A stretch of 64,000 nucleotides of DNA from Salinisphaera shabanensis E1L3A. GTDB lineage: Bacteria > Pseudomonadota > Gammaproteobacteria > Nevskiales > Salinisphaeraceae. The translations under genes and the position numbers were made by a program. How positions within the stretch are numbered: position 1 is the first letter of the stretch; every line of letters begins with the position of its first letter. Below the pieces are notes generated by a model. That model did not search any database. It was not told the DNA's origin and was given only the letters and a program-made list of their open reading frames with translations. The DNA is taken from positions 1 to 64,000 of the forward strand of contig NZ_AFNV02000013.1 of the NCBI RefSeq assembly GCF_000215955.2. Reading direction: 5' to 3'. Below, piece by piece: positions 1 through 64,000 of this stretch.

Positions 1-468
1 GCATTTGCCGGGCCGACGTGGCGACTGGCTACGTCAACGCGTGGCCCGCAACGGGCGCAACAAGGCGGCCGTGGCGCTGGCGAACAAGAACGCCCGCATT
101 CTCTGGGCGCTGATGTACAGCGGCGACCGCTATCGCGCGGCCTGAGCCATGCGTGTACAGACGAACATCAAAGCCACACATAGCAATAGCCAAGGTCTGT
201 GTATGCACTGACACCCGATCACGCGGTGCCCTGAATCTGGTCACCGCCACGTGTCGGCAATCGCGACTGATGAACAACAGGTCAAACCGACGCCCTTGAA
301 ACGCCGACTAATCCGTAGGCCTGCGAGGCCGATAGGTCGATTGCGCGCTCGGGCGTACGAATACTCATCAAGGCCCGGCACCCAAGGATGTGCCAACTCC
401 GAGGCCGAATATACGGACGCCGCCTGCTCTGTTGATGATCGAGGTTGCTTACCGGAGCGGATCCATAT
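1..468 (+). mobile_element. Right-end remnant of an IS110/IS1111-family element
   Basis: The first 145 bases encode a typical IS110-family transposase C-terminus. The following roughly 320 bases have no convincing gene and resemble the long non-coding 3' flank such elements carry. The right boundary at about 468 is inferred: homology of the neighbouring sigma54 activator to TyrR-type proteins stops abruptly there, inside its helix-turn-helix. No terminal repeat or target duplication could be verified because the left part of the element lies outside the window. Confidence 0.55.
2..145 (+). CDS. IS110/IS1111-family transposase, C-terminal 47 residues (5' end outside window)
   Basis: The reading frame is open from the window edge to a TGA at 143-145. 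Its translation contains NKAAVALANKNARILWAL, the hallmark C-terminal segment of IS110-family DEDD transposases, just after the transposase_20 domain. These enzymes move circular intermediates and usually leave little or no target duplication. Only the tail is visible, so activity cannot be judged. The IS lies next to two truncated genes and could have taken part in the rearrangement there. Confidence 0.75.
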   Translation, partial: HLPGRRGDWLRQRVARNGRNKAAVALANKNARILWALMYSGDRYRAA

Positions 469-1269
469 ATGGCTTATACCCAAATAGCGCGCTATCTCAT
501 AGGTGGTCGAACATTGTCGTAGCGCCTGTTCCAGACATCGATATTCGGTTGCCGCGAGCGCGTTCGCGAGCGGCGCTTCCCGGCTCTCGGACGTGGGCGA
601 GCGTCCCGCTTGCGCAGTGCTCTCGGTCGGTTGGTCTTCAGGCACGACGAACCACAGGCGCTCGAGATGGTTTTCGAGTTCGCGAATATTGCCCGGCCAA
701 TCGTGTCTCATCAGATAACCCCAGTGCTGATCGTGGAGCAACGGCGGCTCGCCGTGGCGATCGGCCAAACGCCGCATAATGGTTTCGACGAGATGCGGTA
801 TCTCGGCCCGTCGTTCGCGCAAGGGCGGAACCGTGATTGGCACGTTGAGCCGGTTAAAAAGATCGGCGCGAAACGAGCCGCGCTCGACAGATGCCGCTAG
901 ATCCCGATTGGTCGCCGCGACAAGGCGTATATCCACACGCCGTACGCGATCGTCGCCCAACCGACTGAACTCGCCGGATTGGAGCACGCTAAGCAGTTTG
1001 GGCTGCAGGGCCAAAGGCAGTTCGGCGACTTCGTCGAGAAAGAGCGTGCCGCCATCAGCCTGTTCGAGATAGCCCGGCCGGCCGTCAGCCGGCGCCCCCG
1101 TGAATGCACCCGCGACACAGCCGAACATCTCCGATTCGAACAACGTGGCCGGAATTGCGCCGCAGCTCACCTCGACGAACGGGCCGTCGGCGCGTGGACT
1201 GACGTGATGTACCCGTCGCGCTAGCGACGTCTTGCCGACGCCCGACTCGCCGAGAAGCATTACTGTGGC
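469..1269 (-). pseudogene. Sigma54-dependent activator, TyrR/NtrC-like AAA+ core, truncated at both ends
   Basis: The sequence shows an intact AAA+ core: Walker A GESGVGKT, the sigma54-contacting GAFTGA loop (about 1093-1110), Walker [10 protein letters not shown], sensor I VAATNRDL, arginine-finger region FRADLFNRL and sensor [12 protein letters not shown] Fis/TyrR-like helix-turn-helix begins ([13 protein letters not shown]), then homology stops near 469 and the frame runs on into unrelated sequence. At the other end the protein starts directly at Walker A, with no sensory domain or true start. The open frame spans 241-1371, but only this core is recognisable. It is judged a non-functional remnant; its signal and target are unknown. 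Confidence 0.75.
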
Positions 1270-1270
1270 G

Positions 1271-1918
1271 ACGCTCGCGATCGCCGGCCTGACGCCGCTG
1301 ATCGAACAGCGATCGCGCCACGGCGCCGTCACCACCGCCGCGCTGAGTCGCGCGATCGGGCTCGAAGACAAACCCGACCTCGCGCCATTCGTACGTTTCT
1401 ACGACACGATCGACCGTATTCTCCCCGAGGCCATCCTGGTCGGGGATTCCACGACGCCGGTCTACGCGGGCAACCATTTCGTTCAACGCCCGCGGGTTCG
1501 CCGCTGGTTCAACGCCTCTACCGGTTACGGCACGCTCGGCTATGCGCTGCCGGCCGCCGTTGGTGCGCGGCGTGCCTGCCCCGGTCAACCCGTAGTTGCG
1601 CTGGTCGGCGACGGTGGCCTGATGTTCACGCTCTCCGAACTGGCCACCGCGGTGGACGCACAAACGCCCATTATGGTGATCGTCTGGAACAACGTCGGCT
1701 TCGAGGAGATACGCGCTGCGATGGATGCCGCAGGCGTCGCACGTTGCGGGGTCGACCCCGTGCCGCCTGACTTCGAAAGCCTGGCCGACGCATTCGGGTC
1801 GGCCTACGCAGCAGTTGGCGATACGGGCGCGTTGGAAGCCGCGCTGCTCGCGTTTGTAAAAACACCGCGTGTCACGCTTATCGAGATCGATGCCGAGGCC
1901 TGGATGGCATCCGGGTAA
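1271..1918 (+). pseudogene. Thiamine-diphosphate decarboxylase/acetolactate-synthase family, 3' fragment (AruI-like)
   Basis: About 215 residues match the C-terminal catalytic domain of ThDP enzymes: the binding motif GDGG followed about 27 residues later by WNN, preceded by NASTGYGTLGYALPAAVG. The VGDSTTPVYAGN segment resembles 5-guanidino-2-oxopentanoate decarboxylase (AruI, arginine transamination pathway) more than acetolactate synthase, though this is from memory of the family. The N-terminal and middle domains are missing: the open frame begins inside the opposite-strand sigma54 gene with no plausible start. It is therefore a 5'-truncated remnant. Confidence 0.7.
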
Positions 1919-2186
1919 CCCGTCTTGTAATGCCTTGGCGCGTCGTGGCGTGAGCCAGCACCAATGGCTCGATCAGGGCGCGCCAACGACTTCAGCCTGA
2001 GTCACCACCCTATCCCCGAACTGGCGGTTACTCGGTCGATACGCCGGCGCGGTTCGCGCACGAACAATGCACGCCCCGTGGCATAGTAATGGAAGCCCGC
2101 CGGTCGTAACCATCCCTTAACGCAGCGTTAGCGCGGAATCTACCTGGTGAGCCACACCTGTTCGATCGATTGCTTGTTCGGATTCA

Positions 2187-3953
2187 ATGACCGATACCAA
2201 CGTCATTCTCTTTTTTGTCGGCCTGCTACTTTTTCTGAGTGTGGTCGCCAGTTCGTTATCGCGCTTCGGGCCGCCGTTGCTGCTTATCTTTCTGATAGTG
2301 GGCATGCTGGCGGGCCAGGACGGCCCTGGCCAGATCGATTTCGACAACGTGCCGCTGGCGTTTTTCATCGCCAATCTGGCCCTTGCCATCATTCTGCTCG
2401 ACGGCGGGTTGCGGACCCACCTGCAGACGTTCCGCGTTGCGCTGTGGCCGGCCTTGTCGCTGGCCACCTTCGGTGTACTGATATCGGCATCGCTGGCGGG
2501 CGCATTCATCGCCGTGTGGCTGGACCTCGACTGGCGCTATGGACTGCTGCTGGGCTCGATCGTAGCCAGTACCGACGCGGCAGCCGTGTTCTCGCAGCTG
2601 CGCAGTTCGGGCGTCACGCTCAACCAGCGTGTCAGTGCCACACTCGAAATCGAGTCGGGCACGAACGATCCGATGGCCATTTTCATGGTCACTTTCCTGC
2701 TGGCCACAATCGATGCGAGCAAGGGCTTCAACGCCTCGAGCATCGCCAGCGAAATCGTATCGCAGTTCGGTATCGGTATCGCGGGCGGCCTGTTGCTGGG
2801 CTATGGCCTGTCTTTTCTGGCCTCGCGCATGCGCTTGGTGGAAGGTCTCTATGCACTGCTGGTCGCCTCCGGCGGTCTGATGGCGTTCACGGCGATCAAT
2901 CAACTCGGCGGCAGCGGCTTCCTGGGCATCTATCTGGTGGGCCTCATCGTCGGCAACCGGCGCAACCACGCGTCGGAGCATGTCTTCCGCGTGATGGACG
3001 GCCTGGCATGGCTCGCGCAGGCCGGCATGTTTCTGGTGCTCGGGTTGCTGGTCAATCCGCACCAACTCTGGGCGCACGCCGGATCGGCGATCCTGGTGGC
3101 CGCCTTTCTGATGTTCGTCGCCCGTCCGCTGGCCGTCTGGTTAAGCCTTCTGCCCTTTAATTTCCCGTCCCGTGAACAGGGTTTCATTGCCTGGGTCGGC
3201 TTGCGCGGTGCCGTGCCAATTGTGCTGTCGCTGTTCCCGCTCATGGCAGAACTCGAGGGCGCCCAGTTTCTGTTCGATATTACCTTCGCGGTGGTACTGG
3301 TATCGCTTATCGTCCAGGGCAGCTCGCTGGCCTGGACCGCGCGCCAACTCAAGCTACAGGTGCCCCGAGAACCGGGCCCGACCGCCAGTTTCGGCTTTCT
3401 AGGCCAACGCGGGCACAGTTATGTATTGCTGGCTTTTCGTATCCAGACCGCATCGAGTCTCGCGGCTACCCAGGGCGACGCGCTACACCGCTTTGAGGGC
3501 TTGCGCTGCATCGCCGTAACACGAGCGGCGCACCTGCTTTTCCCCAAAGAGCATTTCGTATACGCGGTAGGTGATCTGCTGTATCTGATCACACCGGCGC
3601 ATCATAGCGATGAACTCGGCAAACTATTTCGCGGTGATACGAAACATGCGCCGCAAGCGCGCCGCTTTTTCGGCAGCTTCACCTTGCGTGGGGATGCGCC
3701 GATATCCGAACTGGCCGGCATTTACGACCTCGGCCTGGCCGAACGGGACTGGGATCTTTCGATTGCGGATTACATGCGCCGCCGTCTCAAGCGCCGCCCG
3801 GTCGAGGGTGATGTGGTCGATATCGACAGCCTGCGCCTGACCGTACGTTCGCTACATGCCGGCATCATCGAAACGGTCGGCCTGCAGCTGCGAGAACCCG
3901 AGGAGGCCGAGGGCGACCACAAGTCGCACAAGCGCCGGAACCGGCGTCATTGA
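2187..3953 (+). CDS. K+(Na+)/H+ antiporter, NhaP2/CvrA type
   Basis: This 588-residue protein has about twelve hydrophobic segments in residues 1-390, typical of the CPA1 exchanger fold, including the ion-binding pair N160-D161 in ESGTNDP. After it comes a roughly 190-residue cytoplasmic tail, the length and composition expected for the TrkA-C/CorC-like regulatory region of NhaP2-type transporters. Such proteins sit in the inner membrane and exchange K+ or Na+ for protons in pH and osmotic homeostasis. The start is ATG 2187 with a poor ribosome-binding site. The gene stands alone and meets yqiB tail to tail 7 bp away. Confidence 0.88.
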   Translation: MTDTNVILFFVGLLLFLSVVASSLSRFGPPLLLIFLIVGMLAGQDGPGQIDFDNVPLAFFIANLALAIILLDGGLRTHLQTFRVALWPALSLATFGVLISASLAGAFIAVWLDLDWRYGLLLGSIVASTDAAAVFSQLRSSGVTLNQRVSATLEIESGTNDPMAIFMVTFLLATIDASKGFNASSIASEIVSQFGIGIAGGLLLGYGLSFLASRMRLVEGLYALLVASGGLMAFTAINQLGGSGFLGIYLVGLIVGNRRNHASEHVFRVMDGLAWLAQAGMFLVLGLLVNPHQLWAHAGSAILVAAFLMFVARPLAVWLSLLPFNFPSREQGFIAWVGLRGAVPIVLSLFPLMAELEGAQFLFDITFAVVLVSLIVQGSSLAWTARQLKLQVPREPGPTASFGFLGQRGHSYVLLAFRIQTASSLAATQGDALHRFEGLRCIAVTRAAHLLFPKEHFVYAVGDLLYLITPAHHSDELGKLFRGDTKHAPQARRFFGSFTLRGDAPISELAGIYDLGLAERDWDLSIADYMRRRLKRRPVEGDVVDIDSLRLTVRSLHAGIIETVGLQLREPEEAEGDHKSHKRRNRRH

Positions 3954-3960
3954 TGACCGG

Positions 3961-4434
3961 CTAGCGTGGCTGGCGCGGGCGATGGGCGCCGCCGAAGCCG
4001 TGCCCCTGGGCCAGGCAATAAGCCAACCACTTGTTGAGCAGCAGATTGCGCGGCCATTGGCTTTTGAGCACTTCGTCGTCGATCTCGGGCACGCCAGCGA
4101 GCGCGACATAACGCGAGCGCGCATCGCATGAAATCGCTTCGGCAAGCTGCGCATCCTGATAGATACGCAGCAACAGGTCCGGGTCGGCGTGCGGGTTTTC
4201 GTCCGCCCCGAACCAATAGGTCAGATGCACGGTCGTGGTGTAGCGACAACGCTCGACCACGCGCAGGTACAGCGTTGCATCCGCGCCATGCGATTCGGCC
4301 GCGTCGAAGGGCAGATCCAGTTCTGGCACCAACCGTTCGAAGCGCCGATAGTTGCTCTCGTAGAGCCCCATCAGGCCCGTAAAGCTGCGGGGCTGCGCCG
4401 CGGCCAGCCAGTGATTGCGTTGTAGTGTGGGCAT
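3961..4434 (-). CDS. yqiB: YqiB/DUF1249 family protein
   Basis: This 157-residue soluble protein of the DUF1249 family has the family's N-terminal segment around FTGLMGLYESNYRRF and the central ADATLYLRVVERCRYTTTV. The molecular function is unknown; in Enterobacteria the homologue sits beside nudF and cpdA. Here that context is absent: it lies 61 bp downstream of ppsR on the same strand and may be cotranscribed with it. No membrane segments or signal peptide are visible. Family assignment is good; function is unassigned. Confidence 0.85.
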   Translation of the reverse strand: MPTLQRNHWLAAAQPRSFTGLMGLYESNYRRFERLVPELDLPFDAAESHGADATLYLRVVERCRYTTTVHLTYWFGADENPHADPDLLLRIYQDAQLAEAISCDARSRYVALAGVPEIDDEVLKSQWPRNLLLNKWLAYCLAQGHGFGGAHRPRQPR

Positions 4435-4495
4435 CTGTCGGACTATACGGCAGGGCCGGCGCTTTTCAAGTCGACCGGACCAGCGCCCAACGCGC

Positions 4496-5332
4496 CTAGA
4501 ACGAGCGACGCCGGATGTTCTTGTCCTGCATGATCATCGTCGCGATCTCTTCGATCGACTTGTTGGTCGTCTCCGAATAAGACAGCCCGTGGCGCTTGTA
4601 CAGGCTTTCCGCCTGGCGCAGCTCATAGGACACCTGGGGCAGCGCGGCATACTGGCTGCCCTTGCGGCGCTCGCTACGAATCTGGTGCAGACGCTCGGCA
4701 TCGATCCACAAGCCGTAAAGCTTGTCCTTATGCTCGGCGAGTGCCGGCGGCAACGTGCGTCGCTCGAGATCCTCTTCGGTCAGCGGATAATTTGCGGCAT
4801 ACACGCCATGCTGCATGGCCAGATAGATACACACCGGTGTCTTGCCGCAACGTGACGGCGCAACCAGAATGACCTGCGCCTTGCGATACCCGTTTTCGCC
4901 GACACCATCATCGTGGGTCAGCGCAAAGTTCATTGCATCGATACGCGATTCGTAGATGTCCTCGTCGGCGATGCCGTGCGCGCGCCCCTCGCGATGGGTC
5001 GACTTGGTGTCGAGCGCGCCTTCGAGCGCGGGCACGAACTGATCGAACAGATCCAGAAACACCACGTCGCCTTCGCGCAGGATCTCGCGCACTTCCTCGC
5101 TGACCGTGGTCGAGAACACGATCGGTTTCATGCCGCTCGCGGCCCCCGTGTGCTCCATGTATGCAAGCGTCGAACGCGCCTTGTCGGGCGTATTGACAAA
5201 GGGCAACGTCGACTGGCGAAACGAGCCTTCGTCAAACTGCGTCAACAGCGTGGCGCCGAGCGTTTCGGCCGTGATGCCGGTCCGATCGGACAGGAAGAAT
5301 ATGGAGCGTTTGGGACTGTCGTTCGTCGTCAT
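4496..5332 (-). CDS. ppsR: PEP synthase regulatory protein (bifunctional kinase/pyrophosphorylase)
   Basis: This 278-residue DUF299-family protein uses ADP to phosphorylate a threonine of PEP synthase (inactivation) and phosphate to remove it (reactivation). The N-terminal [15 protein letters not shown] signature and the P-loop VAPSRCGKT at residues 157-165 are both intact. It is divergent from ppsA, its expected target, across a 122-bp shared upstream region, which supports the assignment as ppsR rather than the PPDK regulator. Confidence 0.95.
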
Positions 5333-5454
5333 GGTCGCTATCGTGCACCAGCGCTTGGCGCTCGACCAGTGATGCGCAATACGTTTTTCGACCCGGCCAG
5401 ACGCTCGAATGTGTAAAATCGCGCTTTCAAACGTTTACCTGCGAGGACGGAATC

Positions 5455-7827
5455 TTGCAAAGCGAGCACGTGGCCTGGTTCAGCCAGTTGGGAATGAACG
5501 ACGTCGAGACCGTCGGCGGCAAGAACGCATCTCTTGGCGAAATGATCAGCCATCTGGCCGATGCGGGCGTGAATGTGCCCGACGGTTTCGCCACCACCGC
5601 CGATGCCTATCGCCAGTTTCTCGCCCACGATGGTCTGGCCGATCGCATCAACGCCGCGCTCGATGCGTTGGACGTCGATGATGTCGATGCCTTGGCCGAA
5701 ACCGGCGAAAAGATCCGTACGTGGGTGATCGACCACCCGTTCCCGCCCGAGCTCGAAGACGCAATCCGCGAGTCGTTCGAAACGCTGGCCGGCGACAACC
5801 ACGATATTTCCGTCGCCGTGCGTTCATCGGCCACAGCGGAAGATCTGCCCGACGCCTCGTTCGCCGGCCAGCAGGAAACCTTCCTGAACGTGCGCGGGCT
5901 CGACAACGTCATGCTCGCGATCAAGGACGTGTTCGCCTCGCTGTTCAACGACCGTGCGATCTCCTATCGCGTACACAAGGGCTTTGAACACAGCCAGGTC
6001 GCGCTATCGGCCGGCATTCAGCGCATGGTGCGTTCGGATACCGGCTCTTCCGGCGTGATGTTCACCATCGATACCGAATCCGGTTTCGATCAGGTGGTAT
6101 TCATCACCAGTTCCTGGGGCCTCGGCGAAGCCGTGGTTCAGGGTGCGGTGAACCCCGACGAATTCTATGTCTACAAACCCAACGTCGATGCCAAGCGTCC
6201 GGCAATCCTGCGTCGTGTAAACGGCGGCAAGGCGGTCAAGATGGTCTATACGGCCGACCGCAGCCATGGCAAGACCACCGAATTCGTGGACGTGGACGCT
6301 GCCGACCAGAGCCAGTTCTCGATCGGTGATGCCGACGCCGAAGCGCTGGCCGCCCAGGCGCTGATCATCGAGCGCCACTACGGTCGCCCGATGGATATCG
6401 AATGGGGCAAGGACGGTGAGACCGGCGAGCTATATATCCTGCAGGCCCGCCCGGAGACGGTGAAATCCAACAGCGGCGGCACGCTGGAGCGCTACCAGCT
6501 CAACTCCGCCGGCCGCGATATTCTGGTGGAAGGCCGTTCGATCGGTCAGCGCGTGGGTGCCGGCAAGGTACGCAACGTCAAGTCCATCAAGGAAATGAAC
6601 AAGGTCCAGGCCGGCGATATCCTGGTCACCGACATGACCGATCCGGACTGGGAACCCGTCATGAAGCGGGCTTCGGCCATCGTCACGAACCGTGGCGGGC
6701 GTACCTGCCATGCGGCGATCATCGCGCGTGAACTGGGCATTCCGGCCGTGGTCGGCTCGGGTGACGCGACCGAAAAGCTCACCGACGGGATGGCGGTCAC
6801 CGTGTCCTGTGCTGAGGGCGACACGGGTTATGTCTACGACGGCGAGATCGACTTCAACGTCGACGAGGTCTCGCTCGACAAGATGCCCGAGATCGCGACC
6901 AAGATCATGATGAACGTAGGTAACCCCGAGCGTGCCTTCGACTTCGCCATGAGCCCGAATGCGGGTGTGGGCCTGGCGCGGCTGGAATTCATCATCAACC
7001 GTCAGATCGGCGTGCATCCGCGTGCGCTGCTCGAATACGCCGATCAGCCGGATGATCTGAAGAAAACCATCGACGCCCATATCGCCGGTTATTCGAGCCC
7101 GGTCGAGTTCTATATCGATCGCCTGGTCGAAGGCATTGCCACCATCGCGGCCGCTTTCGCGCCCAAGCCGGTGATCGTGCGCCTGTCCGACTTCAAGTCC
7201 AACGAATACGCCAACCTCATCGGTGGCGAACGTTTCGAGCCGGACGAAGAAAATCCGATGATCGGCTGGCGCGGCGCTTCGCGCTATCTGGCCGAGGATT
7301 TCACCCCCTGCTTCGAGCTGGAGCTGGCCGCGGTCAAGCGTGTACGCGACGACATGGGCCTGAAGAACGTTCAGATCATGATTCCGTTCGTACGCACGCT
7401 CGGCGAAGCCAAGGGTGTATCCGACCTGCTCGCCGCGCACGGACTCGAACGTGGCAAAGACGATCTCAAGATCATCATGATGTGCGAGCTGCCGTCGAAC
7501 GCCATTCTCGCAGACCAGTTTCTCGAGTACTTCGACGGCTTCTCGATCGGGTCGAACGACATGACCCAGCTCTCGCTCGGTCTGGATCGTGACTCGGGGC
7601 TGATCTCGCACCTGTTCGACGAACGCGACCCGGCCGTCAAGGTCATGTTGGAAAAAGCGATCTCCGCCTGCAAGCGCAACAATAAGTACGTGGGCATCTG
7701 TGGCCAGGGCCCGTCCGACTATCCGGATCTGGCGAAATGGCTGCTCGAGCAGGAAATCGAGAGCATGTCGCTGAACCCCGATACCGTGGTCAGCACCTGG
7801 CTCTATTTGGCCGGCGAAAGCGTTTAG
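5455..7827 (+). CDS. ppsA: Phosphoenolpyruvate synthase
   Basis: This 790-residue enzyme converts pyruvate, ATP and water to PEP, AMP and phosphate for gluconeogenesis. It has the N-terminal ATP-binding domain, the swivelling phosphohistidine domain with [15 protein letters not shown] (His at about 419) and the C-terminal TIM-barrel with the catalytic cysteine in [11 protein letters not shown] (Cys at about 749). The length equals the usual 790-800. The start is TTG 5455, placed 7 nt after GAGGA (5443-5447); no in-frame ATG lies nearby and the protein aligns from its first residues. Confidence 0.96.
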
Positions 7828-7849
7828 TTCTGCGTCGTCGGGAGAGCGT

Positions 7850-8674
7850 ATGTCCGCCAAGTTGCCTGTATTCGTCGATGCCGACAGTCTGAACGCCGTG
7901 ATCGGCGACCCGGATGTTCAGATTGTCGCCGTCGATAGCCCGCGTGATTATGCGCAGGTGCATATCCCCGGTGCGCTGCAGATCGCGATGACCGATTTCA
8001 CCACCAGCGCACCGCCGGTTGCCGGGTTATTGCCGGATACAGAACGGCTCGCCGAGGCCTTTTCCGATGCCGGGCTTCGTAACGACGCGCATATCGTGGC
8101 CTACGACCGCGCCGGTGACTCTCAGGCGGCACGCCTTTTGTATACGCTCGATGTCATGGGCCACAGCGCGATCTCGCTGCTCGACGGCGGGCTCGCCGCC
8201 TGGCACCAGGCCGGTCTGGCGCTGGAAAACGGCCCGCCGCAGCACGGTGCAAGCTCGTTCAAGGTCGAACGTCAGGCCGACGGTATCGCCGACCGTGAAT
8301 GGATTCGGGCCCATCTGAACGACGACGACGTCGCGTTTCTCGATGTGCGCAGCGCGCCCGAATACGTGGGTACCGACGTACGCAGCGCCCGCGGCGGCCA
8401 TATCCCCGGCGCAATCAATCTCGACTGGAACCTGCTCAAAGGCGACGATGGCCGCCTGCGTCCGCGCAGCGAATTGCTCAAGATCGTCGCGGATCACGAT
8501 ATCGAAAGCGAGCGGGATATCGTCAATTACTGCCAGAGTCATATGCGCTCTTCGTATACCTATCTTGTGCTCAAGCATCTCGGCTTCGACAAGGTGCGCG
8601 GCTACCCGGGCGCTTGGTCCGACTGGGGCAATGCAACCGATACGCCGGTCAGCGACACGCGCGACGCAAGCTGA
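7850..8674 (+). CDS. Thiosulfate/3-mercaptopyruvate sulfurtransferase (tandem rhodanese)
   Basis: This 274-residue protein has two rhodanese domains. The N-terminal domain carries Asp (AYDRAGD) where the active Cys would be, as usual for the structural domain. The C-terminal domain has the catalytic loop CQSHMRS with Cys at about 228. It transfers sulfane sulfur from thiosulfate or 3-mercaptopyruvate to a thiophilic acceptor; the substrate cannot be read from this loop alone. It begins 22 bp after ppsA with a GGGAGAG ribosome-binding site and is likely cotranscribed with it. Confidence 0.9.
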   Translation: MSAKLPVFVDADSLNAVIGDPDVQIVAVDSPRDYAQVHIPGALQIAMTDFTTSAPPVAGLLPDTERLAEAFSDAGLRNDAHIVAYDRAGDSQAARLLYTLDVMGHSAISLLDGGLAAWHQAGLALENGPPQHGASSFKVERQADGIADREWIRAHLNDDDVAFLDVRSAPEYVGTDVRSARGGHIPGAINLDWNLLKGDDGRLRPRSELLKIVADHDIESERDIVNYCQSHMRSSYTYLVLKHLGFDKVRGYPGAWSDWGNATDTPVSDTRDAS

Positions 8675-8822
8675 ACATGCCCGGCGGCGAAACGCGGGGT
8701 GTAAATAACGACAGCGCCCGCCTCGTTTCCACGGACCGCCGCTATGATGAACCTGTTCTAGTCACCCTCGGCACGCTCGGGCCAAGGCAAACGCCAGCCA
8801 GAATGCCCACTGTGCTCGATCA

Positions 8823-9711
8823 ATGCCCGCTGTGACCGGCGCTGTGACTAACCTGCGCCGCGGCGCTTTGTTGGCGGTTTCGGGCGCGGCGGCTTTCGCC
8901 ATGGTCAGCGCCTGCGTAAAGCTGGTCGGCAGCGACCTGCCCAACCCCGTGGTCGTATTCTTTCGCAATCTGTTCGCACTGGCGGTACTTCTGCCCTGGC
9001 TCGCCAAACGCGGACCGGCGGCTGTATCGATGCGTACCGCACGGCCCGGCATGCATCTGCTGCGCGCGGCGACCGGGCTTGGCGCCATGTATTGTTTTTT
9101 TTTACGCGATATCGCAGATGCAATTGGCAAGCGCGGTCTTGTTGAATTACAGCCAGCCGCTGTTTCTGCCGTTCATTGCCTGGATCTGGCTCGGGGAACG
9201 CCCGGCAGCCCGCATTTTTCCGGCCGTGATCATCGGTTTTTTAGGCGTACTGCTTATTCTCAAACCAGGCTTGGGTTGGCAGGGCCAAGCCGGATGGGCC
9301 GGGTTGGCCGGTCTGGCGGCCGGCATACTCGCGGCGACCTCGATGGCTGCGATTCGCCGCATGTCGGATACTGAACCGACCGTGCGAATCGTGATGTACT
9401 TCAGCGTGCTCGGCACGCTCGTGTCGGCGTTTCCGGCGATCGCGGTATGGCAAACGCCGACGCCGGCCCAGTGGTGGGCTCTGTTTGGCGCAGGCGGTAT
9501 CGCCACCGCAGGCCAGCTGCTGCTGACAAGAGCCTACAGCCTGGCCCCCGCGGCGCATATCGGTGCCCTGATCTATACCACCGTGCTCTTCGCTGCATTG
9601 ATTGGCTGGATCGTATGGCAGGAAACGCCAGATTTATTGAGTGCGATCGGTGCCACCGCGGTAATCTGCGCGGCGCTGATCGTGGTCGTGACTCGTCGCC
9701 AACGCACCTAA
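8823..9711 (+). pseudogene. EamA/DMT-family transporter interrupted by a single frameshift
   Basis: Two overlapping frames together give one complete ten-helix DMT exporter of about 295 residues. The first frame (from ATG 8823) covers helices 1-3 as far as GLGAMYCFF; the second continues with YAISQMQLASAVLLNY and runs to the stop at 9711. The switch lies in a run of nine T at 9095-9103: eight would restore a single open frame. The substrate of this family, metabolites or amino acids, cannot be predicted. The break may be a true inactivating slip, a phase-variable tract or a base-calling error. Confidence 0.85.
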
Positions 9712-9720
9712 CCACAGCCC

Positions 9721-10794
9721 ATGAAACAGACGGCCCGCACCTTCGTTGACAGCCTCTTCGGGAACTTGGCTGCCGGCACGCGCCGCATTTTCAGCTCAGG
9801 CGGCTATCGGGGCCCGGTCAGCGATCATTTCGATGGCACGCGTTTTCATAATGCCCGCCCGATCGAACACAAGCTGGGCGACGTGGTGCGCTGGTGGCGC
9901 ACCCGCGACAATCAGCCATGGCAACGGGTGGAACACTTCGACCCGCCGCCACCGCCGCCGGAGCGGGTCGACTACGGTCTGCGAATCACCTGGATCAATC
10001 ATGCCACGGTACTCATTCAGACCGCAGGCCTGAACATACTCACCGACCCGATCTTTGCAGAGCGTGCCGGCCCTGTCCCGTGGGCGGGTCCGCGGCGTTA
10101 CCACCCGCCGGGTGTCGCGTTCGACGATCTGCCGACGATCGATATCGTTTTGATCAGCCATGCCCACTACGATCATCTCGACCGGCAATCGGTCAAACGT
10201 CTTGTCGCGGGTTTCGATCCACTGTTTGTTGTACCGCTGGGCCTCGATGAGCGGCTCCAGCGCATTGGCGTTCAGCGAGTGGAGAGTCGCGACTGGTGGC
10301 AAAGCATGGCGTTGAGCGACAACGTACGGCTGACTCTGACGCCGGCCCAGCACTGGTCCCGGCGCGGCGTATTCGATCACAACACAACGCTGTGGGCCGG
10401 CTACTGGCTGGACACCCCCGGGGGCGCCGTCTATTTCGCCGGTGATACCGGTATGGCAACCCATTTCAACGACATACGCCAAAGACTGGGCGCGCCCCGT
10501 GTCGCCTTATTGCCGATCGGCGCCTATGAGCCTCGCTGGTTCATGGCACAACAACATATGAATCCTGCCGATGCGGTCGACGCCCATCGGATTCTGGACG
10601 CTCAACAGAGCATCGGCATTCACTTTGCCACCTTCAAGCTGACCGACGAGGGACAACATGCACCGGCTGAAGCACTGGCAGTCGCGCGTGCTGCCGCCGG
10701 CCTGGATCCAAAACGATTTATCGTGCCGGAGTTCGGCGAAGCCGTGGACGTTGCCACGGAGATGAACGGCTATCTGCCGCCAGAGGCGTCTTAG
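9721..10794 (+). CDS. Metallo-beta-lactamase-fold hydrolase, NAPE-PLD/UlaG-like
   Basis: This 357-residue protein has the dinuclear-metal motif HAHYDHLD at residues 147-154. Further histidines lie in the TPAQHW segment and the phosphate-region Asp in FAGDTGM. The segment ITWINHATVLIQTAGLNILTDP is typical of the family containing N-acyl-phosphatidylethanolamine phospholipase D and lactonase-like proteins. The real substrate is unknown. There is no signal peptide, suggesting cytoplasmic location. It starts 9 bp after the broken EamA gene and may share its transcript. Confidence 0.88.
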   Translation: MKQTARTFVDSLFGNLAAGTRRIFSSGGYRGPVSDHFDGTRFHNARPIEHKLGDVVRWWRTRDNQPWQRVEHFDPPPPPPERVDYGLRITWINHATVLIQTAGLNILTDPIFAERAGPVPWAGPRRYHPPGVAFDDLPTIDIVLISHAHYDHLDRQSVKRLVAGFDPLFVVPLGLDERLQRIGVQRVESRDWWQSMALSDNVRLTLTPAQHWSRRGVFDHNTTLWAGYWLDTPGGAVYFAGDTGMATHFNDIRQRLGAPRVALLPIGAYEPRWFMAQQHMNPADAVDAHRILDAQQSIGIHFATFKLTDEGQHAPAEALAVARAAAGLDPKRFIVPEFGEAVDVATEMNGYLPPEAS

Positions 10795-10826
10795 CGGCAA
10801 CGACAGATCAATCGCCGCCGGCTCGT

Positions 10827-12503
10827 CTAATGACGGCCGCCGGCCTCGGCGACGGCAACCACACGTGCCTGATGGTGCAACTGCCATTCCGCGAGCCATT
10901 CGCGCAGCTTATCGAACGGCATCGGCCGGCCCATGTAGTAGCCCTGAATGATATCGCAGCCCAGTTCACGCAACCGTATGCTCTGGTTTTCGTACTCGAT
11001 ACCTTCCGCGACAGCGCGCAACCCGAGTGCATGCCCGAGTTCGATGGTGCCCTTGACGATCGCGAGGTCGGTATCGGATTCGAGCATATCGGTCACGAAC
11101 GAGCGATCGATCTTGATCTCGCTCGCCGGTAAGCGTTTGAGATAAGTAAGCTGCGAATAGCCGGTACCGAAATCGTCGATCGAGATATGAATGCCCATAT
11201 TCGATACCCGCGTCACCACGTCCATGGTGCGCCGCTGGTCGGACATCAGGGTGTCCTCGGTGATCTCGATGGTCAGCACTTCGGAGGGCACGTCATACTC
11301 GGCCAGCAGGGCAGCCAGTAGATCGGGAAATTCCGGGTCGAGAAGCGAACGCGCAGAGAGATTCACCGATACACCGATCGACCATCCTTCCTTGCGCAAT
11401 GCGGCGTTGTACTCGAGGGCTCGGCGCAACACCCATTTGGACAGGTCGTGCATCAATCCAGCACGTTCGGCCCGTGGAATGAATTCGCCCGGCGGCAGAA
11501 AACCGCGGCGCGGGTGCTGCCAGCGCACCAGCGCTTCTACACCGTGGACTTCATCGGCCTGAATATCGATCAACGGTTGCAGATAAAGTACGAGCTGGTC
11601 TTCGTCGATCGCCGCCCGTAACTCGGCGCTGAGACTATGCATCTCCGCGTCTTCGATTGGCATCGCGCTTTGCACAAGCTCGAAACCACCGCCGCTTGCC
11701 TTTGCATGCTGCATCGCACCATCGGCAGCGTTGACGAGCCCGTAGGAATCGCTGGCGTTATCGGGATAGACGGCGCCGCCAATACTGGCGGCGAGGTTCA
11801 AGGAGAGCTTGTCGAGCGTACACGGCGGCGCGAGCACATCCTGCATACGTTCGGCCAGCTCCTCCAGCGCCTTGGTCGACTGCAGTGCGCCGATGGATAA
11901 TCCGAAACTGTTACCGCCAAGCCGCGCAAGTACCGCCCCGGTATTTTCGACCGCATTGGATAAACGGCGCGCGACACTTTTGAGCACACGGTCGCCGTTG
12001 GCCGCGCCGAATTGGTCGTTGACCTCGGAAAAGCCGTCCAGATCGAGCACGATTACGCCGACGCGTGTGCGGTTGAGCTGGGCAGTACCGAGGCTGGCCT
12101 CGAGCTGCTGCAGAAAATAGGCTCTATTGGCCAGACCGGTCAGCGCATCTTCCTGCTCGAGACGGCGTGCCTCGGCCTGCAGAGCGAGTTTTTCGCTTTG
12201 CTCATGCTCCGACTTCTTGCGAGAGGCATTGCCGGACTCGTCAGCAGACATAGCGGCGACGCCCTGCCCCCAGAGCGCGAAGACAAACGGCATCACATCC
12301 AGCGCAAGCAGCATCGGGTTGTGGAGCTGCGCCGCCAATAGATTGGCAAAGGTCAGTGGCGCGCCCGACAACATGACCGCAGCGGCCGTCGCCAGCAGTA
12401 CCGCGAACAAAGCGATTGCAAATCCGTAGATCGCGTAGCTTGAAATACCACCACGAAAGACCGATTTCAAACGCGACAAATACACTGCACTCGACTGCTG
12501 CAA
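10827..12503 (-). CDS. Membrane GGDEF-EAL protein, predicted c-di-GMP phosphodiesterase
   Basis: This 558-residue protein has two N-terminal hydrophobic segments (about 23-45 and 60-80), a coiled stretch (about 90-118), a GGDEF domain and an EAL domain. The cyclase signature is degenerate: GGNSF at 196-200, so diguanylate cyclase activity is unlikely. The EAL domain keeps EALVRW (323-328), NLSAR, ITED, DDFGTGYS (443-450), IKID, the AEGIE glutamate and QGYYMGRP. It should therefore hydrolyse c-di-GMP, the GGDEF module perhaps serving as a GTP-sensing or dimer element. It is monocistronic. Confidence 0.92.
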   Translation of the reverse strand: MQQSSAVYLSRLKSVFRGGISSYAIYGFAIALFAVLLATAAAVMLSGAPLTFANLLAAQLHNPMLLALDVMPFVFALWGQGVAAMSADESGNASRKKSEHEQSEKLALQAEARRLEQEDALTGLANRAYFLQQLEASLGTAQLNRTRVGVIVLDLDGFSEVNDQFGAANGDRVLKSVARRLSNAVENTGAVLARLGGNSFGLSIGALQSTKALEELAERMQDVLAPPCTLDKLSLNLAASIGGAVYPDNASDSYGLVNAADGAMQHAKASGGGFELVQSAMPIEDAEMHSLSAELRAAIDEDQLVLYLQPLIDIQADEVHGVEALVRWQHPRRGFLPPGEFIPRAERAGLMHDLSKWVLRRALEYNAALRKEGWSIGVSVNLSARSLLDPEFPDLLAALLAEYDVPSEVLTIEITEDTLMSDQRRTMDVVTRVSNMGIHISIDDFGTGYSQLTYLKRLPASEIKIDRSFVTDMLESDTDLAIVKGTIELGHALGLRAVAEGIEYENQSIRLRELGCDIIQGYYMGRPMPFDKLREWLAEWQLHHQARVVAVAEAGGRH

Positions 12504-12605
12504 AACGGCCTCCCCCGGGGCGAGTGGTTCGACTCTAGCACCGGCAGCTCAAAAACATATCCAGTTTCAACTCGTTGAACCGCGCTACCCGATTCGATGA
12601 ACCGA

Positions 12606-13376
12606 TCATGGCCGGCCACGGCCGATCGGCACACCATCGGCTTCCAGCGCGTTCACGAGCGCTCTGAACGCATTATCGGCCGCGACCGGGCTTCCCCGTA
12701 CCCCAAATTCGATAGATCGTTTACCGCTGGCGCTGGGCAAACAGGCGATACGAACATCGGGGTGCGCATCCATGACGTGTTGCATAAGATCGATGAGCGC
12801 GCTTTCGGGGGTGTCGAGCACTTCCAACAGCCGCTCGACGTTGCGCTCCTCGCGCTGAAGATGCGCGTAGTGCGTATCCAGAACCCACTCGACCATGGGC
12901 CAGGCCATATTCGGGAACCCCGGCACGAAATGATGGTGGCCAAACGAAAACCCCGGCACCTGATTGACCGGATTAGGAATTACCCGGGCGCCCACCGGCC
13001 ATTCCACCATATGAATACGTTTGGGATAGGCTTCGTCGCCAAATCGGGCTTCCAGTAAGGCCCGCCCTTCGGCATTGAATTCGAGGGCGACACCAGCAGC
13101 AGAGGCTGCGCATTGGCGGGTTCGGTCATCGGGCGTTGCACCGATACCGCCGAAGCTGAACACGATATCGCTGCTGCGCATCGTTTCGCGCAGAGTCTGT
13201 TCGAGAAGGCCGGCATCGTCGCCCACCATACGTGCCCACGACAGTTCCATACCGCGCGCGTCGAGAATCTCGATAACGCGGGGCATATGCTTGTCGCTGC
13301 GCTTGCCGGACAGCAGCTCATCGCCAATCAGCACGATGCCGATACGCTCCGGCGCAGAACATGGCCTGTGATCCAC
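12606..13376 (-). CDS. CinA/MoaB-type molybdopterin-binding-domain protein
   Basis: The protein consists of a single MoCF-biosynth fold of the CinA N-terminal type (COG1058): IGIVLIGDELLSGKRSDKH, then SFGGIGATPDDRTR, plus a C-terminal extension. It lacks the CinA nicotinamide-mononucleotide amidase domain. The frame is open to 13451, but that start would lie inside the icd terminator. The chosen GTG at 13376 has AAGAGG about 10 nt upstream and gives 256 residues. Competence/damage annotations exist for relatives, but no activity can be inferred here. It lies downstream of icd on the same strand, beyond the terminator. Confidence 0.8.
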   Translation of the reverse strand: MDHRPCSAPERIGIVLIGDELLSGKRSDKHMPRVIEILDARGMELSWARMVGDDAGLLEQTLRETMRSSDIVFSFGGIGATPDDRTRQCAASAAGVALEFNAEGRALLEARFGDEAYPKRIHMVEWPVGARVIPNPVNQVPGFSFGHHHFVPGFPNMAWPMVEWVLDTHYAHLQREERNVERLLEVLDTPESALIDLMQHVMDAHPDVRIACLPSASGKRSIEFGVRGSPVAADNAFRALVNALEADGVPIGRGRP

Positions 13377-13410
13377 TCGGTACGAAGCCTCTTGAATATT
13401 CGATAGATAC

Positions 13411-13439
13411 AAACAAACAGGCCACGTAAAAACGTGGCC
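13411..13439 (-). terminator. Rho-independent terminator after icd
   Basis: Two perfect 8-bp arms, GGCCACGT (13420-13427) and ACGTGGCC (13432-13439), flank a 4-nt loop. On the minus strand a T-rich tail (tgtttgtttg) follows. It sits 30 bp past the icd stop. Confidence 0.8.
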
Positions 13440-13468
13440 CGTTCGTATCACTTCATGTCATGCCGACA

Positions 13469-15238
13469 TCAGGCCTCGGGCAGCCAGCCGGACTGCTCGA
13501 TGGCACCGAAAATATCGGTTTCGGTGGTGATGCCCATCGGCTCGCCATCCTTGCCCGCTACCAACAGACGACTGATATTTTTCTCGGCGATGGTATTGGC
13601 CGCTTCCCGCAGATGCGTTTCCGGGGCGACGGTCACCACCGGACGCGAAGCAATCTCGCCAACGGTAATATCGGTCGGCGATTTACCTTCGCGCACGATC
13701 TTGGTGACGATATCGCGACGGGTCATGATGCCCCACTCGCCGGAATCGTTCGGCTCAACCACCAGCGAAGACACCTCGTTCTTGCGCATCTCGTGCATGG
13801 CGTCGTGCACGCTGGTGTCGTCGGTGACGGTAATCAGCGTACGCGTCATCACATCCGACACGCTCGTGGGCGTGCGTCCGCTGGCGATCATCTCTTCCAT
13901 GGGCTGCAGCAGACGACGGATTTCACGCTGCTTGCGCTCGCGGGCGAGTTTTTCGCTGCGCTGCTTGCGCTTGGTTTCCAGGTCGATACCGCCGTTGATC
14001 TGCTCGATCAGCGCATCGGCGAATTCCTTGGTGCCGACTTCGGTGGCGCCTTCCATGTTGCGGGCGAAATCGTAGGTCACGATCTTGTCCGCGAGCACTT
14101 CCGGATAGGCCAGCGAAATCAGGTCGGCAGCTTCCTGCCAGCCGATGTATTCGAGCATGTTCACACCCGAGAACAGCAACGAACCCGGGTTGACCTTGTT
14201 CTTGTCGGCGTACTTGGGTGCGGTGCCATGGGTCGCCTCGAACACGGCGATGTTGTCGGACATGTTCGCACCGGGTGCGATACCGATACCGCCGACCTCG
14301 GCCGCCGCGGCGTCCGAGAGATAGTCGCCGTTGAGGTTCATGGTGGCCAGCACGTCGAAATCATCCGGGCGCAGCAGCATGAGCTGGAAGATGATGTCGG
14401 CGATGCGATCCTTGATCACGATCTTGCCTTCCGGCTGACGACCGTTGTACTCGGAGTAGAGCTGGTCCTCGGTGATCGTGCAGTGGCCGAATTCCTCGCG
14501 GGCGACTTCATAACCCCAGGCACGGAAGGCGCCCTCGGTGAACTTCATGATGTTGCCCTTGTGCACCAGCGTCACCGATTCGCGGCCGTTGTCGATCGCG
14601 TACTGGATGGCCTTGCGCACAAGTCGCTTGGTGCCGAATTCGGAAATGGGCTTGATGCCCAGGCCGGCATCGTCGAAAAAGTCGGCCTTCATTTCCTCCT
14701 TGAGGAACTTGGCGAGCTTCTTGTTCTCGTCGGTGCCCGACTGGTACTCGATACCGCAGTAGACGTCTTCGGTGTTCTCGCGAAAGATCACCACATCGAC
14801 CTTGCCCGGGTCCTTGAGCGGAGACGGCACGCCGGCGTAGTGGCGTACGGGGCGCACGCAAGCGTATAGGTCCAGCTCCTGACGCAGGGAGACGTTGAGC
14901 GAACGAAAGCCCTCGCCCACCGGCGTGGTCAGCGGGCCCTTGATCGCGACCCACAAGTCCTTGATCGCTTCCAGCGTTTCGGCCGGGAAGTAGTCGCCGT
15001 CGTAGACCTTGGCCGCCTTTTCGCCCATGAAAAGCTCGGCCCAATGGATCTTGCGCTTGCCGCCATAGGCTTTCTCGACTGCCGCGTCCCAGATGCGCAG
15101 ACAGGCCTTGGTGATATCGGGGCCGATCCCGTCGCCCTCGACATAGCCGAGAATGGGGTTGTCCGGCACATTCATCTGATCGTTTTCGACGGTGATCTTC
15201 TGACCGTCTTCGGGCAAGCGCACGTGCTTGTAGGCCAT
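13469..15238 (-). CDS. icd: NADP-isocitrate dehydrogenase fused to C-terminal tandem CBS domains
   Basis: Residues 1 to about 420 align over their whole length with E. coli-type homodimeric isocitrate dehydrogenase (isocitrate + NADP+ to 2-oxoglutarate + CO2 + NADPH): IEGDGIG-like [10 protein letters not shown], the substrate and AceK phosphorylation segment [13 protein letters not shown], and NADP-binding [16 protein letters not shown]. After a basic helical linker (about 423-455, rich in K, R and E) come two CBS repeats, about 460-515 ([13 protein letters not shown]) and 524-580 ([17 protein letters not shown]). CBS pairs usually bind adenine nucleotides, so allosteric control by energy charge is inferred. 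Usual Icd length is about 416; this is 589, in one uninterrupted frame with uniform codon use. Confidence 0.95.
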
Positions 15239-15267
15239 GGGCCACTACTCCTTGTATATCTCGCGAC

Positions 15268-15299
15268 AAAAAGCACGCCGCCGGCGATTGCCGGCGGCG
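15268..15299 (-). terminator. Rho-independent terminator after grxD
   Basis: Ten-base arms (15276-15285 and 15290-15299) enclose a 4-nt loop. On the minus strand they are followed by GTGC and then TTTTT. It lies between the grxD stop and the icd start, so icd probably has its own promoter in the remaining short gap or relies on read-through. Confidence 0.8.
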
Positions 15300-15311
15300 C
15301 TGGAATTCGTA

Positions 15312-15641
15312 TCAGCCCTTGTTGGCTGCGTTTTCGAGCATCGTCTTGAGCTCGCCGGACTGGAACATGTCGATGACAATATCCGAGCCGCCCACCAGCT
15401 CGCCGTCGACGAACAGCTGCGGGATGGTCGGCCAGTTCGAGTAGATCTTCACGCCCTGGCGATAGATCTCTTCGTCGTCGAATACGTTGACCGCCTTGAA
15501 CGGTACGCCACAGGCCTTGAGCGCCTCGGCGCTGCGTGCGGAGAAGCCGCACTGCGGGAAGTCCGGCGTGCCTTTCATGTACAGCACGATCGGATTGTTC
15601 TCGACCTCGTTCTTGATGACTTCCATTGCTTTCGCGCTCAT
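15312..15641 (-). CDS. grxD: Monothiol glutaredoxin (Grx4 family)
   Basis: This 109-residue protein has the monothiol active site CGFS beginning at Cys31 in PQCGFSARSAEAL. The glutathione-binding WPTIPQLFVDGELVGGSDI segment marks the Grx4/GrxD class. These proteins carry [2Fe-2S] clusters, often with BolA, and take part in iron-sulfur trafficking and iron sensing rather than disulfide reduction. It is transcribed alone, ending at a strong hairpin. Confidence 0.95.
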   Translation of the reverse strand: MSAKAMEVIKNEVENNPIVLYMKGTPDFPQCGFSARSAEALKACGVPFKAVNVFDDEEIYRQGVKIYSNWPTIPQLFVDGELVGGSDIVIDMFQSGELKTMLENAANKG

Positions 15642-15708
15642 GGCGTTATCCTCTGATTCGAAAATCTGTTTAGCTGATCGCGATTATAACGCGCCTGTCG
15701 AGGCCTCG

Positions 15709-17283
15709 TTACGACGAAGTGCCGTAACCGCCGCCGCCGGCCGAGGCCACGGCCAGTCGTTGCCCGGCATCAGCCGCGCCCGTGCATTTGGGCGCGAGTG
15801 ATTCGCCGTCGAGGTGATTCTCGCCAACTGCGCCATCGCCGCCACCGTCGCGCCCCCATGGCGCATGCCGACGACGCTCGGCGAGCACGGTGTAGCTCGC
15901 CTGTTCGAGAAACTCGATCTCGCGAATCAAACCGTCGCCGCCGCGTTGCGCGCCGGCCCCGCCGCTGCCGCGGCGTAGCGCATAGCGACACATACGCAGC
16001 GGAAAATGCCGCTCGAGCACTTCCACAGGCGTATTCAACGTGTTGGTCATATGGGCCTGAACGCCGCTTGCGCCAGCGCGATTCGGCCCGGCGCCGAGCC
16101 CGCCGCCCATGGTTTCATAATAGTCCCAGGGCGTATCCGACCGATGCGAACCCAGCGCGACGTTGTTCATACTGCCGTGGCTGGCTGCAGGTATGCGATC
16201 GCCGATCGCCTCGGCCAGCGCACCGAGCACGGCATCGACCACGCGCTGGCTGGTTTCCACGTTGCCGGCAGCGACAGCGCGCGGATGACGGGCATTGAGC
16301 AGCGAACCCGCCGGCGCGCTGATTTCGATATCGTCGAAAGCCCCGGCACAGGCCGGTACCTGTCCTGGCATCAAGCAGCGAAACACATACAACGTGCCGG
16401 CGGCGGTCACCGAAAGCGGGCAGTTGACGTTGCCCGCCGTTTCATCGGCGCTGCCGGAGAAATCGACGGCGATACGCCCGTTGTCGATATCGACACAACA
16501 GGCAATCGCCAAGTCGGTATTGCCCTGGCCATCGTCATCGAGCACATCGCTGAATTCGTAACGCCCGTCGGGCAACTCACGCAGAGCGCTGGCCGCGAGC
16601 TCGCGCGCATAGTCGTTATATTCAGCCAGACGCGTCTCGAACGCACCCACATCCGCAGATTCGCCATCGCCGATCAACGCAGACAGCCGTTTCAAGCCGA
16701 TCCGGTTGGCCGCAATCTGGGCGCTGAAATCACCGCGCGCGATCGGCGGGTTGCGCAAATGGTCGAGCCAGCCACCGAGCACCGACTCATCGATGCGGTC
16801 CTCGTCGACCAGGGCAACCGGCGCGATCACCAGCCCCTCGTCGTCGAGACTTCTGGATAGCGGCATGGACCCCGGCGAGTCGGCGCCGATGTCCGCATGA
16901 TGCGCACGATTGGCCACGAAGGCGACCAGCTCGTCGTCCACGAACAGGGGCGCAATGAGGGTCACATCCGGCAAATGCGTGCCGCCCAGATAGGGGTCGT
17001 TGAGCGCGATCATCTGGCCTGGCGCCCAGTCGCGCGCGGCGACGATATCGGCCATTGCATAGGCCATACTGCCCAGATGCACCGGAATATGCGCGGCCTG
17101 CGCACACAGGCGCCCGCGCGCATCGAAAACCGCGCAGGAATAATCGAGCCGATCGCGGATGTTGGGCGAGAACGCCGCCTGCGCGAGACTCGCGCCCATC
17201 TCCTCGCAGACCGCGGTAATCCGGCTGGCGAAGATCGCCAGTTCGATGGCGTCGGCGGGCTTGGATATCGCTTTGTCGTTCAT
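15709..17283 (-). CDS. Hydantoinase B/oxoprolinase-family protein
   Basis: This 524-residue protein has HyuB-family landmarks: DRLDYSCAVFDARGRLCAQAAHIPVHLGSM near the N-terminus (split here across family motifs), LNDPYLGGTHLPDVTL, and FSGSADETAGNVNCP. HyuB subunits act with a HyuA ATPase subunit on N-methylhydantoin, 5-oxoproline or acetone-like substrates. No hyuA lies next to it: the neighbours are grxD and sod. It may use a partner encoded elsewhere. The C-terminus is glycine-rich, as common in the family. Confidence 0.87.
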   Translation of the reverse strand: MNDKAISKPADAIELAIFASRITAVCEEMGASLAQAAFSPNIRDRLDYSCAVFDARGRLCAQAAHIPVHLGSMAYAMADIVAARDWAPGQMIALNDPYLGGTHLPDVTLIAPLFVDDELVAFVANRAHHADIGADSPGSMPLSRSLDDEGLVIAPVALVDEDRIDESVLGGWLDHLRNPPIARGDFSAQIAANRIGLKRLSALIGDGESADVGAFETRLAEYNDYARELAASALRELPDGRYEFSDVLDDDGQGNTDLAIACCVDIDNGRIAVDFSGSADETAGNVNCPLSVTAAGTLYVFRCLMPGQVPACAGAFDDIEISAPAGSLLNARHPRAVAAGNVETSQRVVDAVLGALAEAIGDRIPAASHGSMNNVALGSHRSDTPWDYYETMGGGLGAGPNRAGASGVQAHMTNTLNTPVEVLERHFPLRMCRYALRRGSGGAGAQRGGDGLIREIEFLEQASYTVLAERRRHAPWGRDGGGDGAVGENHLDGESLAPKCTGAADAGQRLAVASAGGGGYGTSS

Positions 17284-17345
17284 GCGTCGAGTCTAGCAAT
17301 GCCGCGCTCGACGTGCCTTACGTATCGGCGAGGCTTGCCGGCGCT

Positions 17346-17375
17346 TTGAAAAATGGCGAGTAAACCCTATATAAC
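17346..17375 (+). promoter_or_regulatory. Predicted sigma70 promoter of the superoxide dismutase gene
   Basis: TTGAAA at 17346-17351 and TATAAC at 17370-17375 are separated by 18 nt; an overlapping TATATA at 17368 would give 16 nt. Transcription would start about 35 nt before the ATG at 17418. Prediction is from consensus only; no regulator site was recognised. Confidence 0.5.
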
Positions 17376-17417
17376 TAGTCGGCGTTGATTCACTCATCTC
17401 AATACAAGGGATACGTC

Positions 17418-18026
17418 ATGGCATTTGAACTGCCCGATCTACCTTATGACTACGACGCGCTCGAGCCGTATATCGACGGTCGTACGATGGAGATTCACTA
17501 CGAGAAGCATCACAACGCTTATCTGACCAAGTTCAAGAAGGCTATCGAAGGCACCGAGCTTGAAGATCAGGATCTGGAAACGATCCTGTCGAAAGCCGGC
17601 CAGCACGGCCCGGGCGTTCGCAACCAGGGTGGCGGTTTCTACAACCACATCCTGTTCTGGGACAGCATGTCGCCCTCCGGCGGCGGCAAGCCGACCGGCG
17701 GCCTGGGTACCGCGATCGATTCCAGCTTCGGCTCCTTCGATTCCTTCAAGGAAGAGTTCACGAACGCGGCCACCGGCCTGTTCGGTTCGGGCTTCGTGTG
17801 GTTGGTGCCGCAGGGCAACCAGCTCAAGATCGTGTCCACCCAGAACCAGGACAACCCGATCATGGACGTGGTGTCCGAGTCCGGTAAGCCGGTGATGGGC
17901 CTGGACGTCTGGGAGCACGCCTTCTATCTGAAGTACCAGAACCGCAAGCCGGAATACGTGGATGCGTGGTGGAACGTCGTCAACTGGGACGGCATCGCCA
18001 AGCGCTACGACGAGCAGGTCGGCTAG
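17418..18026 (+). CDS. sodA: Superoxide dismutase, Mn-type residue signature
   Basis: This 202-residue cytoplasmic enzyme dismutates superoxide to H2O2 and O2. Metal ligands are His27, His77 (GGGFYNH), Asp163 and His167 (GLDVWEHA). Gly73 in the first motif and Gln144 in TQNQDNP correspond to the Gly77/Gln146 pair of Mn enzymes. Fe enzymes instead have a Gln at the first position. Mn or cambialistic use is therefore inferred. The frame is open to 17385, but ATG 17418 has AAGGG upstream and matches family N-termini. Confidence 0.93.
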   Translation: MAFELPDLPYDYDALEPYIDGRTMEIHYEKHHNAYLTKFKKAIEGTELEDQDLETILSKAGQHGPGVRNQGGGFYNHILFWDSMSPSGGGKPTGGLGTAIDSSFGSFDSFKEEFTNAATGLFGSGFVWLVPQGNQLKIVSTQNQDNPIMDVVSESGKPVMGLDVWEHAFYLKYQNRKPEYVDAWWNVVNWDGIAKRYDEQVG

Positions 18027-18052
18027 AACGATCCGCAGTTTGCGCTAGAATA

Positions 18053-18084
18053 CGGCCCCGTCGCGATGCGGCGGGGTCGTTTTT
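18053..18084 (+). terminator. Rho-independent terminator after sodA
   Basis: A GC-rich stem of about 11 bp with wobble pairs (CGGCCCCGTCGC against GCGGCGGGGTCG) has a 3-nt loop and ends in TTTTT. It begins 27 bp after the sodA stop. Confidence 0.75.
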
Positions 18085-18151
18085 CGTTTGGGGGATCGGT
18101 GTAACGGCTAGCCGGTTTCGGCCGTCGACAACCACCCCATCAGGACGCCCT

Positions 18152-19357
18152 ATGGCCATTTCGCATCTGATTCCGACTTACAAGCGCCAGCCCATCGCAT
18201 TCGAACGCGGCGAAGGCGCCTGGCTGTTCGATAGCGATGGCAATCGCTATCTCGATGCCTTGTCCGGCATTGCGGTCAATACGCTCGGGCACGCCCATCC
18301 GGCGCTGGTCGAGGCGATCGCCGATCAGGCCAAGCGGCTGCTGCACACCTCGAATCTCTACGAGATCGACGTACAGACGCGACTGGCCGACCGGCTCTGC
18401 GACATCTCCGGCATGGACGCCGTGTTCTTTGGCAACAGCGGCAGCGAAGCCAACGAAGCCGCAATCAAGCTCGCCCGACTACACGGCCATAATCGCGGCA
18501 TCGACACGCCGGTGGTCGTGGTGATGGAAGGCTCTTTTCATGGGCGCACCCTGGCCGCGCTCGCCGCCACCGGCAACGCGAGCGCACAAAAGGGCTTCGA
18601 GCCGATGCCGGAAGGTTTTTTACGCGTGCCCTATGGCGATTTCGACGCGATTGCCGAACTCACCGACGACAATATCGCAGCCGTTCTAGTCGAGCCGATC
18701 CAGGGTGAAGGCGGCGTACGCGTGCCGCCGGCCGACTTTCTCGCCGGCGTGCGCAAGCTCTGCGACGAACGCGACTGGCTGATGATGGTCGACGAAGTTC
18801 AAACCGGCGTTGGTCGCAGCGGACATTGGTTCGCGCATCAGGCTGCCGGCATCAAACCCGACGTCATGGGCCTGGCGAAAGGCCTGGGCGGCGGCGTGCC
18901 GATCGGTGCCGCATTGGTCGCCGGCAAGGCTACGCCCTTGTTCGGTCCCGGCAGCCACGGTTCGACGTTCGGCGGCAACCCGCTGGCCTGCCGGGCTGCG
19001 CTGGCTGTACTCGAAACCATCGAGGCCGACGGATTGCTCGCGCATGTACAAGCCATGGGCGATTCGATTCGCAGCCAGATCGAGGCGCGCGTCGACGGGC
19101 TCGACCATGTCAAAGACATACGCGGCGCGGGCTTGATGATCGGCATCGAACTCGCCGAGCCCTGTGCGCATCTCGTGGATGCCGCGCGCGAACAGGGCAT
19201 TCTGCTCAATGTCACCGCGGGCAATGTCATTCGCCTGCTGCCGCCATTAATTATCGGCCCGGCCGAAGTCGAGCGGCTCGTCGATGGCGTGTGCTATCTC
19301 ATCGAGAGCGTCGCCGCACCGACAACGAATTCCACTGGTTCCAACAAAGCAAGCTGA
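18152..19357 (+). CDS. argD: Acetylornithine/succinylornithine aminotransferase
   Basis: This 401-residue PLP enzyme of class III transfers the amino group from glutamate to N-acetylglutamate semialdehyde in arginine synthesis, and may also serve succinyldiaminopimelate in lysine synthesis. The N-terminal [37 protein letters not shown] and the PLP lysine K243 in [15 protein letters not shown] are clear. The frame extends upstream to 17966 over the sodA terminator; ATG 18152, with AGGACG just before it, is the natural start. It is followed after 2 bp by argF. Confidence 0.95.
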
Positions 19358-19359
19358 CC

Positions 19360-20259
19360 ATGACCCTGCGCCACTTTCTCAGCCTGGATGATCTGGGCGC
19401 CGACGGCATTCGCCGTGTTATCGACAACGCCATCGCGCTCAAGCAAAAGCCGCTGAAGAAACAGCCTTTCGTGGGCCGTACGCTCGGCATGCTGTTCGAG
19501 AAGGCCTCGACACGCACGCGCGTATCGTTCGAGGCCGGCATGACTCAGCTCGGCGGCCATGCAATCTTCCTGTCGCCCGGCGACACCCAGATCGGGCGCG
19601 GCGAGCCGGTCGAGGACACCGCCCGTGTGCTTTCGCGCATGGTCGATGTGGTGATGATCCGCAACCACTCGCACGATGTGCTGGAGCGCTTTGCCGCTTA
19701 TTCCAGCGTGCCGGTGATCAACGGTCTGACCGATCGGCTGCATCCGTGTCAGCTGCTAGCCGATCTGCAGACCTACCAGGAACATCGCGGCGATATCGCC
19801 GGCAAAACGGTGGCCTGGATCGGCGATGGCAATAATATGTGCCATTCATATCTGCTGGCGGCGCGCCTACTGGGTTTCGAGCTGCGTATCGCCACGCCCG
19901 AAGGCTACGGACCGAACGCGCAGATTCTCAAAACCTGCGGCGAACGCGCCGTGATCTGCGAGGATGCGCCGCAGGCGGCCGATGGCGCCGATCTGGTGGT
20001 CACGGACGTGTGGGCGAGCATGGGCGACGAAGCCGACCGAGAAGTGCGTCTCGCCGACTTCGCCAACTTCCAGGTGAACAAGGCACTGATGAGCTGGGCC
20101 AAGGACGATGCGCTGTTCATGCACTGCCTGCCCGCGCACCGCGGCGAGGAAGTCAGCGCCGAAGTCATCGACGGGCCGAACAGCGTGGTCTGGGACGAAG
20201 CGGAAAACCGCCTGCATGCCCAGAAAGCGCTCTTGCTCGATTTGCTCGACGCAGGCTGA
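19360..20259 (+). CDS. argF: Ornithine carbamoyltransferase, anabolic
   Basis: This 299-residue enzyme converts carbamoyl phosphate and ornithine to citrulline. The carbamoyl-phosphate loop STRTR is at 50-54, the ornithine motif DxxxSMG-like DVWASMGDE is present, and the catalytic HCLPAHR starts at His255. It starts 2 nt after argD without a clear ribosome-binding site, implying translational coupling in an argD-argF unit. No ARG box was identified upstream of argD. It is convergent with egtD. Confidence 0.95.
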
Positions 20260-20288
20260 CAAACCGCGTCGCACGGGGCCGGGCTTTC

Positions 20289-21281
20289 CTACGCCCGGCG
20301 TGCCAGCACCAGCGAGTAGGCACCGCCCTCGGCCTCGAAGTGGCGATCCATAGCCAGACCTGCCGATTCGAGCAGCGCGGCCAGGGTGTCCGGCGTGAAC
20401 TTGTGGCTGAACTCGGTCACGATCTCTTCGCCGGCATCGATATCGATCGCGGTGTCCAAGGTTGCCAGCGTCACCCTGTGGGCATGGCCCGCGCCCAGAC
20501 GCATCTCGATGCGCGCCTTGTCGCGATCGAACAGCGCGCGGTGCCGATAATCGTCGACCGGGAAATCCGCCTCGAGTTCGCGGTTGAGCACGCGTAACAC
20601 GTTGCGATTGAAATCCGCAGTGACACCTTCGGCGTCGTCGTAAGCGGCTTCAAGTGTGGCCGTGTCCTTGACCCGGTCGACGCCTAGCAGAAGCTGATCG
20701 TCGCCGCGCATGAGACCGGCGATCTGCTCGAGCATGGCCCGCGCTTCGCCCGGCTCGAAATTGCCGAGCGTGCCGCCGAGAAACACTATCAGGCGACGGC
20801 CATCTTCAGGCAACGGTACATTGGTCAGTCCGCCCGTGTAGTCGCCGATAAGCGCATGGAGCGCGAGCCAGTCGTAGTCGGCGACCAGTTGTGCGCCTGC
20901 ATCCAGCATCATCTGCGCGCTGACATCGAACGGCCAGTACTGGCACGACTGATCCAGCGCATCGCAGGCGTCGAGCAGATGCCGGGTCTTGCGGGAGCTA
21001 CCGCTGCCCAGCTCCAGCATATGATCGGGCGCGGCGTGTTCAATGATCTCTTGCCCATGCGCTTCAAGCAGCGCGGCTTCGGTGCGCGAGGGGTAATACT
21101 CGGGCGTGGCACAGATAGCCTCGAACAACGCCGAGCCACGGTCGTCGTAAAAATACTTGGGCGACAACCAGCGTGGCCGCGAAAGAAGCCCCGTGCGCAC
21201 GTCGTCGGCCAGCGAGGCCAGCGGCTGCTCGGGCGCGACTTCGCTACTGGACAGTCGCGCCCCGGTCTGGGTAATGGCCAT
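20289..21281 (-). CDS. egtD: L-histidine N-alpha-methyltransferase (ergothioneine synthesis)
   Basis: This 330-residue SAM-dependent enzyme trimethylates the histidine alpha-amino group to hercynine, the first ergothioneine step. Visible family features are SPKYFYDDRGSALFEAIC and TPEYYPSRTEAALL, the SAM-binding ELGSGSSRKTR, and FLGGTLGNFEPGEA. It is divergent from egtC-egtB, with start codons 90 bp apart, so one intergenic region probably controls the whole cluster. Confidence 0.94.
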   Translation of the reverse strand: MAITQTGARLSSSEVAPEQPLASLADDVRTGLLSRPRWLSPKYFYDDRGSALFEAICATPEYYPSRTEAALLEAHGQEIIEHAAPDHMLELGSGSSRKTRHLLDACDALDQSCQYWPFDVSAQMMLDAGAQLVADYDWLALHALIGDYTGGLTNVPLPEDGRRLIVFLGGTLGNFEPGEARAMLEQIAGLMRGDDQLLLGVDRVKDTATLEAAYDDAEGVTADFNRNVLRVLNRELEADFPVDDYRHRALFDRDKARIEMRLGAGHAHRVTLATLDTAIDIDAGEEIVTEFSHKFTPDTLAALLESAGLAMDRHFEAEGGAYSLVLARRA

Positions 21282-21371
21282 AGAGCAATCATCCGCATTG
21301 CGGATCGTTGGGCGTGTTGATTTTCGAAGGTTATCATCGGGCAGTAATCCTCATATCCCGGACTTATACGG

Positions 21372-22139
21372 ATGTGCCGAATCGCCGGCTTCATCGGCAC
21401 CGACCCGCTGCCGCTACGTACATTGATATGCGACCCGCCCCACGGACTGAGCCATCAATCCTGGGCGGCCCAGGAAATGGTCAGCGCCACCGTCAATGCC
21501 GACGGCTGGGGCGCGGCCTGGTTCGACGACGCCGGAAAGCCGGCCGGCTATCGCCAGATTCTGCCGATCTGGGCGGACGCAAATCTCGATTCCCTGGGGC
21601 GCAGCCTGCGCTCACCGGTATGGCTGGCCAATGTCCGCAGTGCCACCGCCGGGTTGGGCACCGACTATGCCAATACCCAACCTTTCTACGATGAGGGGCT
21701 GTTATTCACCCATAACGGTTTCATCGATCGTTTCGCACATACGCTGCGTGCCCGGCTGCGCGCACAGGTTGCGCCCGAGATCGAGACCACGATCAACGGC
21801 AACACCGACTCCGAATATCTGTTTGCGCTGTTGCGCCAACAAACGGGCCCGCTGACCGAGCGTCTGCGCGCCATAATCGGCCTGATTCGCACATGGCTGG
21901 CCGATACGCCCGACGTAAGAGCGCTGCTCAACGTGATCGTAAGCGATGGACAACAGATGGTTGCAGTACGCGCTGCCGTGAATGGCGATGCCCCGTCGAT
22001 GTATTTCCACCCTGACTGGCACGGCGGCATAGCCATCGGCTCGGAAGCGTTCGACAACCAATCGGGCTGGACATACGTAGCGTCTGACGAAATGATCATT
22101 GCAGAACCCGGCGACGCGCCGCGAAGAGAATCGCTATGA
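21372..22139 (+). CDS. egtC: Gamma-glutamyl-hercynylcysteine S-oxide amidohydrolase
   Basis: This 255-residue class II glutamine amidotransferase-fold enzyme has nucleophile Cys2 (MCRIAGFIG), NADGWGAAWF and the FTHNGFID strand typical of Ntn hydrolases. In the mycobacterial-type pathway EgtC removes the glutamyl group from gamma-glutamyl-hercynylcysteine sulfoxide. Its presence implies that the partner EgtB uses gamma-glutamylcysteine as sulfur donor. The stop overlaps the egtB start by 4 nt (ATGA). Confidence 0.92.
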   Translation: MCRIAGFIGTDPLPLRTLICDPPHGLSHQSWAAQEMVSATVNADGWGAAWFDDAGKPAGYRQILPIWADANLDSLGRSLRSPVWLANVRSATAGLGTDYANTQPFYDEGLLFTHNGFIDRFAHTLRARLRAQVAPEIETTINGNTDSEYLFALLRQQTGPLTERLRAIIGLIRTWLADTPDVRALLNVIVSDGQQMVAVRAAVNGDAPSMYFHPDWHGGIAIGSEAFDNQSGWTYVASDEMIIAEPGDAPRRESL

Positions 22140-23266
22140 CCGCCAACCCGCCCTCTCGTATCGCCCAGCTGCGACAGGCGAGTGTCGCCATGCTCGACGG
22201 GCTGACGCCTGCGCAGCAGCGCTGCCAGAGTCACCCCGAACTCAGCCCCATGCTCTGGCACGTCGGGCACGTGCTGTTCATGGAGACCTATTGGCTGGCC
22301 GAGCGCGTGTTTGGCGATACCTCGGTCACGAACGCCTGGCGCGATCTGTACGTGCCGGAACTCGCGGCCAAGGACGAGCGCAGCGCACGCCTGCCCGAAG
22401 CGCCGGATTTGCGCCGGTGGGCGAGTCAGATCGCCGAACAGAACGACGCTAATTGGCAGCACGCGCGCAACGTCGACCATCCGTTGCTTGCAGACGGCTA
22501 TCTCGCCGCCTTTGTGCGCCAGCACTACGCTCAGCATCTAGAAACCATGCGCTTGGTGCGCACACAGCTGGCGCTGGCCGAATACACACCCGCGCCGACC
22601 GCCATCGAAGCCGAGTCGCCCGATACCGTCTTTGAAACGGTGGGCGCGCATGTCGTCGATATCGGTACGGCAACGATCGACGCCTACGACAACGAACAGC
22701 CGGTATTCACGGCCTATCCGGAGACGTTTGCCATCGCAGCGCGCTGTGTAACCAACGCGCAGTGGCTCGGGTTCATCGACGCCGGTGGCTACCAGAATGC
22801 CGACTGGTGGGATGATGCCGGCTGGGCATGGCGCGAAAGCGCGCAGGTCGAACACCCGCAACACTGGCACGCGCTCGAGAATGGCTGGTTCATACCGACG
22901 CCGGAATTCGCTGATATCGCTCAGGCGCCCGTACACGGCATCGGCTGGTATGAAGCCCGCGCCTATGCCCGGTATGCCGGCGCCCGTCTGCCGCGCGAAT
23001 TGGAATGGGAAGCGGCACGCCGCGCCGGTGTATTGAGCGGCGTCGGACAGGTCTGGGAGTGGTGCGCCGATGCCTTCTACCCCTATCCCGGCTTTTGCGC
23101 CTTTCCCTACGACGGCTATTCGATGCCGTGGTTCGATGGCGGCCATTTCGTGGCCCGTGGCGCCAGCCTGCATAGCGAAATCGAAATACGCCGGCCCGGC
23201 TTTCGCAATTTCTATCCGCCCACTCATCGACATATCCACGCGGGCTTGCGACTGGCCTATACGTGA
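22136..23266 (+). CDS. egtB: EgtB-type sulfoxide synthase (compact)
   Basis: This 376-residue non-haem iron enzyme joins hercynine to gamma-glutamylcysteine with O2. The N-terminal DinB-like domain carries the iron ligands: His in MLWHVGHVLFMETYW (about 42-45) and the HX3HXE motif HYAQHLE at 130-136. The C-terminal formylglycine-enzyme-like domain has RLPRELEWEAA and GQVWEWCADAFYPYPGF. Family members are often 420-450 residues, so this is a short version. It is coupled to egtC; no egtA or egtE homologue is in the window. Confidence 0.9.
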   Translation: MTANPPSRIAQLRQASVAMLDGLTPAQQRCQSHPELSPMLWHVGHVLFMETYWLAERVFGDTSVTNAWRDLYVPELAAKDERSARLPEAPDLRRWASQIAEQNDANWQHARNVDHPLLADGYLAAFVRQHYAQHLETMRLVRTQLALAEYTPAPTAIEAESPDTVFETVGAHVVDIGTATIDAYDNEQPVFTAYPETFAIAARCVTNAQWLGFIDAGGYQNADWWDDAGWAWRESAQVEHPQHWHALENGWFIPTPEFADIAQAPVHGIGWYEARAYARYAGARLPRELEWEAARRAGVLSGVGQVWEWCADAFYPYPGFCAFPYDGYSMPWFDGGHFVARGASLHSEIEIRRPGFRNFYPPTHRHIHAGLRLAYT

Positions 23267-23336
23267 TCGCCCGAGCGCTCGTTGACACCCTGGAATGACT
23301 TATACTGCGCGCCGGTGTTTGCACCCGAGATAAGCC

Positions 23337-24206
23337 ATGCCGGAAAAAGATCTCACCCTGCCGGATGACATCCAGGATGTTGTCGAACGAGCGCTGGCAG
23401 AGGATATCGGCGACGGGGATCGCAACGCGGCTCTAGTCGACGAAACCCTACAGGCCAGTGCGCGCGTGGTAGTGCGCGAGAACGCGATTCTATCCGGCGC
23501 GCCCTGGTTCGAACGCAGCTTCAAAGCCCTGGATGAGCGGGTACAGATCGAGTGGCTTTCGAACGACGGCGAACGCATCCGTTCCAATACCACCGTCTGC
23601 GAAATTCGCGGGCCCGTACGGGCACTACTCACCGGCGAGCGCACGGCTTTGAATTTCCTGCAGCTACTCTCGGGCGTTGCAACATCCACCTTCGAGTTCG
23701 TCGAACGGGTCAAGGGCACGAATACGCAGATCATCGATACGCGCAAGACCCTACCCGGTCTGCGTAGCGCGCAGCGCTATGCCGTGCGCTGCGGCGGCGG
23801 CATGAACCATCGCTTCGGACTATTCGACGCGATACTGATCAAGGAAAACCACATCATGGCGGCCGGTTCGATCGAAACCGCCGTTAGCCGAGCGCGCGAC
23901 AGCGCCGCCGGCCAGTTCGTTCAGGTCGAGATCGAGACACTGGAAGAACTCGAACAGGCCCTGGAAGCGGGCTGCGACGGGGTATTACTCGACAACCTCG
24001 CCAGTCATGTACTCGCCCGTGCGGTCAATATGGCCGATGCGCATCGGCGCCGCTTTCGGCGCGATATCGTCATCGAAGCTTCGGGCGATATCAATCTGCG
24101 CAACGTGCGCGAGATCGCCGATACCGGCGTCGACCGCATTTCGATCGGCGGCCTGACCAAGCACCTCCGGGCCACCGATTTTTCCATGCGCATGCACACT
24201 GACTGA
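23337..24206 (+). CDS. nadC: Nicotinate-nucleotide pyrophosphorylase (quinolinate phosphoribosyltransferase)
   Basis: This 289-residue enzyme of de novo NAD synthesis converts quinolinate and PRPP to nicotinate mononucleotide. Characteristic segments are ERTALNFLQLLSGVAT, the RKTLPGLRSAQRYAV phosphate-binding stretch, and NHRFGLFDAILIKENHI, plus the C-terminal SGDINLRNVREIADTGVD. Length and all binding arginines and lysines look normal. It is transcribed alone, 70 bp after egtB, with GAGATAAG as ribosome-binding site. Confidence 0.95.
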   Translation: MPEKDLTLPDDIQDVVERALAEDIGDGDRNAALVDETLQASARVVVRENAILSGAPWFERSFKALDERVQIEWLSNDGERIRSNTTVCEIRGPVRALLTGERTALNFLQLLSGVATSTFEFVERVKGTNTQIIDTRKTLPGLRSAQRYAVRCGGGMNHRFGLFDAILIKENHIMAAGSIETAVSRARDSAAGQFVQVEIETLEELEQALEAGCDGVLLDNLASHVLARAVNMADAHRRRFRRDIVIEASGDINLRNVREIADTGVDRISIGGLTKHLRATDFSMRMHTD

Positions 24207-24262
24207 ACACTTCGGCGTTGGGGGCCGAGGCCGGCCACAAGCCGCCCTCGCCCCTTAGGTCG

Positions 24263-24291
24263 AAAAAAGACAGCGCCCTGCGCTGCCTTTT
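24263..24291 (-). terminator. Rho-independent terminator after the beta-barrel protein gene
   Basis: Eight-base arms with one G-U pair (24269-24276 and 24280-24287) and a 3-nt loop are followed on the minus strand by six T. It lies just beyond the stop at 24298. Confidence 0.75.
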
Positions 24292-24297
24292 CACGGG

Positions 24298-24966
24298 TCA
24301 GAAGCGGTAGTCCACGCCCAACATGACGACCGGATACAGGGGCAGCTTGTCCAGGTCTTCCCGAATGCCGTCCTGTTCTTCTTCAACCGCATCGCGCACG
24401 ACCGGGTTGGTACTCGACGCGCCGCGCAGTTCAACGTTCACGTCGGGATCGCCCAGATAGAACACGCCGATATCGGCACTGAAGCCCAAGCCGCCCTCGG
24501 CACTGGGCGACTTGCCCCAACCGATACCCACATAGGGCGAGACCGAATCGTAGCGCGCCGTCGCGTCCAGCCGGTCGCCGCGCACGAGAATGCCTTCGTT
24601 GTCGCCTAGATCACAGGCCAGCTGCTCACAGGTCGCGCTGCCGTCGATCTTGTCATCGTTGAGCATGACGCCGCCAGTGAGGCGGAATACCCCACCGAAG
24701 GGGTGGTAGTCGACCAGCAACGCACCGTGCAACAAATCGACGTTGCCGCTGTATTCGAGATCGCTGCCGCCATCGGCATCGAAATCCACGTCGGCGCTGG
24801 CGCCGGCAACCATCACACGTGTCTGGACACGCTCAGTCCATGCATAAGAAACCTGCCCGCCCACCCCGAGCGTGCCGGCCACGGCACCGACGCCCACATT
24901 GCCGGCCTGGGCACCGCAAGCCATCCCCACGAGGCCAGCCGCTGCCAGCCACTGTATTTTCTTCAT
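24298..24966 (-). CDS. Putative outer-membrane beta-barrel protein, unknown function
   Basis: This 222-residue protein has a clear signal peptide (KK, hydrophobic core, cleavage near GAQAG at about 22). Alternating hydrophobic strands follow, and it ends in DYRF, a C-terminal aromatic residue as expected for BAM-inserted barrels. Repeated GVGAVAGTLGVGG, GGVMLND and YVGIGWGKSP segments resemble OmpW/OmpX-size eight-strand barrels, but no family could be named. Two cysteines (CEQLAC, about 114-119) may form a loop disulfide. It is monocistronic with its own terminator. Confidence 0.75.
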   Translation of the reverse strand: MKKIQWLAAAGLVGMACGAQAGNVGVGAVAGTLGVGGQVSYAWTERVQTRVMVAGASADVDFDADGGSDLEYSGNVDLLHGALLVDYHPFGGVFRLTGGVMLNDDKIDGSATCEQLACDLGDNEGILVRGDRLDATARYDSVSPYVGIGWGKSPSAEGGLGFSADIGVFYLGDPDVNVELRGASSTNPVVRDAVEEEQDGIREDLDKLPLYPVVMLGVDYRF

Positions 24967-25024
24967 CGAATCGCCCTCGTGTATCCGCGCTGCCGACTGC
25001 GGCGCGTGTCTGGGGCGATATCGG

Positions 25025-26188
25025 CTAAGCGCGCAGTCTCTTTAAACCGGCGGCAAGGTCGTCGATCAGATCGTCCACCGCTTCGAGGCCGGCATGAATA
25101 CGCAATGTCGGCCCGTCGTGTTCCCAGCGTGTCGCGGTTCGGCTGCGATTCGGGTCGACCGAAAGGATCAGGCTTTCATAGCCGCCCCAGGAAAACCCCA
25201 TGCCGAACAGTTCGAGATGATCGAGCATAGCCGCCAGGCGATCGCGTGCGACCGGTTCCAGCACGATCGAAAACAGACCGCTGGAACCCGTGAAATCGCG
25301 GGCAAACAGCGCATGCTGCGGGTGATCGGCACGCGCCGGATGAATCACGCGCGCAACTTCAGGCTGCTCGGCCAGCCAGTCCGCCAGCGCGATGGCATTG
25401 GCTTGATGCGTCGGCAAGCGCTGACCGAGCGTGCGCAGGCCGCGCAGACCCAGATAGATATCATCCGGGCCGGCGCAATAGCCCATGCCGGCGGCCGTTT
25501 TGCGCACGTTCATATAGTGCGTTTCGTTACAGTTGATCACGCCAAGCATGGCGTCCGCATGGCCGACCAAATACTTGGTCGCCGCATGGATCGAGATATC
25601 GACGCCGTGCTCAAACGCATTGAAATACAGCGGTGTCGCCCAGGTGTTGTCGGCCATTACCGTGGCATCGTGGCGATGCGCTGCGTCGGCCAGTGCCGGG
25701 ATATCGCTGATTTCGAAGGTCAAGGAGCCCGGCGCTTCTACGAACAACATGCGCGTAGCGTCGGTGATGCGCGCTTCCAACGCCTCGGCGGAGATCGTCG
25801 GATCGAAGTACTCGGTCGTCACACCCAAGCGCTTGAGCAGTCCGTCGCAGAGTTTGCGCGTCGGCCCATAGACATTGTCGGTGACCAGAAAATGTGCGCC
25901 TTGCTCAGCTTCGCTCATCAAGGCCGCGGTGATCGCCGCCAATCCGGAGCAGGTAGTCACTGCGCCGAACGCGCCTTCCATCTCGGCCACCGCATCTTCA
26001 AACGCAAACTGTACCGGCGTGCCGTTGCGGCCGTAGTAAACGCCTTCGAACGGGTTCGCCGCTGCGCGCTCAAGCGCGTCCAGCGATTCGAACAACACCG
26101 TAGAAGCATGGTAGACGGGCGGGTTGACCATGCCCTGCTGAGCAGCCGGATTACGTCCAGCGTGAACAAGTCGGGTAGCGGTTTTCAT
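25025..26188 (-). CDS. metC: Cystathionine beta-lyase
   Basis: This 387-residue PLP enzyme of the Cys/Met metabolism family has the PLP lysine K205 in IHAATKYLVGHAD. The substrate-side GRNGTPVQFAFEDAVAEME and the sequence VNPPVYHASTVLFE are typical of MetC rather than cystathionine gamma-synthase. It cleaves cystathionine to homocysteine, pyruvate and ammonia. It is divergent from the glycerophosphodiesterase gene across 95 bp, and no other methionine genes are nearby. Confidence 0.9.
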   Translation of the reverse strand: MKTATRLVHAGRNPAAQQGMVNPPVYHASTVLFESLDALERAAANPFEGVYYGRNGTPVQFAFEDAVAEMEGAFGAVTTCSGLAAITAALMSEAEQGAHFLVTDNVYGPTRKLCDGLLKRLGVTTEYFDPTISAEALEARITDATRMLFVEAPGSLTFEISDIPALADAAHRHDATVMADNTWATPLYFNAFEHGVDISIHAATKYLVGHADAMLGVINCNETHYMNVRKTAAGMGYCAGPDDIYLGLRGLRTLGQRLPTHQANAIALADWLAEQPEVARVIHPARADHPQHALFARDFTGSSGLFSIVLEPVARDRLAAMLDHLELFGMGFSWGGYESLILSVDPNRSRTATRWEHDGPTLRIHAGLEAVDDLIDDLAAGLKRLRA

Positions 26189-26283
26189 GCGTAGCTCGGT
26201 TTTTTTGTGTTCGCCGATACGGCCCGGGCGGGATCGGGCGCTCTATACTCGCTCGAACCCTTCGGTTTGAATCATCGCGCGCC

Positions 26284-27081
26284 GTGAATCGACATCTTGA
26301 ATCTGTATTGTCCCATACCGCCGAGGCTATTCTTGCGCGGCTGCCCCACCCGTCGCCCGGCCACCGTGCACTGGCCAATGCCCGTATTGTGTCTCACCGC
26401 GGGGAGCGCGACGGGCGACACGTGCAAGAAAACACGTTCGCCGCGTTCGACCCGGTCATCGCTGCCGGCGTAGCCGGCATTGAATTCGACGTGCGCTATA
26501 CCCGCGATGACGAACCGGTCGTCGTTCACGATGCCGACTTGAAACGTGTTTTTGGTTTAAGCGATGTCATCGCCGATACCCCTTGGCAGACCTTGCGCCG
26601 CCGGGCACCGCAAGTGCCTCATTTGCGTAGCTTCCTCGAGCGCTATGCATCGCATGCGCATCTGATGCTCGAAATCAAAACCCGCGGCTCGCATCACGCA
26701 GAACGGCGTCTGGTCGACTTGTTGTCGGGTCTGACCCCGCGACGCGACTTTCATGTGCTGTCGCTGGATACGAACCTATTCGATGCCATCTCGGAACTGC
26801 CGGCGAACTGTCGGTTACCGGTAGCCAAGTTCAATCTGAATCAGTTGTACAGTTGGACATTAGCCCATGAATGTGCGGGCCTGGCCGGACCGTTTGCGTT
26901 GTTGCGATCGCGCCATATTCAGGCACTGGACGAAAAACGAACGCTGGTCGGCAGCGGCTTCATCCAAAGCCCCGCGATGTGCCTGCGCGAAATAGCACGC
27001 GGGGTGAACTGGGTATTCTCCAACCATGCGGTGCGCCTGCAACGGGGGCTTGATCGCGCACGCGAACGCGCCAAGCCGTAG
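26284..27081 (+). CDS. Glycerophosphodiester phosphodiesterase
   Basis: This 265-residue TIM-barrel enzyme hydrolyses deacylated phospholipids to glycerol-3-phosphate and an alcohol. Catalytic elements are HRGERD with the following ENT, EFDVRYTRDDEPVVVHD and MLEIKTRG. There is no signal peptide, so it is probably cytoplasmic (UgpQ-like) rather than GlpQ-like. The start is GTG at 26284; no ATG in this frame lies close by. An inverted repeat begins at the stop codon. Confidence 0.87.
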   Translation: MNRHLESVLSHTAEAILARLPHPSPGHRALANARIVSHRGERDGRHVQENTFAAFDPVIAAGVAGIEFDVRYTRDDEPVVVHDADLKRVFGLSDVIADTPWQTLRRRAPQVPHLRSFLERYASHAHLMLEIKTRGSHHAERRLVDLLSGLTPRRDFHVLSLDTNLFDAISELPANCRLPVAKFNLNQLYSWTLAHECAGLAGPFALLRSRHIQALDEKRTLVGSGFIQSPAMCLREIARGVNWVFSNHAVRLQRGLDRARERAKP

Positions 27082-27105
27082 GTCATGACTCGTTGCGTCA
27101 TGACC
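27081..27105 (+). other. Inverted repeat at the 3' end of the glycerophosphodiesterase gene
   Basis: Perfect 9-bp arms GGTCATGAC (27081-27089) and GTCATGACC (27097-27105) flank a 7-nt loop. No T-run follows, so it is either a weak terminator, an mRNA 3'-end stabiliser, or a protein site. Confidence 0.5.
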
Positions 27106-27499
27106 GACCGAAATAGCCTACCCCCGCCCCACCACCACGAATTCTGTTAGTCGGGCCTATTGCCCATGCTTTGCTAGGGATATAGCGCCAAGGTCCATCA
27201 GCCCATAATGGTTTGCAATCTATGGCCACACGCATACAAATCGAAATACGAGCGCCTCAGACGTCGTTTTGCGTCGAGAAATATTTTTATAAACAAGATT
27301 ATTATCGATTAATTATTTTAAGCATTATTTTTTAATTTATCTGAAATTATCACCCCTGCATACCCATTCTATCTCCATCCCAAGAGGCTGTGTAGACGCT
27401 ATTTTGTTCTCAAAACTAGTTTCTCCCCGGCAAAAAACTCGTTGGCGAACTTTCCAATCGCGCACTAGGAACAGATGCATTTTGGGGTGGGTATTTGGC
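27106..27499. other. AT-rich intergenic region without a convincing gene
   Basis: About 390 bp separate the glycerophosphodiesterase gene from the sensor-kinase pseudogene. The part from about 27270 to 27350 is strongly AT-rich (long runs of A and T) in a genome of high GC, and no supported coding frame crosses it. It could hold the promoter of the sensor kinase or mark the edge of transferred DNA. An open frame from 27404 exists, but the kinase more likely begins at GTG 27500. Confidence 0.5.
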
Positions 27500-30400
27500 G
27501 TGAAATCGCCTGTTATAACGTTTGTCGTGCTCTTGCTGTTCTTCGTTTTGCTCATCGGGGGCGCCGGCTACATTTACGTGGCCAGCCAGATGAGCGCCGA
27601 GATGGGCTATCTGAAAAATCAACAAAGGGAAGCGCTTTCGACAAGCTCGGAGCGCGTGGTCGAACGCTTACGGGACGCGCTCGATGACATTCTGCTCTTG
27701 CGTGAACAGATGCGTATAACCGGTTTGCTTGCGTGACTCGGCCACGACCCGGGATAGCGTCGCCCGCCAGTTCGCGGCCTATATAAAAACCCATCGAACC
27801 GTGCGCCAGATTCGCTGGATCACCCCCGACGGTATGGAACAAATCCGCGTCGAAAGGGACGGTGATGCACCGGTCCAGCGCACCGGCAACGCGCTCCAGG
27901 ACAAATCGGCTCAACCCTATGTTCAGGAAGCGCTCAGCCTGGATTCGAACGACCTCTATGTCTCACCCATGGAGTTGAACATAGAAAACGGCCGTATCGA
28001 AACGCCCCACAAACCCGTGATGCGCTTTGCCCTTGGGCTGCATGATATTCAAGACCGGCCCTTGCGGCTTCTGGTCGTGAACTTCCTAGCGGCACACTGG
28101 CTGGACGCTTTCCACGACTCACCGCTCAATATGGCGGGTGAGCTGATGCTGTTCAATCAACGGGGCTACTGGTTGATCGGCCCGAGCGAGCGCGACGAGT
28201 GGGGCTTTGCGCTCGGTCACGATGCCACGGTCGCCCGCCAATACCCGTTCGGGTGGCAGGCGATTCGTGAACACGATAACGGCAGTGCCGTTACCGCCGG
28301 CGGGCTTTGGTCCTGGCGCACCATCGACCCACTCGCGGTGGTGTGTAAGGGTGCAAGCGAGCTTCACGAGTCCAGTACTGTGAGAATACTCAGTCGCGAC
28401 GATTAGCTATGGCATGCCATAGCCTATCTTCCTCGCGCTCGTTTTGAAGCGATTCGGCAACAAATCGTATGGAAGCAGGCCGCGCCGCTCATGCTTGCCA
28501 TGCTACTTCTAGCCCTGTTGGTTGCCTTGGCGGTATCGCGCTATCAAGCCACCATCGCCCGGCTCAACAGATCTCTCGATCACCGCGCCGCCCTCGCGGA
28601 ATCGGCAAACCGCGCGAAGACGGCTTTCGTCGCGAACATGAGTCACGAAATCCGCACGCCCATGAACGCGATTGCCGGGTTAACCCATTTGATCGAGCGC
28701 CACGCGCCTGACGACAATCTGCGCCAACTCGCACTGAAGATGAAGCGCGCGAGCGCGTCGCTGCAGAATCTGATCAACGACATCCTCGATTTTTCCAAGA
28801 TCGAGGCTGGCCGGGTCGAGCTCGAACACGAGCGTTTCTCTGTCGTGGACATACTCGACAATGTCGCCACGATCATGACCCTCAATATTGGCGATAAGCC
28901 CCGGGAGTTGGCGATCACGCCACCGAATCCGCCTGTTGATCCGCTACGCGGCGACGGCTTGCGTCTTGAGCAGGTGCTCATCAATCTCGCCAGCAACGCT
29001 ATCAAGTTCACCAAGCAAGGATACGTCAGCGTACGTATCACGCCCCTCGAAATCGAGGACGACTACACGACGCTTCGATTTACGGTTCGCGACAGCGGTA
29101 TCGGGATTGCCCCGGCGCAGCAGGCAGAAATCTTTGCCGAATTCACACAGGCGGATACCTCGACGACACGCCGTTTCGGCGGAACCGGGCTGGGGCTCGC
29201 GATCTCGCGCCATCTGGTCGGGCTTATGGGCGGCTCGCTGAACGTGGAAAGCGCGCCCGGCTGGGGCAGCGAATTCTGGTTCGAACTCGTGCTTGCCCGC
29301 GCGCCGTCAACTGAACGACGTTTGACGGGCGATCTCGACGTGCTGGTCGTCGACGACAACGAGCTCGCGCTCGAAGCACTGACACATACCGTATCGAGCC
29401 TCGGCTTTACTGCCACAACATTCCCGTCGGGCGCCGACTTGCTCGCCCGTCTCGACGCCGACGATGCCAACGCGCCGGTGCGAAAACGCGCGATACGTCT
29501 CGACTGGCATATGCCGGAGATGGACGGCGTCGCCGTACTGAAAAAACTCGATGAACGATATGCGCGCGATGACGAGCGGCGCCCGACCGTCGTGATGATA
29601 ACAGCAGCCGCACGGGCTGACCTGATCGCGATGCCAGCGACCGAGATGGCCGACGCGGTACTGGCAAACCGATTACGCCATCGTCGCTCTACGATGCGCT
29701 GGCACCGTCGCTGGGCGTCGAGACCCGTACGAAGCGCAGAACCCAAAGCGTGGACACGCTCACCGGCGTACGAATCCTCGTGGTCGACGATAGCGACATC
29801 AACCGGGAGGTCGCACAACGCCTGCTCACGGAGGAAGGCGCTGTGGTATCGCTGGCCGAACATGGCGAAAAGGCGGTCAACTGGGTCGCGCGGTTTCGGG
29901 ACGAGGTCGACATCGTGCTCATGGATGTGCAGATGCCGCATATGGACGGTATCGAGGCGACTCGCCAGATTCACGCACTTGAGGGCTGCGCCGAACTGCC
30001 GGTTATCGCGGTCACGGCAGATGCGTTCGTGGCGCGCGACGAACATGCGCCCGCGGCAGAGTTCGCCGAATACCTGGCCAAACCGCTCGATCCGGACGAG
30101 CTCTTCAGGGTGGTCAATCGGTGGACCAACGAGAGGCCTTCGATCACGCAAGTTTCCCGGCCAAAGCCGGATCGCAATCCCCAAAGCGCCCTCCCCGGGC
30201 TCGATGTGGAAAGCGGGCTCAAGACTTGGCGCGATAGCGCGGTTTATCGTCAATACCTGGTTCGGTTCGCACGCGAGCACGGCAACGCCGCACGCCAGAT
30301 TCATCAGGCATCCGATATCGCCCAGGTTCGGGAGCGCGCCCACAAAATCAAGGGCGTCGCTGCCAATCTTGCATTGCCCGACGTTGCAGAGGCCGCCAGT

Positions 30401-30763
30401 CGAATCGAGGCCGAAGCCGCCAACGACAGCCTGCGTGCCCGAAACCTGCGCGAGCTCGCCCGCGCATTGCGGCGAGCGCTACGGTCGATCGAGCTTTATA
30501 CAAAGACCAGCCCCCGCGAAAGACAGCCACAGCCCGACGCGGATCCGCAGCGGCTGGAGCCGTTACTGCGCGAGGCATACAGCGCGTTCGATTCCGACGA
30601 CCCAAGTGAAGTGGAACCGGTACTGCAGCGGCTACGGGGGCGTCTGTCGCCGGAAACACTCGAGCCACTCACGCTCGCCCTGGAAGACTTCGACTTTGCC
30701 ACCGGGCGGCAAAGAACCATAGCAATGGCAGGTGATCTGGGCATCGCGATAGAGGACGATTGA
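27500..30763 (+). pseudogene. Hybrid sensor histidine kinase with two receivers and Hpt, broken at three places
   Basis: The parts, read across frames, are: one transmembrane helix at the N-terminus, a roughly 270-residue extracytoplasmic sensor, a second helix (MLAMLLLALLVALAV, about 28491), HisKA with MSHEIRTPMN, HATPase (NAIKF, DSGIGIAP, GGTGLGLAIS), receiver 1 (VVDDNE, LDWHMPEMDG), receiver 2 (VVDDSD, MDVQMPHMDG) and an Hpt with AHKIKGVAANL. The damage is a +1 shift near 27731, an in-frame TAG at 28404-28406 (DD-stop-LWHAIAYLP), and a one-base loss near 29665, where the next frame resumes KPITPSSLYDAL. Start GTG 27500 has GGGGTGG upstream. It would have passed phosphate to the adjacent HD-GYP regulator. 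Confidence 0.85.
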
Positions 30764-30768
30764 AGCCG

Positions 30769-31806
30769 ATGCAACCTATTCTCATTGTCGACGATCAGCC
30801 CGAAAATCTGGCGGCGTTACGCCGGATTCTCAGCGACGAGCGCCGATTGATCTTCGCGCGGCGGCGAGCAAGCGCTGGCAATGGTAAAAAAACACAAGCC
30901 GGCCCTGGTCCTGCTCGACATCCAGATGCCGGGCATGAACGGTTATGACGTCTGCCGGTCGCTGAAAAGCGATCCGGAGACCGCGAACATTCCCGTGATC
31001 TTCGCGACGAGCATGGCGGATGTGGGCAACGAGGCCCAAGGCTTTGCCGTGGGGGTCGTCGACTACATCATCAAACCGCTGTCGCCCCCGATCGTACTGG
31101 CCCGTGTACGCACCCACCTGTCGCTCGTGCAGGCAACGCGTCTCGACCAGAGCTACCGTGATGCACTGCACATGCTCGGCCACGCCGGCCACTACAACGA
31201 TACCGATACGGGCGTACATATCTGGCGCATGGCGTATTATGCGACGGAGCTGGCCCGAGCCTATGGCCTGGATGCCGACCAGATACATCTAATCGAAACC
31301 GCCTCCCCGTTACACGACACCGGCAAGATCGGCATCCCCGACTCGCTGCTGCGCAAACCGGGAAAACTCACCCGTGAAGAGTGGCGAATCATCCAGCCCC
31401 ATACCCGGATCGGCTACGACATCCTCGCGAAAAGTCATGCACCGGGCTTCAAGGTCGCCGCAGAATCGCGCTGCATCATCACGAGAAATGGGATGGAAAC
31501 GGCTACCCCGATGGACTGGCCGGCGAGCAGATTTCAGTAGCCTCCCGACTCACCGCAATCGCCGACGTATTCGATGCACTGACCGTCACCCGATCCTACA
31601 AGGAGGCCTGGCCCGTCGACCGCGCGCACGAAACGATGCTGCGTGAAGCCGGCAAGCATTTCGATCCCGACATGATCACCGTCTTCGATTCGATTTTCGA
31701 TCGCATTCTCGAGATCAAGGCCGAATGCGACACCTGGGAGGCCAAGTGCGACTCCGCGTTCGTCGAAGATATTCGGTTCGTCCCGCTTTCCGACCTGGAC
31801 TTATAG
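30769..31806 (+). pseudogene. RpfG-like response regulator (receiver + HD-GYP phosphodiesterase), two frameshifts
   Basis: Start ATG 30769 lies 5 bp after the kinase gene. The receiver domain begins ILIVDDQPENL and has phospho-acceptor LLDIQMPGMNG and the KPLSP lysine. The HD-GYP domain has HDTGKIG and HHEKWDGNGYPDGLAGE, the metal-dependent c-di-GMP phosphodiesterase signature. The frame shifts by +1 near 30857 (RLIF to RGGEQALAMVKK) and returns by a one-base loss near 31463 (AAE to IALHHHEKW). As read, no intact product is possible. It ends by overlapping the yqjG stop tail to tail. Confidence 0.85.
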
Positions 31807-32775
31807 TGTCGGGCTCAGCGCGGCGCGCCCGTGCGGCGCATACAAATCGAGCTCCGGCCCGACTGGCACGATACCGGTCGGGTTGATGGTCGGGTGACTA
31901 CGGTAATAGTGTTGCTTGATATGGTCGAAGTTGGTGGTTTCGGCGATACCCGGCACCTGGTACAGCTCGCGCAAATAGCCCGAAAGATTCGGATAGTCCG
32001 CGATGCGGCGCAGGTTACACTTGAAATGGCCAACGTACACCGCGTCGAAACGGACTAGCGTGACAAACAGCCGCCAATCGGCTTCCGTGATTCGGCTGCC
32101 CGCGACATAGCGCTGTTCGGCCAAACGTGCGTCAAGCCAGTCGAGGGTTGCAAACAGCTGTTCGAAAGCCTGTTCGTACGCATCCTGCGTGGTGGCAAAC
32201 CCAGCCTTGTACACGCCGTTGTTCACATCGTGATAGACGCGTTCGTTAACGGCATCAATCTCGTCGCGCAACTCGCTCGGGTAATAGTCGCGTTCGGGAT
32301 GCGTCGCGACCGAGTCAAAGGCGCTATTGAACATGCGCACGATATCCGCGGATTCGTTCGACACGATGGTTTCATATTGGCGATCCCATAGCGTCGGCGT
32401 GGTCACACGTCCGGTATAACCGCTGGCCGCCTTCTGATACAGCTCGAACAGATGATCGAGCCCATAGAGCGGATCCCGGATCGTGCCCGGCGCATCAGAA
32501 AAGCTCCATCCCCACTCGCCCATGTACGGATCGACGATCGATACATCGATCGCCGATTCGAGGCCTTTCAACTTTCGCAGGATCAGCGTGCGATGCGCCC
32601 ACGGGCAGGCCAGCGAGACGTAGAGGTGATAGCGTCCCGCTTCGGCGGTAAAACGCGAGTCCGGATCGGCGCTTACCCAGTCGCGAAAGCCGGCCGATTC
32701 ACGCACGAACTTACCGCCCGTGGAATCGGTGTCATACCACTGGTCTTTCCATTGGCCATCGACGAGCAATCCCAT
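31801..32775 (-). CDS. yqjG: Glutathionyl-hydroquinone reductase
   Basis: This 324-residue xi-class glutathione transferase reduces glutathionyl-(hydro)quinones. The catalytic cysteine is C57 in SLACPWAHRTL, and the family segments VDPYMGEWGWSF and VTTPTLWDR are present. The size fits the class (about 320-330). It begins 3 nt after the sppA stop with GTGGAG as ribosome-binding site inside the sppA tail, so the two are likely cotranscribed. Its 3' end overlaps the HD-GYP pseudogene by 6 bp. Confidence 0.93.
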   Translation of the reverse strand: MGLLVDGQWKDQWYDTDSTGGKFVRESAGFRDWVSADPDSRFTAEAGRYHLYVSLACPWAHRTLILRKLKGLESAIDVSIVDPYMGEWGWSFSDAPGTIRDPLYGLDHLFELYQKAASGYTGRVTTPTLWDRQYETIVSNESADIVRMFNSAFDSVATHPERDYYPSELRDEIDAVNERVYHDVNNGVYKAGFATTQDAYEQAFEQLFATLDWLDARLAEQRYVAGSRITEADWRLFVTLVRFDAVYVGHFKCNLRRIADYPNLSGYLRELYQVPGIAETTNFDHIKQHYYRSHPTINPTGIVPVGPELDLYAPHGRAALSPTL

Positions 32776-32778
32776 GAG

Positions 32779-34656
32779 TCACTCCACGCGTTTTTGAGGT
32801 ATAGAGGCTTGCGACACCGATTGCGCCTCGCCGTCGAGCGCACAGAAACAATGTGCATACAGATGTCGCGGATCATTGAGACCTGTACGCAGCCAATCAA
32901 GTGCCGGTGCATCAGTCACCTCGGACAACCAGGCGGGCACGACCGCCGATTGCACGTTCGAACTCAGAAATTCGCGGATCGCTGCACGCCAGTCCGCCGG
33001 TGGCTGCATCGGTTGCAGCGTGTAGTCATCGACGCCAAGCCCCGCGAGCTTCGCAGTGGCCTGTTCGGCGTCGAGATACCCGCCCAGCTGGTCGACCAGC
33101 CCGATACGCTCGGCATCGATACCGCTCCAGACCCGACCCTGCGCAATCTTGCGCACGGCGTCTTCCTGCATGTCACGGGCATTCGCGACGCGTGACACAA
33201 ACTGGTCGTAGCCGTGCTCCACGCCGGCCTGCAACATCGCCTTGACCGGTTCGGACAGTGGCTGGTCGAGACGAAGCGCGCCCGACAGCGGCGTGGTGCC
33301 GATACCGTCGGTATGAATGCCCAGCTCGTTAAGCGGTTTGGCAAACGTCGGTACGATGCCAAATATGCCGATGGAACCGGTGATCGTGGCCGGCTCGGCC
33401 CATATCTGGTCGGCGTTCATGGAAATCCAGTAGCCGCCCGACGCCGCCACCCCGGCCATCGAAACGACTACCGGTTTGCCCGCATCGCGGGTCAGTTCCA
33501 CTTCGCGGCGAATGCGCTCGGAGGCTGTTACTGAGCCACCGGGCGAATTCACACGCAGCAACAGCGCGGCCACATGATCGTCGCGACGTGCATCGGCGAT
33601 CATGCGGGCAACCGTATCGCCGCCGGCCGAACCCGGCACGCTTTCGCCATCGACAATGCCGCCTTCGACCACGACTACCGCGATACGGCTTTCGGTCGCT
33701 GGCGCGGTCTGTTCCGCATCGGTTGCATTCAGATAATCGACATAGTGAATCTGACGGAAACTGCCATGGGTTTCATCCGTGCCGACCTGATCGCTCACCG
33801 CGGCTCGAATATCCGACAGCGGCGCCACATCGTCGACCAGACCGGCATCGCGGGCCACGGCCGCGGCATCGCCGCCGGCGCGCACGAGCGCGTCCGCGTA
33901 CGTCTCGGTATAGCGGTTGATATCGTCAGCGGCGAAATCACGATCGGCACTGACTTCGTCCCGATAAGTCTGCCAAAGCGAATTCATCCAGGACTGGTTC
34001 GCGGCACGCGCCTGAGGCGACATGTCGTTGCGGGTATACGGCTCAACATAGGACTTGTATTCACCCACGCGAAACACGTTGATCTCCACGCCGAGCTTAT
34101 CGATCGCGTCCTTGTAGTAGTTGCGATACACACCGTAGCCGGGAAGCAGCACGTAGCCCAGCGGATCCATATGGATGGTGTCGGCATGGCTTGCCAGTGC
34201 GTACTGGGCCTGATCGTAAGACGGCGCCCAGGCGTATACCGGTTTGCCGGAGCGCTTGAAGCGGTCTATCGCGGCGACCAGATCCTGTAGCTGCCCAGGC
34301 TGAGCACCGCCCAGTTCATCGAGCTTGAGAAAAGCGAGCTTGATGCGGCCATCGTCGGCGGCACGATCCAGCGACTCGATCAGATCACGCACAACCGACT
34401 GCGGCTGCGGCTGTGAAACCACGGCGCCTACGAGCGAGCCGACACCGTGGTTGCGCTGTTCGACCAGATCGCCGCTCGGCGCCCAGACCAGCGCCGTGTC
34501 TTGCTCTACCGTCACGTTGGGCGTGCTGAAAAACGCGAAATACACGCCCACCGGGATCAGGACCAGTGTCAGGATTAGCAGTAACGCATAGAACAGCAGA
34601 ATCGTGCGCCAGATGCCACGAAAAAGACGACGAATGAGCGAGGGTTTCTTGGCCAC
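32779..34656 (-). CDS. sppA: Signal peptide peptidase SppA, 67K type
   Basis: This 625-residue inner-membrane serine protease degrades cleaved signal peptides. It has one N-terminal transmembrane anchor (about 18-42), then two tandem ClpP-like repeats. The general base K201 lies in RVGEYKSYVEPY of repeat one. The nucleophile S406 lies in AGVAASGGYW of repeat two, matching the Lys/Ser dyad of the E. coli enzyme. The frame is complete. It heads the sppA-yqjG pair and is divergent from trxB. Confidence 0.95.
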   Translation of the reverse strand: MAKKPSLIRRLFRGIWRTILLFYALLLILTLVLIPVGVYFAFFSTPNVTVEQDTALVWAPSGDLVEQRNHGVGSLVGAVVSQPQPQSVVRDLIESLDRAADDGRIKLAFLKLDELGGAQPGQLQDLVAAIDRFKRSGKPVYAWAPSYDQAQYALASHADTIHMDPLGYVLLPGYGVYRNYYKDAIDKLGVEINVFRVGEYKSYVEPYTRNDMSPQARAANQSWMNSLWQTYRDEVSADRDFAADDINRYTETYADALVRAGGDAAAVARDAGLVDDVAPLSDIRAAVSDQVGTDETHGSFRQIHYVDYLNATDAEQTAPATESRIAVVVVEGGIVDGESVPGSAGGDTVARMIADARRDDHVAALLLRVNSPGGSVTASERIRREVELTRDAGKPVVVSMAGVAASGGYWISMNADQIWAEPATITGSIGIFGIVPTFAKPLNELGIHTDGIGTTPLSGALRLDQPLSEPVKAMLQAGVEHGYDQFVSRVANARDMQEDAVRKIAQGRVWSGIDAERIGLVDQLGGYLDAEQATAKLAGLGVDDYTLQPMQPPADWRAAIREFLSSNVQSAVVPAWLSEVTDAPALDWLRTGLNDPRHLYAHCFCALDGEAQSVSQASIPQKRVE

Positions 34657-34813
34657 AACAACTCCGGAGGATCAGCCCGAAGATCTGTCAACGGTCCGAT
34701 CGATGAACGACAATGCTGGATGCAAACGCGCGCGACGCGTGGCAGTGTAGCCGCTCGCATTGCCCTTCGCGACTTGAATCGGGCGCCCAGGCGCCACATG
34801 AAGGTGAATCTAG

Positions 34814-35866
<1,053 letters not shown>

Positions 35867-35929
35867 CTCGAAAGCACGGCACGTATACGGCACTGGCCGG
35901 GCGTGCCGTGCCTGAGGCATGATTAAAGC

Positions 35930-36451
35930 ATGACAGCCCTAACCGCTATGGCGCGTGCACGACGCGCTGGTGCCCTCGTGCTGATCGCCGTCGCTTCGCT
36001 GGCCGGGGCCGGCTGCAGCAGCGCGCCGCGCAGCAGTGAACACGAGATCGCCCCGACAACAGGCACACGTACCGCTGTCGCCGATGCAGCGATGCAATCG
36101 CTGGGAAGCGCCTATCGCGGCGGCGCGACCGGACCGCGTGCCTATGACGACAGCGGCCTGGTTTATGCTGCGTACCGCAGCGTGGGCGCAGCCCTGCCCC
36201 GCGATATCCAGGCCCAGCTCGATACGGGTAAGCCAATCGAGTTGGCCCAGGCCGAGCCTGCTGATCTGTTGTTTTTCCGGGTCGAGGATAGCCAGGGCGG
36301 CGACCGGCTGGTGGTGGGTCTCTATACCCAGCCAGGCGAGATGCTCATGGCCAATCCCGGGTTTGGCGGCAAAAGCGGCGTGGCGCTATTCAATACCGAC
36401 GACGAGTTCTGGGAACAGCGGTTGATTGGCGTAATTCGACAGCTTCCCTGA
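35930..36451 (+). CDS. NlpC/P60-fold lipoprotein lacking the catalytic cysteine
   Basis: This 173-residue protein has an N-terminal hydrophobic stretch ending ASLAGAGCSS, a likely lipobox although with Gly at the -3 position. The C-terminal region follows the NlpC/P60 pattern: YRGGATGPRAYDDSGLVYAAYRSVG, then LPRDIQAQ and AEPADLLFFR. In active peptidases the second motif is F-D-C-S-G; here the cysteine is Asp. The following H-V-G-I motif is VVGLYTQPG, without histidine. It is inferred to be a non-catalytic envelope protein, perhaps peptidoglycan-binding or a regulator of real endopeptidases. Confidence 0.75.
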   Translation: MTALTAMARARRAGALVLIAVASLAGAGCSSAPRSSEHEIAPTTGTRTAVADAAMQSLGSAYRGGATGPRAYDDSGLVYAAYRSVGAALPRDIQAQLDTGKPIELAQAEPADLLFFRVEDSQGGDRLVVGLYTQPGEMLMANPGFGGKSGVALFNTDDEFWEQRLIGVIRQLP

Positions 36452-36480
36452 CTCCCGCGTTTTACCCCGATAACAGACAC

Positions 36481-36509
36481 AAAAACGGCGCCTCGCGGGC
36501 GCCGTTTTT
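36481..36509. terminator. Bidirectional terminator between the NlpC/P60-like gene and rplS
   Basis: Twelve-base arms, AAAAACGGCGCC and GGCGCCGTTTTT, flank a 5-nt loop. They give a T-run on either strand. It serves the lipoprotein gene on the plus strand and the rpsP-rplS operon on the minus strand. Confidence 0.85.
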
Positions 36510-36552
36510 ATTGCACCGATGCGACCGAACGCATCGCGCTTTGGAAAAGTGC

Positions 36553-36900
36553 TTAGAGCTTTTCCTTGATTCGGGCCGACTTGCCGCTGCGCTCGCGCAG
36601 GTAGTACAGCTTGGCGCGACGCACGTCACCACGGCGCAGCACCTTGATCTCGGCGACGTTCGGGGAAAATGTCTGGAAGACGCGCTCCACGCCTTCACCG
36701 TGCGAAACCTTGCGAACCGTGAACGCCGAGTTCAGGCCGCGGTTGCGCTTGGCGATGACGATACCTTCGAAGGCCTGCAGGCGCTCGCGCTCGCCTTCCT
36801 TCACGCGCACTTGCACGACCACCATATCGCCGGCCGAGAAATCCGGAATATTCTTGCCGCTCTGCTGCTCGGCTTCCAGTTCGTCGATGATGTTGCTCAT
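36553..36900 (-). CDS. rplS: 50S ribosomal protein L19
   Basis: This 115-residue protein sits at the subunit interface of the large subunit. [35 protein letters not shown]-like family segments (given here in part) and the C-terminal [19 protein letters not shown] are diagnostic. It is the last gene of the rpsP-rimM-trmD-rplS operon, 109 bp after trmD, and ends at a strong terminator. Confidence 0.97.
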
Positions 36901-37009
36901 GGTCAGTCTCTAGTAGCGTTCTTGGAGGCCACGGGGGCGTTGAAAGACGCGGCAGTATACCGGAACTCGTCGTGTTTTTCGCCACCCGTGGCGAGGTTTT
37001 CGTTAATTT

Positions 37010-37771
37010 CTATTCGAACGGGCCGTGATGCTCATCCCGCCGCTGCGCAATGTACTCTTCCAGCAGGGCCTTTTGCGCCATACTCAGATCGCAGCGCGCC
37101 AATAAGTCCGGGCGACGCCGCCATGTCATCCCCAGTGCCTGCTTCTCGCGCCAGCGTTCGATACGGGCGTGGTCACCGCTGAGCAATACCTCAGGCACGG
37201 CGTGCCCGGCGAACATCGGCGGGCGCGTGTAGTGCGGATGATCGAGCAGACCGTTCACGAACGAATCCTGTACTGCCGAACGACTGTCGCCAAGCACGCC
37301 AGACAAAAGCCGCGCCACGGCGTCGATGATCATCATCGCGGGCAATTCGCCGCCGGAAAGCACCACATCACCCACCGACAGTTCGATATCGACATAGGCG
37401 TCGACAAAACGCTGGTCGATACCTTCATAGCGACCGCATACCAGTATGAAGCCGTCGCTTTCCGCCAGGCTCTGCGCTCGGCGCTGGTCGAACGCTTCGC
37501 CTTGCGGCGACGGCATGATCACGGGAACGCGATCCTGGCGCGCGGCGCGAACGCGCTCGAGCGTCGCTGCCAACGGCGGCCCCTGCATGACCATGCCCGG
37601 ACCGCCACCATAAGGCCGATCGTCGATACGGCCACTGGCATTGTCGGCATCCTCACGCGGATTCCAACAGGCCAGCTCAAGACGCGATTCGCGCAAACCG
37701 CGTCCGACTACGCCGAACTGTTCGAGCTGGCCGACCCATTCCGGGAACAGCGTGACGACGTCGATACGCAT
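37010..37771 (-). CDS. trmD: tRNA (guanine-37-N1)-methyltransferase
   Basis: This 253-residue SPOUT-class enzyme methylates G37 next to the anticodon, guarding against frameshifting. The deep-knot segments VLSGGELPAMMIIDAVARL and LVCGRYEGIDQRFVD bind SAM, and DRPYGGGPGMVM near the N-terminus is typical. It lies 6 bp after rimM in the conserved operon order. Confidence 0.97.
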   Translation of the reverse strand: MRIDVVTLFPEWVGQLEQFGVVGRGLRESRLELACWNPREDADNASGRIDDRPYGGGPGMVMQGPPLAATLERVRAARQDRVPVIMPSPQGEAFDQRRAQSLAESDGFILVCGRYEGIDQRFVDAYVDIELSVGDVVLSGGELPAMMIIDAVARLLSGVLGDSRSAVQDSFVNGLLDHPHYTRPPMFAGHAVPEVLLSGDHARIERWREKQALGMTWRRRPDLLARCDLSMAQKALLEEYIAQRRDEHHGPFE

Positions 37772-37777
37772 GGACGA

Positions 37778-38296
37778 TCAGAAATCCGGATCCCAGTCCG
37801 CAACAATTCTGCCGGCATCGAGGTCCACATCGTCGATGATTTCACCGACCACGAAAGGCACCAGCCGTTCGCGCTCGCCTTGCAGCACGAGCACATCGTT
37901 GGCGCCGGTCTCCATCATCGCCTTGACGCGACCGAGCGGCTTGCCATCCAGCGTTACCACATCGAGGCCAACCAGATCGAACCAGTAATATTCGCCCTCT
38001 TCGGGCTCGGGCAACTGGTCTCGTTGGACAGCGATCTGGAGATCGATAAGCGCCGCAGCATCGTCGCGATCCGCCAGCGGCGCCTCGCCGTCCGCGATCT
38101 GCGCGACCAGCGTCTTACCTTGCTCGCGCGCATCCAGAACGCGAAAAGGCCGCCAAGAATCATCTTGACGGCCTATCAGCCAATCATCGTATTCAAGAAG
38201 ATTGGCAGCCGGTCGGGTATAGGAATAGACCTTGATCCATCCCTTGACACCGAACAGCCCGCTCACATGGCCGAGAACGACAGGTCGATCCGCCAT
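37778..38296 (-). CDS. rimM: Ribosome maturation factor RimM
   Basis: This 172-residue protein assists 30S assembly by binding S19 and the 16S head domain. The N-terminal domain begins VVLGHVSGLFGVKGWIKV and the PRC-barrel follows with EGEYYWFDLVGLDV and LVPFVVGEIIDDVDL. The start is ATG 38296, 18 bp after rpsP. Length is normal. Confidence 0.95.
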   Translation of the reverse strand: MADRPVVLGHVSGLFGVKGWIKVYSYTRPAANLLEYDDWLIGRQDDSWRPFRVLDAREQGKTLVAQIADGEAPLADRDDAAALIDLQIAVQRDQLPEPEEGEYYWFDLVGLDVVTLDGKPLGRVKAMMETGANDVLVLQGERERLVPFVVGEIIDDVDLDAGRIVADWDPDF

Positions 38297-38314
38297 GCGA
38301 GCAGGCCTGCGGAG

Positions 38315-38707
38315 TTATTCCGCGGCGCCGGCCTGGTTCTCGTCAGCCTGCGGGGCGGCTTCGGCGGACTGATCGCCCGTCGCACCGGCCGGCACGGTCT
38401 GGTTCGGCGCTTCCTTGGCCTTGCTCACCGGCGGTGCGGCGCGGGCCGGAGCCTGACCTTCACCGTGCCGATTGAAGCTCTTGACCAGGTTCGTTACACG
38501 CTCGGAAAGCTGTGCACCATGGCCCTTCCAGTACTCGATACGCTCGATATCGAGACGCAGCGGCACTTCGCCACCGATCGCGACCGGGTTGAAGAAACCC
38601 AGGCGTTCGATATAGCGGCCGTCGCGCCCATTGCGCATGTCGGTCACTACGATGTGATAGAAGGGACGCTTCTTAGCGCCGCCGCGCTGCAGCCGAATTT
38701 TGACCAT
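38315..38707 (-). CDS. rpsP: 30S ribosomal protein S16 with extended C-terminal tail
   Basis: The N-terminal 80 residues ([36 protein letters not shown]) are standard S16, a 30S assembly protein. Beyond residue 81 a roughly 50-residue tail rich in Ala, Pro, Gln and Glu follows, so the protein is 130 rather than 80-100 residues. The tail looks disordered and ends with several acidic residues. It is the first gene of the rpsP-rimM-trmD-rplS operon. Confidence 0.96.
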
Positions 38708-38792
38708 AGCCGTTTATTTATGCCGTTGATATGAATGAACGATGCAGAAAGCGGGAATGAATTCTCCGCTCAAGCTCGTACAAAGATCGCGC

Positions 38793-38820
38793 ATTGTACG
38801 CCAATAGCTGAAAAAGGAAA
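38793..38820 (-). promoter_or_regulatory. Candidate sigma70 promoter of the rpsP operon
   Basis: On the minus strand a good -10 TACAAT (38793-38798) lies 16 nt downstream of a weak -35 TTTCCT (38815-38820). The leader to the rpsP ATG would be about 80 nt. Only the -10 is close to consensus. Confidence 0.35.
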
Positions 38821-38868
38821 GCACCGAAACCGCCAGACTTCGCCGGCGCCGGCGGAATCGATCCTCGC

Positions 38869-40275
38869 CTAGCGCCCCATGCCCGGCGGCAACGTGCCGC
38901 CACCGCCCATGCCGGGGGGCATACCGCCACCACCGCCGCCCATGCCTTGCATGGCGCGCATCATCTTCTTCATACCGCCGCCCTTGAACTTCTTCATCAT
39001 CTTGCGCATCTGCAGATGCTGCTTGAGCAGGCGGTTGATATCCTGAACCTGGGTCCCCGAGCCACCGGCGATCCGGCGCTTGCGCGAGGCCTTGATGACA
39101 TCCGGAAACGCCCGTTCCTGCGGCGTCATGGAGTCGACGATCGCGAGCATGCGCTTGACCTGGGTGTCGTCGGCTGCCGCGGCCATGCCTTTGGGCATCT
39201 GTGCGCCGCCCGGCATTTTTTCCATCAGCGCGCCCAGGCCGCCCATCTCCTGCATTTGACGCAGTTGATCAGCCAGATCATTGAGATCGAAGCCCTTGCC
39301 CTTCTGCAGCTTCTTGGCCAGCTTCTCGGCCTTCTGCCGGTCGACCTTCTGCTCGGCCTCCTCGACCAGCGACAACACGTCGCCCATACCCAGAATGCGC
39401 GAGGCGACGCGGTCGGGATGAAACGGCTCGAGCGCTTCAAGTTTTTCACCCACGCCGAGAAACTTGATCGGCTTACCGGTGATCTGGCGAACGGACAGCG
39501 CTGCACCGCCGCGCGCGTCGCCGTCGACCTTGGTGAGTACAACGCCGGTCAGCGGCAGCGCGTCGCCAAAGGCCTTGGCGGTGTTGGCCGCGTCCTGGCC
39601 GGTCATGGCGTCGACCACGAACAGCGTCTCGGCAGGCTTGAGCGCTTCATTGAGGCCGCTGATTTCGGCCATCATCTTTTCATCGATGCCCAGACGGCCG
39701 GCGGTATCGACAATGAGCACGTCGTAGAAGCCCTTGCGCGCGGCGTCCATGGCCGACTGGGCAATCTTGAGCGGCTTGTCGCTCGACTGGCTCGGATGGA
39801 AATCTACGCCGACATCGTTGGCCACGCGGGCGAGCTGATCGATAGCCGCCGGCCGATACACGTCGGTGGACACCACCAGCACGGATTTCTTCTCGCGCTG
39901 CTTGAGGTAGCGGGCCAGTTTACCGGTGGACGTCGTCTTACCCGCGCCCTGCAGGCCGGCCATAAGCACCACGGCCGGCGGCTTGACGCGCAGATCCAGA
40001 CTTTCATTGGCCTCGCCCAGCAGCGCTGTGAGCTCATCCTTGACGATCTTGATCAGCGCCTGCCCGGGCGTGAGGCTGGTCATCACCTCGTTACCAACCG
40101 CGCGGGCGCGAATATCCTCGACGAACTGCTTGACCACGGGCAGCGCCACGTCGGCCTCGAGCAGCGCCATGCGCACTTCGCGCAGGGTTGCCTTGATATT
40201 GTCTTCGGTCAGACGTCCACGACCGCGGATGGTCTGGAAGCTGCGATTGAGCCGATCACTCAGACTGTCGAACAT
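38869..40275 (-). CDS. ffh: Signal recognition particle protein Ffh
   Basis: This 468-residue GTPase binds 4.5S RNA and signal sequences of nascent membrane proteins and docks on FtsY. The N domain begins MFDSLSDRLNRSFQ. The G domain has GLQGAGKTTSTGK, VDTAGRLGIDEKMM and TKVDGDARGGAAL. The M domain ends in a methionine/glycine-rich tail (QGMGGGGGGMPPGMG). The frame is open to 40347, but ATG 40275 matches the family N-terminus. Confidence 0.97.
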   Translation of the reverse strand: MFDSLSDRLNRSFQTIRGRGRLTEDNIKATLREVRMALLEADVALPVVKQFVEDIRARAVGNEVMTSLTPGQALIKIVKDELTALLGEANESLDLRVKPPAVVLMAGLQGAGKTTSTGKLARYLKQREKKSVLVVSTDVYRPAAIDQLARVANDVGVDFHPSQSSDKPLKIAQSAMDAARKGFYDVLIVDTAGRLGIDEKMMAEISGLNEALKPAETLFVVDAMTGQDAANTAKAFGDALPLTGVVLTKVDGDARGGAALSVRQITGKPIKFLGVGEKLEALEPFHPDRVASRILGMGDVLSLVEEAEQKVDRQKAEKLAKKLQKGKGFDLNDLADQLRQMQEMGGLGALMEKMPGGAQMPKGMAAAADDTQVKRMLAIVDSMTPQERAFPDVIKASRKRRIAGGSGTQVQDINRLLKQHLQMRKMMKKFKGGGMKKMMRAMQGMGGGGGGMPPGMGGGGTLPPGMGR

Positions 40276-40422
40276 GCAGGCGCTCGATCGATGAAACTGT
40301 GAAGGCGCCCAGTATAACGTCGCATCGCGTCGCTGCATTCCCAACACGGCTTATCGCGGCTCGCCAGGCGCGCGAAATACGGCACAATGGCGGTTATGGC
40401 TTTCGAGTCCCTTGCATCATAA

Positions 40423-41226
40423 ATGGCGCTGGTCGTAATTGAAGTGCTCTTCACGGCGCTGGCCTATGCCGGTGCTACTGCCGCCGTATGGCGACATCTG
40501 GCCCGAGGCGCGGCCTATTGGCATGTGACCGCACTCGCCGGGCTGGGCCTTGTCGCCCAGATCGGCTCGCTGGTTCATCTGAGCCTGCAATCCGGCATGC
40601 TCGTGATCGGGCTGGGCACGGCGCTGTCGCTGTTCGCCTGGCAGGCGGCACTTTTATTGTGGCTGTTCTCGCTGCGAGAGTCGGTCGGCGCACTTGGGCT
40701 GGTCATCTATCCGTTCGCGGGCCTGTGTGCGATTACCGCCCTGCTCGTACCGGACGCGCACAGCGCGACAGAAGCACTGGCCTGGCCACTGCAGCTACAT
40801 ATTCTCTTGTCGATACTTGCCTACGGGCTGCTGACCCTCGGCGCAGTCCAAGCGATCGTGCTCGCCTTACAGCACCGGCAACTGCGCCGCCGGCCGCCGT
40901 CGGGGTTGTTCACGCGCCTGCCTGCACTCCAAACCATGGAGATGCTGCTGTTTCGCCTGATTGGCGCGGGTTTTTTCCTGTTGAGTCTCGCCATCGCTAC
41001 CGGCGCGCTGTTCATCGACGACCTGTTTGCGCAACATCTGGTACACAAGACCGTACTGTCACTGTTCGCCTGGGCCTTCTTCGCGGTGCTGTTATACGGG
41101 CGCCGGCGCTATGGCTGGCGCGGGCGTGTGGCGGTGCGCGGCGCACTGGCCGGCTATGGCTTGCTAGTTATGGCCTATTTCGGCAGCAAATTGGTACTGG
41201 AGCTGATTCTGGGCCAACATTGGTAA
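40423..41226 (+). CDS. CcsA/YpjD-type inner-membrane protein (cytochrome c assembly family)
   Basis: This 267-residue protein has about eight transmembrane helices of the CcsA/HemX fold. Conserved features include LQLHILLSILAYGLLTLGAVQA, a histidine after helix segment YWHVTAL and the HLVHKTVLSLFAWAFF motif with two histidines possibly contacting haem. E. coli YpjD is the usual neighbour of ffh, as here. Its physiological role is poorly defined and direct haem handling is inference. Confidence 0.85.
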   Translation: MALVVIEVLFTALAYAGATAAVWRHLARGAAYWHVTALAGLGLVAQIGSLVHLSLQSGMLVIGLGTALSLFAWQAALLLWLFSLRESVGALGLVIYPFAGLCAITALLVPDAHSATEALAWPLQLHILLSILAYGLLTLGAVQAIVLALQHRQLRRRPPSGLFTRLPALQTMEMLLFRLIGAGFFLLSLAIATGALFIDDLFAQHLVHKTVLSLFAWAFFAVLLYGRRRYGWRGRVAVRGALAGYGLLVMAYFGSKLVLELILGQHW

Positions 41227-41293
41227 CGCGCGCGGCACTCGTGCCGATAGTCTAGAAATACCACGCGTACTCATTTGATTCAGGGCTGACTTC

Positions 41294-42622
41294 TTGGACG
41301 CCATTTCCTTGCCGGTGCTATTCGGCATACTGCTCTTGATGCTTGTGTTATCGGCCTTTTTCTCGGGCTCCGAGACCGGGTTGATGACGCTCAACCGCTA
41401 CCGCATGAAGCACCTGGCCAAAACCGGCCATGGGGGCGCATCGCGGGCCGCACACTTGCTCGATCGGCCGGACCGACTCATCGGCCTGATCCTGTTGGGC
41501 AACAATCTGGTCAATATTGCGGCATCCGCGGTCGCTACGGTGATCGGCATCCGCTTGTTCGGCAACGTGGGCGTGCTCGTAGCAACCGTCACGCTCACGG
41601 TGTTCGTGCTGATCTTTTCCGAAGTCACGCCGAAAACGCTGGCCGCATTGCACCCCGAGCGTGTGGCCTACCCGGCTTCGTATGTCTACACGCCCCTGCT
41701 GCGTGTGGCATGGCCGCTGGTCATGGTGATCAATCTGGCCGGCAACGGCATCCTGCGCCTGTTCGGTGTCTCGGCCGACGATGCCGCCGCGCATTCCCTG
41801 TCCTCCGAGGAACTACGCACCGTGGTGACCGAGGCAGGCGCAATGATTCCGCGCCGACATCAGCAGATGCTGTTGTCGATCCTGGACATGGAAAACGCCA
41901 CGGTCGAAGACATCATGGTGCCGCGCAACGAAATTGTGGGCATCGATATCAGCAAGTCGTGGCCGGAGATTCTCGAGCAACTCGTACACAACCAGCACAC
42001 GCGCCTGCCGATCTTCGACGGTTCCATCGACGAGCTGGCTGGCATCGTACATATGCGCCGTGTGCTTGCATTGGTCTCGGATGACAACCTCGACAAGGAC
42101 GCCCTGCTTGGCCTCGCGCGTGAACCGTACTTCGTGCCCGAAGGCACGCCGCTCAATCAACAGCTGCTGAATTTCCAGAACCAGCAGCGTCGAATTGGTT
42201 TTGTGGTGGACGAATACGGCGATATCCAGGGCCTGGTCACGCTTGAGGATATCCTCGAAGAGATCGTGGGCGAGTTCACGACCGATCCTGCCACGCGCGT
42301 AAAAAACGTCTATATGGACGGTGACGACAGCTATCTGGTCGATGGCACGGTCACGCTGCGCTCGATCAACCGTGCCATGGGCTGGAAGCTGCCGGTGGAC
42401 GGACCGAAGACGATGAACGGTCTGATCACCGAGCATCTGGAAACCATTCCTCAGCCCGGCACCAAGCTCAAGGTCGGCAAGTACATACTCGAAATCGCAC
42501 AGACGCGCGCAAATCTGGTTCAGACCGTGCGTGTAAAACCGCCCAAGCGCCGTGTGCGGCGCGCACCGGGCGAGGATTTGAATTCAGACGACAAAGCCAG
42601 CAAAGCTGACACCGAGCGTTAG
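41294..42622 (+). CDS. corB: CNNM/CorB-family transporter with CBS and CorC domains
   Basis: This 442-residue protein has an N-terminal DUF21 membrane domain (about 5-180, FSGSETGLMTLNRYR, GNNLVNIAASA), a CBS pair (about 200-325, EDIMVPRNEIVGIDI and the second repeat ending VDEYGDIQGLVTLEDILEEIVGE) and a C-terminal CorC domain. Family members export or regulate Mg2+ in an ATP-sensing manner. The start is TTG 41294 with AGGG about 8 nt upstream. The ffh-ypjD-corB neighbourhood matches the E. coli arrangement with yfjD. Confidence 0.92.
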   Translation: MDAISLPVLFGILLLMLVLSAFFSGSETGLMTLNRYRMKHLAKTGHGGASRAAHLLDRPDRLIGLILLGNNLVNIAASAVATVIGIRLFGNVGVLVATVTLTVFVLIFSEVTPKTLAALHPERVAYPASYVYTPLLRVAWPLVMVINLAGNGILRLFGVSADDAAAHSLSSEELRTVVTEAGAMIPRRHQQMLLSILDMENATVEDIMVPRNEIVGIDISKSWPEILEQLVHNQHTRLPIFDGSIDELAGIVHMRRVLALVSDDNLDKDALLGLAREPYFVPEGTPLNQQLLNFQNQQRRIGFVVDEYGDIQGLVTLEDILEEIVGEFTTDPATRVKNVYMDGDDSYLVDGTVTLRSINRAMGWKLPVDGPKTMNGLITEHLETIPQPGTKLKVGKYILEIAQTRANLVQTVRVKPPKRRVRRAPGEDLNSDDKASKADTER

Positions 42623-42635
42623 TCGGCAACCGGCC

Positions 42636-44003
42636 CTAGCTGATCGCGTCGATCGCCTCGCTCAAACGCGCCACGCCGACGACTTCCATATCCCCAACAC
42701 GCTTGCTGCGCGGCATGTTGGCCTTGGGCACGATCGCGCGGGTAAAGCCGTGCTTCGCGGCTTCGGACAGCCGCTCTTCGCCGCCCGGCACCGGCCGGAT
42801 TTCGCCGGCGAGGCCAATCTCACCGAAGATGACCAGCCGCTCGCCCAGCGCGCGGTCGCGAAAACTCGACAAGGCTGCCAGAACGACGGCCAGATCAGCC
42901 GCGGTCTCCGTGACGCGCATGCCGCCGACCACGTTCACGAACACATCCTGATCGCCCAGTGGAATACCGCCATGGCGATGCAAAACAGCCAACAGCATGG
43001 CCAAACGCTGGCTATCCGGGCCCAGGGCGACACGGCGTGGGTTGTGCAGCTGTGACTCGTCTACCAGCGCTTGTACCTCGACAAGCATCGGCCTGGACCC
43101 CTCACGCGTGACCATCACCGCGCTGCCCGGCACGGCGGTTTCATGACGCGACAAAAAGATCGCGCTTGGATTGGTAACCTGTTTGAGTCCGGCGCTGGAC
43201 ATTGCGAACACGCCCAGCTCGTTGACGGCGCCGAAACGATTCTTCACCGCACGAATCACCCGAAAACGGCTGGACGCCTCGGCTTCAAAGTAAAGCACGG
43301 TATCGACCATATGCTCGAGCACGCGCGGGCCGGCGATGGTGCCTTCCTTGGTCACATGGCCGACCAGAATCAGCGCCGTGCCGGTCGCTTTGGCAAAGCG
43401 CACCAGCATGGACGCCGACTCGCGCACTTGCGACACACTGCCCGGCGCGGACGTCACCGCCTGCGAAAATACCGTCTGTACCGAATCGATTACCACGAGT
43501 CTGGGCGCCTGCGGCTTGGCCAGGGCCAGCACACGCTCGACGCAGGTTTCGGCCAGCACCGCGAGTTCCGCCTGATCCACGCCCAGGCGTTGGGCGCGCA
43601 GGTGTACTTGTTCCAGCGATTCCTCCCCTGTGACATACAGGGCGGGAATCGCGGCCGAGAGCTGGGCGAGCACTTGCAACAACAAGGTCGATTTGCCGAT
43701 ACCGGGGTCGCCACCAATCAGAATCACCGAGCCTGGCACGAGGCCGCCGCCGAGCACGCGATCCAGTTCGGACAATCCCGTGGGTGTACGCGCGGTTTCC
43801 GCGGGACGAATCGCGTTGAGGCGCTCGACTTGGGGGGCAGCATTTCCGAAGTTCGTCGGTGCGCTCGCGCCCGGTTTGGCTGGGGCAGCCGCCACGCTTT
43901 CCACCAGCGTGTTCCACGCGCCGCAATCGCTGCACTGGCCTGCCCACTTCGCATGGCTGGCCCCGCAGGACTCACAAATGAAAACCGTCTTGTTGCGAGC
44001 CAT
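42636..44003 (-). CDS. radA: DNA repair protein RadA
   Basis: This 455-residue RecA-like branch-migration helicase acts in recombination. It has a zinc finger with C10, C13, C24 and C27, Walker A GGDPGIGKST (97-106), the RadA-specific KNRFG motif in AVKNRFGAVNE, and a C-terminal Lon-like domain (GGMRVTETAADLAVV). Length is normal. It is convergent with corB, leaving 13 bp between stops. Confidence 0.96.
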   Translation of the reverse strand: MARNKTVFICESCGASHAKWAGQCSDCGAWNTLVESVAAAPAKPGASAPTNFGNAAPQVERLNAIRPAETARTPTGLSELDRVLGGGLVPGSVILIGGDPGIGKSTLLLQVLAQLSAAIPALYVTGEESLEQVHLRAQRLGVDQAELAVLAETCVERVLALAKPQAPRLVVIDSVQTVFSQAVTSAPGSVSQVRESASMLVRFAKATGTALILVGHVTKEGTIAGPRVLEHMVDTVLYFEAEASSRFRVIRAVKNRFGAVNELGVFAMSSAGLKQVTNPSAIFLSRHETAVPGSAVMVTREGSRPMLVEVQALVDESQLHNPRRVALGPDSQRLAMLLAVLHRHGGIPLGDQDVFVNVVGGMRVTETAADLAVVLAALSSFRDRALGERLVIFGEIGLAGEIRPVPGGEERLSEAAKHGFTRAIVPKANMPRSKRVGDMEVVGVARLSEAIDAIS

Positions 44004-44224
44004 TAATACCTCGAAAATCGTGGCGGCGCGGGCTACGCAAAAGCGCTTGTAAAGCGTTCCGATCCGCGCGGTGCGCGATGCTTAATCGCACGAATCCCTT
44101 GTCGCGAAGTCTGAACAGACTTCCGACGCCCGAAAACAAACCGGCATACTAGGGCCTGCTTTCAACGGATGCACGCGTCGCGAGCGGTTTGTGTTCTTCG
44201 CGCGCGCCATGCAGAGAGGTTTCG

Positions 44225-45214
44225 ATGCACGAACGCCTGGATATCGATTTCATAAGCCGCAGTACCACCTGCCGTGCCTGGTTCTATCCCGCGCGTACCG
44301 ATGCCCTTCGAACAGCGGAAGGCGTGCCGTGTGTCGTGATGGCTCACGGTCTCGGCGGCACCCGCGACGCCGGGCTGGAACCCTATGCCGAGCGCTTTGC
44401 GAGCGCCGGTCTTGCCGTATTCCTGTTCGACTACCGCCACTTTGGCGCCAGCGACGGCGAGCCCCGGCAGCTGCTCTCGGTGCGTAGCCAGCTATACGAC
44501 TGGAAGATTGCGATTGCCGTTGCCCGACGTCAGGAAGACGTCGATCCCGAGCGCATCGCGCTATGGGGCAGTTCGTTTTCGGGCGGCCACGTCATCGCCG
44601 CGGCCGCGCGCGACGGGCAAGTGGCCGCGGTTACCGCCCAGGGGCCGATGATGGATGGTCTGACCGCTGTGACCAACCTCGCGTCCTATGCCGGCATCGT
44701 GCAGCTGCTCAAGCTCACCTGGGCCGGCATTCGCGACGCAATCAACAACCTCGCCGGCGCCGATCCGTACATGATTCCGATCGTCGGCCGGCCGGGCACA
44801 CTGGCAGCCATGAGCAGCGCGGACGCATACGACGGCTATATGGCGATCACGCCGGACGACTGGCGCAACGAAATCGCCGCACGTTTTGCACTCACGCTCG
44901 CATTCTATCGGCCCGGCAAACGCGCCAATCGGCTTCCCTGTCCGGCGCTGATCCAGATCTGCGACGAGGACAGCGTGGCCCCGCCCTGGGCCGCCGAGGC
45001 GACTGTGCAGCACGCCGGCGATTACGGCCGCGAGCGCCATTACAAGATCGGCCATTTCGATATCTACCGCGGCGCCGGCTTTCGCCAGTCCAGCGCCGAC
45101 CAGATCGCGTTCTTCCACGAACATCTCACGCCCGGAGCGCTCGACCAACGCCGCCGCGAACGCGGTCGGGCGAAACGCGAAGAACGCGGTCGGAGTCCGA
45201 TTAGTCTGCGTTGA
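44225..45214 (+). CDS. Alpha/beta hydrolase of unknown substrate
   Basis: This 329-residue protein has an oxyanion region VVMAHGLGGTRDAGLEPYA, the elbow GSSFSGGH (nucleophile Ser), and a late aspartate (ICDEDSVAPP) and histidine (KIGHFDIYRG) completing the triad. It resembles the dienelactone-hydrolase/X-Pro-peptidase-like serine hydrolases, but no substrate can be assigned. ATG 44225 has GAGAGG 6 nt upstream; the frame extends to 44189. The C-terminal 25 residues are very basic. It is divergent from radA. Confidence 0.82.
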   Translation: MHERLDIDFISRSTTCRAWFYPARTDALRTAEGVPCVVMAHGLGGTRDAGLEPYAERFASAGLAVFLFDYRHFGASDGEPRQLLSVRSQLYDWKIAIAVARRQEDVDPERIALWGSSFSGGHVIAAAARDGQVAAVTAQGPMMDGLTAVTNLASYAGIVQLLKLTWAGIRDAINNLAGADPYMIPIVGRPGTLAAMSSADAYDGYMAITPDDWRNEIAARFALTLAFYRPGKRANRLPCPALIQICDEDSVAPPWAAEATVQHAGDYGRERHYKIGHFDIYRGAGFRQSSADQIAFFHEHLTPGALDQRRRERGRAKREERGRSPISLR

Positions 45215-45398
45215 GCCGTAGCTTGGGATTTGCGTTGATATAGTCGCGGCGTGCGCAGCGCTCTAGCGTCGAACCTCGCGGCCTTGGAACTGGAGGCTCG
45301 ATAAACGCTAAGGCTCATTTGGGCTTGGGGTTTCGTACTGAGGTTCGCCACACAACATGCGAAAAATGCCTCATAGCCAAGCACCGCAGCCGACTAGC

Positions 45399-46466
45399 TC
45401 AAATCACCTCAAACCGTACCCGAGGCGTCAGCCGACAAAACAGCTCATAGGCAATCGTATCGGCATGCCGGGCGACCTCGTCCGGGTCGAGGCCGCCGCC
45501 CCAGAGCGTCGCCCGGTCGCCGACCTTGGCATTCGGCGCATTGCGCAGATCGACGGTGATCATATCCATCGAAACACGCCCGACCAGCGGCACACGCACA
45601 CCGTCGATGAGCACCGGTGTACCCGACGGCGCATGGCGCGGATAGCCATCACCATAGCCAATGCCGATCACGCCGATGTCCATCGCCTCTGGCGTACGCC
45701 AGGTCGCACCGTAACCGATAGTCTCCCCCGCAGCGATAGGGTTGCGGGCGATTAGCGGCGCACTCAAATGCATGGCCGGTTTGAGGTCGTAGCTGGATGC
45801 ATCGCGATCGCTCATCGGCGAACTGCCGTAGAGCATGATGCCGGGCCGCACGACATCCGCGTGCGCAGCCGGCCAGCCCAGTACGCCGGCGGAATTGGCA
45901 ATCGAGCGCAGTCCGGGACGGCCTGCGGTGACCTGCGCAAACACATCGAGCTGGGCCTGGGTCTCGGGGCGCGACGGATCATCGGCGCAGGCCAGATGAG
46001 TCAGCCAGCCATTGATCTCGATACGTTCGAGCGCCGCCAGACGGGTCACAATCGCATCCACCCGGTCCGGCGCAAAGCCCAGCCGATGCATGCCGCTATC
46101 GAGCTTCACCCATATCTTGAGCGCCGGGCCGACATAGCGTTCCAGCGCTTCGATCTGGGTTTCGTGGAATACGACGGGCTCGAGGCCATATTCGCCCGCC
46201 TGCTCGCAGACGGTGGCATCGAGCTGCTGCGAGAGCATGGCCACCGGCTTGTCGATACCGGCCCAGCGCAGCTGCAACGCTTCATCGAGACTGGATACGG
46301 CAAAGCCGTCTGCCGCCGCGAGCGCGCCGGCCACGGTCACCGCGCCGTGGCCGTATCCGTCGGCCTTGACCGCGGCATACACGCGGCTGTGCGGCGCGAG
46401 CGCACGTACACGCGAGAGGTTGTGCGCAAGCGCATCGCGATCGATTATCGCGCGGGCCCGAATCAT
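45399..46466 (-). CDS. alr: Alanine racemase
   Basis: This 355-residue PLP enzyme makes D-alanine for peptidoglycan. The PLP lysine is K34 in VYAAVKADGYGHG, and the second base tyrosine is in GETIGYGATWRT; the C-terminal VPLVGRVSMDMI motif is present. The frame extends upstream to 46625 over dnaB; ATG 46466 gives the family N-terminus and lies 32 bp after dnaB, with which it likely forms a dnaB-alr unit. Confidence 0.96.
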   Translation of the reverse strand: MIRARAIIDRDALAHNLSRVRALAPHSRVYAAVKADGYGHGAVTVAGALAAADGFAVSSLDEALQLRWAGIDKPVAMLSQQLDATVCEQAGEYGLEPVVFHETQIEALERYVGPALKIWVKLDSGMHRLGFAPDRVDAIVTRLAALERIEINGWLTHLACADDPSRPETQAQLDVFAQVTAGRPGLRSIANSAGVLGWPAAHADVVRPGIMLYGSSPMSDRDASSYDLKPAMHLSAPLIARNPIAAGETIGYGATWRTPEAMDIGVIGIGYGDGYPRHAPSGTPVLIDGVRVPLVGRVSMDMITVDLRNAPNAKVGDRATLWGGGLDPDEVARHADTIAYELFCRLTPRVRFEVI

Positions 46467-46497
46467 GACGTGGCTTTGTTCGAATCGAGAAGCATCA

Positions 46498-47853
46498 TCA
46501 TTCCATGAAATCGTCGTCGTAGTGTTCCTGGAGGTTCTCGAAGCGCGTGAAGTGCGACAAGAATGCGGTGCGCGCGGTGCCCAGCGGGCCATTACGCTGC
46601 TTGCCAATAATGATCTCCGCCACACCCTTGTCGGCCGTATCCTCGTTGTAGACCTCGTCGCGGTAGACGAACATGATCACGTCGGCGTCCTGCTCGATAC
46701 CACCCGATTCACGCAGATCCGACATGCGTGGACGCTTGTTGTCGCGCTGCTCGACCTGACGGTTGAGCTGAGACAACGCGATCACCGGTACGTCCAGCTC
46801 CTTGGCCAGCGCCTTGAGCGAGCGCGAGATCTCGGAGATTTCGTTGGTTCGGTTTTCACTCGTGCCCGGCACCTGCATGAGCTGCAGATAGTCGACCATG
46901 ACCAGGCCGATATCATGCTCACGCTTGAGACGCCGCGCGCGAGCGCGCAACTCGGATGGTGACAACGCCGGCGTGTCATCGATGAACAGCCGCGCATTCT
47001 CGTTCATGATGCCAATCGCCGAGGTGATCTTGGGCCAGTCGTCTTCGGTGAGCTGGCCCGAGCGCAGACGTGTTTGATCGATACGCCCCCAGGACGAAAT
47101 CATACGAATCACCAGCTGCTCGGCCGACATTTCCAGTGAAAACACGGCCACCGGCACCTTCTCCTTGATGGCCACATTCTCGACGATGTTCATCGCGAAA
47201 CTGGTCTTGCCCATCGATGGACGCCCGGCCAGGATCAACAGATCGGCGGGCTGTAGGCCGTTGGTCATTTTGTCGAAGTTATGCAGTCCGGTCGGCAGCC
47301 CCGAGAAGGAGCCCTCGTTGGCGACAAGCTTCTCGATCCGATTGACCGCCTTGGTGAGAATCGAGTTCAAACCCTGGGGGCCTTCGCCGCCACGACGCCC
47401 TCGCTCGGCGATTGCGAAAATTTCCTTCTCGGCCGACTCAAGCAGATCGGCCGCAGTCAGCCCCTGGGTATCAAAACCCATACCGGTAATCATGTCGCCG
47501 GCGCGTATCAGCTGACGCATGATCGATCGTTCGCGAACGATGTCTGCGTACGCCCTGATATTGGCCGCCCCAGGGATATCCGCTGCGAGATTGCCGAGAT
47601 AGCTCGCACCACCGGCCTTGTCGAGCAGACCACGGCTACGCAGCCATTCGGTCAACGTGACCAGATCGCGCGGCTGACCGGTATCGGCCAGGTCTGCCAG
47701 GCCGCGAAACAGCAGACGATGGTCTTCGCGATAGAAATCCTCTTCGTTGATACGCCCGGCGACCTCGTCCCAGGCGCGCTCGGACAGCAACAATCCGCCG
47801 ATCACCGATTGTTCGGCCTCGATGGAATGCGGGGGCAGCTTGGCTTCGGCCAT
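46498..47853 (-). CDS. dnaB: Replicative DNA helicase DnaB
   Basis: This 451-residue hexameric helicase unwinds DNA at the replication fork. The N-terminal domain has LPPHSIEAEQSVIGGLLL. The RecA-like C-terminal domain has Walker A AGRPSMGKTSFA, Walker B VMVDYLQLM and the Q/R-finger region ISRSLKALAKEL. Length is normal and no intein is present. It is separated from rplI by a strong terminator, so it has its own promoter or relies on read-through. Confidence 0.97.
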   Translation of the reverse strand: MAEAKLPPHSIEAEQSVIGGLLLSERAWDEVAGRINEEDFYREDHRLLFRGLADLADTGQPRDLVTLTEWLRSRGLLDKAGGASYLGNLAADIPGAANIRAYADIVRERSIMRQLIRAGDMITGMGFDTQGLTAADLLESAEKEIFAIAERGRRGGEGPQGLNSILTKAVNRIEKLVANEGSFSGLPTGLHNFDKMTNGLQPADLLILAGRPSMGKTSFAMNIVENVAIKEKVPVAVFSLEMSAEQLVIRMISSWGRIDQTRLRSGQLTEDDWPKITSAIGIMNENARLFIDDTPALSPSELRARARRLKREHDIGLVMVDYLQLMQVPGTSENRTNEISEISRSLKALAKELDVPVIALSQLNRQVEQRDNKRPRMSDLRESGGIEQDADVIMFVYRDEVYNEDTADKGVAEIIIGKQRNGPLGTARTAFLSHFTRFENLQEHYDDDFME

Positions 47854-47941
47854 GGCTTATCGCCTGTTTACGCTAACGAAGAAAGACTCGCCGGCGCGCG
47901 CGCGGCGAGAGTGAAGCTGGAGTTTACGCAAGGCACCGACC

Positions 47942-47972
47942 AAAAAAAACGCCGCCCAAGGGCGGCGTTTTC
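47942..47972 (-). terminator. Rho-independent terminator of the rpsF-rpsR-rplI operon
   Basis: Ten-base perfect arms with a 2-nt centre (AACGCCGCCC / GGGCGGCGTT) are followed on the minus strand by eight T. It lies 36 bp beyond the rplI stop. Confidence 0.88.
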
Positions 47973-48007
47973 GATCAGGCACAGAATGCCTCGACTGATC
48001 GCTGCGA

Positions 48008-48625
48008 TCAGTCTTCGCGCTCGCCCAGCGGCGCATCGGCTTCGGTACCGGTTTCGTCAGCCGGCTCGCCGGCATCTTCAACACGTTCGCCTTCCATTTC
48101 GTCGGCGCTCGCATCCAGATCGGCATCTTCGGCGGCTTCATCAGCCGCACGACGCGGCGGCATGTTGATGCCCATGTCGGTCTTCTGGGCGACGATCACG
48201 GTGACCTCGACCTCGACCTCGGCATGCAACTGCAGAAGCGCCGTGTACTCACCGACGACACGAATGGTGCCTTCCGTAAGTGTGACTTCCTTCGGATTGA
48301 CCTCGACGCCGTCTTCCGTGATGGCGTCCGAGATTTCCTGCGGGCCAACCGAGCCGAAGAGCTTGCCTTCGTCACTCGCACGCATGGCAATGACGTATTC
48401 CTTGCCCTTGAGCTGATCGGCACGCGCCTGGGCCCGGTCTTCACGCTCTTGGGACGCGGCCTGCAACTCGGAGCGACGCTCTTCGAAGACAGCCAGGTTG
48501 GCCTTGGTGGCCGGCAGCGCAATGCCACGCGGCATCAGGTAGTTACGGCCGTAACCCGGACGAACGCTGACGGTATCGCCCAGGTCGCCGAGGTTGCGGA
48601 CTTTCTGTAGCAGAATGACTTCCAC
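48008..48625 (-). CDS. rplI: 50S ribosomal protein L9 with long acidic tail
   Basis: Residues 1 to about 149 are standard L9 (VILLQKVRNLGDLGDTVSV, GYGRNYLMPRGIA, then the connecting helix and C-terminal RNA-binding domain). An additional roughly 55-residue tail follows, with 20 acidic residues among the last 45. The usual length is 147-150; here it is 205. The tail is in frame up to the stop, with codon use like the rest. It is the last gene of rpsF-rpsR-rplI. Confidence 0.96.
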   Translation of the reverse strand: MEVILLQKVRNLGDLGDTVSVRPGYGRNYLMPRGIALPATKANLAVFEERRSELQAASQEREDRAQARADQLKGKEYVIAMRASDEGKLFGSVGPQEISDAITEDGVEVNPKEVTLTEGTIRVVGEYTALLQLHAEVEVEVTVIVAQKTDMGINMPPRRAADEAAEDADLDASADEMEGERVEDAGEPADETGTEADAPLGERED

Positions 48626-48634
48626 GGGTGCCTC

Positions 48635-48865
48635 CTAGGACGAATGCCGATCGGTGTACGGCAGCAGCGCGAGGAAACGCGCACGCTTGACCGCGGTGGA
48701 CAGCTGGCGCTGATAGCGCGCTGCGGTACCGGTGATACGACTGGGAACGATCTTGCCGGTTTCGGTGACGTACTGCTTGAGGGTCTCGATATCCTTGTAA
48801 TCGATTTCCTCTACGCCTTCGGCGGTGAATTTACAAAAGCGACGGCGACGGAAAAAACGGGCCAT
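48635..48865 (-). CDS. rpsR: 30S ribosomal protein S18
   Basis: This 76-residue protein partners S6 on the 30S platform. Diagnostic segments are [30 protein letters not shown] and [22 protein letters not shown]. It lies 12 bp after rpsF and 9 bp before rplI. No priB lies between rpsF and rpsR, unlike E. coli. Confidence 0.97.
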
Positions 48866-48877
48866 GTTCGAAACTCC

Positions 48878-49237
48878 TTAGCTGGCGTTGGCAGCAGGCT
48901 TGCGTTCGCCGCGATCTTCGGCGTTCTTGGCAAGCGGTGACGGGTCGGTATCGGCCTTATGACGGGCGATCACCAGATGACGCAACACGGCGTCGTTGAA
49001 ACGGAACGCGTCTTCGAGTTCCTCACGGGCCGCCTGCGAGCACTCGACGTTCATCAGAACGTAATGCGCCTTATGGATCTTGGTGATCGGGTAGGCCAGC
49101 TGACGACGGCCCCAGTCTTCATGACGATGAATCGTACCGCCATCGTTTTCGATCATGCCGCGATATTTTTCAACCATCGCCGGCACTTGTTCGCTCTGGT
49201 CCGGATGAACCAGAAACACGATTTCATAGTGTCGCAT
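48878..49237 (-). CDS. rpsF: 30S ribosomal protein S6
   Basis: This 119-residue protein starts [20 protein letters not shown], with the core [23 protein letters not shown] split over strand and helix as in all S6 proteins. The C-terminus is short, without the long glutamate tail that RimK modifies in E. coli, though it ends in charged residues. It heads the operon, with a predicted promoter about 90 bp upstream. Confidence 0.97.
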
Positions 49238-49327
49238 TGTGTTTCCTTTCGGGTTGCAGCCCCCGGTACGATCGACTTCGATCTGCCGTGGAGCAAGGAC
49301 TGCGGCGAGAACGCCGCGAGGCGCGGT

Positions 49328-49356
49328 AGTCTAAGGGCTTGGCCCGCCTAACGCAA
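49328..49356 (-). promoter_or_regulatory. Predicted sigma70 promoter of the rpsF operon
   Basis: On the minus strand TTGCGT (49351-49356) and TAGACT (49328-49333) are spaced 17 nt apart. The start codon is about 90 nt downstream. The leader could contain the S6:S18-binding structure known from many bacteria, but that fold was not established here. Confidence 0.45.
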
Positions 49357-49374
49357 CGCGGGGCCTCGCGGATA

Positions 49375-50133
49375 TCAGACCTTTGATATGGCGCGGCGCT
49401 GGCGCAGCGCTTCGAACAGGGCGACGCCGGTCGCCACCGATACGTTCAGACTTTCCACATCCCCTGCCATGGGAATCGAAACCAAAGCATCGCACTGACG
49501 GGCGGTGAGTTCGCGAATGCCTTTCTCTTCCCCGCCGGCCACCAGCACGAGGCGCTCCGGCAGCGCTTCGTCATAAAGAGAATGGTCGGCTTCGCCGTCG
49601 AGGCCGACAGCCCAGAAGCCCTCTTCCTGCAAACGCGCGATCGCGCGCGTGAGGTTGGTAACCGGCACGAAGGCGACCCGCTCTGCCGCGCCGGCGGCGA
49701 CCTTGCGCACCGCAGCGGTCAATCCAGCTGCGCGTTTGCGCGGTGCAATCACGGCAGTGACCCCGGCTGCGGCCGCGCTGCGTAGACAGGCGCCGAGGTT
49801 GTGCGGATCCTGAACCTGGTCGAGGGCGAGCACCCAGGGGCGCTCGACGCTGGCCAGCAGCGCCGGCAGATCGGATTCGCGTTGTTCCTGTGCGAGCGCC
49901 TGTTCGGCGATACAGCCCTGATGTCGTACGTTTGGCAGCATCGCATCCAGCTTGCCCATGTCGGCGCTTGCAATCGCCACACCACGCGCACCGGCAGCCT
50001 GTCGCAATGCATCCGCGCGACCGTCCCGGCGCCCGCTGGCCAGCCAGATGCATTTCAAGGCGCGCTCTTTTTCGAGCGCGCTCATCACCGCGTGAAAGCC
50101 ACCGATCAAACCCTGGTCCTGCGCGTCCGTCAT
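49375..50133 (-). CDS. rlmB: 23S rRNA (guanosine-2251-2'-O)-methyltransferase
   Basis: This 252-residue SPOUT methyltransferase modifies G2251 in the P loop of 23S rRNA. The N-terminal IGGFHAVMSALEKE and the C-terminal motifs ALDQVQDPHNLGACLRSAAA, LVLVAGGEEKGIREL and VSIPMAGDVESLNVSVATG are typical of RlmB. ATG 50133 follows GAGGGTGG; the frame extends to 50163. It is separated from the rnr unit by a perfect hairpin. Confidence 0.94.
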   Translation of the reverse strand: MTDAQDQGLIGGFHAVMSALEKERALKCIWLASGRRDGRADALRQAAGARGVAIASADMGKLDAMLPNVRHQGCIAEQALAQEQRESDLPALLASVERPWVLALDQVQDPHNLGACLRSAAAAGVTAVIAPRKRAAGLTAAVRKVAAGAAERVAFVPVTNLTRAIARLQEEGFWAVGLDGEADHSLYDEALPERLVLVAGGEEKGIRELTARQCDALVSIPMAGDVESLNVSVATGVALFEALRQRRAISKV

Positions 50134-50177
50134 CCGGCCACCCTCTTCGTCACGATTCAACAAACTCAGGCCAGAAC

Positions 50178-50208
50178 TGAAGAAGCCCGGCAGTACCGGG
50201 CTTCTTCA
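50178..50208 (-). terminator. Strong hairpin terminating the rnr-OmpA-lipoprotein unit
   Basis: Perfect 13-bp arms (50178-50190 and 50196-50208) enclose a 5-nt loop. On the minus strand the descending arm is pyrimidine-rich (CTTCTTC) and is followed by AGTTCT rather than a pure T-run. It lies 28 bp past the lipoprotein stop and just upstream of rlmB. Confidence 0.65.
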
Positions 50209-50236
50209 ATCACGGGCACCAGCCAATCCGATTCGA

Positions 50237-50956
50237 TTACGAGCCCAGATACGGCGGCTCGGAGAAGGCCTGCGATTCCTGGCCTTCCACGATCGGCTTG
50301 ATCACGACGTCCACACGACGATTCTCGGCACGGCCGGCCTCGGTGTCGTTGGTCGCAATCGGTTGCGATTCGCCGCGGCCCCACGTCAACACGCGCTGGG
50401 AATCGACGCCGCGACCGGTCAGGAACTGCGCCACAGCCTGAGCGCGCTGCTGCGAGAGCTTCATGTTGTACTGCTCGCTGCCGGTGCTGTCGGTATGACC
50501 CACCACGTGAATCGCGGTCTTGTCATAGTCTTTCAGGGTTTCGGCGATCTTGTTGAACGTCGTCTGGGCATTGCCCGACAACGTCGAGCTATCGACCGCG
50601 AACGAGGCATCGCTGGCCACACCGATCTTGAGCGCATCGCCATCGAGACGGGTGACATCGAGCATGTCGCGTGCCTGCTCGGCCGACAGCTTCTGGTCGA
50701 GTTCTTTTTTCTGGTTATCCATATACCGACCGGTCGCGCCGCCGGCCAGCGCACCGACCGCAGCGCCGATCGCGGCGTTGGTGCCGGACTTGTCACCCAG
50801 CTGCGAGCCGGCGATTCCGCCCAGCACAGCGCCCACACCGGCGCCAATCTTGGTCTTGCGGTTCGGATCGCCTGCACAAGCGGTCACGAACAGGGCCGTG
50901 CACAACAGTGCGACCAACATGATTGCGGAATTCTTTCGGGTCATGGACCGGTTCAT
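50237..50956 (-). CDS. OmpA-family lipoprotein with glycine-zipper (YiaD-like)
   Basis: This 239-residue protein has a signal sequence and lipobox ending FVTAC (Cys about 27). Next is a glycine-zipper segment (IGAGVGAVLGGIAGSQLG and AAIGAAVGALAGGATG). A C-terminal OmpA peptidoglycan-binding domain follows, with HVVGHTDSTGSEQYN and LSQQRAQAV. It probably tethers the outer membrane to the wall. ATG 50956 overlaps the rnr stop by one base (TGATG) and has GAGGT upstream, so the two are translationally coupled, which is an unusual partner for rnr. Confidence 0.9.
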   Translation of the reverse strand: MNRSMTRKNSAIMLVALLCTALFVTACAGDPNRKTKIGAGVGAVLGGIAGSQLGDKSGTNAAIGAAVGALAGGATGRYMDNQKKELDQKLSAEQARDMLDVTRLDGDALKIGVASDASFAVDSSTLSGNAQTTFNKIAETLKDYDKTAIHVVGHTDSTGSEQYNMKLSQQRAQAVAQFLTGRGVDSQRVLTWGRGESQPIATNDTEAGRAENRRVDVVIKPIVEGQESQAFSEPPYLGS

Positions 50957-53256
50957 CAACGTTTACCTCGCTTACTTTGACGGCGCGACTTGCCAGACGA
51001 CTTGCTCTTGTCGGACTTGCCGGCATTGGGCTTGGACGCCGGTTTGCCGCGTTTGCTGGCCGCGCTATCCGGCTCGACCAGTTCGAAATCGATCTTGCGC
51101 TCGTCGAGATCGACTCGCGCAACCTTGACTTTCATTTTGTCGGCCAATCGGTGTACCACGCCTGAACGCTCACCGCGCAGACAGCGCGACTGGGCATCGA
51201 AATGGTAATAGTCGTTCGACAAGCTGGAAACATGCACCAGGCCCGTGGCGTAGATGCCGTCGAGTTCGACGAACAACCCGAACGCGGTCACACCAGTGAC
51301 CGTGCCCTCGAACGTCTGACCCAACGAGTCGCTCATGTATTCGCACTTGAGCCAGTCGTCGACATCGCGGGTGGCATCGTCGGCACGTTTTTCCGCTTCC
51401 GAACACACGGTGCCGAGACTTTCCATGGCGCCGATGTCGTAGTCAAAGGTCTTGGGCTTGCCGCGCGCTTCCAGATGTTTGATCGCCCGATGCGCCAGCA
51501 GATCCGGATAGCGACGAATCGGCGACGTGAAATGGGCATAGTTTTCCAGCGCCAGGCCGAAATGGCCATCGTTATGCGGGGTATAGACCGCACGCGAGAG
51601 GCTGCGCAGCATCACCGTCTGAATCAGGTGCGCATCGCTGCGATCGGCTACCGAGGCCAGCAAGGTCGCGTAGTCGGCCGCCTGCGGATCGCTACCGCCC
51701 GGCAAGGACAAGCCGCGCTCGGCAAGAAAGGCACGCAAGTCTTCAAGCGCATCCGCAGCAGGGCCGCTATGCACGCGGTAAAGTAGCGGCATGCGTTTTT
51801 TCGACAGATGCGTGGCCGTGGCGACGTTCGCCGCGATCATGCATTCCTCGATGATCTTGTGCGCGACATTGCGCTCGGTCGGCACGATGCGCTGGATCTT
51901 ACGATCCTCGTTGAAAATGATGCGTGTCGCCGTGGTTTCGAACTCGATCGCGCCCCGCTCGCGGCGCTCGGCGAGCAACGCCTCATAGAGACCATTCAGA
52001 TTAGCCAGCGGCTTGGCCAGATCGCGATAGCGTTCCGGCATGTTCTCCGGGTTTTCGAGCCAGTCGGCCACCTGCTCGTAGAGCAAACGCGCATGGGAAC
52101 GAATCACCGCCGAATAAAACCGGCTCGAGCGCATGCGGCCCTGTTTGTCGAGACGCATCTCGCAGACCAGTGCCAAACGGTCGACATCGGGGTTGAGCGA
52201 ACACAGCCCGTTGGACAAGGCCTCGGGCAGCATCGGCACGACATGATCGGGGAAATAGACCGACGTCGCGCGGCGCTGGGCTTCTTCGTCCAAGGCCGAG
52301 CCCGGCTTGACGTAGGTGGAGACATCGGCGATCGCGACCCACAGGCGCCAACCGCGAGGCGTCTTGCGCGCATAAACCGCGTCGTCGAAATCACGCGCAT
52401 CGGCGCCGTCGATGGTGACCAGCGGCAGATCACGCAGGTCGGTGCGCCCTTTCTTGTCGGCCTCGGCGACGGCATCGCCGAATGCCTCGGCTTCCGAGAG
52501 CGCTTCGCTCGGCCACTCATACGGAATGGCGTGCGAGCGCATGGCGATATCGATCTCCATGCCGGGCGCCATTCGATCGCCCAGCACTTCCACCACCGCG
52601 CCAATCGGCTGCACGCGCTTGGACGGCGGCTCGACGATACGCACGGTCACCATCTGATTATGTTCGGCGCCGTTGCGGTCGGCGTCCGGCACACGGATAT
52701 CGTGGGCGATACGGGCGTTATCGGGCACGACGTGACATACGCCGCGCTCTTCGACAAACCGGCCGACCACGCTTTCGTTGACGCGCTCGAGCACCTCGGC
52801 AATACGGCCTTCGCGGCGACCGCGATGGTCGCGCCCGACGATACGTACGACCGCACGATCACCGTGCATGAGCAGGCGCATCTGACGCGGGTTGAGAAAG
52901 ACGTCGTCCTGCTCGCCGTCATCGGGGATGAGAAAGCCGAAGCCGTCCCGATGGCCCTGTACGCGCCCACGGACAAGATCCATCTTGTCGAGCGGGCCCA
53001 GCGCGCCGCGTCGATTTTCCAGCAACTGGCCGTCGCGCAACATGGCGCGCAGGCGGTGCTCGAACGCCTCGGCGGCGTCGTCGGTCAACGCATAAAGCTC
53101 GGTAAGCTCGGCCCAGGTCATTGGCCGGCCGGCATCGGCCAGGTCGTCGAGCACAAGCTGGCGGCTTGGCACCGGTTTGGCGTAACTGCCTTTTTCGTGT
53201 TTGAACTGCGGATCGCGGTCGCGCCAGTCGGCGCTACCGCTCGTTTTCTTATTCAA
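50956..53256 (-). CDS. rnr: Ribonuclease R
   Basis: This roughly 766-residue 3'-5' exoribonuclease degrades structured RNA and takes part in tmRNA quality control. It has N-terminal helix-turn-helix and cold-shock domains, the RNB catalytic core (VTIDGADARDFDDAVYA, VSTYVKPGSALDEEA), an S1 domain (FEGTVTGVTAFGLFVELDGI) and a lysine/serine-rich basic tail. The frame opens at 53289; TTG 53256 is preferred because TATGGAGC lies about 8 nt upstream and WRDRDPQF then falls where the family N-terminus places it. Confidence 0.94.
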   Translation of the reverse strand: MNKKTSGSADWRDRDPQFKHEKGSYAKPVPSRQLVLDDLADAGRPMTWAELTELYALTDDAAEAFEHRLRAMLRDGQLLENRRGALGPLDKMDLVRGRVQGHRDGFGFLIPDDGEQDDVFLNPRQMRLLMHGDRAVVRIVGRDHRGRREGRIAEVLERVNESVVGRFVEERGVCHVVPDNARIAHDIRVPDADRNGAEHNQMVTVRIVEPPSKRVQPIGAVVEVLGDRMAPGMEIDIAMRSHAIPYEWPSEALSEAEAFGDAVAEADKKGRTDLRDLPLVTIDGADARDFDDAVYARKTPRGWRLWVAIADVSTYVKPGSALDEEAQRRATSVYFPDHVVPMLPEALSNGLCSLNPDVDRLALVCEMRLDKQGRMRSSRFYSAVIRSHARLLYEQVADWLENPENMPERYRDLAKPLANLNGLYEALLAERRERGAIEFETTATRIIFNEDRKIQRIVPTERNVAHKIIEECMIAANVATATHLSKKRMPLLYRVHSGPAADALEDLRAFLAERGLSLPGGSDPQAADYATLLASVADRSDAHLIQTVMLRSLSRAVYTPHNDGHFGLALENYAHFTSPIRRYPDLLAHRAIKHLEARGKPKTFDYDIGAMESLGTVCSEAEKRADDATRDVDDWLKCEYMSDSLGQTFEGTVTGVTAFGLFVELDGIYATGLVHVSSLSNDYYHFDAQSRCLRGERSGVVHRLADKMKVKVARVDLDERKIDFELVEPDSAASKRGKPASKPNAGKSDKSKSSGKSRRQSKRGKR

Positions 53257-53367
53257 TATTTTGCTCCATATCCGCGCACGATACCGCAACTGCGCGCATG
53301 CACAAGCAACGATTGATTACGGTGATTGACAAGCGCCGGGGCAATCGCTAAATTGCGCGCTCTTCGG

Positions 53368-53454
53368 GCCCAGGTGGCGGAATTGGTAGACGCGCTAGCT
53401 TCAGGTGCTAGTGACCGAAAGGTCGTGGAGGTTCAAGTCCTCTCCTGGGCACCA
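53368..53454 (+). tRNA. tRNA-Leu (anticodon CAG)
   Basis: This 87-nt class II tRNA has acceptor arms GCCCAGG and CCTGGGC, an encoded CCA, and a D-loop GGCGGAATTGGTAGACGC. The anticodon stem CTAGC/GCTAG has loop TTCAGGT (anticodon CAG), a long variable arm typical of leucine, and T-loop GGTTCAAGTCC. It reads CUG codons, the main leucine codon of this genome. It lies between rnr and purA, as in Pseudomonas. Confidence 0.96.
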
Positions 53455-53505
53455 AGCTCGAATTAAAGACTCGCGATACGGTATATCCGACCGCGAATCG
53501 ATCGA

Positions 53506-53534
53506 AAGCTGCGCTCGAGAGCGCGGCTTTTTTT
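53506..53534 (+). terminator. Rho-independent terminator after tRNA-Leu
   Basis: An 11-bp stem with one G-U pair (AAGCTGCGCTC / GAGCGCGGCTT) and a very short loop is followed by a run of T ending at 53534. It starts 51 bp beyond the tRNA. Confidence 0.82.
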
Positions 53535-53628
53535 ATGCCTGTTCAGGTTGTGCAGCTGAGACCAGCGCGCTTAAATGCGTTTTAATACTGCGGCCGCCAT
53601 CATCAGCAGCCGCAGCAAATAGCCATAC

Positions 53629-56132
<2,504 letters not shown>

Positions 56133-56152
56133 CGCGTTTCGACGTCTTTAAA

Positions 56153-56338
56153 TCAGTGAATGAATTGCAGTAGCACCGCGCCCAAACCGATGAGCACCCC
56201 GCCGAACACGCGCAGGCTGCGGCCGTCGACATCCGACAGCCGCAACATCATCTCACGCCAGCGCTCGGGAGCGAGAAATGGCATCAAGCCTTCTATCACC
56301 AGCACCAGCGCCAGCGCGCGCAACAAGTCCGGCCACAT
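56153..56338 (-). CDS. yjeT: DUF2065 family small membrane protein (YjeT)
   Basis: This 61-residue protein has two hydrophobic helices (about 5-25 and 43-60) joined by APERWREMMLRLSDVDGRSLRVFG, the family hallmark (shown in part). Function is unknown; it consistently follows hflC in Gammaproteobacteria. It lies 8 bp after hflC here and may modulate the HflKC complex, which is inference. Confidence 0.9.
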   Translation of the reverse strand: MWPDLLRALALVLVIEGLMPFLAPERWREMMLRLSDVDGRSLRVFGGVLIGLGAVLLQFIH

Positions 56339-56346
56339 GCCAGCGG

Positions 56347-57228
56347 CTACGGGCTCGAAGCGGCGTTCGACGCGCTCGGGTTGAAGTAGCGGAACAGCTG
56401 GCCGTCCGGACGCAATAGCATCAGATCGTCGCTGCCCAACGCATCACGATAGAGCTGCAGACTCCGATAGAAGCTGTAGAACGTCGGATTCGCCTGATAC
56501 GCATTGGCATAGAGTTCTGCGGCACGTGCATCGCCCTCACCACGAATCACCTGACCCTGGCTGTAGGCATCGGCCAGGATGATCGTGCGTTCGCGCTCGG
56601 CGTCCGAACGAATCTCCTGGGCCGCCGCGTCACCCTGGGCGCGTAATGTACGAATGACTTCCTGACGCTCCGAGCGCATACGCTCGTAAACGGACTCGCT
56701 GACTTCTTCCGGCAGATCGAGACGCATGATGCGTACATCCTCGATCTCGACGCCGAGTTCCTTGGCGTCCTGATTGGCCTGAACCTGGACCGCCGCGACG
56801 ATTTCGTTGCGATCGTCGCCCACCGCCTGACGAATCGTGCGCTTGGAGAATTCAGCCAGCAGATCGTTCTCGACGATTTCAGTCAGCAGGTCGCGCGTGC
56901 GCTGCTCCTGACCCTGCGTCGACAGATAATAGTCGACGGTATCGTTGATCCGCCACTTCACATAGAAGTCGACCGCGAGGTTCTTGTTCTCCGAGGTCAG
57001 CACGCGCTCGATCTCCTCGGTGAACGTCATGACACGACGATCGAAGGAATGCACGGTCTGAATGAACGGAATCTTGAAATGCAGTCCCGGCTCGTAGTTC
57101 TGGCCAACGATCTCACCCAGCTCGACCACCACGACGCGCTCACGCTCGTCGACGATGAAGGCAGAGTCGAGCGCGGTATAGCCGATGATGAGAACGACGA
57201 TGATCGCGAAAATATGCTTGGGGCTCAT
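56347..57228 (-). CDS. hflC: Membrane protease modulator HflC
   Basis: This 293-residue SPFH protein has a single N-terminal helix (IFAIIVVLIIGYTAL) followed by the SPFH/band-7 domain (VVVVELGEIVGQNYEPGLHFK) and a coiled-coil region. With HflK it forms a large periplasmic-facing cage around FtsH. It overlaps the hflK stop by 4 nt (ATGA), consistent with coupled equimolar production. Confidence 0.95.
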   Translation of the reverse strand: MSPKHIFAIIVVLIIGYTALDSAFIVDERERVVVVELGEIVGQNYEPGLHFKIPFIQTVHSFDRRVMTFTEEIERVLTSENKNLAVDFYVKWRINDTVDYYLSTQGQEQRTRDLLTEIVENDLLAEFSKRTIRQAVGDDRNEIVAAVQVQANQDAKELGVEIEDVRIMRLDLPEEVSESVYERMRSERQEVIRTLRAQGDAAAQEIRSDAERERTIILADAYSQGQVIRGEGDARAAELYANAYQANPTFYSFYRSLQLYRDALGSDDLMLLRPDGQLFRYFNPSASNAASSP

Positions 57229-58595
57229 GAGTTGCGGTCCCGGCTGCGAAGACTGTCGGACGAACGGCTGGTGGACGACGGTCTGTTGTCGTTCGAACCG
57301 CTGTCGGCCGTGCCGGCGCTATTGCCGCTGTCACTACCCTGGCTGCCGTTCATGCCATCGTTGGCCGCATTCTCGACCTGTTTATTACGACGCGAATCGT
57401 TGAGCATCTTTTCCAGCGGCAGATACATCATCGGCCCATTGCCGCCCTGCTCCGCCAGAATCAGGTTGGCGTTGGACAACACGTCGCCCATCGTTTCGAG
57501 ATACAGGCGTTCGCGGGTCACGTCCGGCGCCTTCTCGTACTGTGCGAGCAGATCGGTGAAACGCTGCGCTTCACCCTTGGCGCGTGCTGTCTTCTGCTCG
57601 CGATAACCGCGAGCATCCAGCATGATCCGAGCCTTCTCACCCTGGGCGCGGGCCACGATGTCACGTGCGTAGGCGCGCGCGATATTTTTCTTGCGCTCTT
57701 CTTCCTCTCGTGCCTTGATCGCTTCTTCGAACGCGCCCTGAACCTGCTCGGGCGGCTGCGAGTACTGCACGTTGATCGCTACGACATCGACACCCGCATC
57801 GTAGCTCGACAACGTGCTCTGCACGATCTTGCGTACGTTCTCGGGCAGCGCGGCACGCGAACGATCGGTGATCTCGGGATAGCTTTCCTGCTGCGCCTTG
57901 ATCTCGTCGACCAGCTTGTCGTCGACACCCTGCAACGCGTCCTTTTCGGCTGGCTGACCGGAGCCTTCCTTGAGATCGACGTTCTGCAACGCACGATCCT
58001 CGAGCTCCTCGACCTGTACGCCTTCCTGGATCACCTGATTCATGCGACTGGTGCCCACGATTTCACGCACCGCGGAACGCAGCACCTGCTCGACCGTCGC
58101 ATCCGGTTCGCGCAGCTGAAACAAGTAGTTCATCGCATCCGAGATGCGATATTGCACGGCCACTTCGACCTCGACGATGTTCTCGTCCTTGGTCAGCATG
58201 ACCGCGCGGTTCTTGGCGCGACGCACCTGCTGCGTATCGACCTTGTAAACGCGGTCGACCGGGTACGGGATACGCCAGTGCCAGCCCGGGCCCTGGGTCT
58301 GGGTATAGTCGCCAAACCGCAGGACAACGCCTTTTTCGCCCGGCTGCACGACATACAGACCGGTCGCAAGCCAGATCACCAGGGCGATCGGGATAATGAA
58401 CAACAAGATCGCCGGGCTCGGACCACCCGCGCCGCCGCTGCCACCGCTTTCGGGGCCGCCACTGCCGCCCTTGTTACCGGACATGCGCGCACGGAACTTG
58501 CGCCAGATCTGGTCCAGATCGGGCGGGCCGCTGCCGTTGTTCTTGTTGCCACCACCCCAGGGGTCCTGACCCTTGCCGGGCTCATTCCAGGCCAT
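57225..58595 (-). CDS. hflK: Membrane protease modulator HflK
   Basis: This 456-residue protein has a cytoplasmic Gly/Asn-rich N-terminus (WGGGNKNNGSGPPDLD), one transmembrane helix at about 70-90, the SPFH domain (VVQPGEKGVVLRFGDYTQT, GPGWHWRIPYPVDRV), coiled-coil, and a Ser/Asp/Asn-rich C-terminus. It is longer than the E. coli protein (419), mainly through low-complexity ends. It partners HflC. Confidence 0.95.
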   Translation of the reverse strand: MAWNEPGKGQDPWGGGNKNNGSGPPDLDQIWRKFRARMSGNKGGSGGPESGGSGGAGGPSPAILLFIIPIALVIWLATGLYVVQPGEKGVVLRFGDYTQTQGPGWHWRIPYPVDRVYKVDTQQVRRAKNRAVMLTKDENIVEVEVAVQYRISDAMNYLFQLREPDATVEQVLRSAVREIVGTSRMNQVIQEGVQVEELEDRALQNVDLKEGSGQPAEKDALQGVDDKLVDEIKAQQESYPEITDRSRAALPENVRKIVQSTLSSYDAGVDVVAINVQYSQPPEQVQGAFEEAIKAREEEERKKNIARAYARDIVARAQGEKARIMLDARGYREQKTARAKGEAQRFTDLLAQYEKAPDVTRERLYLETMGDVLSNANLILAEQGGNGPMMYLPLEKMLNDSRRNKQVENAANDGMNGSQGSDSGNSAGTADSGSNDNRPSSTSRSSDSLRSRDRNS

Positions 58596-58931
58596 ATCAG
58601 CAAGCTCCGGTTTCAGTCGTGTACAGATCGCAATTGCGCGCTACGTCGGCACGCCCGGCGAGGGCCTGGCGCGCTGGCGCTGAAATTGCCTGGGCCGCCC
58701 GTCGGGGCGATCGCGTTATCGATCGTTCATTTGCCATGAGCAAATCTGTTATTTCCTCTACATTGCCAGGCGCACACAGACCGCGGCGTGACCACACGCG
58801 ACTGGAACGGGGGTTTAAACGCCGACGTCGGGCGAAAGCGCGATTCTATCGACCCCCCGTACCCCTGTCGAACGCCTGTGGCGCATACATCGAAGGCGTT
58901 CAAGTCCGCGCCCCTTGAACTGTCGTAACTC
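58596..58931. other. Intergenic region upstream of hflK without a convincing gene
   Basis: About 336 bp separate the hflX stop from the hflK start on the same strand. The region has no supported coding frame. It probably holds the hflK promoter. A small inverted repeat, ATTTGC and GCAAAT around 58729-58745, sits in the middle in a local AT-richer patch. In E. coli hflX and hflK are nearly contiguous, so the gap is larger than usual. Confidence 0.4.
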
Positions 58932-60275
58932 CTACGCAGACGTGGGCATTGAAGATGCCGGGCCTGACGAGGCCATACGCGCCGCGCGGCGCTCGACGAG
59001 CACGTCTTCGAAAACCAGCCCTGCCTGGGCCACAATACGCTCCAGATCGCTTTGCGATGCGGTCACCGTGAGTCGGCTCGCGCCGTCGTCATCGTAGCTT
59101 TCGTCATCCACGACACCCAGCTCGAACAACGCCGAGCGCAAACGCCCGGCCGCCGCTGGCACCTTGAGCACACCCGCGATCATATCGGGGTTGCAGAAAT
59201 CAGCCAGCACCGCGCGCAGATCGTCCACGCCTTCGCCACTCGCCGCCGACAACCACACACGTAGCGGCCTGCCATGGGCATCTGTTTCTATACGTGCGGA
59301 TTCGTCCTCGATGAGATCGACCTTGTTGAAGACCTCGATCTGGGGCACCTCGCCGGCGCCGATCTCGTCCAACACGTTATTGACTTCGCGTGCGTGCGCG
59401 CGGCGCTCGACATCCGCCGCATCGATAACGTGCAGCAGAACATCGGCCTCCCGAGTTTCCTCGAGCGTCGCCTTGAACGCGGCGACCAGTTCATGTGGCA
59501 GATCGCGAATGAACCCCACGGTGTCGGCCACGATCAACGGCTCACCCACCGGAACGTCCATACGCCGTAGCGTGGGATCGAGCGTGGCGAACAGCTGGTC
59601 GGCCGCGTAGATATCTTCGCCGGTCAACCGATTGAACAACGTCGACTTGCCGGCGTTGGTATAGCCCACCAGTGACACGATCGGTGTGCGGGCACGCCTT
59701 CGCGCAGAACGCCCCTGTTCCCGCCGTGCGCTGACCTTCTCGAGACGCTGGCGCAGCATCTTGATGCGCTCATTGAGCAGACGTCGATCGGTCTCGAGCT
59801 GGGTTTCACCCGGGCCGCGCAAACCGATACCGCCCTTCTGGCGCTCCAGATGCGACCAGCCGCGCACCAAACGTGTCGCCAGGTGCTGAAGCTGGGCCAG
59901 CTCGACCTGCAGCTTGCCCTCGTGCGAGCGCGCTCGGGAGGCGAAGATATCGAGAATCAGACCGGCCCGATCCAGCACGCGCGCGTTCAGTCGCTTTTCG
60001 AGATTGCGCTCCTGGCTCGGCGAGAGATCGTGATTGAAGACCACGAGTTCGGCGCTGTGTTCGACGACAAGCTCGGCGATCTCGTCGACCTTGCCGCCAC
60101 CCACGAAATAACGCGGGTCGGGCGTACGTCGACTGCCGCCAACATGCGCAAGCACCTCGCCGCCGGCCGATGTCACGAGTTCATGAAACTCGCGATCGGC
60201 CTCGTCGTATTCGTCGAGGCCGAACGCGAGATGCACGATCACGGCCGCCTGTCCGGTGGGCGGTCGCTCAAACAT
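58932..60275 (-). CDS. hflX: Ribosome-associated GTPase HflX
   Basis: This 447-residue GTPase splits stalled ribosomes under stress. The N-terminal HflX domain (GGGKVDEIAELV, VFNHDLSPSQERNLE) is followed by a coiled-coil linker with the GIGLRGPGETQLETDRR motif and the G domain (GYTNAGKSTLFNRL, ADTVGFIRDLPHELV, NKVDLI). It starts 23 bp after hfq in the conserved order. Confidence 0.95.
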   Translation of the reverse strand: MFERPPTGQAAVIVHLAFGLDEYDEADREFHELVTSAGGEVLAHVGGSRRTPDPRYFVGGGKVDEIAELVVEHSAELVVFNHDLSPSQERNLEKRLNARVLDRAGLILDIFASRARSHEGKLQVELAQLQHLATRLVRGWSHLERQKGGIGLRGPGETQLETDRRLLNERIKMLRQRLEKVSARREQGRSARRRARTPIVSLVGYTNAGKSTLFNRLTGEDIYAADQLFATLDPTLRRMDVPVGEPLIVADTVGFIRDLPHELVAAFKATLEETREADVLLHVIDAADVERRAHAREVNNVLDEIGAGEVPQIEVFNKVDLIEDESARIETDAHGRPLRVWLSAASGEGVDDLRAVLADFCNPDMIAGVLKVPAAAGRLRSALFELGVVDDESYDDDGASRLTVTASQSDLERIVAQAGLVFEDVLVERRAARMASSGPASSMPTSA

Positions 60276-60298
60276 GCCGACTACTCATGCGGGCTGTA

Positions 60299-60568
60299 TC
60301 AGGAATTGCCGTCGACCTCGTTATCCTGGGTGTCGTGGCCCATTTCCTCGTGCATTTCCGAGCGCACGTTGCGCGACGGCACGATGGTAGAAATGGCGTG
60401 TTTATAGACCATCTGATTGACTGCGTTGCGCAGCAGCACCACGAATTGATCGAACGATTCGATCTGACCCTGGAGCTTGATGCCGTTGACCAGATAAATG
60501 GAAACCGGCACGCGCTCCTTGCGCAAGGCATTGAGGAATGGTTCTTGTAGTGTTTGGCCTTTTGCCAT
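60299..60568 (-). CDS. hfq: RNA chaperone Hfq
   Basis: This 89-residue hexameric Sm-like protein pairs small RNAs with mRNAs. Sm1 is [20 protein letters not shown] and Sm2 is [12 protein letters not shown], with the distal and proximal face residues in usual places. A short acidic tail ends in NEVDGNS. ATG 60568 follows CGGAGTCTG; the frame is open to 60592. It lies between miaA and hflX. Confidence 0.96.
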
Positions 60569-60616
60569 GGATTCAGACTCCGAAAAAAGCAAGGTTATAA
60601 AATTCGTATCGTTCGA

Positions 60617-61585
60617 TTATATCACGGGGTCAGCGGCCAGACCTGCTGCCCTTATATGGCTTAGCGCCTGATTTGAAATGTTTTTTTCTTCGCTACCCAG
60701 CCACGTGACATCGTCCAGAGAGCGCAGCCAGGTCAGTTGCCGCTTGGCCAGCTGGCGCGATGCGAACACAGCCCGCTCGATTCCGTGTTCGAGTGTCATC
60801 TCGCCATCCATCACCTGCCAGAGCTGGCGATAACCGACCGCCCGCATGGACGGCAATTCGAGGCTTAGATCGGGCCGCGCATGCAGCTTTTCAACCTCGG
60901 CGTACAACCCCTGTGCCAACATCGACTCGAAGCGTTGCGCAATACGCTCGTGCAACGTCTCACGCCGACGCGGCGACACCGCGATCTTGCAGATAGACCA
61001 CGGTAGCACCGCAGCGTTCCGGCGCACGTTGTCGCGGGCATGCAATACGCTTGGCGCGATGCCGGTGAGCTCATGAATCTCGAGCGCGCGCTGTATGCGT
61101 TGGGCATCGTTACGGTGAATGCGCTGCGCGGTTTCCGGGTCGATCCCCTGCAAGCGTTGATGCAGAGCGTGCCACCCCTCGCGCTCGGCCTCCGCGGTGA
61201 GGCGTGCGCGCAGCGCGTCGTTACGCGAAGGCATTTCGCTAAGCCCATGCTCGAGCGCGCGAAAATACAGCGAGGTACCACCGGTCAGTAACGGCAAGCG
61301 CCCCGCCGCATGAATACGCTCGACCTCGGCGAGCGCATCGGCGCGAAAATCCGCTGCCGAGTAAGGCTCGGCAGGATCGCGAATATCGATCAGCGCGTGC
61401 GGTGCGCGTGCCAACGTTTCGGCATCGGGCTTGGCGGTACCGATATCCATGCCGCGATAGACCATCGCCGAATCCACCGACACGATTTCGGCATTGAGAC
61501 GCTCGACCAGATCGACGGCCAGCCCGGTCTTGCCCGACGCGGTCGGGCCCAGCAGAAAGACAACACCGGGTTGCTGTGTGGCCAT
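60617..61585 (-). CDS. miaA: tRNA dimethylallyltransferase
   Basis: This 322-residue enzyme adds dimethylallyl to A37 of tRNAs reading UNN codons. It has P-loop GPTASGKTGLAVDL, the catalytic-Asp VDSAMVYRGMDIGTAKP and the C-terminal LPSMRAVGYRQLW segment. The frame is open far upstream into mutL (61756), but ATG 61585, 2 bp after the mutL stop, matches the family. Confidence 0.96.
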   Translation of the reverse strand: MATQQPGVVFLLGPTASGKTGLAVDLVERLNAEIVSVDSAMVYRGMDIGTAKPDAETLARAPHALIDIRDPAEPYSAADFRADALAEVERIHAAGRLPLLTGGTSLYFRALEHGLSEMPSRNDALRARLTAEAEREGWHALHQRLQGIDPETAQRIHRNDAQRIQRALEIHELTGIAPSVLHARDNVRRNAAVLPWSICKIAVSPRRRETLHERIAQRFESMLAQGLYAEVEKLHARPDLSLELPSMRAVGYRQLWQVMDGEMTLEHGIERAVFASRQLAKRQLTWLRSLDDVTWLGSEEKNISNQALSHIRAAGLAADPVI

Positions 61586-61587
61586 GC

Positions 61588-63417
61588 TTACTTGCCACGC
61601 ATGAATAATCGATCGAGGCCGGCCATATCGACCTGCACCCAACTCGGCCTGCCGTGATTGCAGTGCCCAGCGCGATCGGTGTGTTCCATATCGCGCAACA
61701 GCGCATTCATTTCGGTGAGCGTAAGCCGGCGCCCGGCCTTCACGGCCGCCTTGCACCCCATATCGGCCAGCACGTCATCGATCCGATCGCGTACCCCCTG
61801 CGGCCCGCGCAACCCCTCACCGAGCTCGCCCACCATGTCGTAGGCAAGCGCGACGTAATCTTCATTGGCCAGCAGTGCCGGCACCGCACGCAGATGCCCG
61901 CTCTTGGGCCCCGCCCGGGTGATTTCCAGACCGACGGCGGCCAGCGCTTCGGCATGAGTCTCTACTGCCGCGGCCTCTTGTTCGGAAAGCGACAGTGTTT
62001 CGGGCACCAGCAGATGCTTGGACTGAATCTGGCCGGCCGAATACTCCTGCTTGAGGCGCTCGTAGAGCACGCGCTCATGTGCTGCATGCATATCGACAAG
62101 CACGAGACCTTCCTTGTTCTGGGCAAGAATATAAATATCGTGCAGCTGGGCGAGCGCATAGCCCAACGCCGGCACGTCGTCGCCCTGTTCGACCGCGGCA
62201 ACGTCGGCAACAGCGCTTGCCGGCGCCGAAGCCGCAGCCGGCATGGCCGGCATCTGAAATTCATAGGCGGCGCGGGTCTGGGCAATGCCGGCAAAGGCGC
62301 TCGTTTGCGCTTGCGTATCGAACGCGTGCTGGACTGGAGCACGCGAGGCCGCGGCGCTTTGATCGGCCGCGGGGGCCGCCGCGGTGATGACCGGCAGCTC
62401 GACCTCCCGTGCGGCATGCGGCTTGGCCTCCACCGCGGCGAGCGCCCGGCCGACGCTCCGAAAGACAAAATCGTGTACGAGTCGGGATTCGCGAAAACGC
62501 ACCTCGGCCTTGGCCGGATGGGCATTCACGTCCACCTGCCGGGCATCGAGGGTCAGATAGAGCACATACGCCGGGTGACGCTGGTTATGCAGCAGATCGC
62601 GATAGGCCAGCCGAACACCGTGATTGAACACCTTGTCGCGGATCGGCCGATGGTTCACATAGCTATATTGACGATCCGCCTGCCCGCGCGAAAATCCCGG
62701 CGTAGCAATCCAGCCCGACAGGCGCATACCAGCGGCCTGTTCATCGACAGCGACCGCATGGTCACCGAATGCGCCGCCGATCAGCTTGTCTACGCGTTGC
62801 TGCATTGCGTCGGGGCCGTGAGCGGGCGCGATACGCGCTACTTCGGTGCCGTCATGGTGGAGTACAAAACCGATATCGAAACGCGACAAGGCAAGCTGGT
62901 TGAATGCTTTGCGGATATGCGCGAACTCTGTCGCCGGCGCGCGCAGAAACTTGCGACGTGCCGGAATACGAGCAAACAATTCCCGCACCTCGACCCGCGT
63001 ACCGCGATCAAGCGCGGCCGGCCGCGGCTCGGCACTCGTCGCCGGCGTAATCGCATAAGCCCGATCGGCATCTACTGCCCGCGAAGTCAGCGTCAGTTGT
63101 GACACCGACGCGATGCTGGCGAGCGCTTCGCCGCGAAACCCCAGGCTGGCCACCGATTCGAGCGCATCGAGGCTATCGATCTTGCTGGTGGCATGGCGTG
63201 CCACGGCGAGCCCAAGATCGTCGCGTGCAATCCCGTTGCCATCATCGGCGACCACTATGCGGCGCAGACCGCCGTGCTCGATGGTCACATGAATCCAGCC
63301 TGCGCCCGCATCGAGGCTGTTTTCCATCAGCTCCTTGACGATCGACGCAGGGCGTTCGACCACCTCGCCGGCGGCGATCTGGCTGATCAACTGGTCATCG
63401 AGTCTGCGAATCGGCAT
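61588..63417 (-). CDS. mutL: DNA mismatch repair protein MutL
   Basis: This 609-residue GHKL ATPase couples MutS to downstream repair. It has IAAGEVVERPASIVKEL with the ATP-lid residues, ENSLDAGA, DDGNGIARDDL, and the C-terminal dimerisation domain. No DQHA(X)2E(X)4E endonuclease motif is seen (VDMHAAHERVLYERL stands in the equivalent place), consistent with a MutH-type lineage or other nicking strategy. ATG 63417 (MPIRRL) is the family start; the frame is open to 63585. Confidence 0.95.
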   Translation of the reverse strand: MPIRRLDDQLISQIAAGEVVERPASIVKELMENSLDAGAGWIHVTIEHGGLRRIVVADDGNGIARDDLGLAVARHATSKIDSLDALESVASLGFRGEALASIASVSQLTLTSRAVDADRAYAITPATSAEPRPAALDRGTRVEVRELFARIPARRKFLRAPATEFAHIRKAFNQLALSRFDIGFVLHHDGTEVARIAPAHGPDAMQQRVDKLIGGAFGDHAVAVDEQAAGMRLSGWIATPGFSRGQADRQYSYVNHRPIRDKVFNHGVRLAYRDLLHNQRHPAYVLYLTLDARQVDVNAHPAKAEVRFRESRLVHDFVFRSVGRALAAVEAKPHAAREVELPVITAAAPAADQSAAASRAPVQHAFDTQAQTSAFAGIAQTRAAYEFQMPAMPAAASAPASAVADVAAVEQGDDVPALGYALAQLHDIYILAQNKEGLVLVDMHAAHERVLYERLKQEYSAGQIQSKHLLVPETLSLSEQEAAAVETHAEALAAVGLEITRAGPKSGHLRAVPALLANEDYVALAYDMVGELGEGLRGPQGVRDRIDDVLADMGCKAAVKAGRRLTLTEMNALLRDMEHTDRAGHCNHGRPSWVQVDMAGLDRLFMRGK

Positions 63418-63571
63418 GGCGCGGGGTCGCGGGCGGTCGGCGTCAAAGCACGTTAGTTTCAGCCAACTGCGCTTGGTTCGCAAAGATTGCCACCGAGGCA
63501 CAGCTTGCATGCGCCGTCCCGCGACGGCCGCAACGGCGCACGCCGGGGTCGCGCCAAACTGTAACCAGTCG

Positions 63572-63594
63572 TTAACTTGACTCATTCAAGTTAA
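63572..63594 (+). promoter_or_regulatory. 23-bp perfect palindrome, likely operator of the FurA-type gene
   Basis: Arms TTAACTTGA (63572-63580) and TCAAGTTAA (63586-63594) are exact reverse complements with a 5-nt centre. They cover the -35 and spacer of the predicted promoter, 21 bp before the start codon. This geometry fits autorepression by the Fur-family product, but binding is inferred. Confidence 0.7.
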
Positions 63595-63605
63595 TCGCCG
63601 ATTAT
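63577..63605 (+). promoter_or_regulatory. Predicted promoter of the FurA-type gene
   Basis: TTGACT (63577-63582) and GATTAT (63600-63605) are separated by 17 nt. The expected start site near 63612 leaves only about 3 nt before ATG 63615, so the transcript may be leaderless; no ribosome-binding site is visible before the ATG. Confidence 0.5.
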
Positions 63606-63614
63606 TGCGTCGCC

Positions 63615-64000
63615 ATGAGTCGAGAAGTGACACCCATCGTCCAACAACTGCGTGCCCGCGGCATGCGCGTGACGGCTGCGCGTTCGGCGGTACTCGAATG
63701 GCTTGCTGACTATCCGCATGCCACCGTCGAGCAAGTCCACGAGGGCGTAAGCCAGCGTATCGGGTCGCTTTCGAAGCAGGCGGTCTACGACGTACTCAAC
63801 GCCTTTATCGACGCCGATCTCGTGCAACAGATCAAACCGGCCGGCCACCCGGCCCGCTTCGAGCGCCGCACTGGCGACAATCACCATCACCTGGTGTGTC
63901 GCAGCTGCGGTCGTATCGAGGACGTCGACTGTTCGATCGGCGCCAAGCCTTGCCTGACCCCCAACCATGACCACGGCTTCGACATCGACGAGGCTGAAGT
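63615..64000 (+). CDS. Fur-family regulator, FurA type (3' end outside window)
   Basis: The first 128 residues are visible. A winged helix (RGMRVTAARSAVLEWL, SLSKQAVYDVLNAFIDADLV) is followed by the metal-binding part with DNHHHLVCRSCGRIEDVDC and PCLTP. The NHHHLVCRSCG and AKPCLTPNHDHGFDIDEAEV-like ending most resemble actinobacterial-type FurA, which represses katG in response to oxidative stress, rather than canonical iron-sensing Fur. The cysteine pairs would hold structural zinc. Whether a catalase-peroxidase gene follows cannot be seen. Confidence 0.88.
   Translation, partial: MSREVTPIVQQLRARGMRVTAARSAVLEWLADYPHATVEQVHEGVSQRIGSLSKQAVYDVLNAFIDADLVQQIKPAGHPARFERRTGDNHHHLVCRSCGRIEDVDCSIGAKPCLTPNHDHGFDIDEAE

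Follow-up and report, generated by a model that had tools for sequence, protein, structure and literature searches.

The window (the whole stretch of DNA analysed here: 64,000 nucleotides of contig NZ_AFNV02000013.1 from Salinisphaera shabanensis E1L3A) carries on its reverse strand an icd-CBS fusion gene at 13469..15238, with an ATG start, a TGA stop and a translation of 589 residues that has zero inner stops. Three parts can be distinguished, all on the minus strand. Residues 1-414 (13997..15238) form an NADP-isocitrate dehydrogenase (Icd), delimited by Pfam, NCBIfam, and PDB sequence and fold comparison: the Pfam Iso_dh domain spans residues 32-409 (288 bits, cut-off 27), and the NCBIfam model for NADP-Icd, TIGR00183, matches residues 3-414, the full length of the Icd family, at 642.5 bits, above its curated cut-off of 567.3. 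A basic linker follows at residues 415-460 (13859..13996), placed by alignment and by a helix predicted at residues 420-444. Residues 461-589 then hold two tandem CBS domains, the arrangement of a Bateman module: CBS domain 1 (13694..13861) scores 48.3 bits and CBS domain 2 (13499..13663) scores 52 bits, each above the Pfam CBS cut-off of 24, and the two stretches together reach 89.5 bits. The first-pass annotation of this DNA had described a full-length E. coli-type NADP-Icd joined in one uninterrupted frame to a basic helical linker and two CBS repeats; each of these parts is borne out, and its coordinates are exact. Elsewhere in the window, a CNNM/CorC-type transporter (41294-42622, plus strand) combines CBS with CorC_HlyC domains.

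Sequence reading places a probable ribosome-binding site, AAGGAG, 9 nt 5′ of the ATG (15248..15253, minus strand). Terminator-like hairpins lie directly 3′ of icd-CBS (13413..13446, minus strand) and behind the gene upstream, which by eye resembles glutaredoxin (15275..15300, minus strand); these are consensus matches, of which the region scanned holds 5 against 2.4 expected from shuffles. Because they flank the gene on both sides, icd-CBS may form a separate transcript. The region scanned yielded no sigma-70-like promoter. Downstream, at 12606-13451 on the minus strand, lies a gene for a molybdopterin-binding (CinA N-terminal-like) protein that scores under the CinA family cut-offs, and homologues of it adjoin icd in four other loci (L005, L008, L170 and L171).

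The taxonomic spread of the architecture, which the first-pass annotation had proposed to look up, extends over the order and the wider class. A whole-protein search covering the order's 85 genomes (G000-G084, among them that of the window) found the full-length fusion in 43, which come from five family groups. In a sample of 369 genomes of the class, the fusion occurs in at least 22, two of them inside the order; the 20 or more outside it belong to 13 further family groups, and since matches were listed down to about 1e-154, more distant fusions could be missed. Among 398 genomes of a phylum sample, searched at E <= 1e-175 (a threshold that misses distant fusions), four genomes matched, all from the same class and two of them fused, and no fusion was found outside the class. 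Among the best 80 matches in named genomes, beyond which other carriers may exist, Aquisalimonas lutea and two metagenome-assembled genomes add three fused records. In total, Icd-CBS spans at least 18 of the family groups sampled in the class, as at least 66 distinct proteins (the window's included), each encoded by one uninterrupted frame. An assembly or frameshift artefact, for which nothing was found in favour, has a negligible probability: 65 other proteins share the open frame, which excludes chance or misassembly, rules out a frameshift or chimeric contig and leaves no stop between the two parts; a stop or frameshift there would have refuted the first-pass reading.

Two possible origins were rejected. 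Plasmid records matching the query number 610, but the 10 listed matches span the Icd part only (69-72% of the query), and 2 of the 610 have one place covering at least 80% of it. A standalone CBS gene beside unfused icd was likewise dismissed as donor: when the CBS part was run by tblastn against unfused loci with identity above 66%, a single match at chance level came up (33%, E 0.36), shared by two loci of one genome that overlap. Among the 60 of 108 PDB matches listed, none is a chain combining Icd and CBS, and titles and abstract starts in the open-licence literature describe no Icd with a CBS or Bateman domain, in line with the first-pass impression that no characterised enzyme has this architecture, although domain databases may list it. 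Icd-CBS is a real, conserved and apparently undescribed enzyme variant, for which a regulatory role is a well-founded proposal.

By score and residues, the fusion protein is an NADP-dependent Icd of the prokaryotic dimeric type. Lys342 is kept in 65 of the 66 fused rows, and Tyr343, Tyr389 and Arg393 in all of them; we take Lys342 and Tyr343 (after HGTAP) and Tyr389 and Arg393 (in TYDFxR) to confer NADP specificity. The linker has its own fixed points: E439, R442, P446, G454 and P457 are identical in 66/66.

The CBS part is the least conserved (mean top-residue frequency 0.66 and 0.62 in the two domains versus 0.86 in Icd), but its conservation is concentrated where a ligand would bind. The ribose-phosphate motif of CBS domains is given as G-h-h-S/T-x-x-D/N in the available part of PMC11172384. 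By that definition it occurs as GIMTRRD in CBS1 (residues 503-509, 13712..13732, minus strand) and as GITTETD in CBS2 (residues 569-575, 13514..13534, minus strand). In 63/66 fused proteins both domains retain the G, S/T and D/N of the motif (CBS1 63/66, CBS2 66/66), three having lost the CBS1 motif glycine; all 66 share Thr506, Asp509, Gly569 and Asp575 and have Thr or Ser at residue 572. Near-invariant positions are over-represented in the motifs (4 of 6 versus 10 of 129 in the CBS part overall; hypergeometric p 0.0003). The putative ligand pocket, whose loss would have counted against the first-pass proposal of adenylate sensing, keeps its motifs. For the CBS part, nine of nine pairs give a dN/dS of 0.07-0.48, which indicates purifying selection; in each pair the Icd part is lower still (0.03-0.16), a difference that fits a functional but faster-evolving CBS module.

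Because a structure search with the full model returned Iso_dh-type chains only, the CBS part was folded alone (mean pLDDT 88.5). The predicted model has the fold of a CBS pair: its nearest neighbour is CBS-CP12 (PDB 5nvd; Z 20.6 over 129 residues, 29% identity), followed by CBSX2 with AMP (Z 17.3), the AMP and ADP form of AcuB (17.0), MJ0100 with MTA/SAM (17.0), PAE2072 with AMP (16.8) and the Ap4A form of AcuB (16.2). MJ0100 and Ap4A-bound AcuB are about as close as the AMP binders, so the pair might sense another adenosyl ligand (SAM/MTA, Ap4A or c-di-AMP) and not the AMP/ADP/ATP ratio. Sequence would look the same in either case, but adenosine and guanosine phosphates are named as the commonest CBS ligands in the available part of PMC11172384, and we regard a different ligand as rather unlikely. 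The pair might also serve mainly in assembly or docking, through tetramers, filaments or partner binding, with no adenylate kinetic switch. CBS-CP12 crystallised as a hexamer and the CBS protein DarB binds pyruvate carboxylase and Rel, according to the available parts of their reports, and the five fixed linker residues would suit such a role; mere scaffolding, however, needs no intact ribose-phosphate motifs, and their retention makes this reading unlikely.

The history of the tail was traced on a tree of the Icd part only (73 rows). All 45 fused rows fall with 14 unfused rows in one branch (bootstrap 98, SH-aLRT 86), and the fused and unfused states need six changes on this tree and likewise on a quick 91-row tree. 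One gain of the CBS tail with several losses fits the Icd tree, and the six changes suggest that the tail was probably lost about five times, although the count itself is blind to gain versus loss. Two cases favour loss. Locus L152 (genome G259), whose family group also has fused members, can be aligned up to about residue 435, through the linker, where it ends with no CBS domains (tail RKERKAAIEQERNDL); we read it as a half-way loss, a natural truncation that keeps the linker. Loci L170 and L171 (G014 and G016) come from the window's family, in smaller genomes, and share with the window the clade starred on the Icd tree; their icd stops near residue 420 and has no CBS tail. Gene order there is that of the window (superoxide dismutase, glutaredoxin, icd, CinA-like; the first two by eye), except for one additional gene that separates superoxide dismutase from glutaredoxin in the window. 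These loci look to be a clean excision of CBS between the same neighbour genes, and provide a natural unfused control. Six changes, some five probable losses and the persistence of unfused Icd in sister lineages are also what a roleless passenger, retained by chance since a single fusion, might leave behind; purifying selection, conserved motifs and occurrence in at least 18 family groups speak against this, and make it very improbable.

The textbook case of a bacterial enzyme regulated through protein phosphorylation is Icd, the target of AceK, and the first-pass annotation had offered the CBS module as an alternative or an addition to this control. AceK (PF06315) was found in none of the 85 genomes of the order, the window's included, in a search in which the E. 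coli control matched and 3 of 15 other class members, none of the three fused, had AceK. Among fused genomes outside the order, 2 of 23 hold an AceK homologue, both low-scoring (PF06315: 203 bits in G296 and 200.9 bits in the genome of L040); other complete matches in the class sample score 314-424 bits, except G176 (218.5) and a second copy in G442 (195.8), while G218 and G192 have short AceK pieces. The G296 homologue also falls under the NCBI AceK cut-off (426.6 versus 488). At locus L183, in a genome with fused Icd, the low-scoring homologue is full-length and has both AceK Pfam domains (1504-3282, plus strand). Over all fused genomes, a full-scoring AceK occurs in 0/66 and a low-scoring homologue in 2/66, a division made after the scores were seen. 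Because AceK is absent from all 85 genomes and low-scoring in the two elsewhere, the CBS module looks like an alternative to AceK rather than an addition to it. The segment GFRSLNVSL is still present, as had been noted at first pass, and Ser113 (codon at 14900..14902, minus strand), which from its RSLN context we take to be the equivalent of the AceK target serine, is kept in 66/66 fused rows. It is not evidence for AceK control, since it is invariant in genomes without AceK too and is a substrate-binding residue.

AceK is present in 7 of the 18 tree rows for unfused near relatives, and the 11 without it include G134, whose contig ends 191 nt after icd, and G089, which is 62% complete. Fisher tests, which ignore relatedness, separate fused from unfused rows (full-scoring AceK, 0/45 versus 7/18, p 5.8e-5; any AceK, 2/45 versus 7/18, p 0.0014). 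With six independent pairs in a phylogeny-aware test, full-scoring AceK differs in 1.1 on average, always in the expected direction, and counting the two low-scoring homologues gives 1.0 each way: with relatedness taken into account, the contrast is not significant, there being too few independent events.

AceK occurs in 56/369 class-sample genomes, and its position was considered as a further sign of exchange. In G350, G240 and G376, aceK follows icd in the same orientation; in G350 about 0.2 kb separates the two frames, and both Pfam domains identify the second as AceK. The idea that aceK stands in place of the CBS tail is weakened because no fewer than seven other genomes, whose unfused icd is more distant (G149, G238, G280, G317, G348, G383 and G443), have the two genes in this order on one strand, so adjacency is a general arrangement. 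It is possible, if doubtful, that in one lineage of gammaproteobacterial Icd AceK in trans and an adenylate-sensing CBS pair in cis are alternative energy-charge controls of the same enzyme that were exchanged at least once. AceK accompanies 5/6 tree rows of an unfused clade that sits within the fused Icd, which is the ground for supposing an exchange; the icd-then-aceK order with distant unfused icd slightly lowers the odds.

While aceK, one of two genes that the first-pass annotation singled out for checking, is missing from the window's genome, the other, for isocitrate lyase, is there (PRK06498.1, 1018.5 bits). It lies at L187 (364-1968, minus strand), is of PRK06498 type and scores under the cut-offs of two other isocitrate lyase models. 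With PF00463 at E <= 1e-18 (weaker matches, probably methylisocitrate lyase, being excluded), isocitrate lyase was found in 40/43 fused genomes of the order and 18/20 of the class. The window's genome also encodes a second isocitrate dehydrogenase, of another type, at L189 (873-1886, plus strand; 337 aa, PRK08997.1, 551.4 bits, cut-off 510). Within the genus (G000-G013), the fusion (6/14) and monomeric Idh (PF03971, the other 8/14) are mutually exclusive. Of the order's 85 genomes, 28 carry the fusion only, 38 PF03971 only (among them G016, with a weak broken match beside its unfused icd), 15 both and 4 neither (among them G014, which holds unfused icd); in the 23 further fused genomes, monomeric Idh exceeds its cut-off in one.

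Architecture, conservation, both motifs, predicted fold, absence of AceK and presence of isocitrate lyase have been established directly for Icd-CBS; from these we infer its ligand, direction of effect, oligomer and physiological role. The reading we favour, at somewhat better than even odds, is an in-cis adenosine-nucleotide switch on Icd, with flux set by adenylates instead of AceK. The fusion would be the genome's only E. coli-type NADP-Icd, and its C-terminal Bateman module would bind adenosine-type nucleotides and thereby alter Icd activity; cellular adenylates would in this way directly govern flux at the isocitrate branch. Through the long basic helix, an Icd dimer could join two CBS pairs, or two dimers could form a tetramer, the CBS pairs assembling as a four-domain disc across the dimer or between dimers; such discs are general CBS behaviour according to the available part of PMC11172384. 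Nucleotide between the CBS pairs would shift the helix and hence the opening of the active-site cleft. By analogy, the likeliest sign is that AMP and ADP would activate or release inhibition and ATP would inhibit; in E. coli, low energy keeps Icd active, which is the energy logic of AceK. Against an adenylate switch stand the other ligands of CBS pairs (SAM/MTA and c-di-AMP among them), the three lost CBS1 glycines and the second, PRK08997-family dehydrogenase, which may share the work in the window's genome; and because 11/18 unfused tree rows also do without AceK, the module is dispensable. How isocitrate is split in class members without AceK is known in few cases, and Icd-CBS would offer a testable answer for one large such group, with unfused relatives as natural controls lacking the tail.

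Several known systems bear comparison. Like E. coli-type NADP-Icd (TIGR00183), the fusion has the whole catalytic part, Ser113 and the NADP-type residues, and the fold of its Icd part is close to PDB 2iv0, 5m2e and 1cw1 (Z 46.9, 44.9 and 44.9); unlike it, those PDB chains end near residue 416, and E. coli Icd is controlled by AceK. CBS-CP12 (5nvd) differs in that CBS is fused to CP12, not to an enzyme. IMP dehydrogenase with a Bateman domain (e.g. 7qdx) is likewise a dehydrogenase carrying a CBS pair. In it the CBS pair is inserted in the catalytic barrel, whereas in Icd-CBS it is C-terminal to the Iso_dh fold. Mycobacterial Icd resembles Icd-CBS in metabolite control at the same branch point without AceK: the available part of PMC4999502 describes a glyoxylate rheostat without phosphorylation, models the effector near the catalytic site and describes no CBS control. 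The CBS-domain pyrophosphatase (CBS-PPase) offers another parallel. The CBS pair is an insert there and a C-terminal tail in Icd-CBS, the catalytic families are unrelated, and nucleotide effects have been measured for CBS-PPase whereas Icd-CBS is known from sequence and predicted fold; but CBS-PPase too is a metabolic enzyme whose CBS pair bears G-h-h-S/T-x-x-D/N motifs, and its family has CBS domains in some species and lacks them in others (available part of PMC11172384).
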